From: Leptolyngbya sp. FACHB-8
Lineage (GTDB): Bacteria > Cyanobacteriota > Cyanobacteriia > Elainellales > Elainellaceae
DNA: 64,000 nucleotides
Direction: 5' to 3'
NCBI RefSeq assembly: GCF_014695575.1
Contig: NZ_JACJOO010000047.1
Location: 1-64,000 of the forward strand
Of this stretch, positions 1-64,000 are shown piece after piece. A model generated the notes under the pieces. The model was not told the DNA's origin. It was given only the letters and a program-made list of their open reading frames with translations, and made no database searches. Positions within the stretch are counted from its first letter, which is position 1, and each line of letters opens with the position of its first letter. Both the position numbers and the translations under genes were made by a program.

Positions 1-307
1 AACACCGTTTGAGTGGGGTGGCAAGCGAGCGGCACGACGACAACGAGCGCGATCTAAACGACCTAAGCATCGATTAGGAGGGTCTGGGGCTGTAACCCAG
101 TCCTTGGTGGCCTGAAATGCTCCACCTGAAATGGCAATACTCACGCCAGATGACCCACTAGTAGGCTGCGGCCTAAGTTCGCAACCTATGTTTTTGTGTA
201 GGGTGCTTCGCACCCTACACAAAAACATAGGTGATGGATTTCCGCCTCAGCGTACTAGATATTGCATCCTGACGTAGGCGAACTTAATCCACCCAGTACC
301 CGCAACA
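1..307. other. Intergenic left edge with a palindromic element
   Basis: No confident gene is seen here. One plus-strand frame is open from the left edge to a TAG at 75-77 and another to a TGA near 112. Either could be the tail of a gene entering from the left, but neither tail is recognisable. The rest holds the nested inverted repeat described separately at 172-288 and the 3' flank of the acyltransferase. Confidence 0.4.
172..288. repeat. Nested palindromic element (about 117 bp)
   Basis: The inner part is a perfect inverted repeat with 22-bp arms at 184-205 and 211-232 and the loop CTTCG. The outer ends carry a 9-bp inverted repeat, TAAGTTCGC at 174-182 and its complement at 278-286. The nested layout resembles small non-autonomous elements. 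The strong hairpin could also act as a terminator for the minus-strand acyltransferase ending at 308. Confidence 0.55.
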
Positions 308-1081
308 TCAGGCAACTTCTTCTGTTTGCTTGGCCTGCTGTGTTGTGGCCCTGAGCTCAGGGTGAGAGGTCAAACACTTGTGTCTTAATTGCACTAACCG
401 TTGCCGTAAGTCGTGGGTAAGGCGCTTGGCATCGTCTTTAGGATTGCCAGTCAGATAATCAGCCACCACCATGGGAGTGCTAATCTGAATGCGCACTTTG
501 GAACCCCAACGGGGCATCTCCTCGTCATAGTGCAAATGAATGGGCACAATCTTGGTTCCTATACCAGGCTCGCTCCGCTCTGAATGAATGGCTAAGCGGG
601 CCAACCCTGCCTTCAGAGGGTGCACCTGATTATCACGGAAAATGCCCCCTTCCGGAAAAATAACCAGCATTTCCTGGTTGCGCAGCAAATCCATTCCGTA
701 GCGCAAGCTAGCAATACCGGGTTGTCGGGGGTTGACTGGAAATCCGCCTAACCTGCGGATAAACCACCCCTGAATTCCTTTCACTTCGTCTACCGTCACC
801 ATAAACCGCAAGTAGCGTCCGGTTACTCGTGGGCCAGTAACGTGGGGCACGATCAAAGCGTCCCAGCGAGCTTTATGAGTTGGGGCCAAAATAACAGGGC
901 CAGACGATGGAAGATTTTCCTGCCCCGTTACTTCAATTTCGCTGAAGTAGGACGGTAAGAGAAGCCGGCTGCCCAGGGGATAGGCGATCGCCGAAAGCCA
1001 GGGAGAAATGCGAGAGTCGATGGGAGCAGCTCGCTCGATGGACGTGAGGTCAATTTCGGTCTCAGGTTTCGAGGATGCCAT
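308..1081 (-). CDS. Lysophospholipid acyltransferase family protein (PlsC-like)
   Basis: A glycerolipid acyltransferase of the PlsC/LPLAT superfamily. These enzymes transfer an acyl group to a lysophospholipid or related acceptor at the membrane. The protein shows the catalytic HX4D box (HKARWD, near residue 67) and the downstream FPEGG phosphate-binding motif (VIFPEGG, near residue 148). Length is 257 residues, usual for the family. I chose the ATG at 1081 (MASSKPET) over a TTG 33 bases upstream, which would add a basic extension without a better ribosome site. Two hairpin elements separate it from tadA, so an operon is unlikely. The exact acyl acceptor cannot be told from sequence. Confidence 0.85.
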   Translation of the reverse strand: MASSKPETEIDLTSIERAAPIDSRISPWLSAIAYPLGSRLLLPSYFSEIEVTGQENLPSSGPVILAPTHKARWDALIVPHVTGPRVTGRYLRFMVTVDEVKGIQGWFIRRLGGFPVNPRQPGIASLRYGMDLLRNQEMLVIFPEGGIFRDNQVHPLKAGLARLAIHSERSEPGIGTKIVPIHLHYDEEMPRWGSKVRIQISTPMVVADYLTGNPKDDAKRLTHDLRQRLVQLRHKCLTSHPELRATTQQAKQTEEVA

Positions 1082-1267
1082 GAAAATCCGTTTAGGGCGG
1101 TAACGCCGTTCCAATCTGCATTTTTAGAATAGTCGGCAATTGAAGGAGCCCTGTTGGGAACAGGACAGTTCTACGGCCGTCCAGATCTAGGCTATCGATT
1201 CCATCAGGAAAGCCTAATCCATCGTTGGCAGGAACCCGGCCTCCGCCGCAGGTTATCTCAGCTATAT

Positions 1268-1358
1268 CAGGACTTATGCATTTGTGTTGTGGTTGGTGTG
1301 CGAAGTACACCAACCACAACACAAATACACTACGGATAGCGGGCTCGCGTAAGTCCTG
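1268..1358. repeat. Palindromic repeat with CAGGACTTA ends (copy 1)
   Basis: A 91-bp unit bounded by the inverted ends CAGGACTTATGC and GCGTAAGTCCTG. An inner inverted repeat with 19-bp arms occupies roughly 1281-1325. The right end (1325-1358, read on the minus strand) matches 26738-26770 closely, so this is a dispersed family within the window. Confidence 0.65.
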
Positions 1359-1376
1359 TATATCACCTCCGAGAAA

Positions 1377-1451
1377 TCAGGACTGAGGCATTTAATGTTG
1401 GGTGTGGTGTGTTTCGCATACCGCACCCAACATTGAATGCCTCAGTCCTGA
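1377..1451. repeat. Long hairpin with TCAGGACTGAGGC ends
   Basis: Nearly perfect inverted repeat with arms of about 32 bp and a short loop around 1409-1417. It sits just downstream of tadA (minus strand) and could stop its transcription. Its CAGGACT ends resemble those of the neighbouring 1268-1358 unit. Confidence 0.65.
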
Positions 1452-1483
1452 AGGTTTGAACGGAAGAGAATTTATCCGGGAGA

Positions 1484-1969
1484 TCAGGAACGTCGTTCTA
1501 AAAACCACTGCTGTAACTGGTTACGGCATGCCGACTCTAATACCCCTGGCAAGACTCTCAATCGATGATTTGAGCAGGGGCTATCTGGCAGGTTCAGGAC
1601 AGTACGTATGGTGCCTGCCTTTGGATCATCGGCTCCATAGACTAGCAGGCCCAGGCGTGCCAGCAGAATTGCCCCTGTACACATGGGGCAGGGTTCCAGG
1701 GTGACATATAAGATACAGTCTTCGAGATGCCAGGTGCCCCGTGCTTGCCCCGCCGCTCGTAAAGCAAGGACTTCTGCATGGGCTGTGGGGTCATGGTCGC
1801 GTTCTCGGCGGTTTTCCCCTGTCGCAATTAAAGAGCCATCCCCGGCTATCACAACTGCTCCTACAGGGACTTCCCCCGCGGCTCCTGCAGCTGTAGCCAG
1901 GGCGATCGCCTGCTCCATCCAATAGCGATGAGCAGCGTGTTCAGGCGATAGTACACTCTTTCCGGTCAC
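1484..1969 (-). CDS. tadA: tRNA adenosine(34) deaminase TadA
   Basis: A zinc-dependent deaminase that converts adenosine to inosine at the wobble position of tRNA-Arg(ACG). The zinc site is complete: H64-A-E66, with E66 the proton shuttle, and P93-C94-P-M-C97. Length of 161 residues fits the family. The start is a GTG at 1967-1969, directly after the TAA stop of grxC (1970-1972) with no spacer, so the two genes are almost certainly co-transcribed and possibly translationally coupled. Other cytidine-deaminase-fold enzymes share the zinc motifs, but the overall sequence is typical TadA. Confidence 0.93.
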   Translation of the reverse strand: MTGKSVLSPEHAAHRYWMEQAIALATAAGAAGEVPVGAVVIAGDGSLIATGENRRERDHDPTAHAEVLALRAAGQARGTWHLEDCILYVTLEPCPMCTGAILLARLGLLVYGADDPKAGTIRTVLNLPDSPCSNHRLRVLPGVLESACRNQLQQWFLERRS

Positions 1970-2281
1970 TTAGACGGCTGGTTGCTGCAAGAGAGCATCA
2001 AGTTTTCCCTCCCGATCGAGGCTGTAGAGATCATCGCAGCCACCGACATGCTCATTGTTAATAAAAATCTGCGGCACTGAGCGACGACCATTTGCCCGCT
2101 CTGCCATGCGGACTCTGGCTGCGCCATCGCCGTCAATTTTGTATTCAGTAAAGTTTACTCCCTTCCACCGCAACAAAATTTTCGCGCGAATGCAATAGGG
2201 GCAAGTTTGCCAGGTGTAAATTTCGACTTGAGCCTTCGCTTCAGGATGACGGCCCAGTAATCGGTTCAGCATTTCAAACAT
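1970..2281 (-). CDS. grxC: Glutaredoxin 3
   Basis: A dithiol glutaredoxin that reduces disulfides and glutathione mixed disulfides in the cytoplasm. The active site CPYC is at residues 27-30. The glutathione-binding segment SVPQIFIN and the following GGCDDL loop are present. An N-terminal stretch of about 18 residues precedes the thioredoxin fold, longer than the minimal 80-85-residue family members. The ATG at 2281 gives 103 residues. It is the first gene of a two-gene unit with tadA. Confidence 0.93.
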   Translation of the reverse strand: MFEMLNRLLGRHPEAKAQVEIYTWQTCPYCIRAKILLRWKGVNFTEYKIDGDGAARVRMAERANGRRSVPQIFINNEHVGGCDDLYSLDREGKLDALLQQPAV

Positions 2282-2488
2282 GGTTTTTTAAGTAGGTTTC
2301 AAGTAAGTTGAATGATAGGAAAGCTTGCATTGGCTAGGTGATGTCAACGCCCATCGCCGCATTTCACCCCTGAAGTTGAGTGTAGCGATTTCCGCACTTT
2401 AGCCCAACCCCTCTCTCCCCTACAATGTATGTATTGCAGCCTACTCGCTGCCTTTCCACCGCTTTTCCCGTTCAGATCGCATAAAGCC

Positions 2489-2812
2489 ATGGGATTTTTT
2501 GACTCCGATATCGTTCAACAGGAAGCCCGCCAACTGTTTGAGGACTATCAGAACCTGATGCAGTTGGGTGGCAGTTATGGCAAGTTTGATCGTGAAGGCA
2601 AAAAGATTTTCATTGAGCAAATGGAATCCGTCATGGATCGCTACAAGGTCTTCATGAAGCGGTTTGAACTCTCTGAAGACTTTATGGCTCAGATGACGAT
2701 GGAGCAACTCAAAACCCAGCTCGGTCAGTTCGGTGTCACCCCCCAACAAATGTTCCAGCAAATGCACATGACCCTGGAACGCATGAAAGCTGAAGTCGAA
2801 AGCCAAATTTGA
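2489..2812 (+). CDS. DUF1825 family protein
   Basis: A small acidic, helix-rich protein of the cyanobacterial DUF1825 family. Function is unknown. I place the start at the ATG at 2489 (MGFFDSDIVQQEARQ), the conserved N terminus of the family, giving 107 residues. A longer frame from 2429 would add 20 residues of low-quality sequence. The C-terminal half is rich in Met and Gln. A terminator-like hairpin follows at about 2899-2928. The gene stands alone, convergent with the penicillin-binding protein gene. Confidence 0.85.
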   Translation: MGFFDSDIVQQEARQLFEDYQNLMQLGGSYGKFDREGKKIFIEQMESVMDRYKVFMKRFELSEDFMAQMTMEQLKTQLGQFGVTPQQMFQQMHMTLERMKAEVESQI

Positions 2813-2896
2813 CTGTTTTCCATGTATTTAATGCCTGTGTATTTAACACCACAGGCATTGAACATTTTTTCACTATCGCCAGAGAGCATGTACGGA

Positions 2897-2930
2897 AAGA
2901 AGGTGGGGTAAAACCCCACCTTCTTTTCGT
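2897..2930. terminator. Bidirectional terminator hairpin
   Basis: Inverted repeat AAGAAGGTGGGG / CCCCACCTTCTT around the loop TAAAA, followed by a T-rich tract. It lies between the convergent DUF1825 gene and the penicillin-binding protein gene and can serve both. Confidence 0.75.
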
Positions 2931-2961
2931 ACACACATTGTGGTCGCTGCTAGATAGGTAC

Positions 2962-4956
2962 CTAAGGCCGTACAAACTGCGAAGCTGGCTTGAACTGTTC
3001 TGCTGGAACTCCCTCCAATGCTCGTAGCATAAAGCTCTTCCAGATAGGTGCAACATAGCCCCCACCCGTCGCCCCTCTACCTACTGGCGAGTAGTTATCG
3101 TTCCCTATCCAAACGGCAACGGATAGCTGTGGTACATAACCCACAAACCAAATATCCCGTTCCGAAGACGTCGTTCCCGTTTTTCCAGCAGCGGGGCGGC
3201 CAATCTGGGCTGATGTGGCGGTTCCTCGGGAGATAACCCCCTGCATCACATCATTGAGCGATGCCACTGCCCACGGGTCTAAAACCAATTGAGGCCGGGG
3301 GGTATTGTCCAGTAGTACCCGTCCACTACTATCCGTTACGCGCACAATAAAGGTCGTTTCAGATTGCCAACCTCCACTGGCGAAGGTCGCATAAGCCGAA
3401 GCCATCTCTAGAGGTGTCAGGTCTACAGATCCTAACGGTAGTGAAGTTACGGGCTCAATGGGGCTGGTAATTCCCAAAATTCGGCAGATCTCAATCACGC
3501 GGTTGATACCGACCTCTTGGCCCAACTTCACCGCGGGTACGTTGCGTGATTGCTCTAGCGCTGATCGAATACTCATGGCACCGTAAAAGCTGCCGTCGTA
3601 GTTCTGAGGAGCGTAGGACTCATAGCCATCGGGATAACTCACGGGAGAGTCCATGATGGTTGAGCTGGGCGTGTACTTGCCACTCGCAAAAGCTGCGTAA
3701 TAGACAAACGGCTTAAAGGCTGAGCCTGGCTGCCGCAAGGACATAATTGCCCGGTTGTACTGGCTTTGCTGGTAGTCGACCCCGCCCACCATTGCCTTCA
3801 CGAAATGCGTTCGGGGATCTACGGCGACGAGGGCCATCTGATCGGCCCGCAACCCGCGTCGCCGGATGGTCTGATATCCATCTCTCACCGTTTCTTCAGC
3901 AATCTGTTGCAGTTTCAGGTCGAAGGTCGTCTGAACCCGCATGCCGCCTTTCAAGACGGCTTCACGGCCAAACTGCTCTGCTAACTCCTGCTCGACTGCT
4001 TCCGTTAGGTAAGGGGCACGGCTTACATCAAAGGATTGAATATCCCCCAGCCGAATGGGCTGTTGCCGGGCCTCGGCTTCCTCTTCCGGGGTAATCCAAT
4101 TCAGCGTCCGCATGCGTTCCAGCACAGTTGCTTGGCGCCGCTTGGCCAATCGGTAATCCACAAATGGGCTGTAATTCTCTGGGGCCTGAATTAACCCAGC
4201 CATCATGGCAGACTCGGCCAGGGTTAAGTCAGCGGCTTTTTTGTTAAAGAAGCTCTGAGCAGCAGTTTCAACCCCGTAGTTGTTGTGTCCCCAATACACC
4301 TGATTGAGGTACATCTCCAAAATCTGATCTTTGTTAAAGATCTGCTCTAACCGGAGGGCCAGTACCGCTTCCGCCAGTTTCCGGCTGAAGGCTCGTTCTG
4401 GGGTCAAGAACAAATTCTTCACCAACTGCATGGTGACGGTTGAACCCCCTTCCACCGTGCGGCCTTCCTCCAGGTTGCTCAAGAGCGCGCGGGCAATACT
4501 GGTGGGGTTAATACCGTGGTGGGAGTAAAACTGGTTATCCTCGATCGCCAATACCGCCCGCTTCAAATCAGGCGATACTTCGTTGAGTGTAACGACATCC
4601 CGGTTGAACTCGTCATGGATGCTGTCGAGCTGAACCCCGTTAATGTCGTAGATATAGCTTGTTTCAGCCGGAATATAGTTACGCAAAACCCTTACATCGG
4701 GCAGGTTTCGGAAGCTGATGGCTAGGCCCACTAGCCCGCCTGCGACGACCGAGCTGCTCAGCATGGTGATGCTGAGTAAAGTTCCAGCGGTAACTTTCCC
4801 GACAGATTGTACAAACTGAAAAATAGGGGCCAGTTCCGAGGATTGCTCCGGTACGGCCTGAGCAGAAGTACCCTCGGGGGTTGGCGACGGGTTGCGCCGG
4901 GGTGGTTTGGGAGGACGATTTTTCGGTCCCCTGGAGCGGGCGGTGTTGGAGGACAC
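2962..4956 (-). CDS. Class A penicillin-binding protein (PBP1A family)
   Basis: A bifunctional peptidoglycan synthase combining glycan polymerisation and peptide cross-linking outside the inner membrane. A Pro-rich cytoplasmic tail (1-45) precedes a membrane anchor at about 55-82. The glycosyltransferase domain follows, with the catalytic Glu in EDNQFYSHHG (E139) and the GGSTVTMQLVKN motif. The transpeptidase domain has the nucleophile Ser412 in SAFK, the SRN triad and the KTGT box at 592. Length is 664 residues. The start is a GTG at 4954-4956. It stands alone on the minus strand and convergent with DUF1825. Cyanobacteria carry several paralogues, and which one this is cannot be decided here. 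Confidence 0.93.
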   Translation of the reverse strand: MSSNTARSRGPKNRPPKPPRRNPSPTPEGTSAQAVPEQSSELAPIFQFVQSVGKVTAGTLLSITMLSSSVVAGGLVGLAISFRNLPDVRVLRNYIPAETSYIYDINGVQLDSIHDEFNRDVVTLNEVSPDLKRAVLAIEDNQFYSHHGINPTSIARALLSNLEEGRTVEGGSTVTMQLVKNLFLTPERAFSRKLAEAVLALRLEQIFNKDQILEMYLNQVYWGHNNYGVETAAQSFFNKKAADLTLAESAMMAGLIQAPENYSPFVDYRLAKRRQATVLERMRTLNWITPEEEAEARQQPIRLGDIQSFDVSRAPYLTEAVEQELAEQFGREAVLKGGMRVQTTFDLKLQQIAEETVRDGYQTIRRRGLRADQMALVAVDPRTHFVKAMVGGVDYQQSQYNRAIMSLRQPGSAFKPFVYYAAFASGKYTPSSTIMDSPVSYPDGYESYAPQNYDGSFYGAMSIRSALEQSRNVPAVKLGQEVGINRVIEICRILGITSPIEPVTSLPLGSVDLTPLEMASAYATFASGGWQSETTFIVRVTDSSGRVLLDNTPRPQLVLDPWAVASLNDVMQGVISRGTATSAQIGRPAAGKTGTTSSERDIWFVGYVPQLSVAVWIGNDNYSPVGRGATGGGYVAPIWKSFMLRALEGVPAEQFKPASQFVRP

Positions 4957-5350
4957 GTCGACAACCTTAATTACGAAACGGATCTGGCAAGGATTAGGTC
5001 GAACAGGCGAGTAGAGAGGAACACGTTAGCTGAGTTTAGGGCAGCCTATCAGAAGTAATAGCAGATATCTTCAAATCAGGCAGGAAAGATTCACAAACGT
5101 TGCCACGATTTTGGCAGAAATTGAGAGGTTTGTCCCGTTGTGTTCGATAGGATCCCAAAAGGCGATCGCCCATGCCCATCTACTCAAAACAATCTGTATA
5201 GTCTATCCCCTGTTCTAGCCTTGTCATCCGGATGCAAGCCAAGAATTACATAACGTTCGGCTAGGCAATCCCCATGGAAAGCGTGGCGAACCCAGACGGA
5301 AACACAAATTAAAACTATACTAGGCATTGCTCAAAAAATGATAAGAACCT
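4957..5350. other. Divergent intergenic region
   Basis: About 390 bp between the divergent penicillin-binding protein and tyrS genes. It must hold both promoters. The hexamer TATACT at 5316-5321 is a plausible -10 for tyrS, but I see no convincing -35. No repeat or RNA gene is recognised. Confidence 0.4.
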
Positions 5351-6679
5351 GTGGGAGCGATAGAAGTAGGCGTGGGCGCAGCAAATTTAGCTCAATCAAC
5401 TGTTAATGGCGTAGGGGAAACGGCCTCTTCCGATCTGGCCTGGTTGACCCGAGGGATTGTGGAGATCTTCCCAGACGACCGTAACTCCAAAGATCCTGCC
5501 GAAAATCTTATGCAGCGCTTGAAGGAGGGCGATCGCCCTCTCCGAGTCAAGCTGGGTATTGATCCCACGGGTACAGAAATCCATCTGGGACACAGCATTG
5601 TCTACCGTAAACTGCGAGCATTTCAGGATGCGGGGCATACAGCAGTCGTTATCATTGGCGACTTCACCGCCCAGATTGGCGACCCCACCGGCAAATCTGA
5701 AGTTCGTAAACAACTCACTACGGAACAGGTCAAGGCCAACGCCCAGACCTATCTGGATCAGTTGCGCCCTATCCTGGACTTTGATACCCCCGGGCGGCTA
5801 GAAATCCGCTACAACTCCGAATGGCTCTCTACGTTGGATCTGAGCAAAATTCTAGAGTTGCTTGGTACGATGACTGTGAGTCAGATGCTGGCTAAGGAAG
5901 GCTTTGCCGAGCGGTATGAAAAACAGGTGCCCGTCTACCTGCACGAATTTCTTTACCCGCTCATGCAAGGCTACGACTCTGTCGCGGTGCAGGCAGATGT
6001 GGAACTGGGAGGCACTGACCAGAAATTCAACCTGGCGGTAGGGCGGGACTTGCAGCGCCATTTTGGGCAAACACCTCAGTTTGGCCTATTGATGCCCCTG
6101 CTCTTGGGCACCGACGGGGTGCAGAAAATGTCTAAATCCCTGGGGAACTACGTTGGGCTGCTGGAGGATGCCCTGACCATGTACTCCAAGCTAGAGAAGA
6201 CTCCGGATAACTTGATTTCCAGTTACTTTGAGTTGCTGACTAACCTGCCACTGGATCAGTTGCCGGAGAACCCGCGCGATCGCCAAAAACTCCTCGCCCT
6301 GGAAGTCGTCAGCCAATATCACGGGAGAGAAGAAGCTCTCAAAGCCCAAGAAGCTGCAATCATTCTCACCTCTGGTTCACCAGTATTTGGTAGCTCTACA
6401 CTGAACCAATCATTGAGTGTCTCAGCCACAGCCCTTGAGGTACCCACATTTTCCATTCAGGAAATTCAGTTTCCAGTGAAGCTGTTTTATTTGTTGGGAG
6501 ACAAAGCAACAGGATTGTGTAAGAGCAGTTCTGATGCCCGGCGACAGATCAAGGGTGGTGCAGTACGGTTAGATGGTGAGCGCATTACTGACGAGAACCA
6601 GGAATTTGCATCAGCTGAAGAAATCCAGGGCAAAGTTCTACAGGTTGGCAAGAATAAGTTTGCCCGTCTCGTACTTTGA
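5351..6679 (+). CDS. tyrS: Tyrosyl-tRNA synthetase
   Basis: Class I aminoacyl-tRNA synthetase charging tRNA-Tyr. The HIGH-like signature HLGHS lies near residue 78 and KMSKS near 259. The C-terminal S4 RNA-binding domain covers roughly 375-442. The start given is a GTG at 5351, which yields a 30-residue leader before the conserved [14 protein letters not shown] segment. A later start is possible, as the leader is poorly conserved in character. A terminator hairpin follows at 6733-6776, so the gene is monocistronic. Confidence 0.95.
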
Positions 6680-6732
6680 CAGGCCGTCTTTTGAACGGCA
6701 CGAGGCACTTGTGTATTTTTAAGCAAGAACCC

Positions 6733-6776
6733 AGCGGTTGTTGGCTCAAAAATCCTCGAAGCAGCAACCGCTTTTT
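6733..6776 (+). terminator. tyrS terminator
   Basis: Inverted repeat AGCGGTTGTTG (6733-6743) and CAGCAACCGCT (6762-6772), followed directly by TTTT. It lies downstream of tyrS and before the chosen ccsA start, which argues against the upstream ccsA start at 6738. Confidence 0.7.
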
Positions 6777-6857
6777 CCTTCTGTACCGAGACTCGATAGG
6801 ATAGAGAGGGATCGCTGCACAGCGATCGAGATTAATCTCACGGGAGTTTTCCATCAC

Positions 6858-7853
6858 ATGGATTTGGTTGTTCTCCAAAATTGGCTGGATAATGCCTCCT
6901 TTGCTGTCCTCTTTTGCACCATGCTGGTGTACTGGGCGGGCGTGGCATTCCCAGGAGCAACGGTGCTACAGACCCTGGGTACAACGGGGATGGCGATCGC
7001 CAATCTAGGGCTGGCTGCACTTCTGGGTGCTCGCTGGCTAGATGCCGGATACTTCCCCCTGAGCAATCTTTACGAGTCTTTGCTGTTTATTGCCTGGGGC
7101 GTCACGGCTGTCCATTTCCTGGCTGAAAGCACCAGCCGTAGCCGTTTGGTGGGAGCATTTACCTCTCCCGTCGCCATGGGGATCACAGCTTTCGCGACCC
7201 TGTCTCTGCCCGCAGCGATGCAGAAGTCGGAACCCCTGGTTCCTGCACTGAAGTCCAACTGGCTGATGATGCATGTGAGCGTGATGCTGCTCAGTTATGC
7301 CTGTTTGATGGTGGGAGCTGTTTTGGCGATCGCCTTCCTCATCGTTACCCGTGGTCAATCGATTCAGCTCCATGGCAGTTCTGTGGGCACCGGGGCCTAT
7401 CGCGAAGGTCGCTATCGCCTGCGCCGTGCTGGAGCACCTGTGGAGGCGGAGGAGCCGGTTGCGTCTTCGAGTGGTAGCACAGCCGTACTCAATCCTGTGG
7501 CGGCCACTACCATGGCTTTAACTCCTCAACGGCTAAGCCTTGCCGACACCCTCGATAATGTTAGCTACCGCATTATTGGTCTGGGCTTTCCCCTTCTCAC
7601 CATTGGCATCATTGCCGGAGCAGTTTGGGCCAATGAAGCCTGGGGCTCCTACTGGAGTTGGGATCCCAAAGAAACGTGGGCACTCATTACCTGGCTCGTC
7701 TTCGCCGCCTACCTCCACGCTCGTATTACCCGAGGTTGGCAAGGACGACGTCCTGCGCTTCTGGCGGCTTCTGGTTTCCTGGTGGTTTGGATTTGCTACT
7801 TAGGGGTTAATCTTCTGGGTAAGGGGCTGCATAGTTACGGCTGGTTCTTTTAA
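6858..7853 (+). CDS. ccsA: Cytochrome c biogenesis protein CcsA (Ycf5/ResC type)
   Basis: Integral membrane haem handler of the system II cytochrome c maturation pathway. It presents haem on the lumenal side for attachment to apocytochromes such as those of photosynthetic and respiratory electron transport. The Trp-rich haem motif [13 protein letters not shown] lies near residue 262, and several membrane segments and conserved His residues (for example MMHVS near 138) are visible. Start at the ATG at 6858 (MDLVVLQNW) gives 331 residues. A longer frame from 6738 would overlap the tyrS terminator. A loop at about 170-215 is poorly conserved in appearance. Databases often call this protein CcsB. 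Confidence 0.92.
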
Positions 7854-7928
7854 GCTCGCGTTCGTCGCCCCGCTGCCGATATCGCTCCCCCTACACGGCA
7901 TAGATGCCCAGAGCTACTATACCGTTAT

Positions 7929-7990
7929 GAATTAATAAAATTCCAAAGAGGTATAAAGATTGCCACACCTCTTTGGAATTTTATTAATTC
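7929..7990. repeat. Perfect 24-bp inverted repeat
   Basis: Perfect arms at 7929-7952 and 7967-7990 with a 14-base loop. The arms are AT-rich at their outer ends, so a transcript in either direction would have a stem with U-rich flanks. It probably ends ccsA transcription. The full complementarity is longer than a terminator needs. Confidence 0.75.
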
Positions 7991-8053
7991 GCTAAACCCT
8001 TATATATTGGAACCTGGACAAGCGTCCCTGGATGACACTGAGGATCATCGTTA

Positions 8054-8437
8054 ATGGAAGATTACAACCTGCTTAGTGATGACGAGGTGCTGCACGTCCG
8101 TGTAGGCCGTGTACTGATGCCTAACTCCACCTTTAAGGTGAGTGAATTTTTGGATGCCCTGGCTCAGGTCGTCAGCGAACGAGAAACGGAATGGGTAGAC
8201 GAGTGCGAAGATTGGTTTACCGATGAGGGTCTCCGCTGTGAGGTGCTGCGGTTTGGCAACCAGGGCTGGCAGCGTGGCCGTGTCCGAATTCGCTTAGAGT
8301 TTCAGCCAGAACCCCAGAAGCTTCTAAAAGAGCAAGCGCCTCGCCGTGCCAACCGTCAGGAGCGAGCTTACCGGGGTGACGTCCAACCAGCGCGGGTCGA
8401 GGACGTTCCCTACGAAGAATTTCGAGATGATTACTAA
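8054..8437 (+). CDS. KGK-domain-like protein
   Basis: A 127-residue soluble acidic/basic protein without membrane segments. The pattern of an N-terminal TFKVSEFLDAL, a central DWF...GLRCEVL and the GWQRGRVRIRLEFQPE block resembles the cyanobacterial KGK domain family, whose function is unknown. The C terminus (from about 95) is charged and probably disordered. It lies alone between ccsA and tilS and is followed by a small hairpin (8482-8508). The family call rests on remembered motif pattern, not on a search. Confidence 0.6.
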   Translation: MEDYNLLSDDEVLHVRVGRVLMPNSTFKVSEFLDALAQVVSERETEWVDECEDWFTDEGLRCEVLRFGNQGWQRGRVRIRLEFQPEPQKLLKEQAPRRANRQERAYRGDVQPARVEDVPYEEFRDDY

Positions 8438-8481
8438 GGGTCCGTCAAACTTTTTGTAGGGCTGCGACCCTCATAAAAATC

Positions 8482-8508
8482 TTAAGGGTGAGAGTTCTTC
8501 ACCCTTAA
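8482..8508. terminator. Hairpin after the KGK-like gene
   Basis: Inverted repeat TTAAGGGTGA / TCACCCTTAA around a 7-base loop. There is no clear T tract, so termination is only likely. Confidence 0.45.
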
Positions 8509-8576
8509 CAGATTGGCAAGGGCTCTACTGCCCATTAATGTTTTTGATGGTGAGCGATCGCCACCCCCAATCCACC

Positions 8577-9575
8577 ATGTCGGCTGCATTCCTCTGGAGC
8601 CCCTATCACGCCCGTCTGCACCATACCCTTCGGCAACGGGGTCTTTTTTCTCGTAAACAAAGCATGTTGATTGCCGTTTCCGGTGGTCAAGATTCTCTCT
8701 GTCTGGCGCAATTGCTCTTGGATCTGCAACCCCATTGGGAATGGCGCATTGAGATCGCCCACTGCAACCATCGCTGGCGTCCAGATGCCGATGATAATGC
8801 AGCTTATGTCCAATCCTTAGCCGAAGCATGGCAGGTGCCCTACCATGGGCGCACCGCCGCTGAACCCATTCCCTCCGAAGCCGCCGCTCGTGACTGGCGC
8901 TATGCCGTCCTTAAGGAAATTGCCCGGCGGGAAGGATTAGACTGTGTCGTGACGGGCCATACGGCGAGTGATCGCGCGGAAACGCTTCTATACAATTTGA
9001 TTCGAGGCAGCGGAGCTGACGGCCTGCAAGCTCTCACCTGGAACCGTCCCTTAAGTGACTCCATTCGTCTGGTTCGTCCTCTCCTGGACTTCCTTCGCTC
9101 CGAAACCGCTCAAGTCTGTCAGGACAGACAGTTGGAGGTCTGGTACGACGCAACCAACGACGATGTAACCTACGCCCGTAACCGTATCCGCGAAGAACTT
9201 CTCCCTTACCTGCAGGAGCACCTCAACCCCCGGGTCGAAGCCCATCTTGGGCAGACTGCAGAGCTACTACGAGCCGACGTAGCTCTGTTAGAAGAATTAG
9301 CAACAACCGTGCGTAAACAGGCTAGTAGCCCTGATAGCCCCTACGCCTTAAATCGGCAAGTGCTCAAAAACGCTCCTCTGGCCCTCCAGCGGCGGGTGGT
9401 ACGCCAGTTTCTGCAAGGCTTATTGCCAGCATCCCCTACCTATGAGCAGGTCGAGAAGGTGGTACGACTTATTCTTGCACCCAACCGTAGTCAAACAGAT
9501 CCCCTTTCGGGAGGGGCGATCGCCCGCGTTGAGCAGGACTGGATTCAGCTTCAATCGAGGGAATCCAATTACTAA
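8577..9575 (+). CDS. tilS: tRNA(Ile)-lysidine synthase
   Basis: ATP-dependent enzyme that places lysidine at C34 of tRNA-Ile(CAU), changing both amino-acid identity and codon reading from AUG to AUA. It has the PP-loop motif SGGQDSL near residue 35 and the TilS-specific RNRIREELLPYL segment. The ATG at 8577 gives 332 residues, near the size of short cyanobacterial TilS proteins that lack the full C-terminal domain. An in-frame ATG at 8538 would add 13 residues. The stop codon lies inside a long palindrome shared with the convergent hmpF gene. Confidence 0.93.
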   Translation: MSAAFLWSPYHARLHHTLRQRGLFSRKQSMLIAVSGGQDSLCLAQLLLDLQPHWEWRIEIAHCNHRWRPDADDNAAYVQSLAEAWQVPYHGRTAAEPIPSEAAARDWRYAVLKEIARREGLDCVVTGHTASDRAETLLYNLIRGSGADGLQALTWNRPLSDSIRLVRPLLDFLRSETAQVCQDRQLEVWYDATNDDVTYARNRIREELLPYLQEHLNPRVEAHLGQTAELLRADVALLEELATTVRKQASSPDSPYALNRQVLKNAPLALQRRVVRQFLQGLLPASPTYEQVEKVVRLILAPNRSQTDPLSGGAIARVEQDWIQLQSRESNY

Positions 9576-9617
9576 TAAATTGGGGGTAGCGCTAAGCGCT
9601 ACCCCCAATTTATTAGT
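9571..9617. terminator. Palindrome between convergent tilS and hmpF
   Basis: Perfect inverted repeat with 22-bp arms (9571-9592, 9596-9617) and a 3-base loop, GC-rich near the loop and AT-rich outside. It includes the last codons and stop of tilS, and lies 19 bp past the end of hmpF. It can terminate both genes. Confidence 0.8.
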
Positions 9618-9635
9618 GATGATTCAGGTAATGGG

Positions 9636-11387
9636 TTAGGAAGCGTATTCTGGAGCCTGGGTCAAACTGCCGATCAATTGGCGCATCTCGGCGATCGCTT
9701 GCAACTGATAGTCGCTGGCTTCCTGGAACTGATTCATCAGCCCAGCAACGGCTTCCAGATTTTCCTGCAACTGCGGCAGAGCTCGGCTGGCAAACTGCAT
9801 GGCATCCGGGTAGGAATTGAGCCGTCCCCAGATTTCGCCCAGGGCTCCCTTCTCAGCTTTCAGGTCTTGCTCCTGTTGCTGTAGCTCATTCCACAGGGCT
9901 TCCTGGGTCGCCGCTTGCTGATCCACTTGTCCCTGCTGATTACCAAAGCTATCTTGCATGGCCTTAAGGTCGCTCTGGGCTTGTTGCAAAGCCTGCGAAA
10001 GTTGTTGCTTCAGGTTATCCAGTCGAGACACGACGGGGGAGAGATCAATTTCCGGACCACTGCCACCACTGCTTTCTCCCTTACGACGGCTTAGAACTTG
10101 TCGATGCTGCTGGATGACATCTCGCCGCTCTTGCAAAGTCCGTCGTTGCCCTACCAGGGTCTCATCCAACATCCGATAGCGATCCTGCTCGTCTGCCAGC
10201 TCCGACTCCATGCGCATGCGATCGTACTCGCTAGCACTTTGGATTTGCTCCATCAGCTTATTGATGTCGTCCTGTTGAGCTGTCAGCTCCTCTTCCTGGC
10301 TGCTCACGAAGCGCGAGATTTTCTCCAGGTCAGCCTCCATATCTCGAACTGCCGTCTCCAACTCCTCTAGAGGCATCTTTTCCAGAGCGCTTAGGTCAAT
10401 GCCACCACCCAAAGTAAACTGCCCCGACGTCTCAATTAACTGTCGGAATTGTTGTTGTAACTCATCCTGCTGCTGTAGCTGAGAAGTCAGGCTATTGATA
10501 TGGTCCTGCTTCATATCCACCAGCTTTTGGCGTGCTTGCAGTTCCGCTCGAGCATCTTCTAGTGCTGTCTGAGCCTGCCGCCACTCCTGCCAGCGCGTCT
10601 GCAGCCGTTGCAGGTTCTCGTCCAGGGTATTCTGACGTTGCTGAGTCTGGTTCCGCTCCTCATCCAATGTCTGATAGTGGCTTCCAATGCTCTCCTGCTG
10701 ATGATTGAGGATACCAAACGCCTGGTTGAGCTGTTCCCGTACGGCTTCGGTCGGTGCGATCGCCCCCGATAGCCGATCCAGCAACTCCTGCATCTGCTGG
10801 GCCTTCCCTTCATCGAGCACAGCCGATTGGGAATATTGAGCCTTCTGCTCCTCCATGCGGTTCATTTCACCCCGCAGATGAGCCCAGGCTCCTTCAAGAT
10901 CCTGGTTCTTACGGTCGAACTCGGCCCGCTGCTGCTCTACATTCGCTTGCAGCTCTTCAATTTCCCGACGCTGTTGCTCCAGCCGCTCAAAGTCTTCCTC
11001 CATCTGGTGGAGTTGCTCTTGGCGAGCTTCTAGCTCCATTTCTCGACGGTTGAGTTCCTGGCTCTGGTAAGTCAGCGACTCCTTCCATTGTTCAATTTCT
11101 TCTTCCTGGGATTTGGAGCGATCCTGGAGGCGGGAGAAGTTTTGCAGAATGGTCACCAATTGACGTGCCGCATCGGAGTGCCGCTGTATCTGCTTGGTTC
11201 CACTCAGCTCAACCATAATCAGTGCACCGGCGTTGTAGCTAGCCATTTCATCGGGGCACTGAACAATTTCTTCATTGGGTACAGCCGTCCAGCTACTTTC
11301 TGAACGCTGGCACGCCAATAATCGAAGTTCCACCTTTGCGGTTCGGAACGCTCCACCCTTCTTCTGCACTTCGGCTAGATACAGCAC
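9636..11387 (-). CDS. hmpF: Pilus motility taxis protein HmpF
   Basis: A 583-residue protein with a compact N-terminal domain (about 1-75, MLYLAEVQKKGGAFRTAKVE) followed by a very long Gln/Glu-rich coiled coil (about 85-540). This layout matches cyanobacterial HmpF, a cytoplasmic protein that localises to the leading poles of hormogonium cells and is needed for type IV pilus activity in Nostoc. It starts with GTG at 11385-11387 after an AGAGGAAT ribosome site. It lies next to and divergent from hmpA-E, which supports the identification. No membrane segment is present. Confidence 0.85.
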   Translation of the reverse strand: MLYLAEVQKKGGAFRTAKVELRLLACQRSESSWTAVPNEEIVQCPDEMASYNAGALIMVELSGTKQIQRHSDAARQLVTILQNFSRLQDRSKSQEEEIEQWKESLTYQSQELNRREMELEARQEQLHQMEEDFERLEQQRREIEELQANVEQQRAEFDRKNQDLEGAWAHLRGEMNRMEEQKAQYSQSAVLDEGKAQQMQELLDRLSGAIAPTEAVREQLNQAFGILNHQQESIGSHYQTLDEERNQTQQRQNTLDENLQRLQTRWQEWRQAQTALEDARAELQARQKLVDMKQDHINSLTSQLQQQDELQQQFRQLIETSGQFTLGGGIDLSALEKMPLEELETAVRDMEADLEKISRFVSSQEEELTAQQDDINKLMEQIQSASEYDRMRMESELADEQDRYRMLDETLVGQRRTLQERRDVIQQHRQVLSRRKGESSGGSGPEIDLSPVVSRLDNLKQQLSQALQQAQSDLKAMQDSFGNQQGQVDQQAATQEALWNELQQQEQDLKAEKGALGEIWGRLNSYPDAMQFASRALPQLQENLEAVAGLMNQFQEASDYQLQAIAEMRQLIGSLTQAPEYAS

Positions 11388-12528
11388 ACCAATATTCCTC
11401 TTCCGTATCGGTCTAGACTAAATACCAACGATGCAAATCAATCCACCTGATGGTTGGCAGTTCCTTAGTAGCTGGTAAGCCTATACTGACTTAGGAACCA
11501 GTCCCTAGCCCAGCCAAGGTCTTCCATAAGTCTAATCAAAGGCCCCATCATCATTATGTTGCAGAATAACCAAGGGGATACCGATCGAGCCGATGGATCT
11601 CGGTTATCCCTGGCAATTTGGTTAGCTGCTGGCGATCGCATCCAACCGTCAAATCGCTCCGCTTTCCGCCCCTGACATCTGCGAACACGCAGTGCGACTA
11701 GGTTGGGATGGAGGCACCTGAATCCTTCCGTTCAAATGTAACACCATCAAATGGGAACGGGATCTGGTTCTAACGCAAAAGCACAAACGCTTTTCTAAAA
11801 TTTATGCAGCCTTCAGGTTTATGCCTTGAATGCGTAATTTTCCGGACAGCATCCAGCAAGCGCGAAGACTCACAATGACAACTTCAGATCTGATGGGTGC
11901 AGGGCTAATGCTCTTTGAACAGCCTTTTCAAGTATTGCGATCGCCCTTTTCCTTCCTGTGTCTGGGTAGTGTTGCAAATGCGTGGTTGGTTGTTGAGATG
12001 GGGGTAAGCTCCCCGCTCAAAATTAACTAATCAACATGTCTAGAACAGCACCAAATTTATGGCAATGCTCCACTTTGTCACCATTAAGAAAGGCTTCTGT
12101 CGTTCTTGGCCATCTCATCTATATATAACGTTGTGTAAACTTCCGGGTATCCACGATTATTCTGCAAAACCCTCTAATTAGGAAGCTTTACAGCCTTTCA
12201 TCCGGCCTCCCAATGGCTGAAGTAGAGGTATAGCAGTGACTATAGATTGTCCAATCAATGAGTAACGCTATAGTGATAAAGCAGAAGCTCAAGAGCAGCC
12301 TTAATTAGCTGCAAAATCAGGCAAAAACCGCTAAAAAGCTACTTTTCATAGGTTAAAAACTCTTTGGGCGAGGAAAAGTCTTTCATTGCGATTGCTCAAT
12401 ACTTTGAGCATGGCTGATGATTTTCCCAATCTGATCGGGAATCTTGATGAAAGAGGTAACAATGAACTAGGTAAAGCACGCGGTTCCCCAATCCCGTGCA
12501 ACCGTTTTCAGGAGAGCCACTCGGCTAA
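11388..12528. other. Divergent hmpF-hmpA intergenic region
   Basis: A 1.14-kb region without a convincing gene, between the divergent starts of hmpF and hmpA. It presumably holds promoters and leader RNA for both motility units. An AGGAG ribosome site precedes the hmpA start at 12529. Short frames (for example 11875-12030) lack coding character. I see no strong palindrome here, which is unlike most other gaps in the window. Confidence 0.6.
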
Positions 12529-13812
12529 ATGCAGGGCACACTCAGCGAAATCGATAGTCGCAGTATTCTTCAACTCATTGAATTAGGCCAGCGAACTGGA
12601 GAGCTGTTTGTCGAAGCCTACAGCTTGCCAATGGTTCCGACCGGCAATGATGCAGTTGTTGCACAGCAAGCTTGGCGGCGCCCTAAAGCCCCAGTCGAGA
12701 AATCCTGGTTTGTCTTCTTCCTGAATGGACAAGTAGTCTATGCCGGTGATGCTGGATCAGATTTGACGCGCCTGCGGGATTACCTGCGTCACTATCGCAT
12801 TACTCTTTCTGCAGATAATGCAGCTCCTTCGGCGATCGCCACCACCAACGCTCCTGAGTATGGCCACCTCTGGGCTCTGCTTGAGAACCATACCCTTACG
12901 GCTGCTCAGGGACGCACCATCCTTCAACGTATGGTGCAAGAAACATTGTTTGACATCCTGAGCCTGCATCAAGGCGCATTCATCTTTGAGGTTGGCCCAC
13001 CTCTGGTGCCTCAACTAATGCCCTTGGAAATCGGTGCGTTGGTGCCCCAAATTCTGAAACAGGTGCAGGAGTGGAAGCAACTGCGCCCCCATGTGCAATC
13101 TCCGGAGCAATGCCCGGCGCTTGCTGAAACCAGCCACCTACGTTCCAAAATCTCAGAAAGTGCCCTGACCGCCTGGCTCGATGGCAAAACCTCCATCCGT
13201 CGCCTGGCTCGCTATTTGCATCAGGACATTGTGGCTGTAGCAAATCGTCTTTACCCCTATGTGGAACGGGGCGATCTGCAACTGCACATGCCCCAGCCTA
13301 TTCCTGCCCCAAACCCAAACCTACTGCCTCAAAATCGGGTACCACGAGTTGTGTGCATCGATGATGGGGCCAGTATCCGTAAAGTCGTTGAGCTCATTCT
13401 CAACGGCAATGGTTATGAAGGCACATCCATTAGCAACCCACTCAAGGCGCTGAGCCTTCTATTCCAACTCAAGCCCGATCTCATCCTGTGTGATATCTCA
13501 ATGCCCGAGTTGGATGGCTACGAAATTTGCGCCATGCTGCGCAAGTCCACCGCGTTTCGTCAGACCCCCATCATTATGTTGACGGGTCGAGACGGATTTA
13601 TTGATCGGGTACGCGCCCGAATGGTTGGGGCTACAGACTATCTGACGAAGCCCTTCGGAGAACACGAATTATTAACTCTAATAGAGAAATATATCGGGCC
13701 TGGGAATCCTGATCAGCCTGAGCCTGAAAAATTATTGGCCGAAGCCCTTGAAAATGAGTTAGAAATTGGTATCCCCCGATCTACTTCCGCCACAACTACC
13801 CCAACTGATTAA
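12529..13812 (+). CDS. hmpA: PatA/PixG-type response regulator (HmpA)
   Basis: First gene of the chemotaxis-like unit. The N-terminal half (about 1-260) is a PATAN/DUF4388-type domain beginning MQGTLSEIDSRSILQLIE. The C-terminal half (about 275-395) is a receiver domain with the acidic pair CIDD, the phospho-acceptor Asp in LILCDISMPELDG and the conserved Lys in YLTKPF. Such proteins act in the cytoplasm as outputs of HmpE/PixL-type kinases and set type IV pilus behaviour. Length is 427 residues. It is followed after 97 bp by hmpB in the same direction. Confidence 0.87.
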   Translation: MQGTLSEIDSRSILQLIELGQRTGELFVEAYSLPMVPTGNDAVVAQQAWRRPKAPVEKSWFVFFLNGQVVYAGDAGSDLTRLRDYLRHYRITLSADNAAPSAIATTNAPEYGHLWALLENHTLTAAQGRTILQRMVQETLFDILSLHQGAFIFEVGPPLVPQLMPLEIGALVPQILKQVQEWKQLRPHVQSPEQCPALAETSHLRSKISESALTAWLDGKTSIRRLARYLHQDIVAVANRLYPYVERGDLQLHMPQPIPAPNPNLLPQNRVPRVVCIDDGASIRKVVELILNGNGYEGTSISNPLKALSLLFQLKPDLILCDISMPELDGYEICAMLRKSTAFRQTPIIMLTGRDGFIDRVRARMVGATDYLTKPFGEHELLTLIEKYIGPGNPDQPEPEKLLAEALENELEIGIPRSTSATTTPTD

Positions 13813-13909
13813 TTATTCAATTTGAAGTGCATTATCTTGGTTTACAGGAGAATCCTTATACTGTCCTCGTTAAGCCTCCTTCCCAACCAATCGCGGTCGT
13901 AGAGTCGAT

Positions 13910-14275
13910 ATGAGTAAAGTTTTAGTCGTCGAAGACAGCGTAACCCAACGAGAAATGATTACAGATCTACTAAAGGGTAGTGGACTAGAAGTAACAGTCG
14001 CCAGTGATGGGGTAGAAGCCTTGGAGCAGATCGAGGATCTGCGGCCCGATCTAGTCGTGCTCGATATTGTAATGCCTCGAATGAATGGGTACGAGGTCTG
14101 CCGTCAGATCAAATCTAATCCCAAAACCCAGAACATTCCTGTTGTGATGTGTTCATCAAAAGGGGAGGAGTTTGACCGCTACTGGGGCATGAAGCAGGGT
14201 GCAGATGCCTATATTGCTAAGCCCTTCCAGCCCACAGAGCTGGTTGGCACCGTTAAGCAGCTATTGCGAGGATAA
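13910..14275 (+). CDS. hmpB: CheY-like response regulator (HmpB/PixH type)
   Basis: Single-domain receiver of 121 residues. The acidic pocket (VVEDS), the phospho-acceptor D52 in LDIVMPRMNGYE and the Lys of YIAKPF are all present. No output domain. It likely receives phosphate from HmpE and competes with or complements HmpA in controlling pilus motors. It lies 11 bp upstream of hmpC, so it shares that transcript. Confidence 0.88.
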   Translation: MSKVLVVEDSVTQREMITDLLKGSGLEVTVASDGVEALEQIEDLRPDLVVLDIVMPRMNGYEVCRQIKSNPKTQNIPVVMCSSKGEEFDRYWGMKQGADAYIAKPFQPTELVGTVKQLLRG

Positions 14276-14286
14276 GGCGTGACCTA

Positions 14287-14823
14287 ATGATCGGCAATCC
14301 AGATTTTTTAACCGGTAGTGGGCAAGATCAGGCCCCCGAACTACAACAGCTCGATAGTCCCGAGGGTGAGCTTCACCTGCGGTTTTTTGTCACGTCAGGG
14401 GGTGAGTTTGCCTTGCCTGCTATGGGCATCCGCGAAGTGATCTCAGCCTCCCCGGATCGAATTACACCGATCCCGAATGTATCCCCCCTCCTCTTGGGTA
14501 CTCTCAATGTACGGGGGCGGGTCGTGTGGGTCGCCGATCTGGGTCAGTTTTTAGGTGATGTCATGCCCCTCAGCACCGATCGCTCTGAAATAGCAGTGAT
14601 TGCGGTTGAGGATCAAGACACTATGTTAGGCTTAGCGGTTGACCGCATCTACGGTATGGATTGGCTGGACATCGAGGAGATTCAGATGCCCACCAATGTA
14701 GCCGATGGTATGGCACCGTTTCTCCGAGGAGAGTGGACTGTTGCCGATGCCACTGGCACAGACCATGTCCTCAGGCTTCTAGACCAGGTCGCAATCCTAC
14801 GATCAGCGCGATGGGCGGCATAA
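14287..14823 (+). CDS. hmpC: CheW-domain coupling protein (HmpC/PixI type)
   Basis: A 178-residue CheW-like adaptor linking the receptor HmpD to the kinase HmpE. The CheW fold runs from about residue 27 (LHLRFFVTSGGEFALP) with the typical ITPIPNVSPLLLGTLNVRG and AVDRIYGMD segments. It sits between hmpB and hmpD with short spacers, as in PixI/PilI loci. Confidence 0.87.
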   Translation: MIGNPDFLTGSGQDQAPELQQLDSPEGELHLRFFVTSGGEFALPAMGIREVISASPDRITPIPNVSPLLLGTLNVRGRVVWVADLGQFLGDVMPLSTDRSEIAVIAVEDQDTMLGLAVDRIYGMDWLDIEEIQMPTNVADGMAPFLRGEWTVADATGTDHVLRLLDQVAILRSARWAA

Positions 14824-14864
14824 ATATCAGGCAAATTCCGAATCTGTTCGGGTAGGAGGAGCAA

Positions 14865-17552
14865 ATGGGATCAGGCACTGAGTACGCACAAGAGTATCAA
14901 CAGGCTGAACGAGCCTACATGCAAGGCAGATATGAAGAGGCTGCCGAAATCGTCGATCGCTTGGCTGCCAACCACCCAGACGATCCAAGCACCCGGCTGC
15001 TGCGAGGCCACGTCTATTGCTATGGCCTGCAACAGTACGAGATGGCCCGCCAGGAATACGAGACGGTACTTACCATCACCACGGATGCAGAATATATTGA
15101 CTACGCCAACAGTGGCTTAGCCGCTATCAGCCAATATTCCTCCTCCGACTCCGATAGCCCAACGGGTGAAGATCCAAGCTTTGGGGTCGCGGACTTTGAT
15201 ATTGATTCAGATTTTGTTAGCACCCATGATCCCTCTTCCTATGGAACAAATGGATTCCAGGCAGAAGGGGATGACTTTGGCTTAGAAGACTTTGGTGCAT
15301 TTAACGGCTCTGACAATCCCTTCGGGACAGCCGCTACGGAAGACGCTTACGATAATCCATTCGCTAACAATGTGGGCGATGGCAATATAGGCGGTGATGA
15401 TCCGTTTGGCCTGGATGATTCACCGTTCAATACGGCGGCTCCGGCTTATCCTCCCAGCGATGATGAGTTTGGCAACACAGTTTTTGGAGGTGAGAATCTC
15501 AGCTCCCCGCCACCCTTTGAAGATGACTTTACCGTAGACGAAAATCCTGGATACGCCAGCAATAACTATGGCGATTATGGTTCTTCCCTGGATAGTGCGC
15601 CAGGGGTGACCCATAATCGGCAAGGCGATGAGGAAACCCTTTTTATGTCGGGTGATGAATTAGAAGGTCAGCCCCAGATGGATCAGACCTTTGGGTATCC
15701 AAGCTACAACTCCACCGTCAGCCTGAACACTGGCTCTGACAGCTTTAATGATTTTGATTTGGAAGACCTGGATGATTTTCAGGACTTTTCTACCAGCGAA
15801 GAACCCCGTCCAGCGCCTCAAAATACAGTTCGCTCTGGAGGAGCTGATTTTCTTGATGACTTTGAGGAGTTTGACGATCTGGGAAGTCTGCCCGACTTTG
15901 ACCTATCGGACAACTCTGCTGGTTTTAGCAGCCCATCCGTTGGGATCTCCAACTCTATGTCCTCCGGGGATTCCAGCTTCGGCTTCGCAGACAGCGGCGA
16001 CCAATCCGTCATTCGGGAAGACGAAATCTTCAGCATTGCAGGTAATACTGAATCGTTGCCGACATTCACGTCCGTTGATGTCCGTGATGTGGAACCCGAA
16101 GTAAGTGTGGAGCAAGGATGGACGGCTCCGATGGAGAATGCTTCCCTTTCCTCCAAGCGTTGGATTATTGCTGGAGCGACAGGGATTGTATCGGCTCTAT
16201 CGGTTGCAACCGTTAGTTTCATCTCCTCCAGTCTTCTCGTACCCCCGCAAGACAAGCCTACCGTGGTTCCTTACACCACCCGTTCTGGCTTGCTGATGGC
16301 GGCAGCTGCAGGCTTATGCGGGGCAGGTACCGCTGCGGCTCTAAGTTGGGCCACAACCCGTCAAATGCAGCGCTCTGTAGATGACTTGCAACGCCAGTTT
16401 GAATCGGTTTCTCAGGGAAACCTGAATGCTCGAGCTGTAGTGTACTCCGAGGATGAACTGGGCCGCTTGGCGACTGGCTTTAACCAGATGGCTCGAGTGA
16501 TTTTAACGACCACCAGTGAAGCTCAGCGTAAGGCGGAAGAGCAGGAGCAAGCGAAGGAAGATTTGCAGCGTCAAGTGATTCGCTTACTGGACGACGTAGA
16601 AGGCGCGGCCCGAGGTGACCTGACGGTACAGGCGGAAGTAACTGCCGACGTTCTGGGAGCCGTTGCTGATTCCTTCAACCTCACCATTCAAAACCTGCGA
16701 GAGATTGTGGAACAGGTGAAGACTGCTGCTCGGCAGGTAGCCAAGAGTTCTACAGAAAATGAAATATTTGCGCGATCGCTCTCCTCTGACGCTCTCCGTC
16801 AGGCCGAGGAGCTGGCCGTCACCCTCAACTCTGTGCAGGTGATGACCGACTCGATTCAGCGGGTGGCCGAAAGCGCCCGTGAAGCTGAGGAAGTAGCCCG
16901 TTCTGCATCGGCTACCGCCCTCAAAGGTGGGGAAGCGGTGGAACGTACTGTATCCGGTATTTTGGAAATCCGAGAAACGGTGGCGGAAACAACCCGGAAG
17001 GTGAAGCGACTGGCCGAATCTTCCCAGGAAATTTCCAAGATCGTGGCATTGATTTCTCAGATCGCTTCTCGTACGAACTTGCTGGCCCTTAACGCCAGTA
17101 TTGAAGCGGCTCGTGCCGGTGAAGCAGGTCGAGGATTCGCCATTGTTGCCGATGAGGTTCGTCAGCTAGCGGACCGGGCGGCTAAAGCGTCGAAAGAAAT
17201 CGAGCAGATCGTATTGCAGATTCAGGGTGAAACGAGCTCGGTAATGACGGCAATGGAGGAAGGTACCCAGCAGGTTATTGAGGGTACTCGACTGGCAGAA
17301 CAGGCCAAGCGATCGCTCGAAGACATCATTCAGGTATCTAACCGAATTGACGTGCTGGTGCGTTCTATTACCGCCGATACCGTCGAGCAAACGGAAACCT
17401 CCCGAGCTGTGGCCCAGGTTATGCAATCCGTTGAGTTAACCGCTCAAGAAACCTCCCAGGAAGCCCAACGGGTGTCCGGTTCTCTTCAGAGTCTGGTGGG
17501 AGTTGCGCGTGACCTGCTGAACTCCGTGGAACGTTTCCGCGTTGAAAAATAA
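14865..17552 (+). CDS. hmpD: Methyl-accepting chemotaxis protein (HmpD/PixJ/PilJ type)
   Basis: An 895-residue taxis receptor. The N terminus has a short TPR-like helical region (about 5-90). A long acidic, Phe-rich, low-complexity region follows (about 95-400) with many D-F and NPF/DPF motifs. Two hydrophobic segments (about 425-450 and 470-492) are probable membrane helices. Two HAMP-like segments (about 500-550 and 570-625) precede a full MCP signalling coiled coil whose tip reads [20 protein letters not shown]. No classic periplasmic sensor domain lies between the two membrane helices, so the signal is probably sensed inside the cell or through partners. An AGGAGGAG ribosome site precedes the ATG. 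Part of the hmpA-E unit. Confidence 0.88.
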
Positions 17553-17740
17553 GCCATTCTTATTTCGTTAACCCCTATTGGAGGGATGACGTGATAGTGA
17601 TATGGGAGAAGTCGGGTACATTAGATGCAATTCATCTATAAATCGGCCGACTGATCGGTTTGTATCAGGTGCCACCGAGTGACATCTACCAAGCCCACTT
17701 GGGTGCATAGCCAAACCCAGCGTATTCGAGGAACACTGCC

Positions 17741-20700
17741 ATGCTGTCGGAACAACAACAGCGGATTATGGGGTACTTCATTGAGGAGGCGAAAGACCAC
17801 CTCAATACCATTGAGCAGGGGTTGCTGAGTCTCCAGAACACCATTTCAGACCCCGAGATGGCCCATGAAGTATTCCGTGCGGCCCACTCCGTAAAGGGCG
17901 GAGCAGCAATGCTGGGTTTGGACAGCATTCAGCAAACCTCCCACCGCCTAGAAGACTACTTCAAAGTCCTGAAGGAATGCCCGGTTCAAGTTGATCAGCG
18001 CTTAGAAAGCCTGTTACTGAACGTCTTCGACACCCTCCGGGATTTACTAGACCAATTGCAGGGGCCATTCGGGCTAACGGATGATAAAGCGCAAGAAGCC
18101 ATGGTGGCGATTGAGCCCACCTTTGCGCAGCTCAACGAGCACATCAGTAAATTGGTTGCTCAGGCTGGGGTCACTCCTCCTGATGACGTGAACTTGCAGT
18201 CGGTACCTGTCGCGCCACAGCCAGTCATCACCCCACTGGTTGTTGCGGCTCAACCTGCTGAGGAAAGCGCGTTTCAACTTATCTTTCAAAGCGATGTTCC
18301 GGCTCGTCTCCGGGATATGTTGCAGCTCTTTAAGCAACCTGATCGTCCCGAAATACGGCAGCAACTGGACGGAATATGTCAATCCCTGGCCCAGGCTGGA
18401 GAGCAATTTGAGCTCGTACCCTGGGTCGATTTGTTGAATCTGACACGGCGAGCGGTCGCCCACCCTGAGAACGAGTTCCGGGCTTTGGCTCCCGTCGTCA
18501 TTCGCGAAATCAAGCAAGCTCAGGAACAAACTCTTGCAGGCCAGTCCATGGCGATTTCGGCTGGGGACGCCTTACTGGCTTTGGTGCCACCAGAACCCGA
18601 GCTTGAGTTCAACGAGCTAGAAGCTCTAGACTTCCTGACTGACGACATTGAAGAGGTTGGTACCTTTGAGTTGCCCGAACTGGGCTTTGGCTTGGATGAG
18701 GCGGCCCTGCTGGAAGATGCCGATTTGGCAACCGGAGCAGGCTTGATGGCCGATACAGATATTGACTTTGGCGATCTGCCCTCTCTGGAACAAGATAGTA
18801 CCTGGGTGCAGGAAGACGCCTTTGCAGATTCGAGTTTAGCCGATGAGTTAAACACCAGCGAATTCACTTCAACGTCAACAGATGATGGCCCTATAGTTGG
18901 CATGGCTGAATTGAATAGCCTGGCCGATCTTTTTGAGGCTGACACTCCGGAACTTGGTATGACCTGGCAGGAAGAGGAAATCCTCAGTGATGCAGATGCC
19001 GGTATGCCTGAGCCGTTAGAGTTAGATAATTCAGGAGATTTCAGTGATCTTCTGCAAACAGGCTTTGGCAACACTGATCCTTTTGCTCTGGAAATCCCTG
19101 CTTCATCGGATGAGGATGATGATAGCCTCTCCGATCTGCTCCGTCAGGCAGAGCTGCCAGATGCTGCTGGCCTTGATTTGGACTTAGGTTCCAGTGATGC
19201 ATTTTTGACAGAATTAGGTGGCCTGGATGTAGGAGCTGCGGGAAGCGATCGCGCCTCCATTGATAACCAGGAAATGATTGGCGAACTCAATCTCTTCTTC
19301 TCTGATATCCAGGATGATTCTTTTGGAGAGACCGGTGCTACCAATCTCCCGCCTAGCGATGAAGAGAGTGTCGATTTTCTGTTCGAGGATACCTCTGAGA
19401 CAGTCATCATCACTGATTTGCCTGGAATGGATGATCCTTTTGGAGGGATTAGCATTTCCAGTTTTGGCCCTGATGAAGACGAAGAACTAACTTTAGAACC
19501 CACAAATCCTTTTCAGGATGTGGGAATGGCTGACCTAAACTTGGCAGTTGACGATCAATCTTCTCCTGATTTTGAAGATGGCAATCCTTTTGCTGATCTC
19601 AGCTTTGGGGAGGAGAGTAACCCATTAAGCGAGTCCTTTGCAGATGAATCTCTATTCTCAGAGCCTGAAAGTGTCACAGCTTCAGGAGAGGAATCTGCTT
19701 CTGAGGAAGCTTCGGCTGAATCACTGTCCTGGCTAGACATGCTCGATTCCGATGAAGGGTTGACGGGGATGCCTGCCGCTCCTTCAATGTGGAACACAGA
19801 TGACGAGGATGTGACTGCTGACCTGTGGGACAGTGATCAGGCCCAGGCAGCAGCATCTGCCGGCGATCCCTTTGGTAGCTTTGACCTATCAATGGCGGTA
19901 CCTGAGCCAGCTGCAGATGTTGCACTTGCATCAGAAGAAGTACTTCTTGAACTTGACCCTGCTCTCACAGCCGATAATCTCGATTTAGATCTAGATCTTC
20001 CTGTTGATCTGAGCGATGACAACCTGGAGTCTCTTGATCTGGATTTAGACAGCTTGATTGCTGCCACCGAACCTGAAGCCATAAGCGCCAAGGGCTGGGA
20101 TGCTGAGGGAAGTGATTTAGGACTCGATCTGAACCTGGATTTCGCGGAGAATTCTGAGGACCTAGGGTTAGGCTCTTCACTAGAAGCTACTCCTGCTTTG
20201 GAGCATGATTTAGGGTTCGGCGAACTCGATCTGGGTAGTGGTGACTTTACGGGTAGCGGGTCTGAGGATCCATTTGCTACAGATATGCCGGGCTTCGATC
20301 TAGATTTGGGGCTGGCTGATGAGAGCTTCCCAGAGGCCACAGCAGAGAGCTCCGTAGATAATTTCAACAGTTTTCTGAATGAAGAGAGCCTAGATTTTGA
20401 TCTGGAGGTGCTTTCAGATGGACTGACCGCTACACCTGTCGAGGAGACACCTGACAATCTGGGCAGCATAGCGGATAGCGCTGACCTTGATTTTGATCTG
20501 GGTCTTGGCTTTGATGTGCAGCCAGAAGCGGAAGACAGTGAAATTTCTGGAGATTTAGATGCACTGCTAGGTGAATCAGCTCTCGACTTTGATCTGGAAA
20601 CGGAATCGAGTGAGCTGACAGAATCTTCTGTAGATCAATCTTCTGATGATTTTGATGTCTTGCTGGGCGACGGGTCAGAGCTTGATTTTGATCTGGGGAT

Positions 20701-23700
20701 GGAATCGAGTGAACTGACGGAATCCTCTGTAGATGAATCGTCTGAAGGTTTTGATGCCTTACTGGGCGGGTCAGAGCTTGATTTTGATCTGGGGATGGAA
20801 TCAAGTGAACTGACGGAATCCTCCGTGGATAGCTCCTCTGAAGATTTTGATGCCTTGCTGGGCGGCGGGTCAGAGCTTGATTTTGATCTGGGGATGGAAT
20901 CAAGTGAACTGACGGAATCCTCCGTGGATAGCTCCTCTGAAGATTTTGACGCCTTGCTGGGCGGCGGGTCAGAGCTTGATTTTGACTTAGGAATGGAATC
21001 GAGTGAACTGGCAGGATCTTCTGCAGATAGTTCTTCTGAAGATTTTGATGCCTTGCTGGGTGGTGGGTCAGAGCTTGATTTTGATCTGGGAATGGAATCA
21101 AGTGAACTAACAGAATCCTCTGAGGATAGCTCCTCTGAAGATTTTGACGCCTTGCTGGGTGGTGGGTCAGAGCTTGATTTTGATTTGGGAATGGAATCAA
21201 GTGAACTGACAGAATCCTCTGTGGATAGCTCCTCTGAAGATTTTGACGCCTTGCTGGGTGGTGGGTCAGAGCTTGATTTTGATTTGGGAATGGAATCAAG
21301 TGAACTAACAGAATCCTCCGTGGATAGCTCCTCTGAAGATTTTGACGCCTTGCTGGGTGGTGGGTCAGAGCTTGATTTTGATTTGGGAATGGAATCAAGT
21401 GAACTGACAGAATCTGTAAGTGACTCATCGGGTGGCTTTGACAACTTGTTTGATGAACCTGGGCTTGATTTAGACCTGGGTATGGCATCCGATATGTCAC
21501 CAGACCCCTTTGTCAACACCGCATCAGATGAGACTGAGAATCTGTTTGATGGAGCGGCTCTCGATTTTGGCTTAGGGTCAGAATCGAATGACCTATCAGA
21601 AGTAACCAGCAGTGAGACATCGGAAGATTTCGATAACCTGTTTGATGAATCTGAGCTGAGCCCTAATCTGGGGGTGGATTCAAGGGAGTCTCTTGATGCT
21701 TCTGATGGTGATAATGCGGACAGTTTCGATGCCCTTTTAGGTGAGGCTGATCTTAGTCTTAATTTGGCGTTCGATGCCTCAGATGATGCGTCTGCCAGCC
21801 TTACAACTGATAGCTTCGACGACCTCTTTGGGGATGCACAATCCGAGTTTGATGCACCCCTTGCATCCGTCGAAACGTTGGATAGCGACTTGTCAGAAGA
21901 CTTCGGGAATCTAGATAGCTTTCTTAACGAGGAAACTGATTTAGGGCTGGATCTGGAGTCTTCATCGGCATTTGATGATGAGTTGGGCTTTAGCCTTGAT
22001 GAAGCAGGAGATACTGAGGCGGATGAATTAACGGAGCTTGCTTTTGCTGGGTTGTCGCTGGATGAGGACACAGAAGAGTCTTCTCCCACTCTGTTTCCGG
22101 ATGATGGAAGCAGCTTTGATTCCGACACGGACTTGTCGCTTGACTTCGATGTTGACACGCTACTTGACGATGTCAGCAGCGGTCAGCTTCAAGAAGCTGA
22201 TTTGAGTGTGACAGGTTCGGGGGACGTGGACGGTTTTGCAGATCTGGATGCCTTACTGGAGGAAAGCTCTTTTGAGCCTTCTGGAGCAGCAAGCTCTGAG
22301 CCTGACGCTGGGCTGGATGAATTTGCCGACCTAGATGCTTTGTTAGGGGATGCATCATCGAATGGTGGCGTTACAGATACAGCAGGCGGTGATGATTTTG
22401 CAGATTTGGAGGCACTTCTAGGTGCAGATTCTCCTGGGTTAGCTACGCCATCTGTTCAGCCAGCAGAACCAATATCTTCTTTTCCCAGTGATGAATTTGA
22501 AGACCTCGAAAAACTGCTAGAAGCTGCCGACAATACGTTGGGTGGACCACCCAGTGTTCGGGGAGTTCGCAGTCCTGCGATCGCCAACCGGCGTCCCACC
22601 GCAGCTCGTACCTCGGGTATGCGGGGTGATCAGACGATGCGGGTGTCCGTCAAGAACCTGGACAACCTCAACAACCTGATTGGGGAACTGGTGGTCAACC
22701 GGAACAGCCTGGAACAGGCCGAAGAACGTCTGCGGCAGTTCCTGGATAACCTGCAATACCAGGTGCAGCAGCTCAGTGATGTGGGGCAGCGGATGCGTGA
22801 CCTGTATGAGCGATCGCTCCTCGAAAGCTCCCTCATGTCGAGCCGTAAGAGCTATCAGATGGCAGGGCCTCATCAGACAGGCACACCCGCAGCTTCACAA
22901 TCTCATGCCACTGGAGTCAGCTTCGATGCCCTGGAGATGGATCGCTTCACTGGCTTCCATACCCTGTCCCAGGAAATGATTGAGCTGATTGTCCGAGTTC
23001 GGGAATCGGCCTCTGATATCGACTTCGTGGTGGGTGAAACTGATCAGGTTACCCGTAACTTCCGCCAAATTACCAGCCAGCTTCAGGAGAGCCTGACTCG
23101 GGCTCGAATGGTACCCTTTGCGCAAACGGCGGACCGTTTGCCTCGTGCGGTACGTGACATCTCGCTGCGCTGTGGCAAACAGGCTGAGCTGACGATCGAA
23201 GGCCGGGATACTCTGATTGACAAGATGATTCTGGAGCAGTTGTATGACCCGATGACTCACCTGGTCAACAACGCTATTACCCACGGTATTGAAACTCCGG
23301 AAGAGCGGACATCTCAAGGTAAGGCCGCTACTGGGCGCATTACCGTTCGGGCCTTCCACCAGGGTAACCAGACTGTTATCTCGGTGAGTGATGATGGCGC
23401 AGGGATTGATCCAGATCGGGTGAAGCAGAAGGCGATCGAGCGGCGTCTGATTACCCCCGAGCAAGCTCGGATGATGAACCGCCTGGATGTTTACGACCTG
23501 CTGTTCCATCATGGATTCAGTACACGCGATCGCGCCGACGACTTTGCCGGACGGGGCGTTGGCATGGACGTGGTACGTACCAGCCTCACAGATATTCGTG
23601 GGGTGATCAACATTGACTCCACCGTGGGTCGTGGCACCACGTTCACCATTCGTCTGCCTCTCACCCTGAGCGTTTCTAAGGCGCTGTGCTGCATCAGTAA

Positions 23701-24598
23701 TCGCGCCCGGATCGCCTTCCCGATGGACGGGGTGGAAGATATGCTCGACGTACCTCGGGAGCAAATTCAGATCAACTCTGAGGGCCAGTCCTGCATTCAG
23801 TGGCGAGATCAACTGCTCCCCTTCCAGTTACTCTCTGACCTGCTGAAGTTCAACCGGAGCCTTGGACGTGGAAGCGTTTATGGCGGTAACCAGGAAGAGG
23901 ATATTGTCTCGGTGGTTGTGCTGCGGAGTAACGCGGGTAGCTACCTGGCACTTCAGGTTGACCAGGTGCTGGGTGAGCAGGAAATTGTAATCAAGCAGCT
24001 CGAAGGTCCAGTTCCCAAGCCCGTCGGTATTGCGGGTGCGACGGTTCTGGGGGATGGGCGGATTATGCCGATCGCTGACGTTCTGGAACTGATCGACCTG
24101 TCCCTGGGACGGATTCGCCGGGAGGCGGGTACTCCCTTCTGGGATCAGGGAGCGGATCAGATTCCTCTGGAGCCCGTATCCGAACTCAAGACCGAACCAA
24201 CGGTGTTGATTGTGGACGACTCGATCACGGTACGCGAGTTGCTGTCGATGACCTTCAACAAGGTGGGCTACCGAGTAGAACAGGCTCGTGATGGCCAGGA
24301 AGCTTGGGAAAAGCTACGTTCAGGCCTACCTTGCGACCTTGTATTCTGCGACATCGAGATGCCTCGGATGGATGGTCTGGAACTGCTCTCTCGTTTGCAG
24401 AAAGACGGGCATCTGAACCGAGTTCCCATCGCTATGTTGACCTCTCGTGGTGCTGACCGTCACCGCCAAATGGCAATTCAGCTTGGGGCTAAGGGCTATT
24501 TCACCAAGCCTTACCTGGAAGAAGTGCTGCTGGATGCTGCCCAGCGTATGCTGAAGGGCGAAATCCTGGTAGAAAGTGCCGCTGCTGAAAACAGTTAG
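17741..24598 (+). CDS. hmpE: Giant hybrid CheA histidine kinase (HmpE/PixL/PilL type)
   Basis: A 2285-residue kinase for the Hmp pathway. An HPt domain lies at about 1-110 with the phosphorylatable His49 in RAAHSVKGG. A second helical HPt-like segment covers about 178-275. A huge acidic linker spans about 285-1600 and contains nine tandem 32-33-residue units at 946-1240. The CheA core begins near 1630 (NLNNLIGELVVNR), with the N box HLVNNAITHGIE near 1838, G1 DDGAGID near 1884 and G2 GRGVGMDVV near 1937. A CheW domain (about 1975-2130) and a C-terminal receiver (about 2155-2275, phospho-acceptor in FCDIEMPRMDG) complete it. Typical PixL/HmpE proteins are far shorter, so linker expansion is the odd feature. 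Confidence 0.92.
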   Translation: MLSEQQQRIMGYFIEEAKDHLNTIEQGLLSLQNTISDPEMAHEVFRAAHSVKGGAAMLGLDSIQQTSHRLEDYFKVLKECPVQVDQRLESLLLNVFDTLRDLLDQLQGPFGLTDDKAQEAMVAIEPTFAQLNEHISKLVAQAGVTPPDDVNLQSVPVAPQPVITPLVVAAQPAEESAFQLIFQSDVPARLRDMLQLFKQPDRPEIRQQLDGICQSLAQAGEQFELVPWVDLLNLTRRAVAHPENEFRALAPVVIREIKQAQEQTLAGQSMAISAGDALLALVPPEPELEFNELEALDFLTDDIEEVGTFELPELGFGLDEAALLEDADLATGAGLMADTDIDFGDLPSLEQDSTWVQEDAFADSSLADELNTSEFTSTSTDDGPIVGMAELNSLADLFEADTPELGMTWQEEEILSDADAGMPEPLELDNSGDFSDLLQTGFGNTDPFALEIPASSDEDDDSLSDLLRQAELPDAAGLDLDLGSSDAFLTELGGLDVGAAGSDRASIDNQEMIGELNLFFSDIQDDSFGETGATNLPPSDEESVDFLFEDTSETVIITDLPGMDDPFGGISISSFGPDEDEELTLEPTNPFQDVGMADLNLAVDDQSSPDFEDGNPFADLSFGEESNPLSESFADESLFSEPESVTASGEESASEEASAESLSWLDMLDSDEGLTGMPAAPSMWNTDDEDVTADLWDSDQAQAAASAGDPFGSFDLSMAVPEPAADVALASEEVLLELDPALTADNLDLDLDLPVDLSDDNLESLDLDLDSLIAATEPEAISAKGWDAEGSDLGLDLNLDFAENSEDLGLGSSLEATPALEHDLGFGELDLGSGDFTGSGSEDPFATDMPGFDLDLGLADESFPEATAESSVDNFNSFLNEESLDFDLEVLSDGLTATPVEETPDNLGSIADSADLDFDLGLGFDVQPEAEDSEISGDLDALLGESALDFDLETESSELTESSVDQSSDDFDVLLGDGSELDFDLGMESSELTESSVDESSEGFDALLGGSELDFDLGMESSELTESSVDSSSEDFDALLGGGSELDFDLGMESSELTESSVDSSSEDFDALLGGGSELDFDLGMESSELAGSSADSSSEDFDALLGGGSELDFDLGMESSELTESSEDSSSEDFDALLGGGSELDFDLGMESSELTESSVDSSSEDFDALLGGGSELDFDLGMESSELTESSVDSSSEDFDALLGGGSELDFDLGMESSELTESVSDSSGGFDNLFDEPGLDLDLGMASDMSPDPFVNTASDETENLFDGAALDFGLGSESNDLSEVTSSETSEDFDNLFDESELSPNLGVDSRESLDASDGDNADSFDALLGEADLSLNLAFDASDDASASLTTDSFDDLFGDAQSEFDAPLASVETLDSDLSEDFGNLDSFLNEETDLGLDLESSSAFDDELGFSLDEAGDTEADELTELAFAGLSLDEDTEESSPTLFPDDGSSFDSDTDLSLDFDVDTLLDDVSSGQLQEADLSVTGSGDVDGFADLDALLEESSFEPSGAASSEPDAGLDEFADLDALLGDASSNGGVTDTAGGDDFADLEALLGADSPGLATPSVQPAEPISSFPSDEFEDLEKLLEAADNTLGGPPSVRGVRSPAIANRRPTAARTSGMRGDQTMRVSVKNLDNLNNLIGELVVNRNSLEQAEERLRQFLDNLQYQVQQLSDVGQRMRDLYERSLLESSLMSSRKSYQMAGPHQTGTPAASQSHATGVSFDALEMDRFTGFHTLSQEMIELIVRVRESASDIDFVVGETDQVTRNFRQITSQLQESLTRARMVPFAQTADRLPRAVRDISLRCGKQAELTIEGRDTLIDKMILEQLYDPMTHLVNNAITHGIETPEERTSQGKAATGRITVRAFHQGNQTVISVSDDGAGIDPDRVKQKAIERRLITPEQARMMNRLDVYDLLFHHGFSTRDRADDFAGRGVGMDVVRTSLTDIRGVINIDSTVGRGTTFTIRLPLTLSVSKALCCISNRARIAFPMDGVEDMLDVPREQIQINSEGQSCIQWRDQLLPFQLLSDLLKFNRSLGRGSVYGGNQEEDIVSVVVLRSNAGSYLALQVDQVLGEQEIVIKQLEGPVPKPVGIAGATVLGDGRIMPIADVLELIDLSLGRIRREAGTPFWDQGADQIPLEPVSELKTEPTVLIVDDSITVRELLSMTFNKVGYRVEQARDGQEAWEKLRSGLPCDLVFCDIEMPRMDGLELLSRLQKDGHLNRVPIAMLTSRGADRHRQMAIQLGAKGYFTKPYLEEVLLDAAQRMLKGEILVESAAAENS
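20576..21460 (+). repeat. Tandem 99-bp coding repeats in hmpE
   Basis: Nine consecutive units of 96-99 bp encode 32-33 residues each, with the consensus start SELDFDLGMESSELTESS and end SSEDFDALLGGG. Inner units differ by only a few bases, pointing to recent unequal recombination or slippage. Degenerate units continue on both sides (for example residues 910-945 and 1241-1370). The array keeps the reading frame throughout. Confidence 0.95.
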
Positions 24599-24606
24599 CG
24601 AATTTG

Positions 24607-24641
24607 ACAGTTTGCAAAGCTCAATGAGCTTTGCAAACTGT
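24607..24641 (+). terminator. First hairpin after hmpE
   Basis: Inverted repeat of 14-bp perfect arms (24607-24620, 24628-24641) starting 9 bases after the hmpE stop. It has no T tract, and a second stem with a T tract follows at once. Confidence 0.6.
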
Positions 24642-24652
24642 GCAGATACGAG

Positions 24653-24686
24653 AAGAGCGTTGGGAGATGATCCCAACGCTCTTTTT
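24653..24686 (+). terminator. Rho-independent terminator of the hmpA-E unit
   Basis: Arms AAGAGCGTTGGGA (24653-24665) and TCCCAACGCTCTT (24671-24683) followed by TTT. It lies between convergent hmpE and the DRTGG-domain gene, so it may serve both. Confidence 0.85.
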
Positions 24687-24715
24687 CAATAAATGGGCTG
24701 GAGGTGTCAGTCTTT

Positions 24716-25798
24716 CTAGCCTGCTTTAGCGGGTGCCCTCACTCCTATCAGGTTGAGCAAACGATCGCAGTCAAAATACTTCGTCATCATCTGCTGGATG
24801 TGAGCGACTTTTACTGGCTCATGCAACCGCACCTGTCCAAACGCTCGGTCGACTACTTCCACCGTAGAGAGGGTATCCAGGTCGACGGAGAGAATGGGCA
24901 CTTCCAATTCTTCGGCGCGGCTCACGATGTCCTGGGTAGGAGGAATTTGGCCCGTCAGGATGAGGCAGTGCGTTGAGGTTTCCAGGGCGGCTAGCTGTAA
25001 GTCAGTGCGATCGCCCCCCGTTACCACGGCCATATTGCGAGCCTTGCGGAAATACTTGAGGGCTGAGTTGACATTCATCGCCCCAATTTTCAAGCTTTCC
25101 ACGAGCAAATCCATTCGTTCGGGACAACACAGGACTTCTGCCTTAAGCTGATGCACCAACTGCGCTACACTAACGCTGCGCAACAGGGCACTGCTGGGTA
25201 GGATAGCCAGAACTGGAATACCATAACCTTCCAGGAAGGGACGGATGCTGGTTTCTACGAAGTCTCGCTCAGCCGTTGGGACATCGTTGATGAGAACACC
25301 GACTAGGCGATCGCCTAGTCGCTGCTGCGCTGCCAGAAGTGAATCAACGACCAGTTCCGAACGATAGCGGCAGACAAGCACAACATTGGCATCCAGCGCC
25401 TCGGCCATTTGTGGTACCGACAGATCGAAAAGCTGACCTTCATTCAGTGTTCCGGGGCCTTCCAGAAGAGCTAGATCAACCCCTGGAGCAAGAGGCTCAT
25501 TCTGGAGTAGTTGACCGTAATTGGTGGTGTCTTCCTGGCGAATTCTCGGTTGGATGGTTTCGGGAGCGAGGTTCAGCAACGTTGGGGTCAGGCGATTGTC
25601 CGGGAGCTTCAGAGTCTGAGCGATGAACCGCACATCTTCGTCAACGCAGTCGTCGAGTTCGCTGGGACATGTTCCAACGGGTTTTCCGTAGCTAATGTCA
25701 AGCCCTCGCTTTTGTAGTCGATGAGCAATGCCCAAAACTACAGCAGATTTCCCGCTATACGCCTCTGAAGAACCAATGAGTAAATACTTTCCCGCCAC
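24716..25798 (-). CDS. Phosphotransacetylase-family protein (BioD-like plus DRTGG domains)
   Basis: A 360-residue protein with an N-terminal P-loop BioD-like domain (YLLIGSSEAYSGKSAVVLG) and a DRTGG-type domain (about 215-330, GGDRTDLQLAALE). This is the N-terminal regulatory part of long phosphate acetyltransferases without the catalytic PTA domain. Stand-alone versions are common in cyanobacteria, and their biochemical role is not established. It starts with GTG at 25796-25798. No neighbour shares its strand closely. Confidence 0.8.
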   Translation of the reverse strand: MAGKYLLIGSSEAYSGKSAVVLGIAHRLQKRGLDISYGKPVGTCPSELDDCVDEDVRFIAQTLKLPDNRLTPTLLNLAPETIQPRIRQEDTTNYGQLLQNEPLAPGVDLALLEGPGTLNEGQLFDLSVPQMAEALDANVVLVCRYRSELVVDSLLAAQQRLGDRLVGVLINDVPTAERDFVETSIRPFLEGYGIPVLAILPSSALLRSVSVAQLVHQLKAEVLCCPERMDLLVESLKIGAMNVNSALKYFRKARNMAVVTGGDRTDLQLAALETSTHCLILTGQIPPTQDIVSRAEELEVPILSVDLDTLSTVEVVDRAFGQVRLHEPVKVAHIQQMMTKYFDCDRLLNLIGVRAPAKAG

Positions 25799-26200
25799 GC
25801 TGTCCTACCCTTGCTGGTTTGCCTCCAGCCTGTGCATTGTGCAAGTCTGGATTTCACGTCATAGAGATTGTCGCGCACTCCAGCCATCCTAAATTGGTGG
25901 CTAGAATCCCGACACCTCTTGCTTCATCCCCTCCTGGGGAGCATCCGGTCATCCTATCATGGCTTGTTAGGCTCTCATAGAACCGACTTTTCGCCGTAAC
26001 CATCCTTTTAAGTGAATGTTTGAAAACAAAAACGGATTGGTTTTTCAAACGCTCACTGAGTTAAGGATAACCAACTATTGCGATGTACAGTTTTGTTGTA
26101 GCGAAAGGAGTGCCTAGGGATGAATCCTATGCACTCCTTCTGCAACGAGACTGAACAACCCGTCAGTTGGGTGGAACCGGACTAGAAAACCCTGGAGAGT
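25799..26200. other. Intergenic region with one hairpin
   Basis: About 400 bp between two minus-strand genes. It holds the hairpin at 26105-26139 and presumably the promoter for the DRTGG-domain gene. No coding signal is seen. Confidence 0.5.
26105..26139 (-). terminator. Hairpin after the EbsA-like gene
   Basis: Imperfect inverted repeat AAGGAGTGCCTAGG / CCTATGCACTCCTT around a short loop, 60 bases past the stop of the EbsA-like gene. The T tract is weak. Confidence 0.5.
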
Positions 26201-26575
26201 TTAATCATCGTAGCGCAATAGCTTGCGGTAGAAAATTTGGGAGAAGTCTGCTTTGCGAGTGGCTTTGAAGTTGAAAATGACATCAATCAGGTAGTCAACA
26301 AACTCAAAGTTAGCCATGGTGACTTCATAGCTTAATTCAGCATTTCCATCGAATTGCATGCGGCAGCGGGTCAAATCAGCTGGCAACGATGAAACTGTCC
26401 AGCTAGCCACAAACGGAATGCTCTCTCCACCTTCAATGCGCCGAGTTCCCTCCAGGCTGCCCCGTTGGTAAAGGCTGATTGCCAGAGGTAAGGCATTTTT
26501 CTTGCGCCCCTGGTAATAGGGGGCATAGACGTTAACATCCCGTGGGTTGGCTGGTTGTAGAACTTCGATGGTCAT
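26201..26575 (-). CDS. Conserved cyanobacterial protein, probable EbsA (type IV pilus biogenesis)
   Basis: A 124-residue soluble protein beginning MTIEVLQPANPRDVNVYAPY and ending FSQIFYRKLLRYDD, with no signal peptide or membrane segment. The sequence pattern and length resemble cyanobacterial EbsA, a protein reported to be needed for pilus assembly and biofilm self-suppression in Synechococcus. Its position close to the Hmp motility locus fits that role. The assignment is from recall of the family and should be treated as probable. The gene itself is clearly conserved in character, with an ATG start at 26575. Confidence 0.65.
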   Translation of the reverse strand: MTIEVLQPANPRDVNVYAPYYQGRKKNALPLAISLYQRGSLEGTRRIEGGESIPFVASWTVSSLPADLTRCRMQFDGNAELSYEVTMANFEFVDYLIDVIFNFKATRKADFSQIFYRKLLRYDD

Positions 26576-26997
26576 GCCCGTGTCGTCCTCTGGCTTGCAC
26601 TCAAACTATATTTGGAATCGGACGGCCTAGCCGGAGAAATCCGATCCTACAAATTCCGGAAGCAATTGCTCTCGGGTACTCTGTGGATCAGTATGCCCTT
26701 AGTTTCTAGGTTTTATTCAAAAATTCCCCAACATTCATAGGACTTACGAGAGCCCACTATCTGTGGCGTAGTACGGATGGGTGTAGCGAATTCACTCCGC
26801 TACACGATAAATATCTGTCAGTTATAAGAATGCTAAGCGTTTCAGCCAGCTGACCCGTATTGTTTGGGCTTTGCATAGGCGTATGAGTCAGCTTGCTAAA
26901 ACGGCTCCGATAGAATTCATGTCGAAACGTGAAGAAGCCAAAATTTAATTTTTGGGGATCTTGTAACGTTAAAAAATCCTGTCTATTGAGGGTAAAC
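26576..26997. other. Divergent intergenic region with a repeat copy
   Basis: About 420 bp between the EbsA-like gene (minus) and the flavoprotein gene (plus). It includes the partial GGACTTACG repeat at 26738-26804. In-frame sequence upstream of the chosen flavoprotein start shows no family similarity. Confidence 0.5.
26738..26804. repeat. Palindromic repeat with GGACTTACG end (copy 2, partial)
   Basis: Positions 26738-26770 align with 1325-1358 read on the other strand, with about six differences in 34 bases. They share AGGACTTACG, GAGCCC and CTATC. A hairpin GTGTAGCG / CGCTACAC (26780-26804) follows, which differs from the loop sequence of the other copy. No matching right end is visible, so this is probably a decayed copy. 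Confidence 0.5.
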
Positions 26998-28224
26998 GTG
27001 CCAGTTGACCGCGTGATTGTTATTGGGGGAGGAGCAGCAGGGTTTTTTGGGGCGATCGCCGCCGCAGAAGCAAATCCTGAAAAATCTGTGTTGCTCCTAG
27101 AAGCAGGTCGGGAACCGTTGCAAAAAGTACGCATTTCCGGTGGAGGCCGGTGCAATGTGACGCATGCCTGCTTTGAACCAGCCCTGCTCGTGCAGAACTA
27201 TCCCCGGGGTGGCAAAGCGCTTCGGGGTGCCCTGAGCCGGTTTCAGCCTCGGGATACGGTTACATGGTTTGCCAAGCGTGGAGTCAAGCTAAAAACCGAA
27301 GCAGATGGGCGGATGTTCCCGGTGACCGATGACTCCGCAACCATCGTAGATTGCCTCATGCAGAGTGCCCGAGATGCGGGTGTACGGCTGCAAAATCAAG
27401 CACCGATTGTAGATATCAAGCCCTTAAATCCAGGATTTGAAATCCAACTTAAATCGGGGGAAACCTGGCAGGGCGATCGCCTCCTCCTGGCTACAGGCAG
27501 TAATCCTCAAGGGTTACGCCTGGCTCAGAAGCTTGGCCACACCATTGAGCCTCCTGTCCCTTCGCTTTTTACCTTCAATATTGCTGATGGGGATTTACGA
27601 GAACTGGCTGGGGTGTCGGTTGCTAGCGCTAAGGTAAAGCTGTCTGTTGCTAGTCAGTCGCCTCTGGAACAGGTAGGACCCCTGCTTATTACCCATTGGG
27701 GGTTGAGTGGTCCTGCCATTCTGAAATTGTCAGCTTGGGGAGCCCGGTTGTTACATGATTCTCACTACCGTGCCAGCTTACAGGTGAACTGGTTGGCGGG
27801 GCGATCGCCTGAGCAAATTCGTCAATGGTTGGCGGAAACGCGACAGGAGAATGTGCGGCGGGCGATCGCCACTATTCATCCTCCAGAACTGTCCCGCCGT
27901 CTCTGGCGCTATCTAATTCAGAGAGCCAATATTTCTGAAGACCAGCGTTGGGCCGAGCTCTCTAAGGTTCAAACACATGCATTAGTCCAAGCCCTAAGCG
28001 CGTGTATGTACACGGTGCAGGGTAAGGGAGCGTTTAAAGACGAATTTGTCACCTGTGGTGGAGTGCGTCTCTCTGAGGTTAACTTCAAAACCATGGAGAG
28101 CCGTCTTTGCCCTGGCTTACACTTTGCAGGGGAAATTTTAGATATTGATGGTGTCACGGGAGGCTTCAACTTCCAAAGTGCCTGGACAACAGGGTGGTTA
28201 GCGGGTCAGGCTATGAGCCAGTAA
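26998..28224 (+). CDS. NAD(P)/FAD-dependent oxidoreductase (BaiN/HI0933 family)
   Basis: A flavoprotein of the HI0933-like family. The dinucleotide-binding GGGAAG motif is at the N terminus (VIVIGGGAAGFFG), the signature ISGGGRCNVTH near residue 50, and the C-terminal FAD-binding GGFNFQSAWTTGWLAG. Start chosen is the GTG at 26998, which puts the FAD motif at residue 7 and gives 408 residues. An upstream ATG at 26929 adds unrelated sequence. The natural substrate of most members is unknown. Confidence 0.88.
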   Translation: MPVDRVIVIGGGAAGFFGAIAAAEANPEKSVLLLEAGREPLQKVRISGGGRCNVTHACFEPALLVQNYPRGGKALRGALSRFQPRDTVTWFAKRGVKLKTEADGRMFPVTDDSATIVDCLMQSARDAGVRLQNQAPIVDIKPLNPGFEIQLKSGETWQGDRLLLATGSNPQGLRLAQKLGHTIEPPVPSLFTFNIADGDLRELAGVSVASAKVKLSVASQSPLEQVGPLLITHWGLSGPAILKLSAWGARLLHDSHYRASLQVNWLAGRSPEQIRQWLAETRQENVRRAIATIHPPELSRRLWRYLIQRANISEDQRWAELSKVQTHALVQALSACMYTVQGKGAFKDEFVTCGGVRLSEVNFKTMESRLCPGLHFAGEILDIDGVTGGFNFQSAWTTGWLAGQAMSQ

Positions 28225-28275
28225 CGCTGTGTGTTGTAGTGAAGCAAAGTAGTGTGCAGTTGTACATCTAAGATT

Positions 28276-28315
28276 TTCTAATCCAGTGAGGTACAAAAGT
28301 ACCTCACTGGATTAG
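28276..28315. terminator. Hairpin downstream of the flavoprotein gene
   Basis: Inverted repeat with 16-17-bp perfect arms around a short loop (CTAATCCAGTGAGGTA and its complement). It lies 50 bases after the flavoprotein stop and is a likely transcription end. Confidence 0.6.
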
Positions 28316-28351
28316 AGCCGTTTTGTACTGAGTGAGAAGCTTTTTAGAAGG

Positions 28352-28393
28352 TTGGGTATTCGCGCGTTGCTAACGCGAATACCTAACTTTTCA
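28352..28393. repeat. Second hairpin near 28.37 kb
   Basis: Inverted repeat GTTGGGTATTCGCG / CGCGAATACCTAAC with one mismatch and a loop near GTTGCTAA. It lies 3' of the small minus-strand frame at 28431-28595 and could be its terminator. Confidence 0.5.
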
Positions 28394-28430
28394 AATGCCA
28401 GTTTGATGATGTAGATAGTGCATTGCAGAA

Positions 28431-28595
28431 TTAGTCATTTCGAATTTTGACGCCCTGTGTCAGTAGTTTTGCAAGGTATTCAGCAACTAATTGTTCATCC
28501 GTTTTCTTTTCTTTCTTCTTTTCTGGGTTGGTGTACATACCCAGCACAAAGGAAAGCGAAATGACCAAGAGAAATAGCAGGTCAATTCCAGTCAT
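28431..28595 (-). CDS. Small single-pass membrane protein (54 residues)
   Basis: An ATG-initiated frame of 54 codons plus TAA. Residues 3-20 are strongly hydrophobic (GIDLLFLLVISLSFVLGM), forming one membrane helix. A highly charged linker with a Lys/Glu run (about 24-32) and an amphipathic helix ending in IRND follow. The order of helix, charged hinge and amphipathic tail is typical of real small membrane proteins and unlikely in random sequence. A hairpin lies just downstream. I do not recognise the family. Residue composition supports coding, but no ribosome site is obvious. Confidence 0.55.
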   Translation of the reverse strand: MTGIDLLFLLVISLSFVLGMYTNPEKKKEKKTDEQLVAEYLAKLLTQGVKIRND

Positions 28596-29032
28596 ACGTT
28601 ATGGTTGAGGATAGTTTGATAGATTGCGACCCGTACCGCACCCATTAACAAAGGGAAACACAACCGAATCAATTGATTACTGAAAGAAATAGAAGTAACT
28701 TGCTCTGGAGAGAATTTTCAGGTTTTTCTTTAGAGCAGGAACACTGATAAATCTCTAACAAGCAGATTTTGGAAGTCTATCACTTTCTATCGGTAGAATC
28801 CACCTATATGGTACTTCTTTCCATGTATCTATTGTTGCATGCTATACCAAGCCTCAAAGCCCTCTATTTGAATTGCTTAGTCTCTCAAAGTGCACCTTCT
28901 GGGGATTGCGAGGCCGCTATAGGAGGAGGGTACGGGCTCAGTACTCAGTTTTTTGATAACTTAATAGGTGTTGACGATATAGCGCTGTACTTAACGCATT
29001 TGCAGTTATATAGCTTCTCAAGCGAAATAGGC

Positions 29033-29902
29033 TTATCCTACAAATTCACTCCAAATTTGAATGAATTCTGGAAAGTTAAAGCTTCGGGGGTCACGGCGGT
29101 TGCCTGAGCGATCAACTGCACGATGGGTCGTAATCCGCTCCTGAGGCACTCCAGTGCGGGCTGTGAGCCAGGCCAAGGACTCGTATTGAGCTCGGGTATA
29201 ACCGCTATGACCCGATTGATTGCCACGGCCATCCGATGGAGTTTCTAAGGAAATGTGATACGCGAAGTTATTAACGGATGGGGGGAAAGCGGCATTGGTA
29301 ATGACGGCTTCAGGGCCGTAGGGGCCATCAAAAACTGAATTTCCGGCTCCGAAAGCCCGGTACTCTGGCGGCACAATGTACACAACTGTCCCATCTTGGC
29401 GAATTAAGGCGTGATAGCTTCGCTGGTCGTTGTCTCGTACATGATAGGTCTGGAATGTATTAATAGCGCTTTGGGCAGACCCGACGGTCTCGTGTATCAC
29501 AACGATGAGTTCGTTGTAGACGGGATTGCCGTAAGCATCCACCAGAAACCGTTGTCCGTAGTTGCTGGGATCTGCTGGGGCCACTTCTTCAGGCGGTGTG
29601 AAGTTGGTGGCTAGAGCATGTAGCGTTGGTGCTGGAGATGTTGTAGCCGTTATGGCTGCAGTAGCGACAGGGTTTTTGTGAGGGTGGATGCCTGTCTGTA
29701 GATGCGGCTCGGGTTGGGAAGTGCCTGTAGGGACAACAAATCCGATCGCCCCAACGCTACCTAAAACTAACATTAGAGAGCAAATCAATGCTGTTAGGAA
29801 AAACCATCGAAAAATCACAGACTGATTCCAGGAACGAGCGAATCCGGCTGTAATACGAGGAGTCCATGGCAGTCTCTTGGGTGGTGATTTTCTCTGGCCC
29901 AC
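29033..29902 (-). CDS. N-acetylmuramoyl-L-alanine amidase (Amidase_2/PGRP family)
   Basis: Zinc amidase that cuts the bond between muramic acid and the stem peptide in peptidoglycan. An N-terminal membrane anchor or uncleaved signal lies at about 28-56, followed by a Pro/Thr-rich linker. The Amidase_2 domain is at about 115-280, with zinc-ligand candidates in VVIHETVG and ITTHRAVD and the RRDPRSFNF C-terminal motif. Start is a GTG at 29900-29902 with an AAGGAGAG ribosome site six bases upstream. Length is 289 residues. Probably acts in the periplasm on cell-wall turnover or recycling. Confidence 0.85.
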   Translation of the reverse strand: MGQRKSPPKRLPWTPRITAGFARSWNQSVIFRWFFLTALICSLMLVLGSVGAIGFVVPTGTSQPEPHLQTGIHPHKNPVATAAITATTSPAPTLHALATNFTPPEEVAPADPSNYGQRFLVDAYGNPVYNELIVVIHETVGSAQSAINTFQTYHVRDNDQRSYHALIRQDGTVVYIVPPEYRAFGAGNSVFDGPYGPEAVITNAAFPPSVNNFAYHISLETPSDGRGNQSGHSGYTRAQYESLAWLTARTGVPQERITTHRAVDRSGNRRDPRSFNFPEFIQIWSEFVG

Positions 29903-30311
29903 CGTAACTCTCCTTTAATGAAAGTGGCTCACTTTGCCTGATTATGTCTAAAACTATCGGCCATTGCCCAGCATTTGCCACGATGGCCAGCTCTAAACGG
30001 TAGGCTGGGTGCGTGCTCTATGGAGTGCATCCAATCTATTGTTCTACAGGCATTTAGGAGATTTCCAGGAATAAAATGGCTTCCGTCGTGTGGAGAATTT
30101 CTTGACGAAGCAGGGAATTTTCTACACGACAGGTAAGGTCTTATGCAGAAATCTCCTTAGGCTTTGAGCGATCGCCCCTTTCCCATGACGATCGGCTCGT
30201 TAAAGCAAGCTCATGAAGGGTGCTTAAAAAGAACTGAGGCTTTTTCGGAAAGAGGCACAGTAAACAGATAAGATTTTAGATTGAACTGAATTTATCGATC
30301 AACCAATCCAG
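29903..30311. other. Intergenic region with a nested palindrome
   Basis: About 410 bp between divergent amidase and pdhB genes. It contains the nested inverted repeat at 30056-30157. The pdhB promoter should lie in 30160-30300, but no clear -35/-10 pair is seen. Confidence 0.5.
30056..30157. repeat. Nested palindromic element with AGGAGATTTC ends
   Basis: Outer inverted ends AGGAGATTTC (30056-30065) and GAAATCTCCT (30148-30157). An inner imperfect inverted repeat is built on GTCGTGTGGAGAATTT and AATTTTCTACACGAC. The nested form resembles the 41629-41706 element but the sequences differ. Confidence 0.5.
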
Positions 30312-31295
30312 ATGGCAGAAACCCTCCTGTACAACGCGCTAAAAGAGGCCATCGATGAGGAGATGGCCCGAGACCCCAATGTATTTGTGCTGGGGGAAGA
30401 CGTAGGCCACTACGGCGGCTCCTATAAAGTCACAAAAGATCTCTATAAGAAATATGGAGACCTACGGGTTCTCGACACTCCCATTGCGGAAAACAGCTTT
30501 ACGGGTATGGCTGTTGGAGCAGCTATGACCGGGCTCCGTCCCATCATCGAAGGGATGAACATGGGGTTTCTGCTGCTGGCATTCAACCAAATTGCCAATA
30601 ACGCAGGGATGTTGCGTTATACCTCAGGCGGCAACTTCAAGATTCCTCTCGTGATTCGTGGCCCTGGCGGTGTAGGCCGTCAATTGGGTGCTGAACACTC
30701 TCAGCGTCTAGAAGCTTATTTTCAGGGCGTACCAGGTCTGAGAATGGTGGCCTGCTCCACGCCCTACAATGCGAAGGGGTTGCTCAAGGCTGCGATTCGT
30801 GACGACAACCCAGTGCTGTTCTTCGAGCATGTGTTGCTTTACAACCTGAAGCAAGATCTACCTACAGAAGAGTATGTGCTGCCTCTCGATAAAGCTGAGG
30901 TGGTACGAGAAGGGAAGGATGTGACTATTCTGACCTATTCTCGGATGCGGCACCATGTCACTCAAGCAGTCAAAACTCTTGAAAAAGAAGGGTTTGACCC
31001 TGAAGTGATTGACCTGATTTCCTTGAAGCCTATTGATTACACCACAGTAGGAGCTTCTATCCGCAAGACCCACCGCGTGATCATTGTGGAAGAGTGTATG
31101 AAGTCTGGTGGGATCGGGGCTGAGTTAAGTGCCTCTATCATGGATCGCTTCTTTGATGAGTTGGATGCTCCGGTTGTGCGGTTAGCCTCCCAGGATATTC
31201 CAACCCCTTACAACGGTATTCTGGAAAACCTGACTATCGTGCAGCCGCAACAAATTGTTGAAGCGGTACAGAAAATTATGGCTAACCAGATTTAA
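30312..31295 (+). CDS. pdhB: Pyruvate dehydrogenase E1 component, beta subunit
   Basis: Beta subunit of the thiamine-diphosphate E1 of the pyruvate dehydrogenase complex, making acetyl-CoA from pyruvate together with E1 alpha, E2 and E3. The N-terminal [17 protein letters not shown] and [18 protein letters not shown] segments and the C-terminal [12 protein letters not shown] are typical. Length of 327 residues is standard. The gene stands alone and is followed by a terminator. The E2 gene of the same complex is 27 kb away in this window, the usual dispersed arrangement in cyanobacteria. Confidence 0.95.
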
Positions 31296-31347
31296 ATCTG
31301 TTGGCCCGACCACGGCTTCTTCAAGAAGTTGTAAATCTGATACAAAT

Positions 31348-31383
31348 AGCCCCCAGTTCTTAAAGGTAACTGGGGGCTGTTTT
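31348..31383. terminator. Terminator between convergent pdhB and lysS
   Basis: Arms AGCCCCCAGTT (31348-31358) and AACTGGGGGCT (31368-31378), then GTTTT. Well placed to end pdhB, and possibly lysS from the other side. Confidence 0.85.
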
Positions 31384-31399
31384 GATCCTCGGATTCTGC

Positions 31400-32914
31400 T
31401 CAGGTCTCGTCTGAGTCTTTCTCGGGTTTCAGTAGGGGGAAGGCGATCACATCACGGATGCTGGCAGAATCCGTCAGCAGCATGGCCAGGCGATCGATGC
31501 CCATGCCCATGCCTACTGTAGGTGGCATTCCGTATTCCAGGGCCAGCAGGAAGTCCTCATCGACTCCCTGGGCTTCCAGATCGCCCGCGGCTTTACGGGC
31601 AGCCTGGGCTTCAAAGCGATCGCGCTGATCAATCGGATCGGTCAACTCCGAGAATCCGTTAGCCGTTTCACGACCGACAATGAACAGCTCAAATCGTTCG
31701 ACCAAACCCGGCTTGCTGCGGTGAGGTTTCGCCAGAGGAGAAATTTCAACAGGATAGTCGGTTACAAAGGTCGGTTGAATCAAATTAGGTTCAACAGTTT
31801 GCTCGAATGCCTCATTCAGTACGCGACCGATCGCATCACACTTGTCGACATCCTTAATGCCGGCTTTCTTCGCAGCGGCTTTAGCATCGTCCAGGTTTTG
31901 GAACTGGGCAAAGTTAATGCCAGTGCTTTCCTGCACCAGTTCATGCATCGTCGCCCGTCGCCAGGGTAGGGTTAAGTCTACCGCCTGCCCCTGATAGGAG
32001 ATTTGGAGGGTGCCGACGATTTCTTGAGCGACCGTCGCAATCAGGTTTTCGGTCATCTCCATCATGTCGTGGTAGTCACCGAACGCTTGATAAACCTCGA
32101 TGGAGGTGAACTCCGGGTTATGCCGGGTTGAGACACCTTCATTCCGAAAAATACGACCGATCTCGAACACGCGCTCAAATCCACCCACCACGAGTCGCTT
32201 CAAGTGCAACTCTGTGGCGATGCGGAGGTATAACTCCATTTCGAGAGTGTTGTGGTAAGTGATGAAAGGCCGGGCATCGGCTCCACCAGCCTCTGATTGC
32301 AGAACCGGGGTTTCAATTTCCAGAAAGTCCTGATCTGTCAGGAAGCGGCGGATAGCGGTAGTGATTTGGGCACGTCGCCGGAAGGTCTCACGCACTTCAG
32401 GGTTAACGATGAGATCGACGTACCGCTGGCGGTAGCGCTTCTCAACGTCCGTGAGGCCATGCCACTTGTCGGGTAGGGGTTGCAGCGATTTAGTCAGCAG
32501 GCTATAGCGCTGTACAAAGACGGAGAGTTCGCCCTTTTCGGTACGGCGTAAAGTCCCCTTGACGCCCAGGAAGTCTCCGGCGTCGGTCAGTTGCTTCAGG
32601 TGTTCAAAGGCATCGGAGTCCGTATCGGCCATGCCTTCCTGAATGGCTTTTTTATCCAGATAAAGCTGGATAGTGCCGCTTTCGTCTTGCAGGGTGAAGA
32701 AGGCGAGTTTGCCGAAGACGCGCCGATTAAGGATGCGCCCAGCAATGGAAACGGTGTCTTGAACCTCTTCCCCGTTACCCAGATCCGCGTATTTTTCTTG
32801 CAATGGGGCAGCCTGGTGGGTAACCTCCCACTTATAGGCATAGGGATTGAAGCCCAGTTCTCTGAGCTTTTCGGCTTTGGCGAGGCGGGCGGCACGGAGA
32901 TCGTCGGAAGACAT
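31400..32914 (-). CDS. lysS: Lysyl-tRNA synthetase (class II)
   Basis: Charges tRNA-Lys. An N-terminal OB-fold anticodon-binding domain (about 55-150) is followed by the class II core with motif 2 ([22 protein letters not shown] region near 255) and motif 3 ([15 protein letters not shown] near 475). Length of 504 residues is normal. The start ATG at 32914 lies 9 bp after the stop of the ABC-2 permease gene on the same strand, so lysS may be read from that upstream gene's promoter. Confidence 0.96.
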
Positions 32915-32923
32915 TAGAAGTAG

Positions 32924-33748
32924 TTAATCTTTTTGATGGGAAAACTGGTAGGCACCGACCGCGGAAAGGGCGATCGCCGCCAACATCAGCACTGGAATAC
33001 TGTACCAGGGAAAGCGGGACAACGGCAGATACGCCGCTGCTCGGAGGCTGATGCTGGTGTAAGTCAGGGGCAGCAGATAGACAACCGTTTTGAGAACCGC
33101 AGGCAAGGTGGCCGGATCGAAAAAAGTTGCCCCCAAAAATGACATGGGCACGATCAAGAAGTTGTTGAGCAATCCAACCCCTTCCAGGGATTTAACATTC
33201 AATCCGACGATGACGCCTAACCCTGCAAATACAGCACAGTTCAGAACGAGCATCAGTAGAAATAGAGGGCTCAGGAAATGCCAGTTGCCCGTGACGACGA
33301 GGGCGATCGCAATCACAGAACCCGAGGTCAGCAGCCCCCGCAGCACTCCTGCTAGCATCTTGCCCAAAAATAGAGCAAGGGGATGTACGGGTAACAGCAG
33401 AACTTCCTCAAAGGTTTTACTGTAGAGTCGCTCACCGCAGATAGAGAAAGTTGTACCGCCGAAGCTGATGGTCATGGATGAGAGAGCTACCATCCCCGGC
33501 AGAATGAACTCCAGATAGTTGTCTCCGGCAGGGGGCTGAACAGCTTGATCCAATGCACTTCCCAGCCCTAACCCGAAGGCGAGGATATAAATCAGGGGAG
33601 AGATTAAACCTGACGCGATGACCTGGGTAATGCGTACACGCAAGTCAAGCCAATCGCCCCAAAAAACGGTCAGGCTGTCCCGAAAAATGCCAGGAATGAG
33701 CGCCAGGGGCGAGGGTTGAGTAGCAGGAAAGGAGGTTTGGGCGGCCAC
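32924..33748 (-). CDS. ABC-2 type transporter permease
   Basis: A 274-residue integral membrane protein with about six predicted helices and the ABC-2 membrane signature in the middle (LPGMVALSSMTISFGGTTFSI, GERLYSKTFEEVLLLPVHP). It would pair with a separate ATPase to export lipids, polysaccharides or drugs. No ATPase gene is adjacent in this window. Start is GTG at 33746-33748. It lies directly upstream of lysS with a 9-bp gap. Substrate cannot be inferred. Confidence 0.85.
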   Translation of the reverse strand: MAAQTSFPATQPSPLALIPGIFRDSLTVFWGDWLDLRVRITQVIASGLISPLIYILAFGLGLGSALDQAVQPPAGDNYLEFILPGMVALSSMTISFGGTTFSICGERLYSKTFEEVLLLPVHPLALFLGKMLAGVLRGLLTSGSVIAIALVVTGNWHFLSPLFLLMLVLNCAVFAGLGVIVGLNVKSLEGVGLLNNFLIVPMSFLGATFFDPATLPAVLKTVVYLLPLTYTSISLRAAAYLPLSRFPWYSIPVLMLAAIALSAVGAYQFSHQKD

Positions 33749-33937
33749 GGTGTCAGGTTTTGATTACGGACTAGATGTTATTTAATGTAAACAATTTTGA
33801 CGTCGATGATAAGGTGCCCCCAAGCTGCCCTCTCCCCGGATGCCCCGATCGATCGCTATACTGGACTTTAAAGTGGCTGCGGATCTTCGTAGCGCTCTAC
33901 CCCTGCAAACCGTTAGTGGTTGCTTTACAAAACTGCC

Positions 33938-34516
33938 ATGAGACGACGCCCACCTTCCCCTCCGCCTCGATCCTCTTCCCAACGACCGTCTATGGACAAG
34001 CCACCCAACAAATCTCCGCTGACCTCTGCATTTAACTATGCCAGCGTGGCTGTCATGGCGGCCATTTTTATTCTCGGGATCGGTATGGGCATCGCCTTTA
34101 GTTCGACAGCGAACTTTGGCCCCGAAAATATTGCCTCCCGTGAAGCGATCGACCGTAGTGCACCCAACCCAGAAATTTGTGCCCAGTATGGCGCCAGTGC
34201 TATCACGATGAATATGCGGGCTTTTGTCACCTTAAACCCGTTTAACGTCTATATTTCTCAGCCTTCAATGGAACCCGGATGTGTGTTGCGAAGCACCAAC
34301 TGGTCAATTTTGGAGAAGCAGAATTTAGTAACCAATGATGATGTAAGGGATTGCCGTCAGCGGCTGAATACCTTTGGCTTCACAGGCGAGCTGAATCGGC
34401 CTAACGAGAAGCCCAAGATTGATTGTGTCTATCAAAATGATGCAGCCAAGAATCTCTTCTTGAATCAGCCCGGGTTTGGTACGACGACCACTCCCCCTGC
34501 AGCCGAGCGCTTCTAA
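33938..34516 (+). CDS. DUF3172 domain-containing protein
   Basis: A cyanobacterial and chloroplast-lineage protein of unknown function. A Pro/Arg-rich N-terminal tail (about 1-30) precedes one membrane helix (about 38-58, ASVAVMAAIFILGIGMGIAF). A conserved soluble domain follows, with the segments PEICAQYGASAITMN and LNPFNVYISQPSMEPGCVLR and cysteines that could pair. The ATG at 33938 is preferred over a TTG 18 bases upstream, giving 192 residues. A strong terminator follows at 34535-34581. Confidence 0.85.
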   Translation: MRRRPPSPPPRSSSQRPSMDKPPNKSPLTSAFNYASVAVMAAIFILGIGMGIAFSSTANFGPENIASREAIDRSAPNPEICAQYGASAITMNMRAFVTLNPFNVYISQPSMEPGCVLRSTNWSILEKQNLVTNDDVRDCRQRLNTFGFTGELNRPNEKPKIDCVYQNDAAKNLFLNQPGFGTTTTPPAAERF

Positions 34517-34534
34517 CGGCTCATTCGAAACTCA

Positions 34535-34581
34535 ACAAAAAGCAGTGGGAGATGCTAACAGCATCTCCCACTGCTTTTTGT
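34535..34581. terminator. Bidirectional terminator
   Basis: Perfect inverted repeat with 21-bp arms and a 5-base loop, A-rich on the left edge and T-rich on the right. It lies between the convergent DUF3172 and diguanylate cyclase genes. Confidence 0.9.
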
Positions 34582-34592
34582 TCTTCAAAGGC

Positions 34593-35597
34593 TTACTTCC
34601 CTGTAGGAGGGTCACTCAGGACAACCTGATTCCGGCCTCGGGCTTTGGCTCGGAGGAGGTTTTGGTCGGCTCGGTGGAGCAGGCTAACGCCACGGTTGTC
34701 GTCAGTGCTTTGAAGGGATGACACCCCGGCACTAATAGTAATGGTTAGTTCTAAGCTATCGCTGATACTGAAGGGTTGGCTGCTGATCAGATCACAGATG
34801 CGGGTTGCGATCGCCCCCACCTCATCGGCTCCTGTATCACTCAGTAGAATAACGAACTCTTCACCTCCGTACCGGAAGGGGGTGTCGTAGAAGCGCAAAT
34901 TATGGCGTAGTCGGGCAGATACCAGTTTTAGGGCGCGATCGCCCACTACGTGCCCATAGGTATCATTAATTCGTTTGAAATAATCAATATCTAGCATCAA
35001 CAGGCTGATCGGCACCTCACGATCGCGGCTGTTTTGGATCTGACGGGGTAGTTCCCATTCGAAGGCACGACGATTATTCAACTCGGTGAGGGGATCAACG
35101 AGGGCGATCGCCGACAGCAAATCGTTAGTACGCATCAAATCTCGATGGTTTTGTACCCGCTGTTGGCCGGCGTGAAGCTGTGCGTAAAGCCGTTGCAGGA
35201 CAAGAGGATCGCATCTTTCTAGGGCAAGCGATTCAGGTTGCAAGGGAATGGGTAGATTCAACAGGGCATCTGCTCCCATCTGCAACGCCTGAATCTCAGC
35301 CTGGAGTAACAAGGTCGGATCTGAAAGCTGCATATGACCAAGCGTTGGGGCTGTTTGAATCACAATGCAGTAAATCCAGGCAAGCTGGCTTTGAGATTTA
35401 ATTTGTTGGCACAGGTCAAGGACACCCAGTTCACTGGCCTGAAGCAGTAATAAGTCGGGCTGTTGGGCCTGCACGAGTGACATCGCTTCACGAGGATGAG
35501 ACGCCACTTGAATTGCAAAGATCGATAACTTCTCTACCAAGCTTGAAAAGGTATCGACAAAGTCATCGCTACCAACGATTAAGATTGAAGCATCCAT
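34593..35597 (-). CDS. Diguanylate cyclase with degenerate receiver domain
   Basis: Makes cyclic di-GMP, a second messenger that generally favours sessile life over motility. The C-terminal GGDEF domain carries the active-site variant GGEEF (in RYGGEEFVILL, near residue 244), which is catalytically competent in the family. An intact inhibitory I-site RFYD lies five residues before it, so product feedback is expected. The N-terminal 130 residues have a receiver-like fold, but the phospho-acceptor position reads LLLLQASE without Asp, so it is probably a pseudo-receiver. Start chosen is the ATG at 35597 (MDASILIV). The upstream GTG at 35612 adds five residues. Confidence 0.87.
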   Translation of the reverse strand: MDASILIVGSDDFVDTFSSLVEKLSIFAIQVASHPREAMSLVQAQQPDLLLLQASELGVLDLCQQIKSQSQLAWIYCIVIQTAPTLGHMQLSDPTLLLQAEIQALQMGADALLNLPIPLQPESLALERCDPLVLQRLYAQLHAGQQRVQNHRDLMRTNDLLSAIALVDPLTELNNRRAFEWELPRQIQNSRDREVPISLLMLDIDYFKRINDTYGHVVGDRALKLVSARLRHNLRFYDTPFRYGGEEFVILLSDTGADEVGAIATRICDLISSQPFSISDSLELTITISAGVSSLQSTDDNRGVSLLHRADQNLLRAKARGRNQVVLSDPPTGK

Positions 35598-36226
35598 TGG
35601 TCTGGGAGGCACACTCCAGGCAGTATGTCAAGGATTCCGTACAGTTAAATCCAGATGTGGGGGTACATAAGGCAAGCGGTGGCAACCGAGACGCTTCGTT
35701 AGCGTATGGACTGTAGGAGTTAGAACCAGGCAAGTAATAATGGGAAATCAGTAGACCCTTGAGATACCAAACCGGGGCCATGAAAACCCAGTCGTGCTAT
35801 GGGGCAAAGGCCGCGGATATCCATGGCTACAAATTGTTAGGAAAATATTACGGAACGGTTGCGGATCTCAGATACATACCCTGTAGACAGCAATTATTGC
35901 CCGAGAACTCCATACGCTTCACAAGCAGGTAAAAGCGTCTCCTCAAAGGGCTAACTGAATGTTCACTCCAGTCGGCCTATCTAGAGTTAGACGTGAGGAT
36001 TGCTCGTTCGTACGGCATCATGGAAGGAGAAGATTAGGGATATATTTTCAGTCTAAAGATGACCCTGAGATGTCTGCCGTAAATTCCCATATTACGTTAA
36101 TGCCATAGGGGTTTTATACCCTTGCAGGAATTCTTAGAGCTTTTTCTTTAGTGAAAAACTCCATCTGAACCCATTGTCGACCCAGATCCTTCTTAGCCTG
36201 ACCTATTGATACGACCAGGAAAACCC
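35598..36226. other. Divergent intergenic region
   Basis: About 630 bp between the divergent diguanylate cyclase and alaS genes. No convincing gene, RNA or long repeat is seen. A weak hairpin near 36137-36161 lies upstream of alaS. Confidence 0.5.
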
Positions 36227-38878
36227 ATGTCTACTGCCCTGCCCACTACCAACATCCCAATGCTGACTGGCTCTGAAATTCGCCAAACCTTCTTGAATTT
36301 CTACGCTGAGCGGGGGCATCAGATTCTGCCTAGTGCTTCCCTGGTGCCCGAAGATCCCACGGTGCTGCTGACCATTGCGGGGATGTTGCCGTTTAAGCCG
36401 ATTTTCCTGGGGCAGCGTACCTCCGAGTTCCCCCGAGCCACCACATCTCAGAAGTGCATTCGTACCAACGATATTGAGAATGTGGGGCGTACGGCGCGGC
36501 ACCACACCTTCTTTGAGATGCTAGGTAATTTCAGCTTTGGGGATTATTTCAAGGAGAAAGCGATCGCCTGGGCCTGGGAACTCTCCACCGACGTGTTCAA
36601 GCTTCCGGCTGATCGATTAGTGGTGAGCGTATTTGAAGACGATGACGAAGCCTTTGCTATCTGGCGCGATCAGGTTGGCGTACCTCCGCATCGCATCATT
36701 CGCATGGGAGCTGACGATAACTTCTGGGTTTCTGGCCCCACCGGCCCTTGCGGCCCCTGCTCTGAGATCTACTATGATTTCCATCCTGAGCGGGGCGATG
36801 ACCACATTGATCTGGAAGACGATACTCGCTTCATCGAGTTCTATAACCTGGTGTTCATGCAGTTCAACCGGGATGCTGCCGGGGCTCTGACTCCCCTGGC
36901 TGCGAAGAACATTGATACGGGGCTGGGTCTGGAGCGAATGGCCCAAATTCTCCAGCGCAAGCCCAATAACTACGAAACGGATCTGATCTTCCCCATTGTT
37001 GAGAAGGCAGCGGAGATCGCAGGGCTGCAATATGCGGCGTGTGATGAAACGGCCAAGGTATCCCTCAAGGTGATTGGCGATCATGTGCGCTCGGTCGTTC
37101 AGATGATTGCTGATGGCATTACCGCTTCAAACCTGGGACGGGGCTATATTCTGCGGCGCTTGATTCGGCGGGTGGTGCGCCATGGGCGTTTGCTTGGTAT
37201 TGAGCAGCCCTTTATTACTCAAGTGGCGGAGGTGGCGATCGCCCTGAGCGAAGCGCCTTACCCCAATGTGCGCCAGCGAGAAAAAGCTATCCTGAGCGAA
37301 CTGCAATTAGAAGAAGCTCGTTTCCTGGAAACGCTGGATCGGGGCGAGAAGCTATTGGCGGATATTTTGTCTCAGGTTCCGCAAGGTGGGCAGGTGTCGG
37401 GCCGTGATGCCTTCGTTCTATACGACACCTACGGCTTCCCCTTAGAGCTGACCCAGGAGATTGCCGAAGAACAGGGCCGCACTGTCGATGTCGAAGGGTT
37501 TGAAGCCGCCATGGAGGAGCAGCGCGATCGCTCCCGTGAAGCCCACGAAACCATTGACTTGACGGTGCAAGGTTCCCTCGACAAGCTGGCCGAGAACCTG
37601 CACGAAACCCAGTTTTTAGGTTACACCGAGGTCAACAGTCCTGCCGAGGTTAAATTGCTGCTGGTCGGAGGCCAACCGACTGAGGTCGCCGAGGCTGGAA
37701 CCAGCGTTCAGGTGGTGCTGGATCGCACTCCCTTTTATGCGGAGTCTGGAGGACAGATTGGCGATCGCGGCTACCTCTCAGGCGACCAGATTGTGGTGCG
37801 GGTTGAAGATGTGAAGAAGGATGGGGCGATCTTCGTTCACTTTGGCCGCGTTGAGCGGGGGACGCTGAAGACAGGCGATCGCCTCACGGCTCAGATTGAC
37901 CTGGCCTGCCGCCGTCGGGCTCAGGCTAACCATACGGCAACTCATCTGCTCCAGGCCGCTCTGAAGAAGCTAGTTGACGAGAATATCGGGCAGCAAGGCT
38001 CTCTGGTTGCCTTCGACCGTCTGCGCTTTGACTTCAACTTCAACCGTGCCCTCACCCTGGAGGAAATTGAACAGATTGAGGAACAGGTGAATGCCTGGAT
38101 CGCAGAATCCCATGGGGCGCACGTGACTGTGATGCCGTTGACGGAGGCGAAAGCCAAGGGCGCGACCGCCATGTTTGGTGAGAAGTATGGGGATGAGGTG
38201 CGCGTCATTGACTTCCCAGGTGTCTCTATGGAGTTGTGCGGGGGAACCCACGTCCACAACACCGCTGAAATCGGTCTGTTCAAGATTATTTCCGAAACGG
38301 GTGTGGCGGCTGGAATTCGCCGGATCGAGGCGGTTGCAGGTCCCGCAGTGCTGGAGTATCTGAACGTGCGCGATAAGGTGGTGCGAGAGTTGAGCGATCG
38401 CTTCAAAGCGAAGCCCGAGGAACTCACTGATCGGGTCACGGCCATTCAGGAGGAACTGAAGGCGACCCAGAAACAACTGGATGCGGCGAAGGCTGAACTG
38501 GCTCTAGCAAAATCTGACCAACTCCTCGATCAGGCAGAAACCGTCGGCTCCTTTAAGGTGCTGGTGGCAGAAATGCCCGGTGCTGATGCTGACTCCCTCA
38601 AGACCGCTGCGGAGCGTTTGCTGCAAAAGCTGGGTGAAGGGGCAGTATTCTTGGGAGCTTCCCCTGAAGCGGAAAAGGTGAACTTGATTGCAGCTTTCAG
38701 CCCTGGGGTGAACCAGAAAGGGGTACAGGCTGGTAAGTTCATTGGGGCGATCGCCAAGCTCTGCGGTGGCGGCGGCGGTGGCCGTCCTAATTTTGCCCAG
38801 GCCGGTGGGCGCGATGCCTCTAAGCTGCCTGAGGCTTTAGCCGAAGCTAAGCGCCAGCTGACAGAGCAGTTGGGTTAA
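36227..38878 (+). CDS. alaS: Alanyl-tRNA synthetase
   Basis: Charges tRNA-Ala and edits mischarged Ser/Gly. The class II catalytic core is N-terminal ([28 protein letters not shown]). The editing domain carries the zinc/editing motifs HTATHLL and CGGTHV, and a Gly-rich C-terminal C-Ala region ([16 protein letters not shown]) closes it. Start at ATG 36227 (MSTALPTT) follows an AGGAAAA ribosome site, giving 883 residues. An ATG-like start 21 bases upstream would add seven residues. A terminator follows at 38905-38951. Confidence 0.96.
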
Positions 38879-38904
38879 TTTCAGACAAGAACGAGGGTAA
38901 ACAC

Positions 38905-38951
38905 ACGATAAAAAGTGGTGTAGCACAAAGCGCTGCACCACTTTTTATCGT
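38905..38951. terminator. Terminator after alaS
   Basis: Perfect 16-bp arms (38905-38920, 38936-38951) with a loop that can pair further. Outer ends are A-rich and T-rich, so it can work for alaS and for the convergent secreted-protein gene. Confidence 0.85.
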
Positions 38952-38969
38952 CAGCACAACGACACGATA

Positions 38970-39647
38970 TTAGTAAGCCTGGTCATCTGCCCAAGTGCGA
39001 AATGCTCGATAGGCCTCATTTTGAGTGGGATAGGTGTCCGTCCTACGAATTGCTGTGCAGTCATTTTGTGGCCAGTATACAAGGTAGAAGTCGTTACTCC
39101 GATCCTCCTGGATAATGTCATAGCCCCAACGAGAGCTAATTGAGCCACTGGCAACTTCGCGATCGCCCTCAGAAATTGTGTAGCACTCCGCTGCAGACTC
39201 CTGTGCTACCGCTGCTCGGGTTGTTGAGTTTGCTGTTGCCATATAACCCGGTGAAGCATTGGACTGAGAGAGACTTTGAGCTGCTCGGTCCCAGTTCAAC
39301 TCAGAATTGGAAGTTGCGGCGACCTCAGGGGTATTTGCTACAGCTAATAGGGTTTGGCACTGGGTATGTCCCGATCGATCAAAGACAGTTTGAGCAGCGC
39401 GGTAGGCTTCAAATTGACGGCGCAACTGTAGATAGGATTGGCGATCGCTCGACGACACGCTATCCTGCCCTATGATCTGACTTGTGAGCCGAATTGCCGT
39501 CGTCCAATCATTCAAACAAACAGAAGTTTGTAGGGCAGTAGTCAAATCGGATAGCGATAGATTTTGGGCCGAAACCCTAACAAAATTGCCCGGTAGCAAT
39601 CCACAGACAACGGAGAGCCCCAGGGCCAGGGAAAAATGCTTCAACAT
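38970..39647 (-). CDS. Secreted hypothetical protein
   Basis: A protein of about 225 residues with a clear signal peptide (MLKHFSLALGLSVVCGLLPG..VSAQ). The mature part has a helical N-terminal half and a C-terminal domain ending in YLVYWPQNDCTAIRRTDTYP. It has four cysteines outside the signal, which could form two disulfides in the periplasm. I chose the ATG at 39647. A GTG at 39662 would add five residues. No family is recognised. It stands alone, convergent with alaS. Confidence 0.7.
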   Translation of the reverse strand: MLKHFSLALGLSVVCGLLPGNFVRVSAQNLSLSDLTTALQTSVCLNDWTTAIRLTSQIIGQDSVSSSDRQSYLQLRRQFEAYRAAQTVFDRSGHTQCQTLLAVANTPEVAATSNSELNWDRAAQSLSQSNASPGYMATANSTTRAAVAQESAAECYTISEGDREVASGSISSRWGYDIIQEDRSNDFYLVYWPQNDCTAIRRTDTYPTQNEAYRAFRTWADDQAY

Positions 39648-39729
39648 GGTTTTGAGAGACACCCAAACAGTTCTGGCTTAGTGATGACGTGCAGCGCTGC
39701 TCAGCACAGGACAAAAATTCAAACCTTGC

Positions 39730-39784
39730 TAAAAACTGGATTTTTTTGTTGCGGCGGCTTCACCGCAACGAAAAATAGGTTTTA
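39730..39784. repeat. Imperfect inverted repeat
   Basis: Arms of about 22-25 bases around the loop CGGCTTCA, with the inner stem GTTGCGG / CCGCAAC and outer TAAAAACTGG / AGGTTTTA. It lies in the promoter region of the secreted-protein gene rather than behind a gene, so it is not an ordinary terminator. Confidence 0.5.
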
Positions 39785-39989
39785 GAGATTTTGTTTTGTA
39801 CTGAGACAGAGCACACATAATCACCTTGCTCAATTTATCGGGGAGAGAATTGAGAAAACACGGTTAGAAATACGGATTGGAAGGGTTAGAGAAAACCACA
39901 TTCAGTAGTTATTCTGATCGGGCGATCGTCGCAATGATGTGAGGGGGATAGGGGCTAAGCACTCATCCGACCCTGTTGATCTAGAGCCG

Positions 39990-40050
39990 TGGCCAGGTTC
40001 GTTAGAGCGATTACAAGCAATGCCTGTAATCGCTCTAACGAACCTGGCCA
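39990..40050. repeat. Perfect 26-bp inverted repeat upstream of trmFO
   Basis: Arms at 39990-40015 and 40025-40050 are perfectly complementary, with a 9-base loop. It ends 47 bases before the trmFO start, and both flanking genes start outward from this gap. A terminator role is therefore unlikely. It may be a small mobile palindrome or a leader structure. Confidence 0.7.
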
Positions 40051-40097
40051 TAGCCATAGGAGCTGAGCGTAAACCGTTATGCTGGATAGGTTGAGCT

Positions 40098-41507
40098 ATG
40101 GATGTAGGGGCGATCGCCCACCCAAACCCGATGGAACCGATTCATGTCATAGGTGGTGGACTGGCTGGAACCGAAGCGGCCTGGCAAATTGCGCGAGCAG
40201 GATTGCCGGTGGTGTTGCATGAAATGCGCCCTGAGCGGCAGTCTCCTGCTCACCACTCCGAGCACTTGGCCGAGTTAGTATGCAGCAACTCCTTTGGCGC
40301 GCAGGCCACAGATCGGGCCTCGGGGCTTCTGCATGAGGAGTTGCGGCGGCTCGGTTCCGTGGTGATTGCCAAGGCAGATGAGCATCAGGTGCCTGCCGGG
40401 GGTGCGCTGGCAGTCGATCGGGCCGTCTTTAGTGAAGATTTGACCACAACCCTGGCTCAGCATCCCTTGATCGAATTGCGACGGGGCGAGGTGACTCAGA
40501 TTCCAACAGAGGGAGTGGTGGTCTTGACGACGGGTCCACTCACGAGCGAAGCTCTGTCAGCAGATTTACAGCGGCTCACTGGGCAGAATTACTTGAGCTT
40601 TTTTGATGCAGCCAGCCCAATTGTCGTGGGGGAGAGCATCAATCAAGACATTGCCTTCATGGCGTCTCGCTACGACCGCGGTGAAGCGGCTTACCTCAAC
40701 TGCCCCATGAACCGGGATCAGTATCTCCACTTCTGGCAGGAGCTATGTCAGGCAGAACAGGCAGAGCTGAAGGATTTTGAGCGAGAGACCGCCAAGTTTT
40801 TTGAGGGCTGCTTGCCGATTGAGGAGATGGCAAAGCGAGGCGAGGACACCATGCGCTATGGCCCTCTAAAACCCGTGGGTCTATTTGATGCCCGCTTTGG
40901 AGATTTCAAAGACCCGGCAAACCGGGACAAGAAGCCCTATGCAGTAGTGCAGCTGCGCCAGGAGGACAAAGCTGGTCAGCTGTGGAACATGGTGGGCTTT
41001 CAGACCAACTTGCGGTGGGGCGAACAGAAGCGCGTCTTCCAGCTGATTCCTGGTCTAGAGAATGCTGAGTTCGTGCGGATGGGGGTGATGCACCGCAACA
41101 CCTTTATCAATTCACCAGAGTTGTTGAGTGCGGGTCTTCAGTTCCATCAGCGTCCAACGTTGCTAGCGGCGGGGCAATTGGTCGGAACTGAAGGATACAC
41201 GGCGGCTGTCGCAGGAGGCTGGTTAGCTGGGACTAATGCCGCTCGTGTTGCCCTGGGGCGTGAGTTGCTAACTATGCCAGTTTCCACAATGATGGGAGCA
41301 ATGTTTGACTTCATCAGCTCGGCTGAGCCAAAGCATTTTCAGCCGATGCCACCCAACTTTGGAATTCTTCCAACCCTGCCGACGAAGGTGCGGGATAAGC
41401 GAGAGCGGTATGGGCAATATCGCGATCGCTCCTTCCAAGATCTTTCTACCTGGGCCAATGCTCATGGTTTGGCATTGCGATTACCTGAGGTTGTGGCGAT
41501 CGCTTAA
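40098..41507 (+). CDS. trmFO: Folate-dependent tRNA (uracil-54-C5)-methyltransferase TrmFO
   Basis: FAD- and methylenetetrahydrofolate-dependent enzyme that makes ribothymidine at position 54 of tRNA. The FAD motif [14 protein letters not shown] is near the N terminus, followed by [26 protein letters not shown]-type sequence with a conserved Cys. The C-terminal [20 protein letters not shown] is typical. The frame opens at ATG 40098. The conserved family start is probably the ATG at 40131 ([10 protein letters not shown]). Length is 458-469 residues. A terminator lies at 41531-41580. Confidence 0.95.
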
Positions 41508-41530
41508 GGGACTTGCTGTCAAATGAAATC

Positions 41531-41580
41531 TCGGAGAAGGGGGTGCAGGCTTTGCCCATAGCCCCCTTCTTCGGGATTTT
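41531..41580 (+). terminator. trmFO terminator
   Basis: Arms CGGAGAAGGGGG and CCCCCTTCTTCGG (one mismatch), followed by GATTTTTATTTTT. Confidence 0.85.
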
Positions 41581-41628
41581 TATTTTTTGCTAAGCCCTAA
41601 TCGCATAGCGCTGAAAGAGACAGCCTTT

Positions 41629-41706
41629 AGACCTCCTGCGTAAATCGTTGCGCGGCTGCACCGCGCAATGATTCACGCTTTAGAAATCGATTCATGCAGG
41701 AGGTCT
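41629..41706. repeat. Nested palindromic element with AGACCTCCTGC ends
   Basis: Outer perfect 11-bp inverted ends (41629-41639, 41696-41706). An inner stem of 16 bp with two mismatches (41640-41675) surrounds the loop CTGCA. About 78 bp in all. Confidence 0.55.
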
Positions 41707-41848
41707 TTTATCTGGCAGCTAGGTAGGAACCTCTATAAAAACATCCCTTCGGCAGACCGCCCGTGGTAGGGATGCGATCCTATATGAGTAAGCAAACCTG
41801 GAGAAAATCCGGACAATAGGCTGTGGATGTCGTGCATCGAGATGCTTC

Positions 41849-43672
41849 ATGTTGAGATTTCGACCGAAACGATTCCTTGGCCTACTCTTGTTGGGGCTGG
41901 TAATGACAGGCTTGATGGGGCTGACAGGACCGCTAGCTCAAGCTCAGGTACCGCTTCCCGCCCTATCGCCGTCACCCGCGCCGAGTGAGGTATTGGGACC
42001 ACCGGACAATGTGCGCCGGGTAGGCAATGTTGAATTGGCCCCCGTCATCCTGGATGGGGAACGGTTATTTGACGTAGTCGCTCCTACAATCCTGGACCGG
42101 AATAATTTGGGGGGGCGAACCCCGGTAGAGGTGCGGGCTCAGCGCATTCGGGAGAACCTGGACTATATCCTATCGTTGAAAGAATTTTCTCTGCTCGACA
42201 ACGAGATGGAGTATGGCACTCGCTTTGATCCAAAGACCCTTGCTGTTGGGGTAGCGCCTCTCAGTGGCCAAACGGTTGTGGCTGCGAGTGATGCTGACCA
42301 TCCAGAGCCGCAAATCCTTCTGACGGTGACAGAGCAGGATGCCAACTATTACGGCCTCTCTCGTACGCAGTTGGCAGAGCGGTGGCGCGATCGCCTCCAA
42401 ACCGCTCTCCTCGACGCCTTAAAATCGCGACAACCAGAAGCCATAGCCCGCTGGGTGTGGTTAGCCCTGATTATTGTGTTGGGTCTGCTGCTACTCAGCC
42501 TGCTGGGTTTTGTGGGGGTTAAGCGGCTCAATCATCGCCGTCAGGCTTTAAAAGAACGGCAATCTGCTGCTTCGTCTCCTGTGCCACCCCAGGCACCCAC
42601 GGAAGGAGACCCCGATCCGGCATTCCTGCTAGATTTTCCTGAAACTCTGAAGCGCTACTTTGATTTGGATCAACGCTTGCGCTGGTTAGATCTGTTGCGC
42701 TGGTTGCTAATTTGGGCCGGAGTTTTGGCCTGGTTGGTGGGAATTGCCATCCTGGTGGAAGAGTTGCCGCTGATGCAGGTCACAGCCCTGGAGGTATTGC
42801 TGGCACCTCTGACCATTGTGCTGGTGTGGGGAGCTACCGGGTTAGTGAATCGGTTGGCAGACATTGGGATCAACCGTCTCATGGCGTTGTGGCGTATCCA
42901 GGGGGGTGGGGGAGATATGCAGCGGCGATCGCTCCGCATCACCACCATCACCAATGTACTGAAAGGGCTAAAAACATTTCTGGTCTACCTGCTGGCAGTA
43001 TTGATTATTCTCGAAACCCTGGGCTTTAGTACCCAGTCGGTATTGGCATTTGGGGCGATTATAGGATTTGCTGTGTCCCTGGCTTCCCAAAACCTGATCC
43101 GTGATCTCGTGAACGGCTTTCTGATTCTGCTAGAAGACCAGTACGCGATTGGGGATGTGATTTCTGTGGATAATGCCGCTGGGTTGGTTGAGAACCTGAA
43201 CCTGCGTACGACCCATCTTCGCAATGGAGAAGGGCGTTTGATTATTTTGCCCAACAGCTTGATCAACCGGGTCGAAAATCTAACTCGCTCCTGGGCTCGG
43301 GTCGATCACACGATTGAACTGGCTCTCAGCACAGATGTTAATAAAGGTTTGCAGGTGATCCGGGATGTGGCTCAGGGACTATATGACGACCCCAAATGGC
43401 AACCTTTATTGGTGGAGCCGCCGGAGGTCTTGGGTGTAGAAAATATTACGTCTACAGGCATCCTGATCCGCACCTGGATTAAGACTCAACCCTTGCAGCA
43501 ATGGGCTGTAGGCCGAGAATTTCGGTTCCGCCTGAAATTGGCTTTGGATCAGGAGAATATCTATGTGGGTAATGTGCAACAACTGCTGTTGCACTCTGGA
43601 CCCGAGGATCAGGAAGAGCTTGAGGGGGTGAATGGCGATCGCCCTCAACCCAGCTCAATATTTAAGCCTTAA
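41849..43672 (+). CDS. Mechanosensitive ion channel family protein (MscS type)
   Basis: A 607-residue membrane protein with an N-terminal signal peptide (about 1-33), a periplasmic domain (about 34-200), several membrane helices (about 205-230, 285-310, 325-345, 375-400) and the conserved MscS core. The pore-lining helix region reads VLAFGAIIGFAVSLASQNLI and is followed by RDLVNGFLILLEDQYAIGDVI. It should open on membrane tension and release solutes after osmotic downshock. It is larger than E. coli MscS, as is common in cyanobacteria. Two hairpins follow. Confidence 0.9.
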   Translation: MLRFRPKRFLGLLLLGLVMTGLMGLTGPLAQAQVPLPALSPSPAPSEVLGPPDNVRRVGNVELAPVILDGERLFDVVAPTILDRNNLGGRTPVEVRAQRIRENLDYILSLKEFSLLDNEMEYGTRFDPKTLAVGVAPLSGQTVVAASDADHPEPQILLTVTEQDANYYGLSRTQLAERWRDRLQTALLDALKSRQPEAIARWVWLALIIVLGLLLLSLLGFVGVKRLNHRRQALKERQSAASSPVPPQAPTEGDPDPAFLLDFPETLKRYFDLDQRLRWLDLLRWLLIWAGVLAWLVGIAILVEELPLMQVTALEVLLAPLTIVLVWGATGLVNRLADIGINRLMALWRIQGGGGDMQRRSLRITTITNVLKGLKTFLVYLLAVLIILETLGFSTQSVLAFGAIIGFAVSLASQNLIRDLVNGFLILLEDQYAIGDVISVDNAAGLVENLNLRTTHLRNGEGRLIILPNSLINRVENLTRSWARVDHTIELALSTDVNKGLQVIRDVAQGLYDDPKWQPLLVEPPEVLGVENITSTGILIRTWIKTQPLQQWAVGREFRFRLKLALDQENIYVGNVQQLLLHSGPEDQEELEGVNGDRPQPSSIFKP

Positions 43673-43697
43673 CCTCCACAACCTGAACTCAGCCATA

Positions 43698-43736
43698 ATT
43701 TTGATGGGGCAGCCCATTGCGTTGCCCCATCAAAAT
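43698..43736. terminator. Hairpin after the MscS-type gene
   Basis: Perfect 14-bp arms (43698-43711, 43723-43736), AT-rich outside and GC-rich inside, with an 11-base loop. Directly followed by a second stem. Confidence 0.7.
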
Positions 43737-43767
43737 CCATTTTTGCCTACGTTTCGCGCAAAAATGG
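43737..43767. terminator. Second hairpin in the convergent gap
   Basis: Arms CCATTTTTGC and GCAAAAATGG with an 11-base loop, abutting the first stem. It lies 27 bases past the end of the minus-strand pentapeptide-repeat gene. Confidence 0.6.
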
Positions 43768-43794
43768 GTAAGCAGATGCTCCCGAATTGACGTG

Positions 43795-44691
43795 TTAAAT
43801 GGCCAAAATTTCTTCGATATCTGGCGATGCTTCGTCGGAGTCGGCTACAGGGGCAGCTTCGGCATAAACTACCTGGTCAAGACTTACGCCTTCCATCATC
43901 GTCCCTTCCAGGTTGGCATCCTGTAAGTTTGCACCTTCCACTTGAGCATTCTGAAGATTAGCACCGCTTAAGTTCGCACTGTTCAGATTGGCTCTGGTCA
44001 GGTTGGCTCGCTGTAATTTTGCTCCCAACAGGTCAGCCCCACTCAGGTCGGCCCCACTCAGATTAACTTCTCCTAAATCAGCGCGATTCAGCCGGATGCC
44101 GGCCAGATTCCCTCCTGAGAGATTTGCCTGAGACAGTTTGGCTCCTATCAATCGGGCATAGCTGAGATTGGCTCCACTCAGATTGGTGGCTCTCAGATTG
44201 GCCCGGCTCAAATCAGCCCGGTTCAAGTCAGCACCACTCAACGTTGCCTGGGTTAGAGTCACGGTGCTCAGGTCGGCTCCGCTCAGGTTGGCCTGAGTAA
44301 GATTGGCCTCTGTCAAATTAGCCTGGCCCAAGTCTGAGCGGTTCAGTACCGCCTGGGAGAGGTTCGCTCCTGTTAAATCGGCCTCTCGCAGATAGCAGCC
44401 CAGGAGATTGGCCCCTTGCAGATCTGCTCCACTGAGATTCGCAGCTCCTAGCTCGGCTCCACTTAAATCAGCCTGACAGAGAGTCGCGTGCTCAAGATTG
44501 GCTCGGCTAAGATTAGCCCCCGCTAGAATGGAATCCGAAAGATTAGCCCGACTGAGATTAGCATCCTGTAAATCATTCTGGATGAGATTAATCTGGCTGA
44601 GGTCGGGAATTACGCTAGGGTTGTCGTCCCGCCAGCGGTTCCAGTGGTTGATACTTTGCCGGAGTAAGGAGAGGTGCTCTGGATTTGCCAT
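43795..44691 (-). CDS. Pentapeptide-repeat protein
   Basis: A 298-residue protein. Apart from a short N-terminal head (about 1-35) and an acidic C-terminal tail, it consists of A(N/D)LSxA-type pentapeptides (about 40 of them) that fold as a right-handed quadrilateral beta-helix. No signal peptide is seen, so it is probably cytoplasmic. Such proteins are numerous in cyanobacteria, and few have known functions. The N-terminal segment INHWNRWRDDNPSVIPDLSQ is a frequent cap in this group. Confidence 0.92.
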   Translation of the reverse strand: MANPEHLSLLRQSINHWNRWRDDNPSVIPDLSQINLIQNDLQDANLSRANLSDSILAGANLSRANLEHATLCQADLSGAELGAANLSGADLQGANLLGCYLREADLTGANLSQAVLNRSDLGQANLTEANLTQANLSGADLSTVTLTQATLSGADLNRADLSRANLRATNLSGANLSYARLIGAKLSQANLSGGNLAGIRLNRADLGEVNLSGADLSGADLLGAKLQRANLTRANLNSANLSGANLQNAQVEGANLQDANLEGTMMEGVSLDQVVYAEAAPVADSDEASPDIEEILAI

Positions 44692-44931
44692 GGCGAACGC
44701 CTGTGAAAGATATGCGAGTCTATAGGAATATATCCAGCGGTATCATTCAATCGCCAGGACACAGCGTTGATGTAACCGTTATCTGACATTTCTCGCATCT
44801 TGTCTATGGTGGGTACGTTATTCTAGCTAGGAGCCCTGCCGGGGATACTTCATCGTCGGGATGCGATGCAGCGTTTGCCTCGTCAGGAATCGATACATAA
44901 CAACACTGATGAAAGAGTTTTGGGGTTTGTC

Positions 44932-46095
44932 ATGAAACTGGCGGAGCGGGTAGATCGGGTGTCACCGTCGATGACGTTGGTCATTGATGCTAAGGCAAAG
45001 GCAATGAAGGCCGAAGGTGTCAACGTCTGTAGCTTCAGCGCCGGGGAGCCCGATTTTGATACACCAGCCCACATCGTAGAGGCCGCGAAGGCAGCCCTCG
45101 ATCAGGGCAAAACCCGTTACGGCCCCGCTGTTGGAGAACTGAAGCTGCGGGAAGCGATCGCCCAAAAGCTCCAGCGCGATAATCAACTTTGCTATGGCGT
45201 TGACAATATTCTGGTGACCAACGGTGGCAAACAATCTCTCTATAACCTGGCTCAGGTGTTTCTAGAGCCAGGCGACGAGGTGATCATTCCAGCTCCCTAC
45301 TGGGTCAGTTATCCCGAAATGGTGAAGCTGGCCGGAGCTACCCCTGTCATTGTTTCCACCACTGTGGAACAAAACTTTAAAATAACACCGGAGCAATTGC
45401 GGCAGGCTATTACTCCCAAGACAAAGTTGTTTGTTTTCAACTCACCCTCAAATCCGACCGGGATGGTTTATACGCCCGAGGAGGTGAAGGCGATCGCCCA
45501 GGTGATTGTCGATGCGAACATCTATGTTGTCGCTGACGAAATCTACGAAAAAATTCTCTACGATGGAGCCACTCACCTCAGCATGGGTGCCGTTGGGCCA
45601 GAAATTTACGAACGTACCATTGTCAGCAGCGGTTTTGCTAAAACCTATGCCATGACGGGCTGGCGCATCGGTTTTCTGGCAGGGCCACAACCTCTGATTA
45701 AAGCGGCTACGAAGCTCCAAAGTCATTCCACATCGAATGTGTGTACGTTTGCTCAGTATGGGGCGATCGCTGCTTACGACGGTCCTCAGGACTGTGTTCA
45801 GACCATGTTGACAGCCTTTGCAAAGCGTCGTGAAGTCATGCATGAACGGCTCAATGCAATGCCCGGTCTGACCTGCTTAAAACCAGATGGCGCATTCTAT
45901 ATGCTGCCCAGCATTCGAGACACCGGAATGACCTCTCTCGACTTCTGCAACGCTCTTTTAGATGAATATCAGGTCGCTGCGGTACCGGGGATTGCGTTTG
46001 GGGCAGACGATTGCATTCGTTTATCCTATGCAACCAGCATGGAGATGATCGAAGAGGGGATGGATAGGCTATCCAAGTTTTTGCATAAGCTCTAA
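44932..46095 (+). CDS. PLP-dependent aspartate aminotransferase (AspC, class I fold)
   Basis: Transfers amino groups between aspartate and 2-oxoglutarate, and related enzymes also act on prephenate or aromatic acids. The PLP lysine is K237 in [14 protein letters not shown]. The substrate-binding Arg is in [11 protein letters not shown] near the C terminus, and the NSPSNPTG motif is intact. Start at ATG 44932 ([13 protein letters not shown]) gives 387 residues, the usual family N terminus. An upstream frame from 44866 is not needed. A strong terminator follows at 46102-46130. Confidence 0.92.
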
Positions 46096-46101
46096 CTTTA
46101 A

Positions 46102-46130
46102 CGAGAGGGGGAGCTTGGCTCCCCCTCTCG
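46102..46130. terminator. Terminator after the aminotransferase gene
   Basis: Perfect arms CGAGAGGGGGAGC / GCTCCCCCTCTCG with a 3-base loop, followed by TTTG. Confidence 0.88.
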
Positions 46131-46133
46131 TTT

Positions 46134-46198
46134 GTTGTCCTCACACCACCGGGACATGTGTAGCTCGTGTTGTCCTCACACCACCGGGACATCTGTAG
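46134..46198. repeat. Tandem 30-bp direct repeat 3' of psbA
   Basis: Two copies of a 30-base unit containing TTGTCCTCACACCACCGGGA, at 46134-46163 and 46169-46198, differ at one base. Each can form a small TGTCC/GGGACA hairpin. A third short dyad, GACAATTTGTTGTC, follows at 46199-46212, before the psbA stop. Confidence 0.75.
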
Positions 46199-46213
46199 AC
46201 AATTTGTTGTCCG

Positions 46214-47308
46214 TTAGCTCTGAACCACTGGAGCACTCAGGCTTACTGGAGTTGCGTCACCTCCTGCCAAAATGTTGGGGAAGTGGTGCGTGTTGGGTGC
46301 ATGCATGGCCTGAATTCCTAGCATGGCTCGATTGACAAGATCCGCATCGGTAGGAATCACTTTACCTTGACTATCGAGAATGGATTGATTGAAGTTAAAG
46401 CCGTTTAAATTGAAGGCCATAACACCAACCCCAGCAGCAGCAACCCAAACGCCAACTGTTGGGAGAGCAGCCATCAGAAAGTGAACGACACGGCTATTTC
46501 GGAAGGCGGTAGCAGGGATCAACAAGCGGCCCAGGTACCCTGCGTGCCCTGCCAACAAATTGTAAGTGGTTTCCTGTTGTCCAAACCGGTAGCCCATGTT
46601 GGCGGATTCCAGGTCAGAGGTTGTGCGAATCAGGCTGGCAGATACGAGAGAACCATGCACAGAGCTGAGCATAGCTCCGCCTAATACCCCAGTAACGCCG
46701 AGCATGTGCAGCGGGTGCATCAGGATGTTGTGATCGGCCTGGAAAGCAAACATGAAGTTGAAGGTGCCCGAAATGCCCAGGGGCAATCCTTCCGAGAAAC
46801 TGCCCTGACCTATGGGATAGATCAGCAGCACGCTAGTGGCGGCCAGGACGGGAGCGGAGAAGGCGATCGCTACCCAAGGCCGCATCCCCAGGCGGTAACT
46901 CAACTCCCACTGTCGTCCCAGGTAAGCAAAAATTCCAATTAGGAAGTGCAGCACAATCAGTTGATAAGGCCCACCGTTATAGAGCCACTCAGGAATTGAT
47001 CCCGCTGCCCAGAGAGGGTAAAAGTGCAGTCCTATAGCGGCTGAGGTGGGGATTACGGCGGCAGTCAGAATATTATTGCCCCCTAGCAGCGAACCAATGA
47101 TAGGTTCCCGAATTCCATCCAGATCGACGGGAGGAGCCGCAACGAAGGCAATGCTGAAGGCGATCGCTGCCGCTGCCAGGGTGGGAATCATCAGTACTCC
47201 AAACCAACCAACGTAGAGGCGATTGTTGGTGCTAGTAATCCATTCACAAAAATGATCCCAGGTCCTGAATACATCTAATTCAGGCCGATGTTGAATAGTG
47301 GTACTCAT
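46214..47308 (-). CDS. psbA: Divergent photosystem II D1 protein (rogue/sentinel-like PsbA)
   Basis: A full-length D1 homologue of 364 residues (canonical 360). Aligned by eye to standard D1, it keeps Tyr161, His190, the P680 ligand His198, the iron ligands His215 and His272, Gln130, Asp61, His332 and His337. It lacks normal manganese-cluster ligands: Asp170 is Glu, Glu189 is Asp, Glu333 is Ala and Asp342 is Ile. The QB-site Ser264 is Ala, and one residue is inserted between His252 and Gly253. The Gln-Asp pair typical of chlorophyll f synthase is absent (Leu-Gly at 127-128). This fits the 'rogue' or 'sentinel' D1 group, thought to form photosystem II without water oxidation. The ATG at 47308 follows AGAGGAAA. 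An upstream frame from 47428 adds non-D1 sequence. Confidence 0.9.
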
Positions 47309-47415
47309 GATGACGTTTCCTCTGCGAGAGGTCACTTCACCCAGATCTATTCCATTCCATTTAAATTGATAGAAACGCAGAGAATGAGAGCATGTCTGAG
47401 CCCCAGAAACGGTAG

Positions 47416-47444
47416 ATTTTTCGTGCAATGTGCCTACGAAAAAT
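47416..47444 (-). promoter_or_regulatory. Candidate operator dyad upstream of psbA
   Basis: A perfect 9-bp dyad, ATTTTTCGT and ACGAAAAAT, separated by 11 bases. It lies 108-136 bases upstream of the psbA ATG, outside any gene. It is not followed by a T tract in a useful position, so a protein-binding site is more likely than a terminator. The regulator is unknown. Confidence 0.45.
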
Positions 47445-47677
47445 GTTCCATCAATGCCCTTTTAGGTGAATGAGGTAGGATGCAAAATTTGAGCGATCGC
47501 AAACAAAAGGCTTTGAAGTGTAATGCTTTGTTCGCAAATTAAGAATCGGAATTGGAGCGAACTGAAGTGAAGCCAATAATCTTAACTTTCCTAATTTTAG
47601 ACCGATTGCCTCGTCTAGTTTGTAGAGAAACACTAAGTTTTATGGCACTTGTTTTATCCAAAGAATCACAAACAAAA

Positions 47678-47744
47678 TAACCTGTAATTCTTTTTGGGGA
47701 AGGGGTGGTTGCGCCACCCCTTCCCCAAAAAGAATTACAGGTTA
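47678..47744. repeat. Perfect 31-bp inverted repeat
   Basis: Arms at 47678-47708 and 47714-47744 are fully complementary, with the loop TTGCG. It lies about 370 bp upstream of the psbA start and not behind a gene. The length and perfection suggest a recently arrived palindromic element. Confidence 0.75.
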
Positions 47745-47857
47745 ATAAATACGCGATCCAAGGTGGGCGCAGTTTTGCTTCCTTTGCAGGAAGTTCATCA
47801 CCATATCTTTTTAACAGGAAAAAGTGTAGAACATTCGACGCATCCTCATACTGAATT

Positions 47858-47981
47858 AACGTCAGTTCGGGATAAGCCGAACCGCCCATTATTGCGTGCG
47901 CGACGCGCACGCAATAATGGGCTTTTTCGAGTGCCGCGCGAAGCGCGGCACTCGAAAAAGCCCTTAACCAGAACTGAGGTT
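47858..47981. mobile_element. 124-bp MITE-like element, copy A
   Basis: Terminal inverted repeats of about 20 bp (left AACGTCAGTTCGGGATAAG, right end complementary with a few mismatches). The flanks carry a 5-bp direct repeat GAATT (47853-47857 and 47982-47986), as left by transposition. Inside are two back-to-back hairpins, a left one of about 17-bp arms and a right one GAGTGCCGCGC/GCGCGGCACTC. Copy B at 62207-62330 has the same length, ends and right hairpin. No open frame. Confidence 0.75.
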
Positions 47982-47999
47982 GAATTACTATAAGAACCC

Positions 48000-48056
48000 G
48001 TTTGAAAAGGTTGATTATTCGTGTCTAAAGGGCACAGAAAACCAACCTTCTCAAAC
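48000..48056 (-). terminator. Hairpin after the class B PBP gene
   Basis: Arms of 14 bp with one mismatch (48000-48013, 48043-48056) around a 29-base loop, 24 bases beyond the PBP stop. Confidence 0.5.
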
Positions 48057-48079
48057 CAGTTTAGAAATCCGAGTTCAAG

Positions 48080-50080
48080 TTACCAGCCCTGGTCGTCTGT
48101 GTCCTGCGTCAACCCATCATCAGCTGCATCGGTTGGTTGCGAATCAAGCGTATCATCTGAGGTCTGAGTGTCATCCCAGCTATCGGTAGCTGCTTCAGCA
48201 GCGGGGGAAGCCTTCAGTTCTGCTGGGCGACTAGGAGGAACACCCAGTGTGGTAATCATTGTTTCAATGACCGTCTTTGCCAGAGGGGCTGCTACAGTCC
48301 CACCATAGGCGTTGTCTCCCTGAGGCTCGTCAACAACGACCAGGATGCTATAACGGGGAGCATCGGATGGAAAGAGGCTGACAAAACTGGTAATTCGTGC
48401 CGAGGAATCATATCCACCAGAGGCACTGGCTTTTTGGGCTGTACCTGTTTTTCCCGCAAGCCGATAGCCGGGGATTTGTGCGGCTTTTCCAGTGCCATCG
48501 TCTACCACGGCTTCCATCATCTTCAACACGGCCTGAGCCGTTGCTGTGGAGAAAACTCGGCGGGGAGCCGGCAGCTTGGGTTGCCATTGAAGTTTGTTGT
48601 TGGCGTCGTAGAGCCCGGTGACAACGTGAGGTGTCACTAACATGCCGCCATTGGCAATGCTGCTTTGAAGTTGAACCATTTGCAGCGGTGTCAGCGAAAT
48701 TCCCTGACCAAAAGCAGTGGTTGCAGGTTCAATAGGGTCTGATAAAAATGTTTCCTTGTCCTTCAGGGTACTGGCGGTTTCAAAGGGTAGGTCGGTGCCT
48801 GTCACATCACCCAGGCCGATCTTCTCAAGCCAACCATAGTAGTCATTTGGCTTGAGCTGTTGCATCACCCGTACCATACCTACGTTGCTGGAGTTTTGGA
48901 TGATTTGAGTGATAGTTTGCGGGCCTCGTGCCCCAGCGTAGGAGTAGTCGTTGTTCTGAATAGGCCATTCTCCAACGATAATTTGGCCTTCATCCACAAA
49001 GCTATCACTGGGCTTAACGGCCTTCGATTCTAGAGCGATCGCCACATTCACGGTCTTGAATGTAGAACCTGGCTCATACAGGTCGCTAACGGCCCAGTTG
49101 CGATAGCGATCTGCTGGGGACTTGTAGAATTGGTTGGGATCAAAAGTAGGTTCGGTGACCAACGAGATCAGGGAACCATCGCGCACATCCATCACCAGGA
49201 CAGCTCCCCGCTTGGCACCATAGCTTTTGATGGTGTTTTGAAGGGCAATGCGGACCAGCCGTTGCAGCCGGCTATCAACCGTCAGGTGCAGACTCAATTC
49301 ATCAGAGTGGGTCAGGTCTCCGGGGTCTGAACCGGGGAGGATTTCCCCCATGGCTGTACGCCGTAGCTCATACTTGCGGGGCTTGAGCTGAAGCTGCTCG
49401 TCAAAGCTATATTCAATGCCTGCCTGTCCCTTCTGCTCGCCATTGACAAAGCCAACAATTTCTCCAAACAAATTTTGCTGAGGGTAAAGCCGTTGTTGTT
49501 CTTCAATCAGCTCTAATCCATCCATCCGTAAGTCGCGGATCCGGTCAGCCATATCCTCGGGTAAGGCATATCCAGCTTCCAGCCCACTTTCCCCACTCTG
49601 AAAGAGTTGTACCAGGTCGCTCATTGGCTTGTTGATGATAGGAGACAGAGCCTGGGCAATGGCTTCCTTCGACTCCTTAAACAGCTTGGGGTGAGCATAC
49701 AGTGTGTAAACCGGGCGATCCACCGCCAGAATATTGCCCAGGCGATCAACGATGGGTCGACGGGGCGGTGGTGAATTGAGCATGATGCTCTGCTGCGATT
49801 CAGCTTGCGCCTGTAAGCTCTCCGCATCAAATACCTGCAAACGTACCAGATTTGCAGCAAGCCCTACCATACTGACAAGCAGGATGGCCCATACGATAAG
49901 CAGCCGCGCCCTGGGATGATCCAGAGCTGAGGAGCGCGATGGCTTCACTGGCCGAGCACTACTCCCCATTCCCCTGGGTAAGCGTTCAGGGCGAACAGGG
50001 CGGGAGCGAAAGGATTGAACGCTGGGGCGGTGGGCACCCCGTGGAGCCGAGGTGGGCTTACGAGAGCCAGGGCGAATCAT
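48080..50080 (-). CDS. ftsI: Class B penicillin-binding protein (FtsI/PBP2 type)
   Basis: Monofunctional transpeptidase cross-linking septal or lateral peptidoglycan. A Pro/Arg-rich cytoplasmic tail (about 1-55), one membrane anchor (about 57-80), a PBP dimerisation domain (about 95-270) and a transpeptidase domain follow in order. The nucleophile is Ser339 in STFK, and the SSN and KTGTAQK motifs are intact. An acidic Asp/Thr-rich C-terminal tail (about 615-666) is extra. Immediately upstream, 18 bp away, lies a small FtsL-like gene, the order seen in division clusters of other bacteria, which favours FtsI over an elongation PBP2. Confidence 0.9.
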   Translation of the reverse strand: MIRPGSRKPTSAPRGAHRPSVQSFRSRPVRPERLPRGMGSSARPVKPSRSSALDHPRARLLIVWAILLVSMVGLAANLVRLQVFDAESLQAQAESQQSIMLNSPPPRRPIVDRLGNILAVDRPVYTLYAHPKLFKESKEAIAQALSPIINKPMSDLVQLFQSGESGLEAGYALPEDMADRIRDLRMDGLELIEEQQRLYPQQNLFGEIVGFVNGEQKGQAGIEYSFDEQLQLKPRKYELRRTAMGEILPGSDPGDLTHSDELSLHLTVDSRLQRLVRIALQNTIKSYGAKRGAVLVMDVRDGSLISLVTEPTFDPNQFYKSPADRYRNWAVSDLYEPGSTFKTVNVAIALESKAVKPSDSFVDEGQIIVGEWPIQNNDYSYAGARGPQTITQIIQNSSNVGMVRVMQQLKPNDYYGWLEKIGLGDVTGTDLPFETASTLKDKETFLSDPIEPATTAFGQGISLTPLQMVQLQSSIANGGMLVTPHVVTGLYDANNKLQWQPKLPAPRRVFSTATAQAVLKMMEAVVDDGTGKAAQIPGYRLAGKTGTAQKASASGGYDSSARITSFVSLFPSDAPRYSILVVVDEPQGDNAYGGTVAAPLAKTVIETMITTLGVPPSRPAELKASPAAEAATDSWDDTQTSDDTLDSQPTDAADDGLTQDTDDQGW

Positions 50081-50098
50081 GAGTGGCTTAGGGCGAGG

Positions 50099-50692
50099 TT
50101 AGTAGGCAAAAGGACGAGCAGGTTCAACCTCGGGAGCGGGTGCAGACGCTGCTGTAGGAGCGATCGCCTCACTAGAAACGGGCGGCGGAGCATCCAAAAA
50201 CACAGTCGTGTTTAAGTCAGAGGTGATCAGCCCACTATTGGGGTTGAGAGCCTGCTGGGCCAAATCATTTTTTAACACTTCATCGGCCGCCATAAGTTGA
50301 CGTTCCTGCCGTTGTAGAGCTTCCAGCCGATGGTACTGCTGGCTCCAGAGCTGCTGGGTATAAACCGTCCAGCCATAGAATACGGCGGTCACTGCAATGA
50401 CCAGAAAGGTCAGAGGTGTGGCAACCTGTTGCGCAAGCATTAACGTCCGCAGCCCCGCTGGCATGGACCGTGAAACGGGCAGAGACTGTACCGTGGGGGC
50501 ACTATTCTGCCGCCGTCCGGGCGGAGCCAACCGTAAGTCTGCTGCTGAGGGACGTACAGCTAGGCTTGAGGGTTGTGTAGACCTGGGAGCCAGGGGCATT
50601 GGGCGGGAGGAGTTAATGGCCTGAAGTGAGCCATCCTGGCGTGACCGGGGCGATCGCGGATACGGTACCAGGGGCTTAGGAACAGCAGTCAT
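50099..50692 (-). CDS. FtsL-like bitopic membrane protein
   Basis: A 197-residue protein with a long, basic, Pro-rich cytoplasmic tail (about 1-85), one membrane helix (about 93-113, TFLVIAVTAVFYGWTVYTQQ) and a short periplasmic coiled coil (about 114-150), then a Pro/Ala-rich tail. Topology, size and place directly before ftsI are those of FtsL, the poorly conserved division protein that recruits FtsI and FtsW. The sequence alone would not identify it. The start ATG follows AAGGAGTGAGGTT. Confidence 0.6.
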   Translation of the reverse strand: MTAVPKPLVPYPRSPRSRQDGSLQAINSSRPMPLAPRSTQPSSLAVRPSAADLRLAPPGRRQNSAPTVQSLPVSRSMPAGLRTLMLAQQVATPLTFLVIAVTAVFYGWTVYTQQLWSQQYHRLEALQRQERQLMAADEVLKNDLAQQALNPNSGLITSDLNTTVFLDAPPPVSSEAIAPTAASAPAPEVEPARPFAY

Positions 50693-51011
50693 AACCTCAC
50701 TCCTTCAATAAATCCTTCAAATAAGCCGTATTTAGACAGACTCAAGAGCCCATTGATGCCGTCTTTTTTCCGCCTTGGAAAAGATTCCAAAGAGAGGACG
50801 GAATCAACAGAATCTAAAGCCGAGGAAGACTAAAGTTGCCCTCATCATAGTCCGTCTCTAGAAGTTTACTGATCTTTTCAAAGCTGGCAAGCAAATTTTT
50901 CAGAGAAATCAAAGGAGCGATAAAACCGAATGGGTTTAATAGTTTGCTCCTTGACACCATAGCCTGCTTTTTTTAATTTCCCGGTTCTCCCAATCACTTG
51001 ATTGAACTGGG
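50693..51011. other. Intergenic region with a hairpin
   Basis: About 320 bp between the OmpA-like gene and the FtsL-like gene. A hairpin AAGGAGC / GCTCCTT (50912-50952) lies 60 bases past the OmpA-like stop and may end its transcript. The promoter of the division pair should follow. Confidence 0.45.
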
Positions 51012-51875
51012 CTATCGAGGAACAATACGAATTTCAATTCGCCGATTTCGGGATGGATCCGGAGAATTGCCTGCGCCTGTTAATGGTTTAGTGTTGCCAT
51101 AACCAACGGTCAGCCATGTGTAGCCAGCACCTAAGCGGCTTTGTAGATACCCTGTCACCGTACTAGCTTGCGCAAAGGATTGCTCCCGTTGCGCTTCAGC
51201 ACTACCGCTCGCATCACTATGGGCTGCTACCCGCATGACCGCATTGGGATAAGCCTGTAAATCCTGAGCGATGCTGTCTAGAATGCCACGGGCAGCCGGT
51301 CGTAGCATCTGTCCGTTGGGCTCGAACAACGCATCGCTGGGTAGAGTGACCAGCAGAGTCCGCTCGCCCGCCGCAACGGGGCTCGTCTCTACGGGAGCCG
51401 CTGTTGGATCAATGCTCTGCTGTAAGCGTCGCAACCGGGCATCCAATGGCGCGGCGGTGGGCACGATCCCCAATTCGGTTTCCAGAGCGGTGGCGCGATC
51501 GCTCAAGGTTTGCAAATTTCCCTGAATCTGGTTAACTTCGGCTTGAGCCGTCTGGCGGGCTGAGGGAGCCAGGGTTAGTGGTGTTGGTGCTAACGATGGT
51601 TCTGCCGCAGGTTGGGTTGAGGGCTGAAATGGCATAACCCCCGTTTGCCGACGCGCATTCAAGTCTTCGACTTGCTGGAGCAGGCGCTCCGTGAGAGGCG
51701 GTTCGGCTACTGTGCCGGGGGCTAGTTGGGCGATCGCTATCCCAATCAGCCAAGCCAACCCACCACTGACCCCCAGTAACAGTAGACGAAATATAAGAGT
51801 TAAAACTCCTAAGGCCCGATTCTTGCGTCTGGAAGAAGGCTGAGTTGAGGGAGGAATTGCTTGGGTCTGAGACAT
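51012..51875 (-). CDS. OmpA-family protein with N-terminal membrane anchor
   Basis: A 287-residue protein with a membrane helix at about 22-50 (LTLIFRLLLLGVSGGLAWLIGIAIAQ), a Pro/Ala/Thr-rich linker with a short coiled coil (about 105-135) and a C-terminal OmpA-like peptidoglycan-binding domain (about 170-287). In that domain the NAVMRVAAHSDASGSAEAQ and RNRRIEIRIVPR signatures are visible. It anchors in the inner membrane and should bind peptidoglycan, like MotB- or TolR-style proteins but without a MotB plug. I chose the ATG at 51875 (MSQTQAIPPS) over one 36 bases upstream. Confidence 0.82.
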   Translation of the reverse strand: MSQTQAIPPSTQPSSRRKNRALGVLTLIFRLLLLGVSGGLAWLIGIAIAQLAPGTVAEPPLTERLLQQVEDLNARRQTGVMPFQPSTQPAAEPSLAPTPLTLAPSARQTAQAEVNQIQGNLQTLSDRATALETELGIVPTAAPLDARLRRLQQSIDPTAAPVETSPVAAGERTLLVTLPSDALFEPNGQMLRPAARGILDSIAQDLQAYPNAVMRVAAHSDASGSAEAQREQSFAQASTVTGYLQSRLGAGYTWLTVGYGNTKPLTGAGNSPDPSRNRRIEIRIVPR

Positions 51876-52527
51876 GACAACAGTGCAAAGCGCAAGGGTG
51901 CAACAAGACAATGCAAGCAGCTAAAACAGGACATGCAGTGCTGCTATACGTCTACTCCGAATGGATTGCCTATGTCAAAACAAGACACCGAGGGTTGATT
52001 GTAGCACCGGGAAATAGTGAGGAAATCCATCTTCTGGCTTATGGGAAAACGGTAAATCAACGCTTTAATGGTGCTCAAATACCAGTTTGGATAACCGCTT
52101 CCATATTCCCACATCCTGTCCGGATTGGTGGCAAAGGGCGTCGTTAAGACTGGTAACGGTTTTTTCAGGGAAACCCCAGATCAATCGTCAATTAGACTAC
52201 ATTAGAGCAAATTCGATGGGGATCGTTGCGGTTTTCTCCGAGGCTTTTGAACCTGATTTGTATCGGTTTGAAGGCATACTCCGCTGCGACACCTAGGCAT
52301 CGGGTAATGCACTCCTTTGTTTCCTGTTCTTGGCTATTTCGTGAGTTTCAATCTGGAGTTGAGGGATCACGTGTTTGTACGTGATTCGTTCATGCCCCTA
52401 TTTCTCTTCCTCTCCGTCGGGCATCGACAATCGCCTGACACAATATCACTCCAATATCTGTGTTGAACGCCTGCATGTTGCTGTTGTGTTCAGCACAACT
52501 CCACTTCCCTCACGCCCTCACACTGCC
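51876..52527. other. Intergenic region
   Basis: About 650 bp between divergent genes. A 78-codon plus-strand frame at 51911-52147 has no recognisable features and is not called. No long repeat is seen. Confidence 0.5.
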
Positions 52528-53211
52528 ATGCAACCGTCTATTCAACTCGATCCGCTGAACAGCCCTTTCCCAATTCCTTGGAATTGGGTGCTGGCCACGT
52601 TGTCTGACACCCGCAATTCTGTTTCTCGGATGCGCTATTTTCGCACCCAGTCGTTGCTATCGCCGGATGGGCGTTTTGCCGCCTACAGCCGGATTCAACT
52701 GGTGGTCGAATCTGACTTTACCCGGAGTCGGGTGAGTAGCGCAATGTTTGTTGAAGACTTGCAGACGGGAGACTTAAAGACGATCCCCATTACAGCCCCT
52801 TTTGCCGATAACCCCTTCATGCATGAAGCCGATCAGGAAACTTCTGGCACGATCGCTATCGTGATCCCCGTGGCCTGGTCTCCTGATGGCGATCGCATCC
52901 TGGCCCGTGAATTTGAATCGATGTTTGGCACCGGGTTAGCATCAGACTTCGCTGTAATCTGGGATCACCACACCAACCGCACTCACACCCTTGCTCCCAG
53001 TGGCATTGCCTATAGCAACGCTATCCTGTTGGGCTGGAGCCGCACTCATCCCAATCGGGCTCTCTTCCGAGCGGGAATGATGGGCGATCCCCAATGGGAA
53101 CAATGGGCCGTTGATCCCAGCGGTACTACCGATCCCGCCCCAGAGGATCAACCCATTACGTTTGGGCAATACGTCAATCATGTGTGGGCAGGGCCCCAGG
53201 CTTATCGATAA
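52528..53211 (+). CDS. Conserved hypothetical protein with TolB/WD-like propeller motifs
   Basis: A 227-residue protein. Two blades resembling TolB-type beta-propellers are visible (LLSPDGRFAAYSRIQLV and VAWSPDGDRILAREFES). No signal peptide follows the chosen ATG at 52528 (MQPSIQLDPLN). The longer frame from 52375 adds 51 residues without family character. With so few blades it would need to oligomerise or be a half-propeller. Function unknown. A strong terminator lies 50 bases after the stop. Confidence 0.72.
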   Translation: MQPSIQLDPLNSPFPIPWNWVLATLSDTRNSVSRMRYFRTQSLLSPDGRFAAYSRIQLVVESDFTRSRVSSAMFVEDLQTGDLKTIPITAPFADNPFMHEADQETSGTIAIVIPVAWSPDGDRILAREFESMFGTGLASDFAVIWDHHTNRTHTLAPSGIAYSNAILLGWSRTHPNRALFRAGMMGDPQWEQWAVDPSGTTDPAPEDQPITFGQYVNHVWAGPQAYR

Positions 53212-53260
53212 GGGTTCTTAAAATGATGGAGTGTTGACAAAGCCAATATTCCATAACTAA

Positions 53261-53291
53261 AGAGTGGGGGTGGCAAAACCACCCCCACTCT
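53261..53291. terminator. Bidirectional terminator
   Basis: Perfect arms AGAGTGGGGGTGG / CCACCCCCACTCT with the loop CAAAA, followed by GAGTTTT. Lies between convergent genes. Confidence 0.88.
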
Positions 53292-53296
53292 GAGTT

Positions 53297-54553
53297 TTAT
53301 TGAGCAGGCCGCCCATGCCATGGGCTGACCTGGACCGCCCCGCCGGGAGTAAAGACCACCCGAAAATCGGCAGACGGCTCAGGGGCATCGTTGCCCGTTG
53401 AGTTGTACTGCAAATCTCGGAGGGGAGTTTTGTCCATGTGTTGTACAGCCGCATCATTCACATAACGGAAGCCAAGAATGTCGCCGTTTTCAGCGGTACG
53501 AACACGGTAGACTAGCTCTTCAGGGAAATCTGAACCCTGAGTCCAGGCTTCATCCAAGCGATTGCGCAACTGATCCTGTAACTGGTCAACAACCTCGGGA
53601 TCCGTAATTTCGTTATCCCGGGTCAACGCCTGGTTGAGGTTGCCAGCCGCAGCCGAGCGCCTTGGAGAAGGTGTTGCTGAGGCTTCCGTTGTTGGGCTTG
53701 TTCTGGGCCTAGGTGACGTTTCTGCCTCAGGCGATGAGCTCGCCTCCGGGCTGGAGGTCACCTCCGGACTGGGAGTTTCTTCAGGGCTGGAAGTTTCTTC
53801 AAGACTGGAAGTTTCTTCAGGGCTAGCAGTCGCCTCAGGGCTTGGAGAGGGGCTGGTTGCAGGAGAAGCACCGGGGAGAACTGCGGCTGTATTGGATACT
53901 GCAGCCGGCGATTCCTGCGCAGTGGGTTCCTGCTCCACGCGCCGCTCGGGAATGGGGAGGAAGAAGAGAGCGATCGCTGCTGCTGCCAGGCTGGTTAACC
54001 CCACTGCAATCGGTACAACACGCTTACCCACAGGCTCATGGGTAACGGCATACTGACGGGAAATGGGGGCTAGAGGAACGGTCAGGTCAGGAACCGTTTG
54101 CTGATCCGCCAACATTTGATCGAGCGCTTCTACCAGATCAAAAAGTTGTACCGTTTTCAGGTCTAGCTGAATGGTTCCAGGAGCGCCGATCGCAACTTGT
54201 CCATTACCTGCGGATGCATCCTCTTTTGACTGCACAGTTAGACGATGCACGTCTGGATTAACACGTTCTAGCCGTACCACTTCCCGATCCGCCCGATGGC
54301 TACCGGACGCCCCAGGGCTGTGAGGGTGCGGTACGCCGCTGAGAAACTCTTGGGCGTAGTTGCTTACAACGAGCACCAGGGAGTCGAGTAGCGATCGCCC
54401 CCCGGTAAGGGGCGGCTCTAGACCCAGCAGATTACACTCGACATGGGTAACGACGGAGAGAGGCGGACGGGGAGAGGTTTCAGTGCCGTCTGGGGCAAAT
54501 CCTTCGACGACTAACTTACAGTTGGGCAGATTGTATTCACGCTGAATGGTCAT
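53297..54553 (-). CDS. DUF4335 domain-containing protein
   Basis: A 418-residue cyanobacterial protein. The N-terminal DUF4335 region (about 1-150) starts MTIQREYNLPNCKLVVEGF. One membrane helix lies at about 193-213. It is followed by a Ser/Pro/Glu repeat linker (about 235-300) built on SSPE-type units, and a C-terminal domain (about 310-418) with the segment RLDEAWTQGSDFPEELVYRV. Its start overlaps the DUF3038 stop by four bases (ATGA), so the two are translationally coupled. Function unknown. Confidence 0.85.
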   Translation of the reverse strand: MTIQREYNLPNCKLVVEGFAPDGTETSPRPPLSVVTHVECNLLGLEPPLTGGRSLLDSLVLVVSNYAQEFLSGVPHPHSPGASGSHRADREVVRLERVNPDVHRLTVQSKEDASAGNGQVAIGAPGTIQLDLKTVQLFDLVEALDQMLADQQTVPDLTVPLAPISRQYAVTHEPVGKRVVPIAVGLTSLAAAAIALFFLPIPERRVEQEPTAQESPAAVSNTAAVLPGASPATSPSPSPEATASPEETSSLEETSSPEETPSPEVTSSPEASSSPEAETSPRPRTSPTTEASATPSPRRSAAAGNLNQALTRDNEITDPEVVDQLQDQLRNRLDEAWTQGSDFPEELVYRVRTAENGDILGFRYVNDAAVQHMDKTPLRDLQYNSTGNDAPEPSADFRVVFTPGGAVQVSPWHGRPAQ

Positions 54554-55179
54554 GCCACCTCTCCATCAAACAGGCTAATCCACAGCCGCTGAGTACCTGA
54601 AATACCCGTGCAAAACAGCAGTTGACTCAGCAGAGAAAGGGCCAGACTGTTAAGTTTTTCATCCGTGTTGTAGGCCATGACCGCTGCCCGCTTGGGGTTC
54701 ATCCGGGAGCGGAAATGGGCACGGAAACGTTCTAAATATTCGGATAAACGGAAGGAAGATTCTAGCGGAATGTTGCGTTCGTTCAGTTGCTCATAAGCTA
54801 GCAGTAACTGCCGGATCAGCACCGTGAGCCGCCGTGCCTGAGAGCTGATCATCATCACCAGAGCTTTTCCCTCTGTCTGGCTCAGCTCGCGATGTTGGCT
54901 ACCGTAGCGACGTAAGGGGTTGGTGCAACGCAAACGCCAGAGTTTAACCCGGTTTTCGATCACAGGTTTGAGGTTGAGTTCTTGGGTCAAGCTGAGGAGT
55001 GCTTCAGACCCGTTCAAATCCAGGGCTTCGATCGCCAGCAATAGCAAGTCGAGCTGGACACGGGCACGATGGGGGCAGTTATCGCCCAGGCCGTCAATGT
55101 TGGGCAGGGCATCCAGCAGGGAACCGTGGGGTGGGGTGGGAGGGCTATCGACTTGCATTAATGGTTTCGCAATGGACAC
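54550..55179 (-). CDS. DUF3038 domain-containing protein
   Basis: A 209-residue, mainly helical cyanobacterial protein with no membrane segment. Typical segments are ARVQLDLLLLAIEALDLNGS and NTDEKLNSLALSLLSQLLF. It is the upstream partner of the DUF4335 gene, overlapping it by four bases. This pairing recurs in cyanobacteria and suggests a joint function at the inner membrane, not yet known. Confidence 0.85.
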   Translation of the reverse strand: MSIAKPLMQVDSPPTPPHGSLLDALPNIDGLGDNCPHRARVQLDLLLLAIEALDLNGSEALLSLTQELNLKPVIENRVKLWRLRCTNPLRRYGSQHRELSQTEGKALVMMISSQARRLTVLIRQLLLAYEQLNERNIPLESSFRLSEYLERFRAHFRSRMNPKRAAVMAYNTDEKLNSLALSLLSQLLFCTGISGTQRLWISLFDGEVA

Positions 55180-55356
55180 ACAGAATCAGCAGAATTTTAG
55201 CGCTTAACACAGTGACTGGAACGAGCCACCCCTCAACCAGGCGCAGATCGGGGGCAATGCTAAGTCTAACGACGCAGCATCCTGTCTAGGGTGCCCACTT
55301 TAATCCTCAAAGGGATCAATGACAGATTGTGGGCATCGCGCATGATGGAACACAAC

Positions 55357-55641
55357 TTAGACTTCGACCTGAACTCCACGCCAGAAGGCGATATGCCCCG
55401 TAATTTGCTTCGCTGCATCTTTGGGGGTGGGGTAGTACCAGGCGGCGTCTTTGTTGACTTTTCCATCCACTACCACGTTGTAGTAGCTGGCGAACCCTTT
55501 CCAGGGACAGGTTGTGTGGGTGTCACTGGGCTGAAAATATTCGGAGTGAAGAGCATCGGGGGGAAAGTATTGATTCCCTTCGACGACGACACAGCGATCG
55601 CTTTCGGCCAAAACAGCGCCATTCCAGGTAGCTCGTGGCAT
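55357..55641 (-). CDS. DUF427 domain-containing protein
   Basis: A 94-residue protein with the compact DUF427 fold (MPRATWNGAVLAES at the start and CPWKGFASYYNVV in the middle). Function is unsettled. The ATG at 55641 follows GGAGAAGAT and is the family start. A frame extending to 55749 adds unrelated basic sequence. Confidence 0.88.
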   Translation of the reverse strand: MPRATWNGAVLAESDRCVVVEGNQYFPPDALHSEYFQPSDTHTTCPWKGFASYYNVVVDGKVNKDAAWYYPTPKDAAKQITGHIAFWRGVQVEV

Positions 55642-56005
55642 ATATCTTCTCCAATGGGGGAATGGTGAGATCCGTATAAATCGTCGGAGGGTCAAGTTGA
55701 TCCATCCGGAACGATGCCAGGTAAAAACTCTGTCTACACCGTCTGCCATTTTAGCGTCCGGATGCCTACGCTCATGAAAAAGTATTGGAATTCCTTAGGG
55801 CACATCAAAATCTGATGGGAGTTTTGGGTGTTCTCAGGGCACATAAAACTCACGCCAGGGCTGGCATCAACTTTCATGGCATTTTGCTAATTCTTGCTAT
55901 CGAAGCTCCTAATGTTATGAAATGGGGAAGCCAATCGCGGTCAGTGCCATAGTGAAATAAAGCACCCTCAACTGCACGTAAATTACGTCAACCTGGAGTC
56001 CTTCC
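55642..56005. other. Divergent intergenic region
   Basis: About 360 bp between the DUF427 gene and the acyl-ACP synthetase gene. The nonamer AGGGCACAT occurs twice (near 55797 and 55837). No gene or strong hairpin is seen. Confidence 0.45.
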
Positions 56006-57916
56006 ATGAGCAATGCAGCCACCCTAAATCCGGTTAACACCGAGACGAACCAGCGCCCCATGGCTTTTGATTCGCTGCAAGCGGTTCCTGAACTGTGGGC
56101 GATCGCCGCTCAGCGTTTTGGCTCAGTGGTGGCGCTTCACGACCCCCACGCCAATCCTCCCGTCGAAATCACCTACAGCGCGCTGTATCAGCAGACTCAG
56201 CAATTTGCAGCCGGTTTACAGTCCCTTGGCTTGCAATCCGGGGATCGTGTGGCTCTCTTTGCCGATAATCAACCCCGATGGTTGCTGGTAGATCAGGGCA
56301 TTATGACAGCTGGCATGATTGATGTGGTGCGGGGTGCTCAGGCTGATCCGGCAGAATTGCGCTACATACTCAGCCACAGCGAAAGCATTGCTCTGGTTGT
56401 GCAGGACATTGACACCTTAAAGAAGCTGCTAGCACAACCAGAGCCGCTTCCGGTCAAGCAAATTATTATCCTGTCTGATGAAACGCCCATTGAAGTTCCA
56501 GGCATCGATGTGATGACCTTCTCCGCTGTGATGGAGCGAGGCCAGGGCCACCCTCTCAAGCCAACTACCGCCAAACGTACAGATTTAGCCACACTGATGT
56601 ATACCTCCGGAACCTCCGGACAGCCTAAAGGGGTCATGCTGAGTCATGGCAACCTGCTGTCTCAGGTATCCGGCGCAGGGACGGTGGTGGATTTGCAGCC
56701 GGGCGATCGCGTCCTCAGTATCCTGCCTATCTGGCACTGCTACGAGCGCAGCTTTGAGTACTTTATTTTTGGCCACGGCTGCACGCAGATTTACACCAAC
56801 ATTCGCTACGTCAAAAAAGACCTCAAAACTTATCGTCCTAACTACATGGTGGCGGTGCCCCGGCTGTGGGAATCCATCTACGAAGGAATTCAGAAGCAGT
56901 TTCGGGAACAGCCTGAGAAAAAACAGAAATTGGTGCAGTTCTTCCTGGGGCAGAGCGATCGCTACATCAAAGCGCGCCGTACTTTCCTGGGGCTAAACCT
57001 GGAGAACCTGAATCCGTCGCCTCTGGACAAAGCGGTAGCACTGGCAACGATGGTGACACTGGCCCCCGTGCATGGTTTGGGCGATCGCCTCGTCTACCGC
57101 AAGGTACGCGAGGGCGTTGGCGGCAATATCCACTTTGTCGTCAGCGGTGGCGGCTCTATTGCCGAGCACCTGGAAGACTTTTTTGAAATTGTGGGGATCG
57201 AAATTCTCAGTGGTTATGGTCTGACGGAAACTTCCCCCATTACCCATGTGCGCCGTCCCATGCGTAACCTGCGAGGGGCCGACGGCCAGCCTCTGCCCTA
57301 CACAGAAACGCGAATTGTCGATCCTGAAACTCGTCGGGATTTACCCGTTGGGCAGCAGGGTTTGATCTTGCTGCGGGGGCGTCAGGTGATGATGGGCTAC
57401 TACCGTAACCCGGAGGCTACAAAGAAGGCGATCGATCCCGATGGCTGGTTCGACACAGGAGATTTGGGTTGGGTGACGCCCCAGGGCGACTTGACCATTA
57501 CCGGACGGGCCAAAGACACCATTGTGTTGACCAACGGCGAAAACATTGAGCCGCTACCCATCGAAAACGCTTGCTTGCGTAGCCCCTATATCGATCAAAT
57601 CATGCTACTGGGTCAGGATCAGAAGGTGCTGGGAGCCCTGATTGTGCCGAATATGGAAGCCCTGGAAGCCTGGGCAAAAACCGAAAACGTCTCGCTGGAT
57701 CTGCAGAGCAAAGCGGTGCAGGATTTAATTCGCAAGGAGCTGAATCGGGAGGTAATGAACCGCCCCGGCTATCGTCCTGACGACCGAATTGGCCCCTTCG
57801 TGTTGTTGGAAGAACCCTTCACCATTGAGAACGGTCTCCTGACCCAAACCCTAAAAGTACGGCGCGATGTCGTGAGGGATCGCTATCGCAGTATGATTGA
57901 CGGTATGTTTGCCTGA
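56006..57916 (+). CDS. aas: Long-chain acyl-ACP/acyl-CoA synthetase (AMP-forming)
   Basis: Activates free fatty acids through an acyl-adenylate. In cyanobacteria the single enzyme of this kind acts as acyl-ACP synthetase, recycling fatty acids released from membranes. The AMP-binding P-loop motif YTSGTSGQPKGVMLSHGN (near residue 198), SGYGLTETSP and DTGDLGWVTPQGDLTITGRAKD are intact. Length of 636 residues matches the cyanobacterial enzyme. The start ATG follows a GGAG site. ACP versus CoA preference is inferred from the lineage. Confidence 0.88.
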   Translation: MSNAATLNPVNTETNQRPMAFDSLQAVPELWAIAAQRFGSVVALHDPHANPPVEITYSALYQQTQQFAAGLQSLGLQSGDRVALFADNQPRWLLVDQGIMTAGMIDVVRGAQADPAELRYILSHSESIALVVQDIDTLKKLLAQPEPLPVKQIIILSDETPIEVPGIDVMTFSAVMERGQGHPLKPTTAKRTDLATLMYTSGTSGQPKGVMLSHGNLLSQVSGAGTVVDLQPGDRVLSILPIWHCYERSFEYFIFGHGCTQIYTNIRYVKKDLKTYRPNYMVAVPRLWESIYEGIQKQFREQPEKKQKLVQFFLGQSDRYIKARRTFLGLNLENLNPSPLDKAVALATMVTLAPVHGLGDRLVYRKVREGVGGNIHFVVSGGGSIAEHLEDFFEIVGIEILSGYGLTETSPITHVRRPMRNLRGADGQPLPYTETRIVDPETRRDLPVGQQGLILLRGRQVMMGYYRNPEATKKAIDPDGWFDTGDLGWVTPQGDLTITGRAKDTIVLTNGENIEPLPIENACLRSPYIDQIMLLGQDQKVLGALIVPNMEALEAWAKTENVSLDLQSKAVQDLIRKELNREVMNRPGYRPDDRIGPFVLLEEPFTIENGLLTQTLKVRRDVVRDRYRSMIDGMFA

Positions 57917-58006
57917 GCTTGAAGCCTTTTATTTAATAGGACTTCAGTGCAGGCGACCCGTTTTTCTGTATAGTCTTTTTGGTCACTCTGCGCTGAAACT
58001 CTTCTC

Positions 58007-58456
58007 ATGGATCTTTCAAAGCCTCATCTCCTGCTTAAACGTCCGGTTAACATCAAAGTCATTGTGACTCCCCGCTGGAAGGAGGAGGTTCAACAGCAAC
58101 TCCAGGCCCAAATTAATCAGATTGACGGCCAACTGCAGCAGATTGAAATGCAGGGCCAGCGCATGGTTGCCGAAGTTCAAAAGCAGGCGGCTAACCCGAG
58201 CGATGCTGCGATCGCTCAGCAAGTTGGCAACCTCCAGGCCCAGGTCAACCAGCGTAAGAGCGAGTTGTTAGAGCGCAAGAACCAGACCCTTCAACAGCTT
58301 CAGCAAGTGCAATTGCTGGAGATGGACAAGGAAGTGACTCAGGGCACGATTGAAGGGTTTTTCCGGATTGAGCAGGGGGATAACCTGGTGCGGAAGATGC
58401 AGGTCGAAGTCCTGCTGCGCGATGGCATCGTAGAAGAGATTCGCGGCGAAATTTAG
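58007..58456 (+). CDS. YlqD family protein
   Basis: A 149-residue coiled-coil protein with a beta-strand N terminus (LLLKRPVNIKVIVTPRWKEE), a Gln-rich helical middle (about 28-105) and a C-terminal beta-rich end (GDNLVRKMQVEVLLRDGIVEEI). This is the YlqD pattern. Function is unknown. It lies between aas and the PDH E2 gene on the same strand with gaps of about 90 and 180 bp. Confidence 0.85.
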   Translation: MDLSKPHLLLKRPVNIKVIVTPRWKEEVQQQLQAQINQIDGQLQQIEMQGQRMVAEVQKQAANPSDAAIAQQVGNLQAQVNQRKSELLERKNQTLQQLQQVQLLEMDKEVTQGTIEGFFRIEQGDNLVRKMQVEVLLRDGIVEEIRGEI

Positions 58457-58637
58457 AACTTATTTGAGAATTTGAGAGACCATTCCCCACACGCAATGTG
58501 TGTGAAAAATCGTCCATGTCTAAGAGCTTGCCCTTGTGCAGACGCTCTTGATGTTCCCTCAACACGATACAATTATCAGTTGCCAAGATTGCACTGACCC
58601 ATCCCATCCATCCTCATCCCTAGCAGACTTAAAGCCA

Positions 58638-59939
58638 ATGATTTACGAAGTTTTCATGCCCGCCCTCAGCTCCACCATGGAGGAGGGCAAAATTGTGTCC
58701 TGGACAAAGTCTCCGGGAGACAAGGTCGAAAAAGGCGAAACCATTGTGGTCGTCGAGTCCGATAAGGCCGATATGGATGTGGAGTCCTTCAATGAGGGAT
58801 ATCTGGCGACAATTATTGTGGAGGCTGGTGGTGTAGCTCCTGTAGGAAATGCGATCGCCTTTATTGCTGAGACTGAAGCTGAAATCGAAGCGGCTAAGCA
58901 GAAAGCCGCTAACCTTGGCGGTGGAGCTGCTGCTCCGGCCGCCGCTACTGCTCCTGTGGTAGAATCGGCCATTCCCTTAGTGTTGGAAGAGGTGATTCCC
59001 TCTAAGAATGGTTCCAGCAATGGCGGTCGCCCGGTCATTTCGCCCCGCGCTCGCAAACTGGCAAAAGATTTGAAGGTTGATTTGGCCACCCTCAAGGGCA
59101 GCGGCCCCTACGGTCGGATCGTAGCTGAAGATGTCGAACGTGCAGCGGGTAAAGCGCCCTCTGCGGCTCCTGTCGCAACGGCTCCCGCTCCTGTGGCAGC
59201 TCCGGCCCCGGCTCCTACAGCCCGCCCTGCGGCCGCTCCGGCTCCGGCTCCCGTCCCTGCGACACCCGGTCAGATTGTGGCATTTACCACGCTGCAAGGA
59301 GCTGTAAACCGCAGCATGGTGGCAAGTCTGGATGTTCCTACCTTCCACGTCGGCTACACCATTACCACCGACGAGCTGGATAAGCTCTATAAGCAGATCA
59401 AGAGCAAAGGGGTGACGATGACGGCGTTGTTGGCGAAAGCGATCGCCGTAACCCTCCAAAAACACCCGCTACTGTATGCCAACTACACTGATCAGGGCAT
59501 CCAGTACAACAGCAGCATTAACGTAGCCGTTGCAGTTGCCATGGATGACGGTGGGCTAATCACCCCCGTTCTACAGAACGCTGACCAAATGGACATTTAC
59601 ACCTTGTCTCGCACCTGGAAGGATCTGGTGGAACGGGCACGGGTGAAGCAACTGCAACCTGCTGAGTACAGCACTGGCAACTTCAGCATTTCGAACTTGG
59701 GAATGTTTGGAGTTGATCGCTTCGATGCAATTCTGCCTCCTGGTCAGGGTTCTATTTTGGCGATCGGAGCTTCCCGTCCTCAAGTGGTGGCAAACCGCGA
59801 AGGTATGCTGGGAGTTCGCACTCAGATGCAGGTCAACATTACCTGTGATCACCGCATTATTTACGGTGCCCATGCAGCAGCGTTCCTGCAAGACTTGGCG
59901 AAGCTAATTGAAACCAATGCCCAATCCTTAACCCTGTAA
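58638..59939 (+). CDS. pdhC: Dihydrolipoamide acetyltransferase, PDH E2
   Basis: Core subunit of the pyruvate dehydrogenase complex. An N-terminal lipoyl domain carries the lipoylated K43 in VESDKADMDVES. A peripheral subunit-binding domain (about 130-170, PRARKLAKDLKVDL) follows an Ala/Pro linker, and a second Ala/Pro-rich hinge (about 175-215) leads to the catalytic domain with H405 in DHRIIYGAHAA. Start at ATG 58638 (MIYEVFMPALSS) gives 433 residues. A frame from 58536 adds unrelated sequence. Works with the pdhB product encoded at 30.3 kb. Confidence 0.94.
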   Translation: MIYEVFMPALSSTMEEGKIVSWTKSPGDKVEKGETIVVVESDKADMDVESFNEGYLATIIVEAGGVAPVGNAIAFIAETEAEIEAAKQKAANLGGGAAAPAAATAPVVESAIPLVLEEVIPSKNGSSNGGRPVISPRARKLAKDLKVDLATLKGSGPYGRIVAEDVERAAGKAPSAAPVATAPAPVAAPAPAPTARPAAAPAPAPVPATPGQIVAFTTLQGAVNRSMVASLDVPTFHVGYTITTDELDKLYKQIKSKGVTMTALLAKAIAVTLQKHPLLYANYTDQGIQYNSSINVAVAVAMDDGGLITPVLQNADQMDIYTLSRTWKDLVERARVKQLQPAEYSTGNFSISNLGMFGVDRFDAILPPGQGSILAIGASRPQVVANREGMLGVRTQMQVNITCDHRIIYGAHAAAFLQDLAKLIETNAQSLTL

Positions 59940-59956
59940 GGGCTTTTGGGAAGTCT

Positions 59957-59995
59957 ATAAAAAGAGCGCGGTGTTTTTCACCGCGCTCTTTTTAT
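59957..59995 (+). terminator. pdhC terminator
   Basis: Perfect arms of 17 bp (59957-59973, 59979-59995) with a TTTTT loop and T-rich 3' side, 17 bases after the stop. Confidence 0.92.
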
Positions 59996-60123
59996 TAGGA
60001 TTTGGGACTTTTTAAAATAAACTTTCTGGTGCTGAGTCCATAACGTTCTATCTAGAGTAATCCGGTTTGATTTTTGAAAGAGGTGGGAGAGAATACGAAG
60101 ACCGCTCGGAATCGGGGTGCCTA

Positions 60124-60453
60124 ATGACGCATATCTCTGCTCAGGCTGCTGTAGAAGAGTTGCAAGGGTTTATTGCGAGCAATCCAGATGCCCGTGAAAT
60201 GCGAAAAGCCTTAGCGCTGAAACTGATGTACCAGAACTGAAATCGGTGAATTGGAGCAGCACCTGACCGAGTACTATGATGTGGTCTATGAATCTAAGTA
60301 AAGCTACTACGATCTGTTTGAGGCCGCCGGGATGAGTTGGAAGAAAACTCCCAAAGGTAACTCGAAAGAAAATTCTCAAATAGCCGCAGCAACAAAGACG
60401 AAATTGGGTGGTTGCTGGCAAGCTACCGGAAGGAAATCGAGCGGAGCACTCTA
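60124..60453 (+). pseudogene. Decayed IS630-family transposase fragment
   Basis: A remnant of the N-terminal helix-turn-helix half of an IS630-type transposase. From ATG 60124, 38 codons give an intact start (residues like FIASNPDAREMRKALALKL) ending at TGA 60238. In the next frame, from 60239, the family's ELEQHLTEYYDVVYESK segment continues after an apparent internal deletion of about 60-70 residues. It has an in-frame TAA where Gln is expected and goes on as SYYDLFEAAGMSWKKTPKGN. A further frameshift leads to LLASYRKEIERS near 60410-60450. The catalytic DDE part is missing. Confidence 0.75.
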
Positions 60454-60468
60454 GGCGGTGCTTTAAAG

Positions 60469-60518
60469 CGGTTTCGAAGCCTTATTGGCTCGTACGAGCC
60501 AATAAGGCTTCGAAACCG
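60469..60518. repeat. Perfect 24-bp palindrome at the end of the transposase relic
   Basis: Arms 60469-60492 and 60495-60518 are perfectly complementary, with only TA between. It directly follows the transposase remnant and precedes the RidA-family gene by 73 bases. Confidence 0.8.
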
Positions 60519-60591
60519 TTTCAGAACATTTCTGCAACGAAGTGTTACATTGCTTTTTCGTATACTAGCCACATGCGAGGTGAGCAATTGC

Positions 60592-60993
60592 ATGGAACGA
60601 CAGAATTTTTCCACGGGTACCCCGTGGGAATCTTTAGCTGGGTATTCCCGTGCTGTACGGGTTGGGCCATTTGTCTATGTGTCAGGAACAACGGCCAGTG
60701 ATGCCAGTGGACAAATACAGCATCCGGGCGACCTCTATGGGCAAGCTATCTATATTTATCAAAAGATTGAGGGTGCTTTAAAGGCGGTGGGTGCGAGTCT
60801 ACAAGATGTTGTACGAACTCGCGTTTATGTCACCAACATGGATGAATGGCAGCAGGCCACCCGTGCCCACCATGAAGTTTTTCAGGATATCCGTCCGGCC
60901 AATACCCTTGTTGAGGTCAGTCGCCTGGCTACACCCGATATGTTGGTCGAGATCGAAGTAGATGCGTACATAATGCATGAGGCACAGGCATGA
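60592..60993 (+). CDS. RidA/YjgF family protein
   Basis: RidA-type enamine/imine deaminase fold of 133 residues. The family hydrolyses reactive enamine or imine products of amino-acid enzymes. The segments RVGPFVYVSGTTASD, VVRTRVYVTNMDEW and RPANTLVEVSRLATPDMLVEIE are typical, including the ligand-binding Arg. Start at ATG 60592 (MERQNFSTGTPWES). The frame extending back to 60412 runs into transposase debris. The stop overlaps the next gene's ATG (ATGA), so it is translationally coupled to an FAD oxidase, a likely imine producer. Confidence 0.88.
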   Translation: MERQNFSTGTPWESLAGYSRAVRVGPFVYVSGTTASDASGQIQHPGDLYGQAIYIYQKIEGALKAVGASLQDVVRTRVYVTNMDEWQQATRAHHEVFQDIRPANTLVEVSRLATPDMLVEIEVDAYIMHEAQA

Positions 60994-62159
60994 GTTACGA
61001 CTGGATTGTAGTCGGTGCAGGACTGGTTGGCTCTGCTGTAGCCTATGAGTTGGCAAAGGTCGGGTTTTCAGTCTTGCTGCTGGACCAGTCGCCCGATCCT
61101 TCAAACGCGACTCGATACAGTTATGGCGGTATTGCCTTTTGGGCTGGAGATAGTGACTTGACTCGGCAACTTTGCCAGGAAAGTGAGGCCATTCATCCCC
61201 AACTCTCCGAGGAATTGGGTTATGACACCCAGTTTCGTGAAATGGACATGTTGCTAGTGATCGACCGCGATCGCGATCCCACTGCCATTGCTGCTTCCTA
61301 CCAGCACTACCGCATCCAACCTCAACTGCTTGACCCGTCTATGGCGGTGAAGATGGAACCTTTGCTAGAGCCAAAGGCGATCGCAGCTGCCCTTCACATT
61401 CGCCACGGGCACGTTGATCCAGAGTCCCTGACTCGGGCGTACCAGCATGGTTTGAGGCAAGCCGGGGGACGGGTAGAAATTGCGTCTGTTGAAAGATTTG
61501 TGCAGACGGGCGAACGGATCGAAGGGGTTGTGACGTCGCAGGAAATCTATAGCGGCCAGGTCATAGTTAGCGCCGGGGGATTGAGCCGAAGGCTGCTGTA
61601 CCAGATGGGCATTTCCACACGTCTCTATTACACCCAAGCCGAGATTCTGGAGACGCCGCCTCTAGAGACTGTGTCTCTGCAAACCATTGTGATGTCTGCG
61701 GAGCTGCAACGAATGCCCATGGAAGCGAAGGCTACTCGCCCCGAGTATGAGTCCCTCTGGGATGAACCGGGTCACGAACCTGTGCCTCCTATCCTGGATG
61801 TCGGTGCGATTCAATTTCAAGACGGACGCATCCGGATTGGGCAGCTTAGTCGGGTGCTGACGGACCCAGATGCTCTGGTGAATGCAAGTGCAAGTGAAGA
61901 ACAACTGCGCGATCGCATTGGTCAAGTTCTCCCCTGCTTGAAATCGGTTCCGGCCGCCTGGGGAAGCTGTTTGGTGGGGTTTAGTGGCGATCGCCTGCCT
62001 CTGATAGGGGCCCTTCCTGGTGTCAGTGGTCTGTATCTCTGCTCAGGTTTTAATGGGCCTTTTTTACTGGCTCCTCCGCTGGCTCGCCGGTTTGCCAAAT
62101 CCCAAAAAGGGGAAGCTGACCCAATTTTGGCGCAGTTATCTCCCGCCCGGTTTTCCTAG
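60990..62159 (+). CDS. FAD-dependent oxidoreductase (DAO family)
   Basis: A 389-residue amine/amino-acid oxidase-like flavoprotein of the glycine/D-amino-acid oxidase (DAO) superfamily. It has the FAD motif VVGAGLVGSAVAYELAKVGF at the N terminus and the C-terminal GLYLCSGFNGPFLLAPPLAR segment. It begins inside the RidA-family stop (ATGA), so both products are made together. Oxidation by DAO enzymes yields imines, the substrate class of RidA. The actual substrate is unknown. A 124-bp repeat element follows 47 bases after its stop. Confidence 0.85.
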   Translation: MSYDWIVVGAGLVGSAVAYELAKVGFSVLLLDQSPDPSNATRYSYGGIAFWAGDSDLTRQLCQESEAIHPQLSEELGYDTQFREMDMLLVIDRDRDPTAIAASYQHYRIQPQLLDPSMAVKMEPLLEPKAIAAALHIRHGHVDPESLTRAYQHGLRQAGGRVEIASVERFVQTGERIEGVVTSQEIYSGQVIVSAGGLSRRLLYQMGISTRLYYTQAEILETPPLETVSLQTIVMSAELQRMPMEAKATRPEYESLWDEPGHEPVPPILDVGAIQFQDGRIRIGQLSRVLTDPDALVNASASEEQLRDRIGQVLPCLKSVPAAWGSCLVGFSGDRLPLIGALPGVSGLYLCSGFNGPFLLAPPLARRFAKSQKGEADPILAQLSPARFS

Positions 62160-62206
62160 TACGTGACGGCTTAAGTTCATGGGTTGATTTCTGCCACTTA
62201 TTGCTA

Positions 62207-62330
62207 AACCTCAGTTTGGGATAAGGTGAAGTGCTCATTTTGGTGTGCGCAAAGCGCACACCAAAATGAGCGTTTTTGAGTGCCGCGCAACGCGCGGCAC
62301 TCAAAAACGCCCTTAACCCGAACTCAGGTT
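62207..62330. mobile_element. 124-bp MITE-like element, copy B
   Basis: Same length and layout as 47858-47981. Left end AACCTCAGTTTGGGATAAGG, right end complementary with few mismatches. It has a variable left hairpin (around GTGCGCAAAGCGCAC) and the conserved right hairpin GAGTGCCGCGC/GCGCGGCACTC followed by GCCCTTAACC. The flanks GCTA and ACTA may be a worn target duplication. Confidence 0.75.
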
Positions 62331-62340
62331 ACTAAAGTCT

Positions 62341-62394
62341 GCTTTAAAGGTCATTTTTCCGTGTGTGGAGCGCATGACAGAAGACCTTTAAAGC
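62341..62394. repeat. Inverted repeat GCTTTAAAGGTC
   Basis: Perfect 12-bp arms at 62341-62352 and 62383-62394 with a 30-base loop, abutting copy B of the 124-bp element. A related AGCTTTAAAAC follows. Confidence 0.5.
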
Positions 62395-62426
62395 CAGCTT
62401 TAAAACACGTTCTAGGATCTCGTACG

Positions 62427-62496
62427 GAATAAAACCTGGATTTTTTGTGGGAGATGCGGCTAAAGCGCACCTTCCACAAAAATCCAGGTTTTATTC
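62427..62496. terminator. Long hairpin before the end of the amidase gene
   Basis: Arms of 23-24 bp (62427-62450 and 62474-62496), complementary apart from one extra T in the left arm, with a 23-base loop. It lies 40 bases past the stop of the minus-strand amidase gene and has AT-rich ends, so a terminator role is plausible. Confidence 0.55.
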
Positions 62497-62535
62497 TATT
62501 TGTATTCGTGAGGATAAATGTTTGATCAATCGTTT

Positions 62536-63924
62536 TTAAGGGGAAACCACGGGAGCTGCAATGACCCCTTCTGCTTCCAGAACAGCGGCAGCTCGTAGAG
62601 CTAGCGCTTCATGGTAGGGGGCCGCAATGATCTGCACGCCAATGGGTAAGCCGGTTTGTTGTACCGGTACGACAAGAATGGGCAGGCCAATGAAGGAAAG
62701 GGGCTGAGTATAAAGCCCCAGGTTGGGACGCAGAGGCACTTCTTCGCCGTCCAACATCAGGGTCTTTTGCCCAATTAAAGGTGCGGGGCAAGGAGTGGCA
62801 GGAGCCAGAATGAGATCAACAGTCTGAAACAACTCACGGACACGATCGCGGTACCAGCGGCGAAACCGTTGTGCCTGGATGTACCAGGCGGCCGGCATGA
62901 GAGCGCCTGAGAGAAAGCGATCGCGCGTTCCAGGGTCAAAATCCATTGGGCGAGTTTTTAGCCGTTGCAGATGCAGCGCACTCCCTTCACAGGTAGTAAT
63001 GACATAAGCGGCAGCTCTGGCTCGCTTTGCCTCGGGGATGACAACGGTTTGATCAGCTCCCAGGGCTTTGGCAACTTTGGCAACGGCATCCAGTGCTTCC
63101 GGGTGAGCACCCTGGGCGAAGTAGTCTGTAGCGATCGCCACCCGCAGACCTTCCAAGCCTTTCGCTAACTGCGGCAGAGTTGGTTCAGGGGCCCGGGTCG
63201 AGCAGATGGGATCTCTTGGGTCAGGGCCATGTAAGACATCAAAGCTGGTAGCGATATCTTGCACGGAACGGGCAAAAGGGCCAATGTGGTCGAGGCTGGC
63301 AACAAACGGGTAGGCTCCGGCTCGAGAAACCCTGCCATAGGTCGGTTTCAATCCAAAGATGCCGCAGAGGGATGCGGGTACCCGAATCGAACCATTGGTA
63401 TCTGAGCCGAGGGATAGCGGCACCAATCCTCCTGCGACAGCGGCAGCAGATCCGCCAGAGGAACCTCCAGCCACTCGGGCCAGGTCATGGGGATTATGGG
63501 TGGGGCCGTAATGGCTGTTTTCAGTGGTGAAGCCATAGGCATACTCATCCATACGCAGGGTGCCCACGAGGATTGCGCCGGCTTGCTTGAGCGCTGCGAC
63601 CGTCGTAGCATCCTGAATGGCAGGTAGATTCTCCCGGTTAATTTTGGACCCGGCAAGGGTGACAACCCCGGCGACATCCAGCAAATCCTTGACGGCAAAG
63701 GGGACACCAGCCAGAGGACCAGGATCTTGACCGGCGGCGATCGCTCCATCCACCGTCTCTGCCTCTGCCATTGCCTGCTCGGTCAGCACGTCTGTAAATG
63801 CATTGAGCGACACGTTACCTGCCTCAATCCGTGCCAGGGTTTGCTGCGTGACCTCTTTAGCACTAACCTCACCCGAGCGCACCGCTGTTGCAATGGCGAT
63901 CGCATCTACTTTCCCCCAATCCAT
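62536..63924 (-). CDS. AtzE-type amidase (amidase signature family)
   Basis: A 462-residue member of the amidase signature family with the Ser-cisSer-Lys triad. The Lys is in GVPFAVKDLLDVAG (near 76), and the Ser-rich loop is ARVAGGSSGGSAAAVAGG with the nucleophile region SLGSDTNGSIRVPASLCGIFGLKP. The short length and FALDFDPGTR-like C-terminal half (here PMDFDPGTRDRFLSGA) fit AtzE-like amidohydrolases rather than GatA. The ATG at 63924 (MDWGKVDAIAIA) is preferred over one 27 bases upstream. It converges on the RidA-oxidase pair, so a shared nitrogen-compound pathway is possible but unproven. Confidence 0.85.
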   Translation of the reverse strand: MDWGKVDAIAIATAVRSGEVSAKEVTQQTLARIEAGNVSLNAFTDVLTEQAMAEAETVDGAIAAGQDPGPLAGVPFAVKDLLDVAGVVTLAGSKINRENLPAIQDATTVAALKQAGAILVGTLRMDEYAYGFTTENSHYGPTHNPHDLARVAGGSSGGSAAAVAGGLVPLSLGSDTNGSIRVPASLCGIFGLKPTYGRVSRAGAYPFVASLDHIGPFARSVQDIATSFDVLHGPDPRDPICSTRAPEPTLPQLAKGLEGLRVAIATDYFAQGAHPEALDAVAKVAKALGADQTVVIPEAKRARAAAYVITTCEGSALHLQRLKTRPMDFDPGTRDRFLSGALMPAAWYIQAQRFRRWYRDRVRELFQTVDLILAPATPCPAPLIGQKTLMLDGEEVPLRPNLGLYTQPLSFIGLPILVVPVQQTGLPIGVQIIAAPYHEALALRAAAVLEAEGVIAAPVVSP

Positions 63925-64000
63925 CCCACTACCTCTCCAGCTAAGGAACACAAACTCTCGTAAACGTGTGAGCGTCAGGATAACCCTCTTACACAGAAGA

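Follow-up and report, generated by a model that had tools for sequence, protein, structure and literature searches.

The window (the whole stretch of DNA that was analysed, 64,000 nucleotides, which is C42:1-64000 of a 6.93 Mb assembly that is 99.47% complete) carries on its minus strand an intact frame for a D1 protein of 364 residues, with its ATG at 47308, its stop at 46214, no internal stop, and an AGAGGA stretch shortly 5' of the ATG that is a possible ribosome site. The protein aligns end-to-end with solved D1 chains (its residues 1-363 to their residues 1-359, E 5.4e-169), as a first-pass annotation of the sequence had claimed, and the best solved chain, 8tow_A, also has Glu at 170 in the alignment. 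Codons were read directly for L127, G128, F147, Y161, E170, N181, D189, H190, H198, H215, H252, A264 and H272 and, in the C-terminal part, for H332, A333, H337, H338, I342, L343 and A344. Altered in standard numbering are thus E170, D189, A333 and I342, while Y161, H190, H198, H215, H272, H332, H337 and A344 are retained. The features are as follows (residues by codon readout):

46214..47308, minus strand: Group 2 (rogue/sentinel) D1 gene, 364 amino acids (from the frame, the alignment to solved D1, the tree and the group residues)
46217..46270, minus strand: Leu343-Ala344 and a 16-residue C-terminal extension
46271..46273, minus strand: Ile342, replacing Asp342
46298..46300, minus strand: Ala333, replacing Glu333; His332 is retained at 46301-46303
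46505..46507, minus strand: Ala264, replacing Ser264 (QB hydrogen bond)
46544-46546, minus strand: His252, with one additional residue after it
46733..46735, minus strand: Asp189, replacing Glu189
46790..46792, minus strand: Glu170, replacing Asp170
46817..46819, minus strand: Tyr161 (YZ), retained; its partner His190 is at 46730-46732
46859..46861, minus strand: Phe147 (Y147F, near the D1 pheophytin; also from the alignment rows)
46919..46921, minus strand: Leu127, with Gly128 at 46916-46918; the QD motif of ChlF is absent
47309..48079, no strand: intergenic region 5' of the rogue D1 gene (promoter scan and upstream comparison)

The surroundings of the pheophytin and of QB are changed by Y147F, F255L, Q261P, S264A and N338H and by the residue inserted after H252, none of which the first-pass annotation had listed. 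The C-terminal extension has the same length as in the 360-residue standard copies of the genome. Against the NCBIfam psbA profile the window protein, the one protein tested, scored 591.1 bits, slightly below the cut-off of 596.05, so that rogue D1s may escape automatic naming.

Group 2 D1s are reportedly the proteins named rogue D1, sentinel D1 or PsbA4 in work attributed to Murray in 2012, Cardona in 2015 and Wegener in 2015. They were collected by searching for M-H-A-P-N-x-H-x-F-P at the DNA level and for six peptide patterns taken from the window protein, MHAPNTHH among them. A scan of named genomes gave 38 loci for D1 relatives, 25 of them classed as Group 2 by their residues, and within the class the motif pattern picked out 27 of 388 genomes, counting the window's own, a tally in which any genome with a motif-divergent rogue D1 is scored as a non-carrier. 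With identical proteins entered once and those under 300 amino acids omitted, the comparison comprised 41 Group 2 rows (the window D1 included) and 25 standard rows; L065, a Group 2 gene in two frames, was omitted from tree and counts. This gene, the rogue D1 of a genome that is 73% complete (G382), could be split either by decay or by sequencing error. Ten positions part the two sets at a level of at least 90% in each (G80A, S85T, Y147F, F211L, F255L, Q261P, T286A, E333A, R334P and N338H), and at every one of them the window D1 agrees with Group 2.

A maximum-likelihood tree of 75 rows used D2 as its outgroup and took in three ChlF rows, identified by the QD motif, as well as a candidate D1' and a likely far-red D1, the last two labelled from their gene place and residues. 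The window D1 falls within a starred clade of seven Group 2 rows (support 98/95), inside an unstarred clade of 40 Group 2 rows (92/90) that includes Crocosphaera watsonii WH 8501. L068 lies outside these other 40 rows, near the root and with weak support (78/19), so that Group 2 is not demonstrated as a single clade; further, ChlF joins standard D1 and is not the earliest branch, and the outgroup sits on a very long branch. Neither the root nor the sequence of the deepest splits can therefore be taken as certain. Placement of the window D1 with the 25 standard rows was rejected (AU test, p-AU 0.0129), and standard D1 identity is ruled out by this test and by the residues. Chlorophyll f synthase is likewise ruled out by the absence of the QD motif and by the separate branch; there is no exact match to the QD-motif pattern in this genome, and residues 127-128 are canonical (Leu127 occurs in 14/25 standard rows). 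On residues and phylogeny, then, the window D1 is a member of an already described group, the Group 2 (rogue/sentinel) D1s. The first-pass annotation, which had called for such a tree and had described a rogue- or sentinel-like D1, not a chlorophyll f synthase, with canonical residues at 127-128, Tyr161, His190 and His198 kept, and Glu170, Asp189, Ala333 and Ile342 in place of the usual residues, was correct in each respect.

Standard D1 has D170, E189, E333 and D342 in 25/25 rows, and all four differ in the window D1. That four Mn ligands are altered, as first noted, holds as a count of changes but not as a count of losses, since D170E is conservative. In the literature, which we cite here from extracts, D170E is given an activity similar to wild type (PMC8047818), little effect as well as loss of oxygen evolution is cited for it (PMC10535343), and E170 and D170 are both found in Group 2 (PMC4773611). 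The plain ligand losses are therefore E333 and D342, and E189D is probably disabling. Ser264, present in 23/25 standard rows (the other two are an odd QB variant, see below), is Ala264 in the window D1. What the protein has in common with standard D1 (Group 4) and with the low-oxygen D1' (Group 3) is the fold, YZ-His190, His198, His215, His272, His332 and His337. It resembles Group 1 (ChlF, super-rogue D1) in its lost Mn ligands, Phe147 and Ala286, but lacks Q127-D128, retains His252 (Gln in the three ChlF rows) and stands on a separate starred branch.

Likeness to Group 2 lies in the absence of the C-terminal Mn ligands E333/D342 and in the altered QB site; an extract of PMC4582080 describes rogue D1s as altered around the water-oxidising complex and QB and as about 65% identical to conventional D1, compared with 67-68% between the window D1 and its own standard copies. 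The window D1 differs, however, in having Asn181, which occurs in only 1/40 other Group 2 rows (His in 33, Tyr in 6), and in retaining Leu343-Ala344 with the 16-residue tail, so that C-terminal cutting is possible; the LDLA motif is reported lost in PsbA4 (PMC9640542, extract) and the cleavage site lost in atypical D1 in general (PMC12096807, extract). Several Group 2 D1s (L022, L025, L016, L028 and L036) do not extend past residue 344, L022 and L025 stopping exactly at Ala344, and these short D1s have no C-terminal extension to cut.

Other psbA copies, for which the first-pass annotation had suggested looking, are present in this genome as four further complete D1 genes (67-68% identity to the window D1) and four fragments, each at a contig end; the full standard ligand set is found in all four complete copies and in the long fragment (C30). 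A same-genus genome, G159 (99% complete), has no rogue D1; its two full-length D1s have standard ligands and 67-68% identity to the window protein, and its two D1 fragments are standard over their extent. Both genus genomes examined also carry a second odd D1 (C4:27160-28257 in the window's genome, equivalent to L089:9961-11058, with its counterpart on G159:C64, L113 and L124:8937-10013). The two proteins are 93% identical and group together within standard D1 (100/99 in the tree); their Mn ligands are complete, and the loop around Ser264-Phe265 (QB) is replaced by one that is five residues longer, FGRL[VI]GRTNEIILGV[ND]ANSR. No further gene is common to both genomes within 19-20 kb around it. 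This second odd D1 might serve QB tuning or resistance to a QB-site inhibitor.

It seems likely, although well short of certain, that the window D1, as a Group 2 D1, replaces standard D1 in photosystem II (PSII) to give a form without oxygen evolution that is used when water oxidation is unwanted, independent of nitrogen fixation. When made, the rogue D1 would most likely take the place of standard D1, and the resulting PSII would keep its chlorophyll, YZ-His190 and the non-haem iron. Since it would be unable to build the Mn4CaO5 cluster and would bind the exchangeable quinone weakly, such a PSII should evolve no oxygen, and the cell could use it in darkness, at low oxygen or during repair, when splitting water brings no gain or does damage. 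For the window D1, dark expression, PSII assembly, the lack of oxygen evolution and weak quinone binding are what we infer by analogy with its relatives. According to extracts of the published work, Cyanothece PsbA4 in a Synechocystis 6803 strain without its own D1 left it incapable of photosynthesis (as cited in PMC9640542), the PsbA4 protein was detected at 10 h dark but not at 2 h light (PMC9640542), and Cyanothece, like Crocosphaera, builds up rD1 during the dark phase (PMC9732122). Deletion of psbA4 in the native host Cyanothece had mild effects only, and dark PSII regulation there was largely independent of psbA4 (PMC9640542, extract). These mild effects, together with the retained Leu343-Ala344 and tail, tell against the simple reading.

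The gene is under purifying selection, since pN against six Group 2 relatives (0.13-0.15) lies far below a pS that is saturated at 0.77-0.80. With dS saturated for the window gene, a dN/dS ratio was obtained only from four close pairs elsewhere in Group 2, where it is about 0.08-0.12. A pseudogene is ruled out by the intact frame and the same difference between pN and pS. Across the 41 Group 2 rows Y161, Q165, H190, H252, N298, H332 and H337 never vary (collection by the C-terminal motif partly builds in invariance at 331-340), H215 varies in 1/41 and H272 in 2/41. The Mn site is freer: position 189 is D in 18, Q in 6, N in 6, A in 5, E in 5 and R in one, Asp at 342 is found in none of the 40 rows with a letter there, and position 170 is a carboxylate in 37/41. 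The metal site thus tolerates change and the YZ pair is conserved, which hints that YZ is still functional but does not prove it, because about 35% of the 333 compared sites are invariant among the Group 2 rows and the C-terminal motif was in part set by the sampling itself.

The same pattern could be read as that of a light-driven oxidoreductase in which YZ and P680 oxidise a substrate different from water, much as ChlF acts on chlorophyll, the lost Mn ligands and the lost tight QB site being part of the new chemistry. We regard this as possible if doubtful. The seven residues invariant in 41/41 rows alongside the variation at 170, 189 and 342 are in its favour, as are F147 and A286, common to the window D1 and the three ChlF rows; but single-site invariance says little where so many sites are invariant and some C-terminal ones are fixed by the motif, F147 is also found in 6/6 D2 rows and may be old (A286 is in two of the six, the other four having Ser), and the window D1 has no QD motif. 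Moreover, His198 is Ser or Gln in 6/41 rows, which alters P680 itself. This residue, the P680 chlorophyll ligand, is Ser in the five Group 2 D1s of family f5 (L069-L073, L027 being the same contig as L073) and Gln in L068.

A broader claim, that Group 2 D1 is a working photochemical enzyme and not an off-switch, with YZ oxidising either a substrate or a different metal, strikes us as unlikely. If it were true, the donor pocket would have been rebuilt around His332, His337 and the new His338, electrons would exit via the altered QB site, and purifying selection would be preserving this enzyme in a cyanobacterium whose genome yielded neither nitrogenase nor NiFe hydrogenase in our searches.

It is improbable, in turn, that a donor-side metal site persists in the protein in diminished or altered form, for instance for Mn oxidation without water splitting, built from E170, D189, H332, H337, the new His338 and the C-terminal carboxylate. 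The carboxylate at 170 in 37/41, H332 and H337 in 41/41 (partly fixed by the motif) and His338 in 37/41 rows, where it is new relative to standard D1, would suit such a site, and Mn oxidation by an atypical D1 is discussed as speculation in an extract of PMC8047818. Against it, position 189 ranges over D, Q, N, A, E and even Arg (once), two carboxylates are gone through Ala333 and Ile342, His181 (33/41 Group 2 rows) is absent from the window D1, and the AlphaFold model of the window protein (run with 23 relatives, 19 Group 2 and 4 standard) has a mean pLDDT of 39.4 and gives no usable structure.

The surroundings of the gene bear on whether it is used at all. No match to a sigma-70-type promoter was found in the scan of the upstream intergenic region 47309..48079, and when the upstream sequences (up to 450 bases) of the window gene and 23 other Group 2 genes were compared, none matched that of the window significantly (best E 0.57); shared upstream 8-mers were only ribosome-site-like, A+T-rich or GCGATCGC words, in at most 7/24 genes. 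A conserved gene cluster was rejected: when the sequence around 25 Group 2 loci was searched at E 1e-15, over stretches that differed in length and reached 10 kb at most, none of the ten neighbouring window genes was matched. No Rfam family matched in the window at gathering score. Positions 47678-47744, 5' of the rogue D1 gene, form a perfect inverted repeat of 31 nt with a 5-nt loop, a dispersed palindromic repeat matched at 26 places of the genome, its own included; 47884-47922 and 47919-47963 each hold a further perfect inverted repeat. The missing promoter match, the absence of all ten neighbours beside the 25 related genes and the lack of a rogue D1 in G159 would fit a relict without selection that is rarely or never made, but with the frame intact, pN far below saturated pS and 10/10 group residues retained this is very improbable.

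Nitrogenase had been named at first as an example of what switched-off oxygen evolution may protect. In this genome (99.47% complete) the best model matches reach 219.7 bits for nifH (cut-off 394.35) and 38.3 bits for nifD (cut-off 653.55), so that neither gene was found above cut-off and the link is not supported here. Presumably these weaker matches come from the chlorophyll-biosynthesis relatives of nitrogenase, as one would expect. Across the class the two do associate: nifD is above cut-off in 17/27 rogue D1 carriers vs 100/361 other genomes (Fisher p 0.0003; the latter figure by subtraction from 117/388 in total). After stratification by family an odds ratio of 3.9 remains (p 0.016), based on hand-made counts that omit families f26 and f29 (2/27 carriers, both without nifD over the cut-off) and score as negative six f32 genomes with nifD in pieces. 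Ten of the 27 carriers are without nifD over the cut-off, one of them with a split nifD and two less than 90% complete. The link between rogue D1 and nitrogenase is thus statistical across the class and not a rule, and other carriers without nif genes are also reported in an extract of PMC9640542. Despite the class-wide association, protection of nitrogenase in this organism is scarcely credible, being contradicted by the absence of nifH and nifD above cut-off unless nif lies in the unassembled part; the 10/27 carriers without nifD over the cut-off also count against it. No match to the NiFe hydrogenase large subunit or to PFL-like families was found in the genome, both being found in control genomes, so that a low-oxygen life style is without support from these markers.

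The replacement of standard D1 in PSII, independent of nitrogen fixation, is therefore the reading that we prefer for a protein whose function is still called unsettled in extracts of PMC4773611 and PMC9640542. The residues tabulated here mark the donor-side and acceptor-side changes of the group and so supply testable positions. Further, a carrier in which no nif genes were found, beside a same-genus genome (G159) with nifD above cut-off and no rogue D1, offers a clean natural case that separates rogue D1 from nitrogen fixation.
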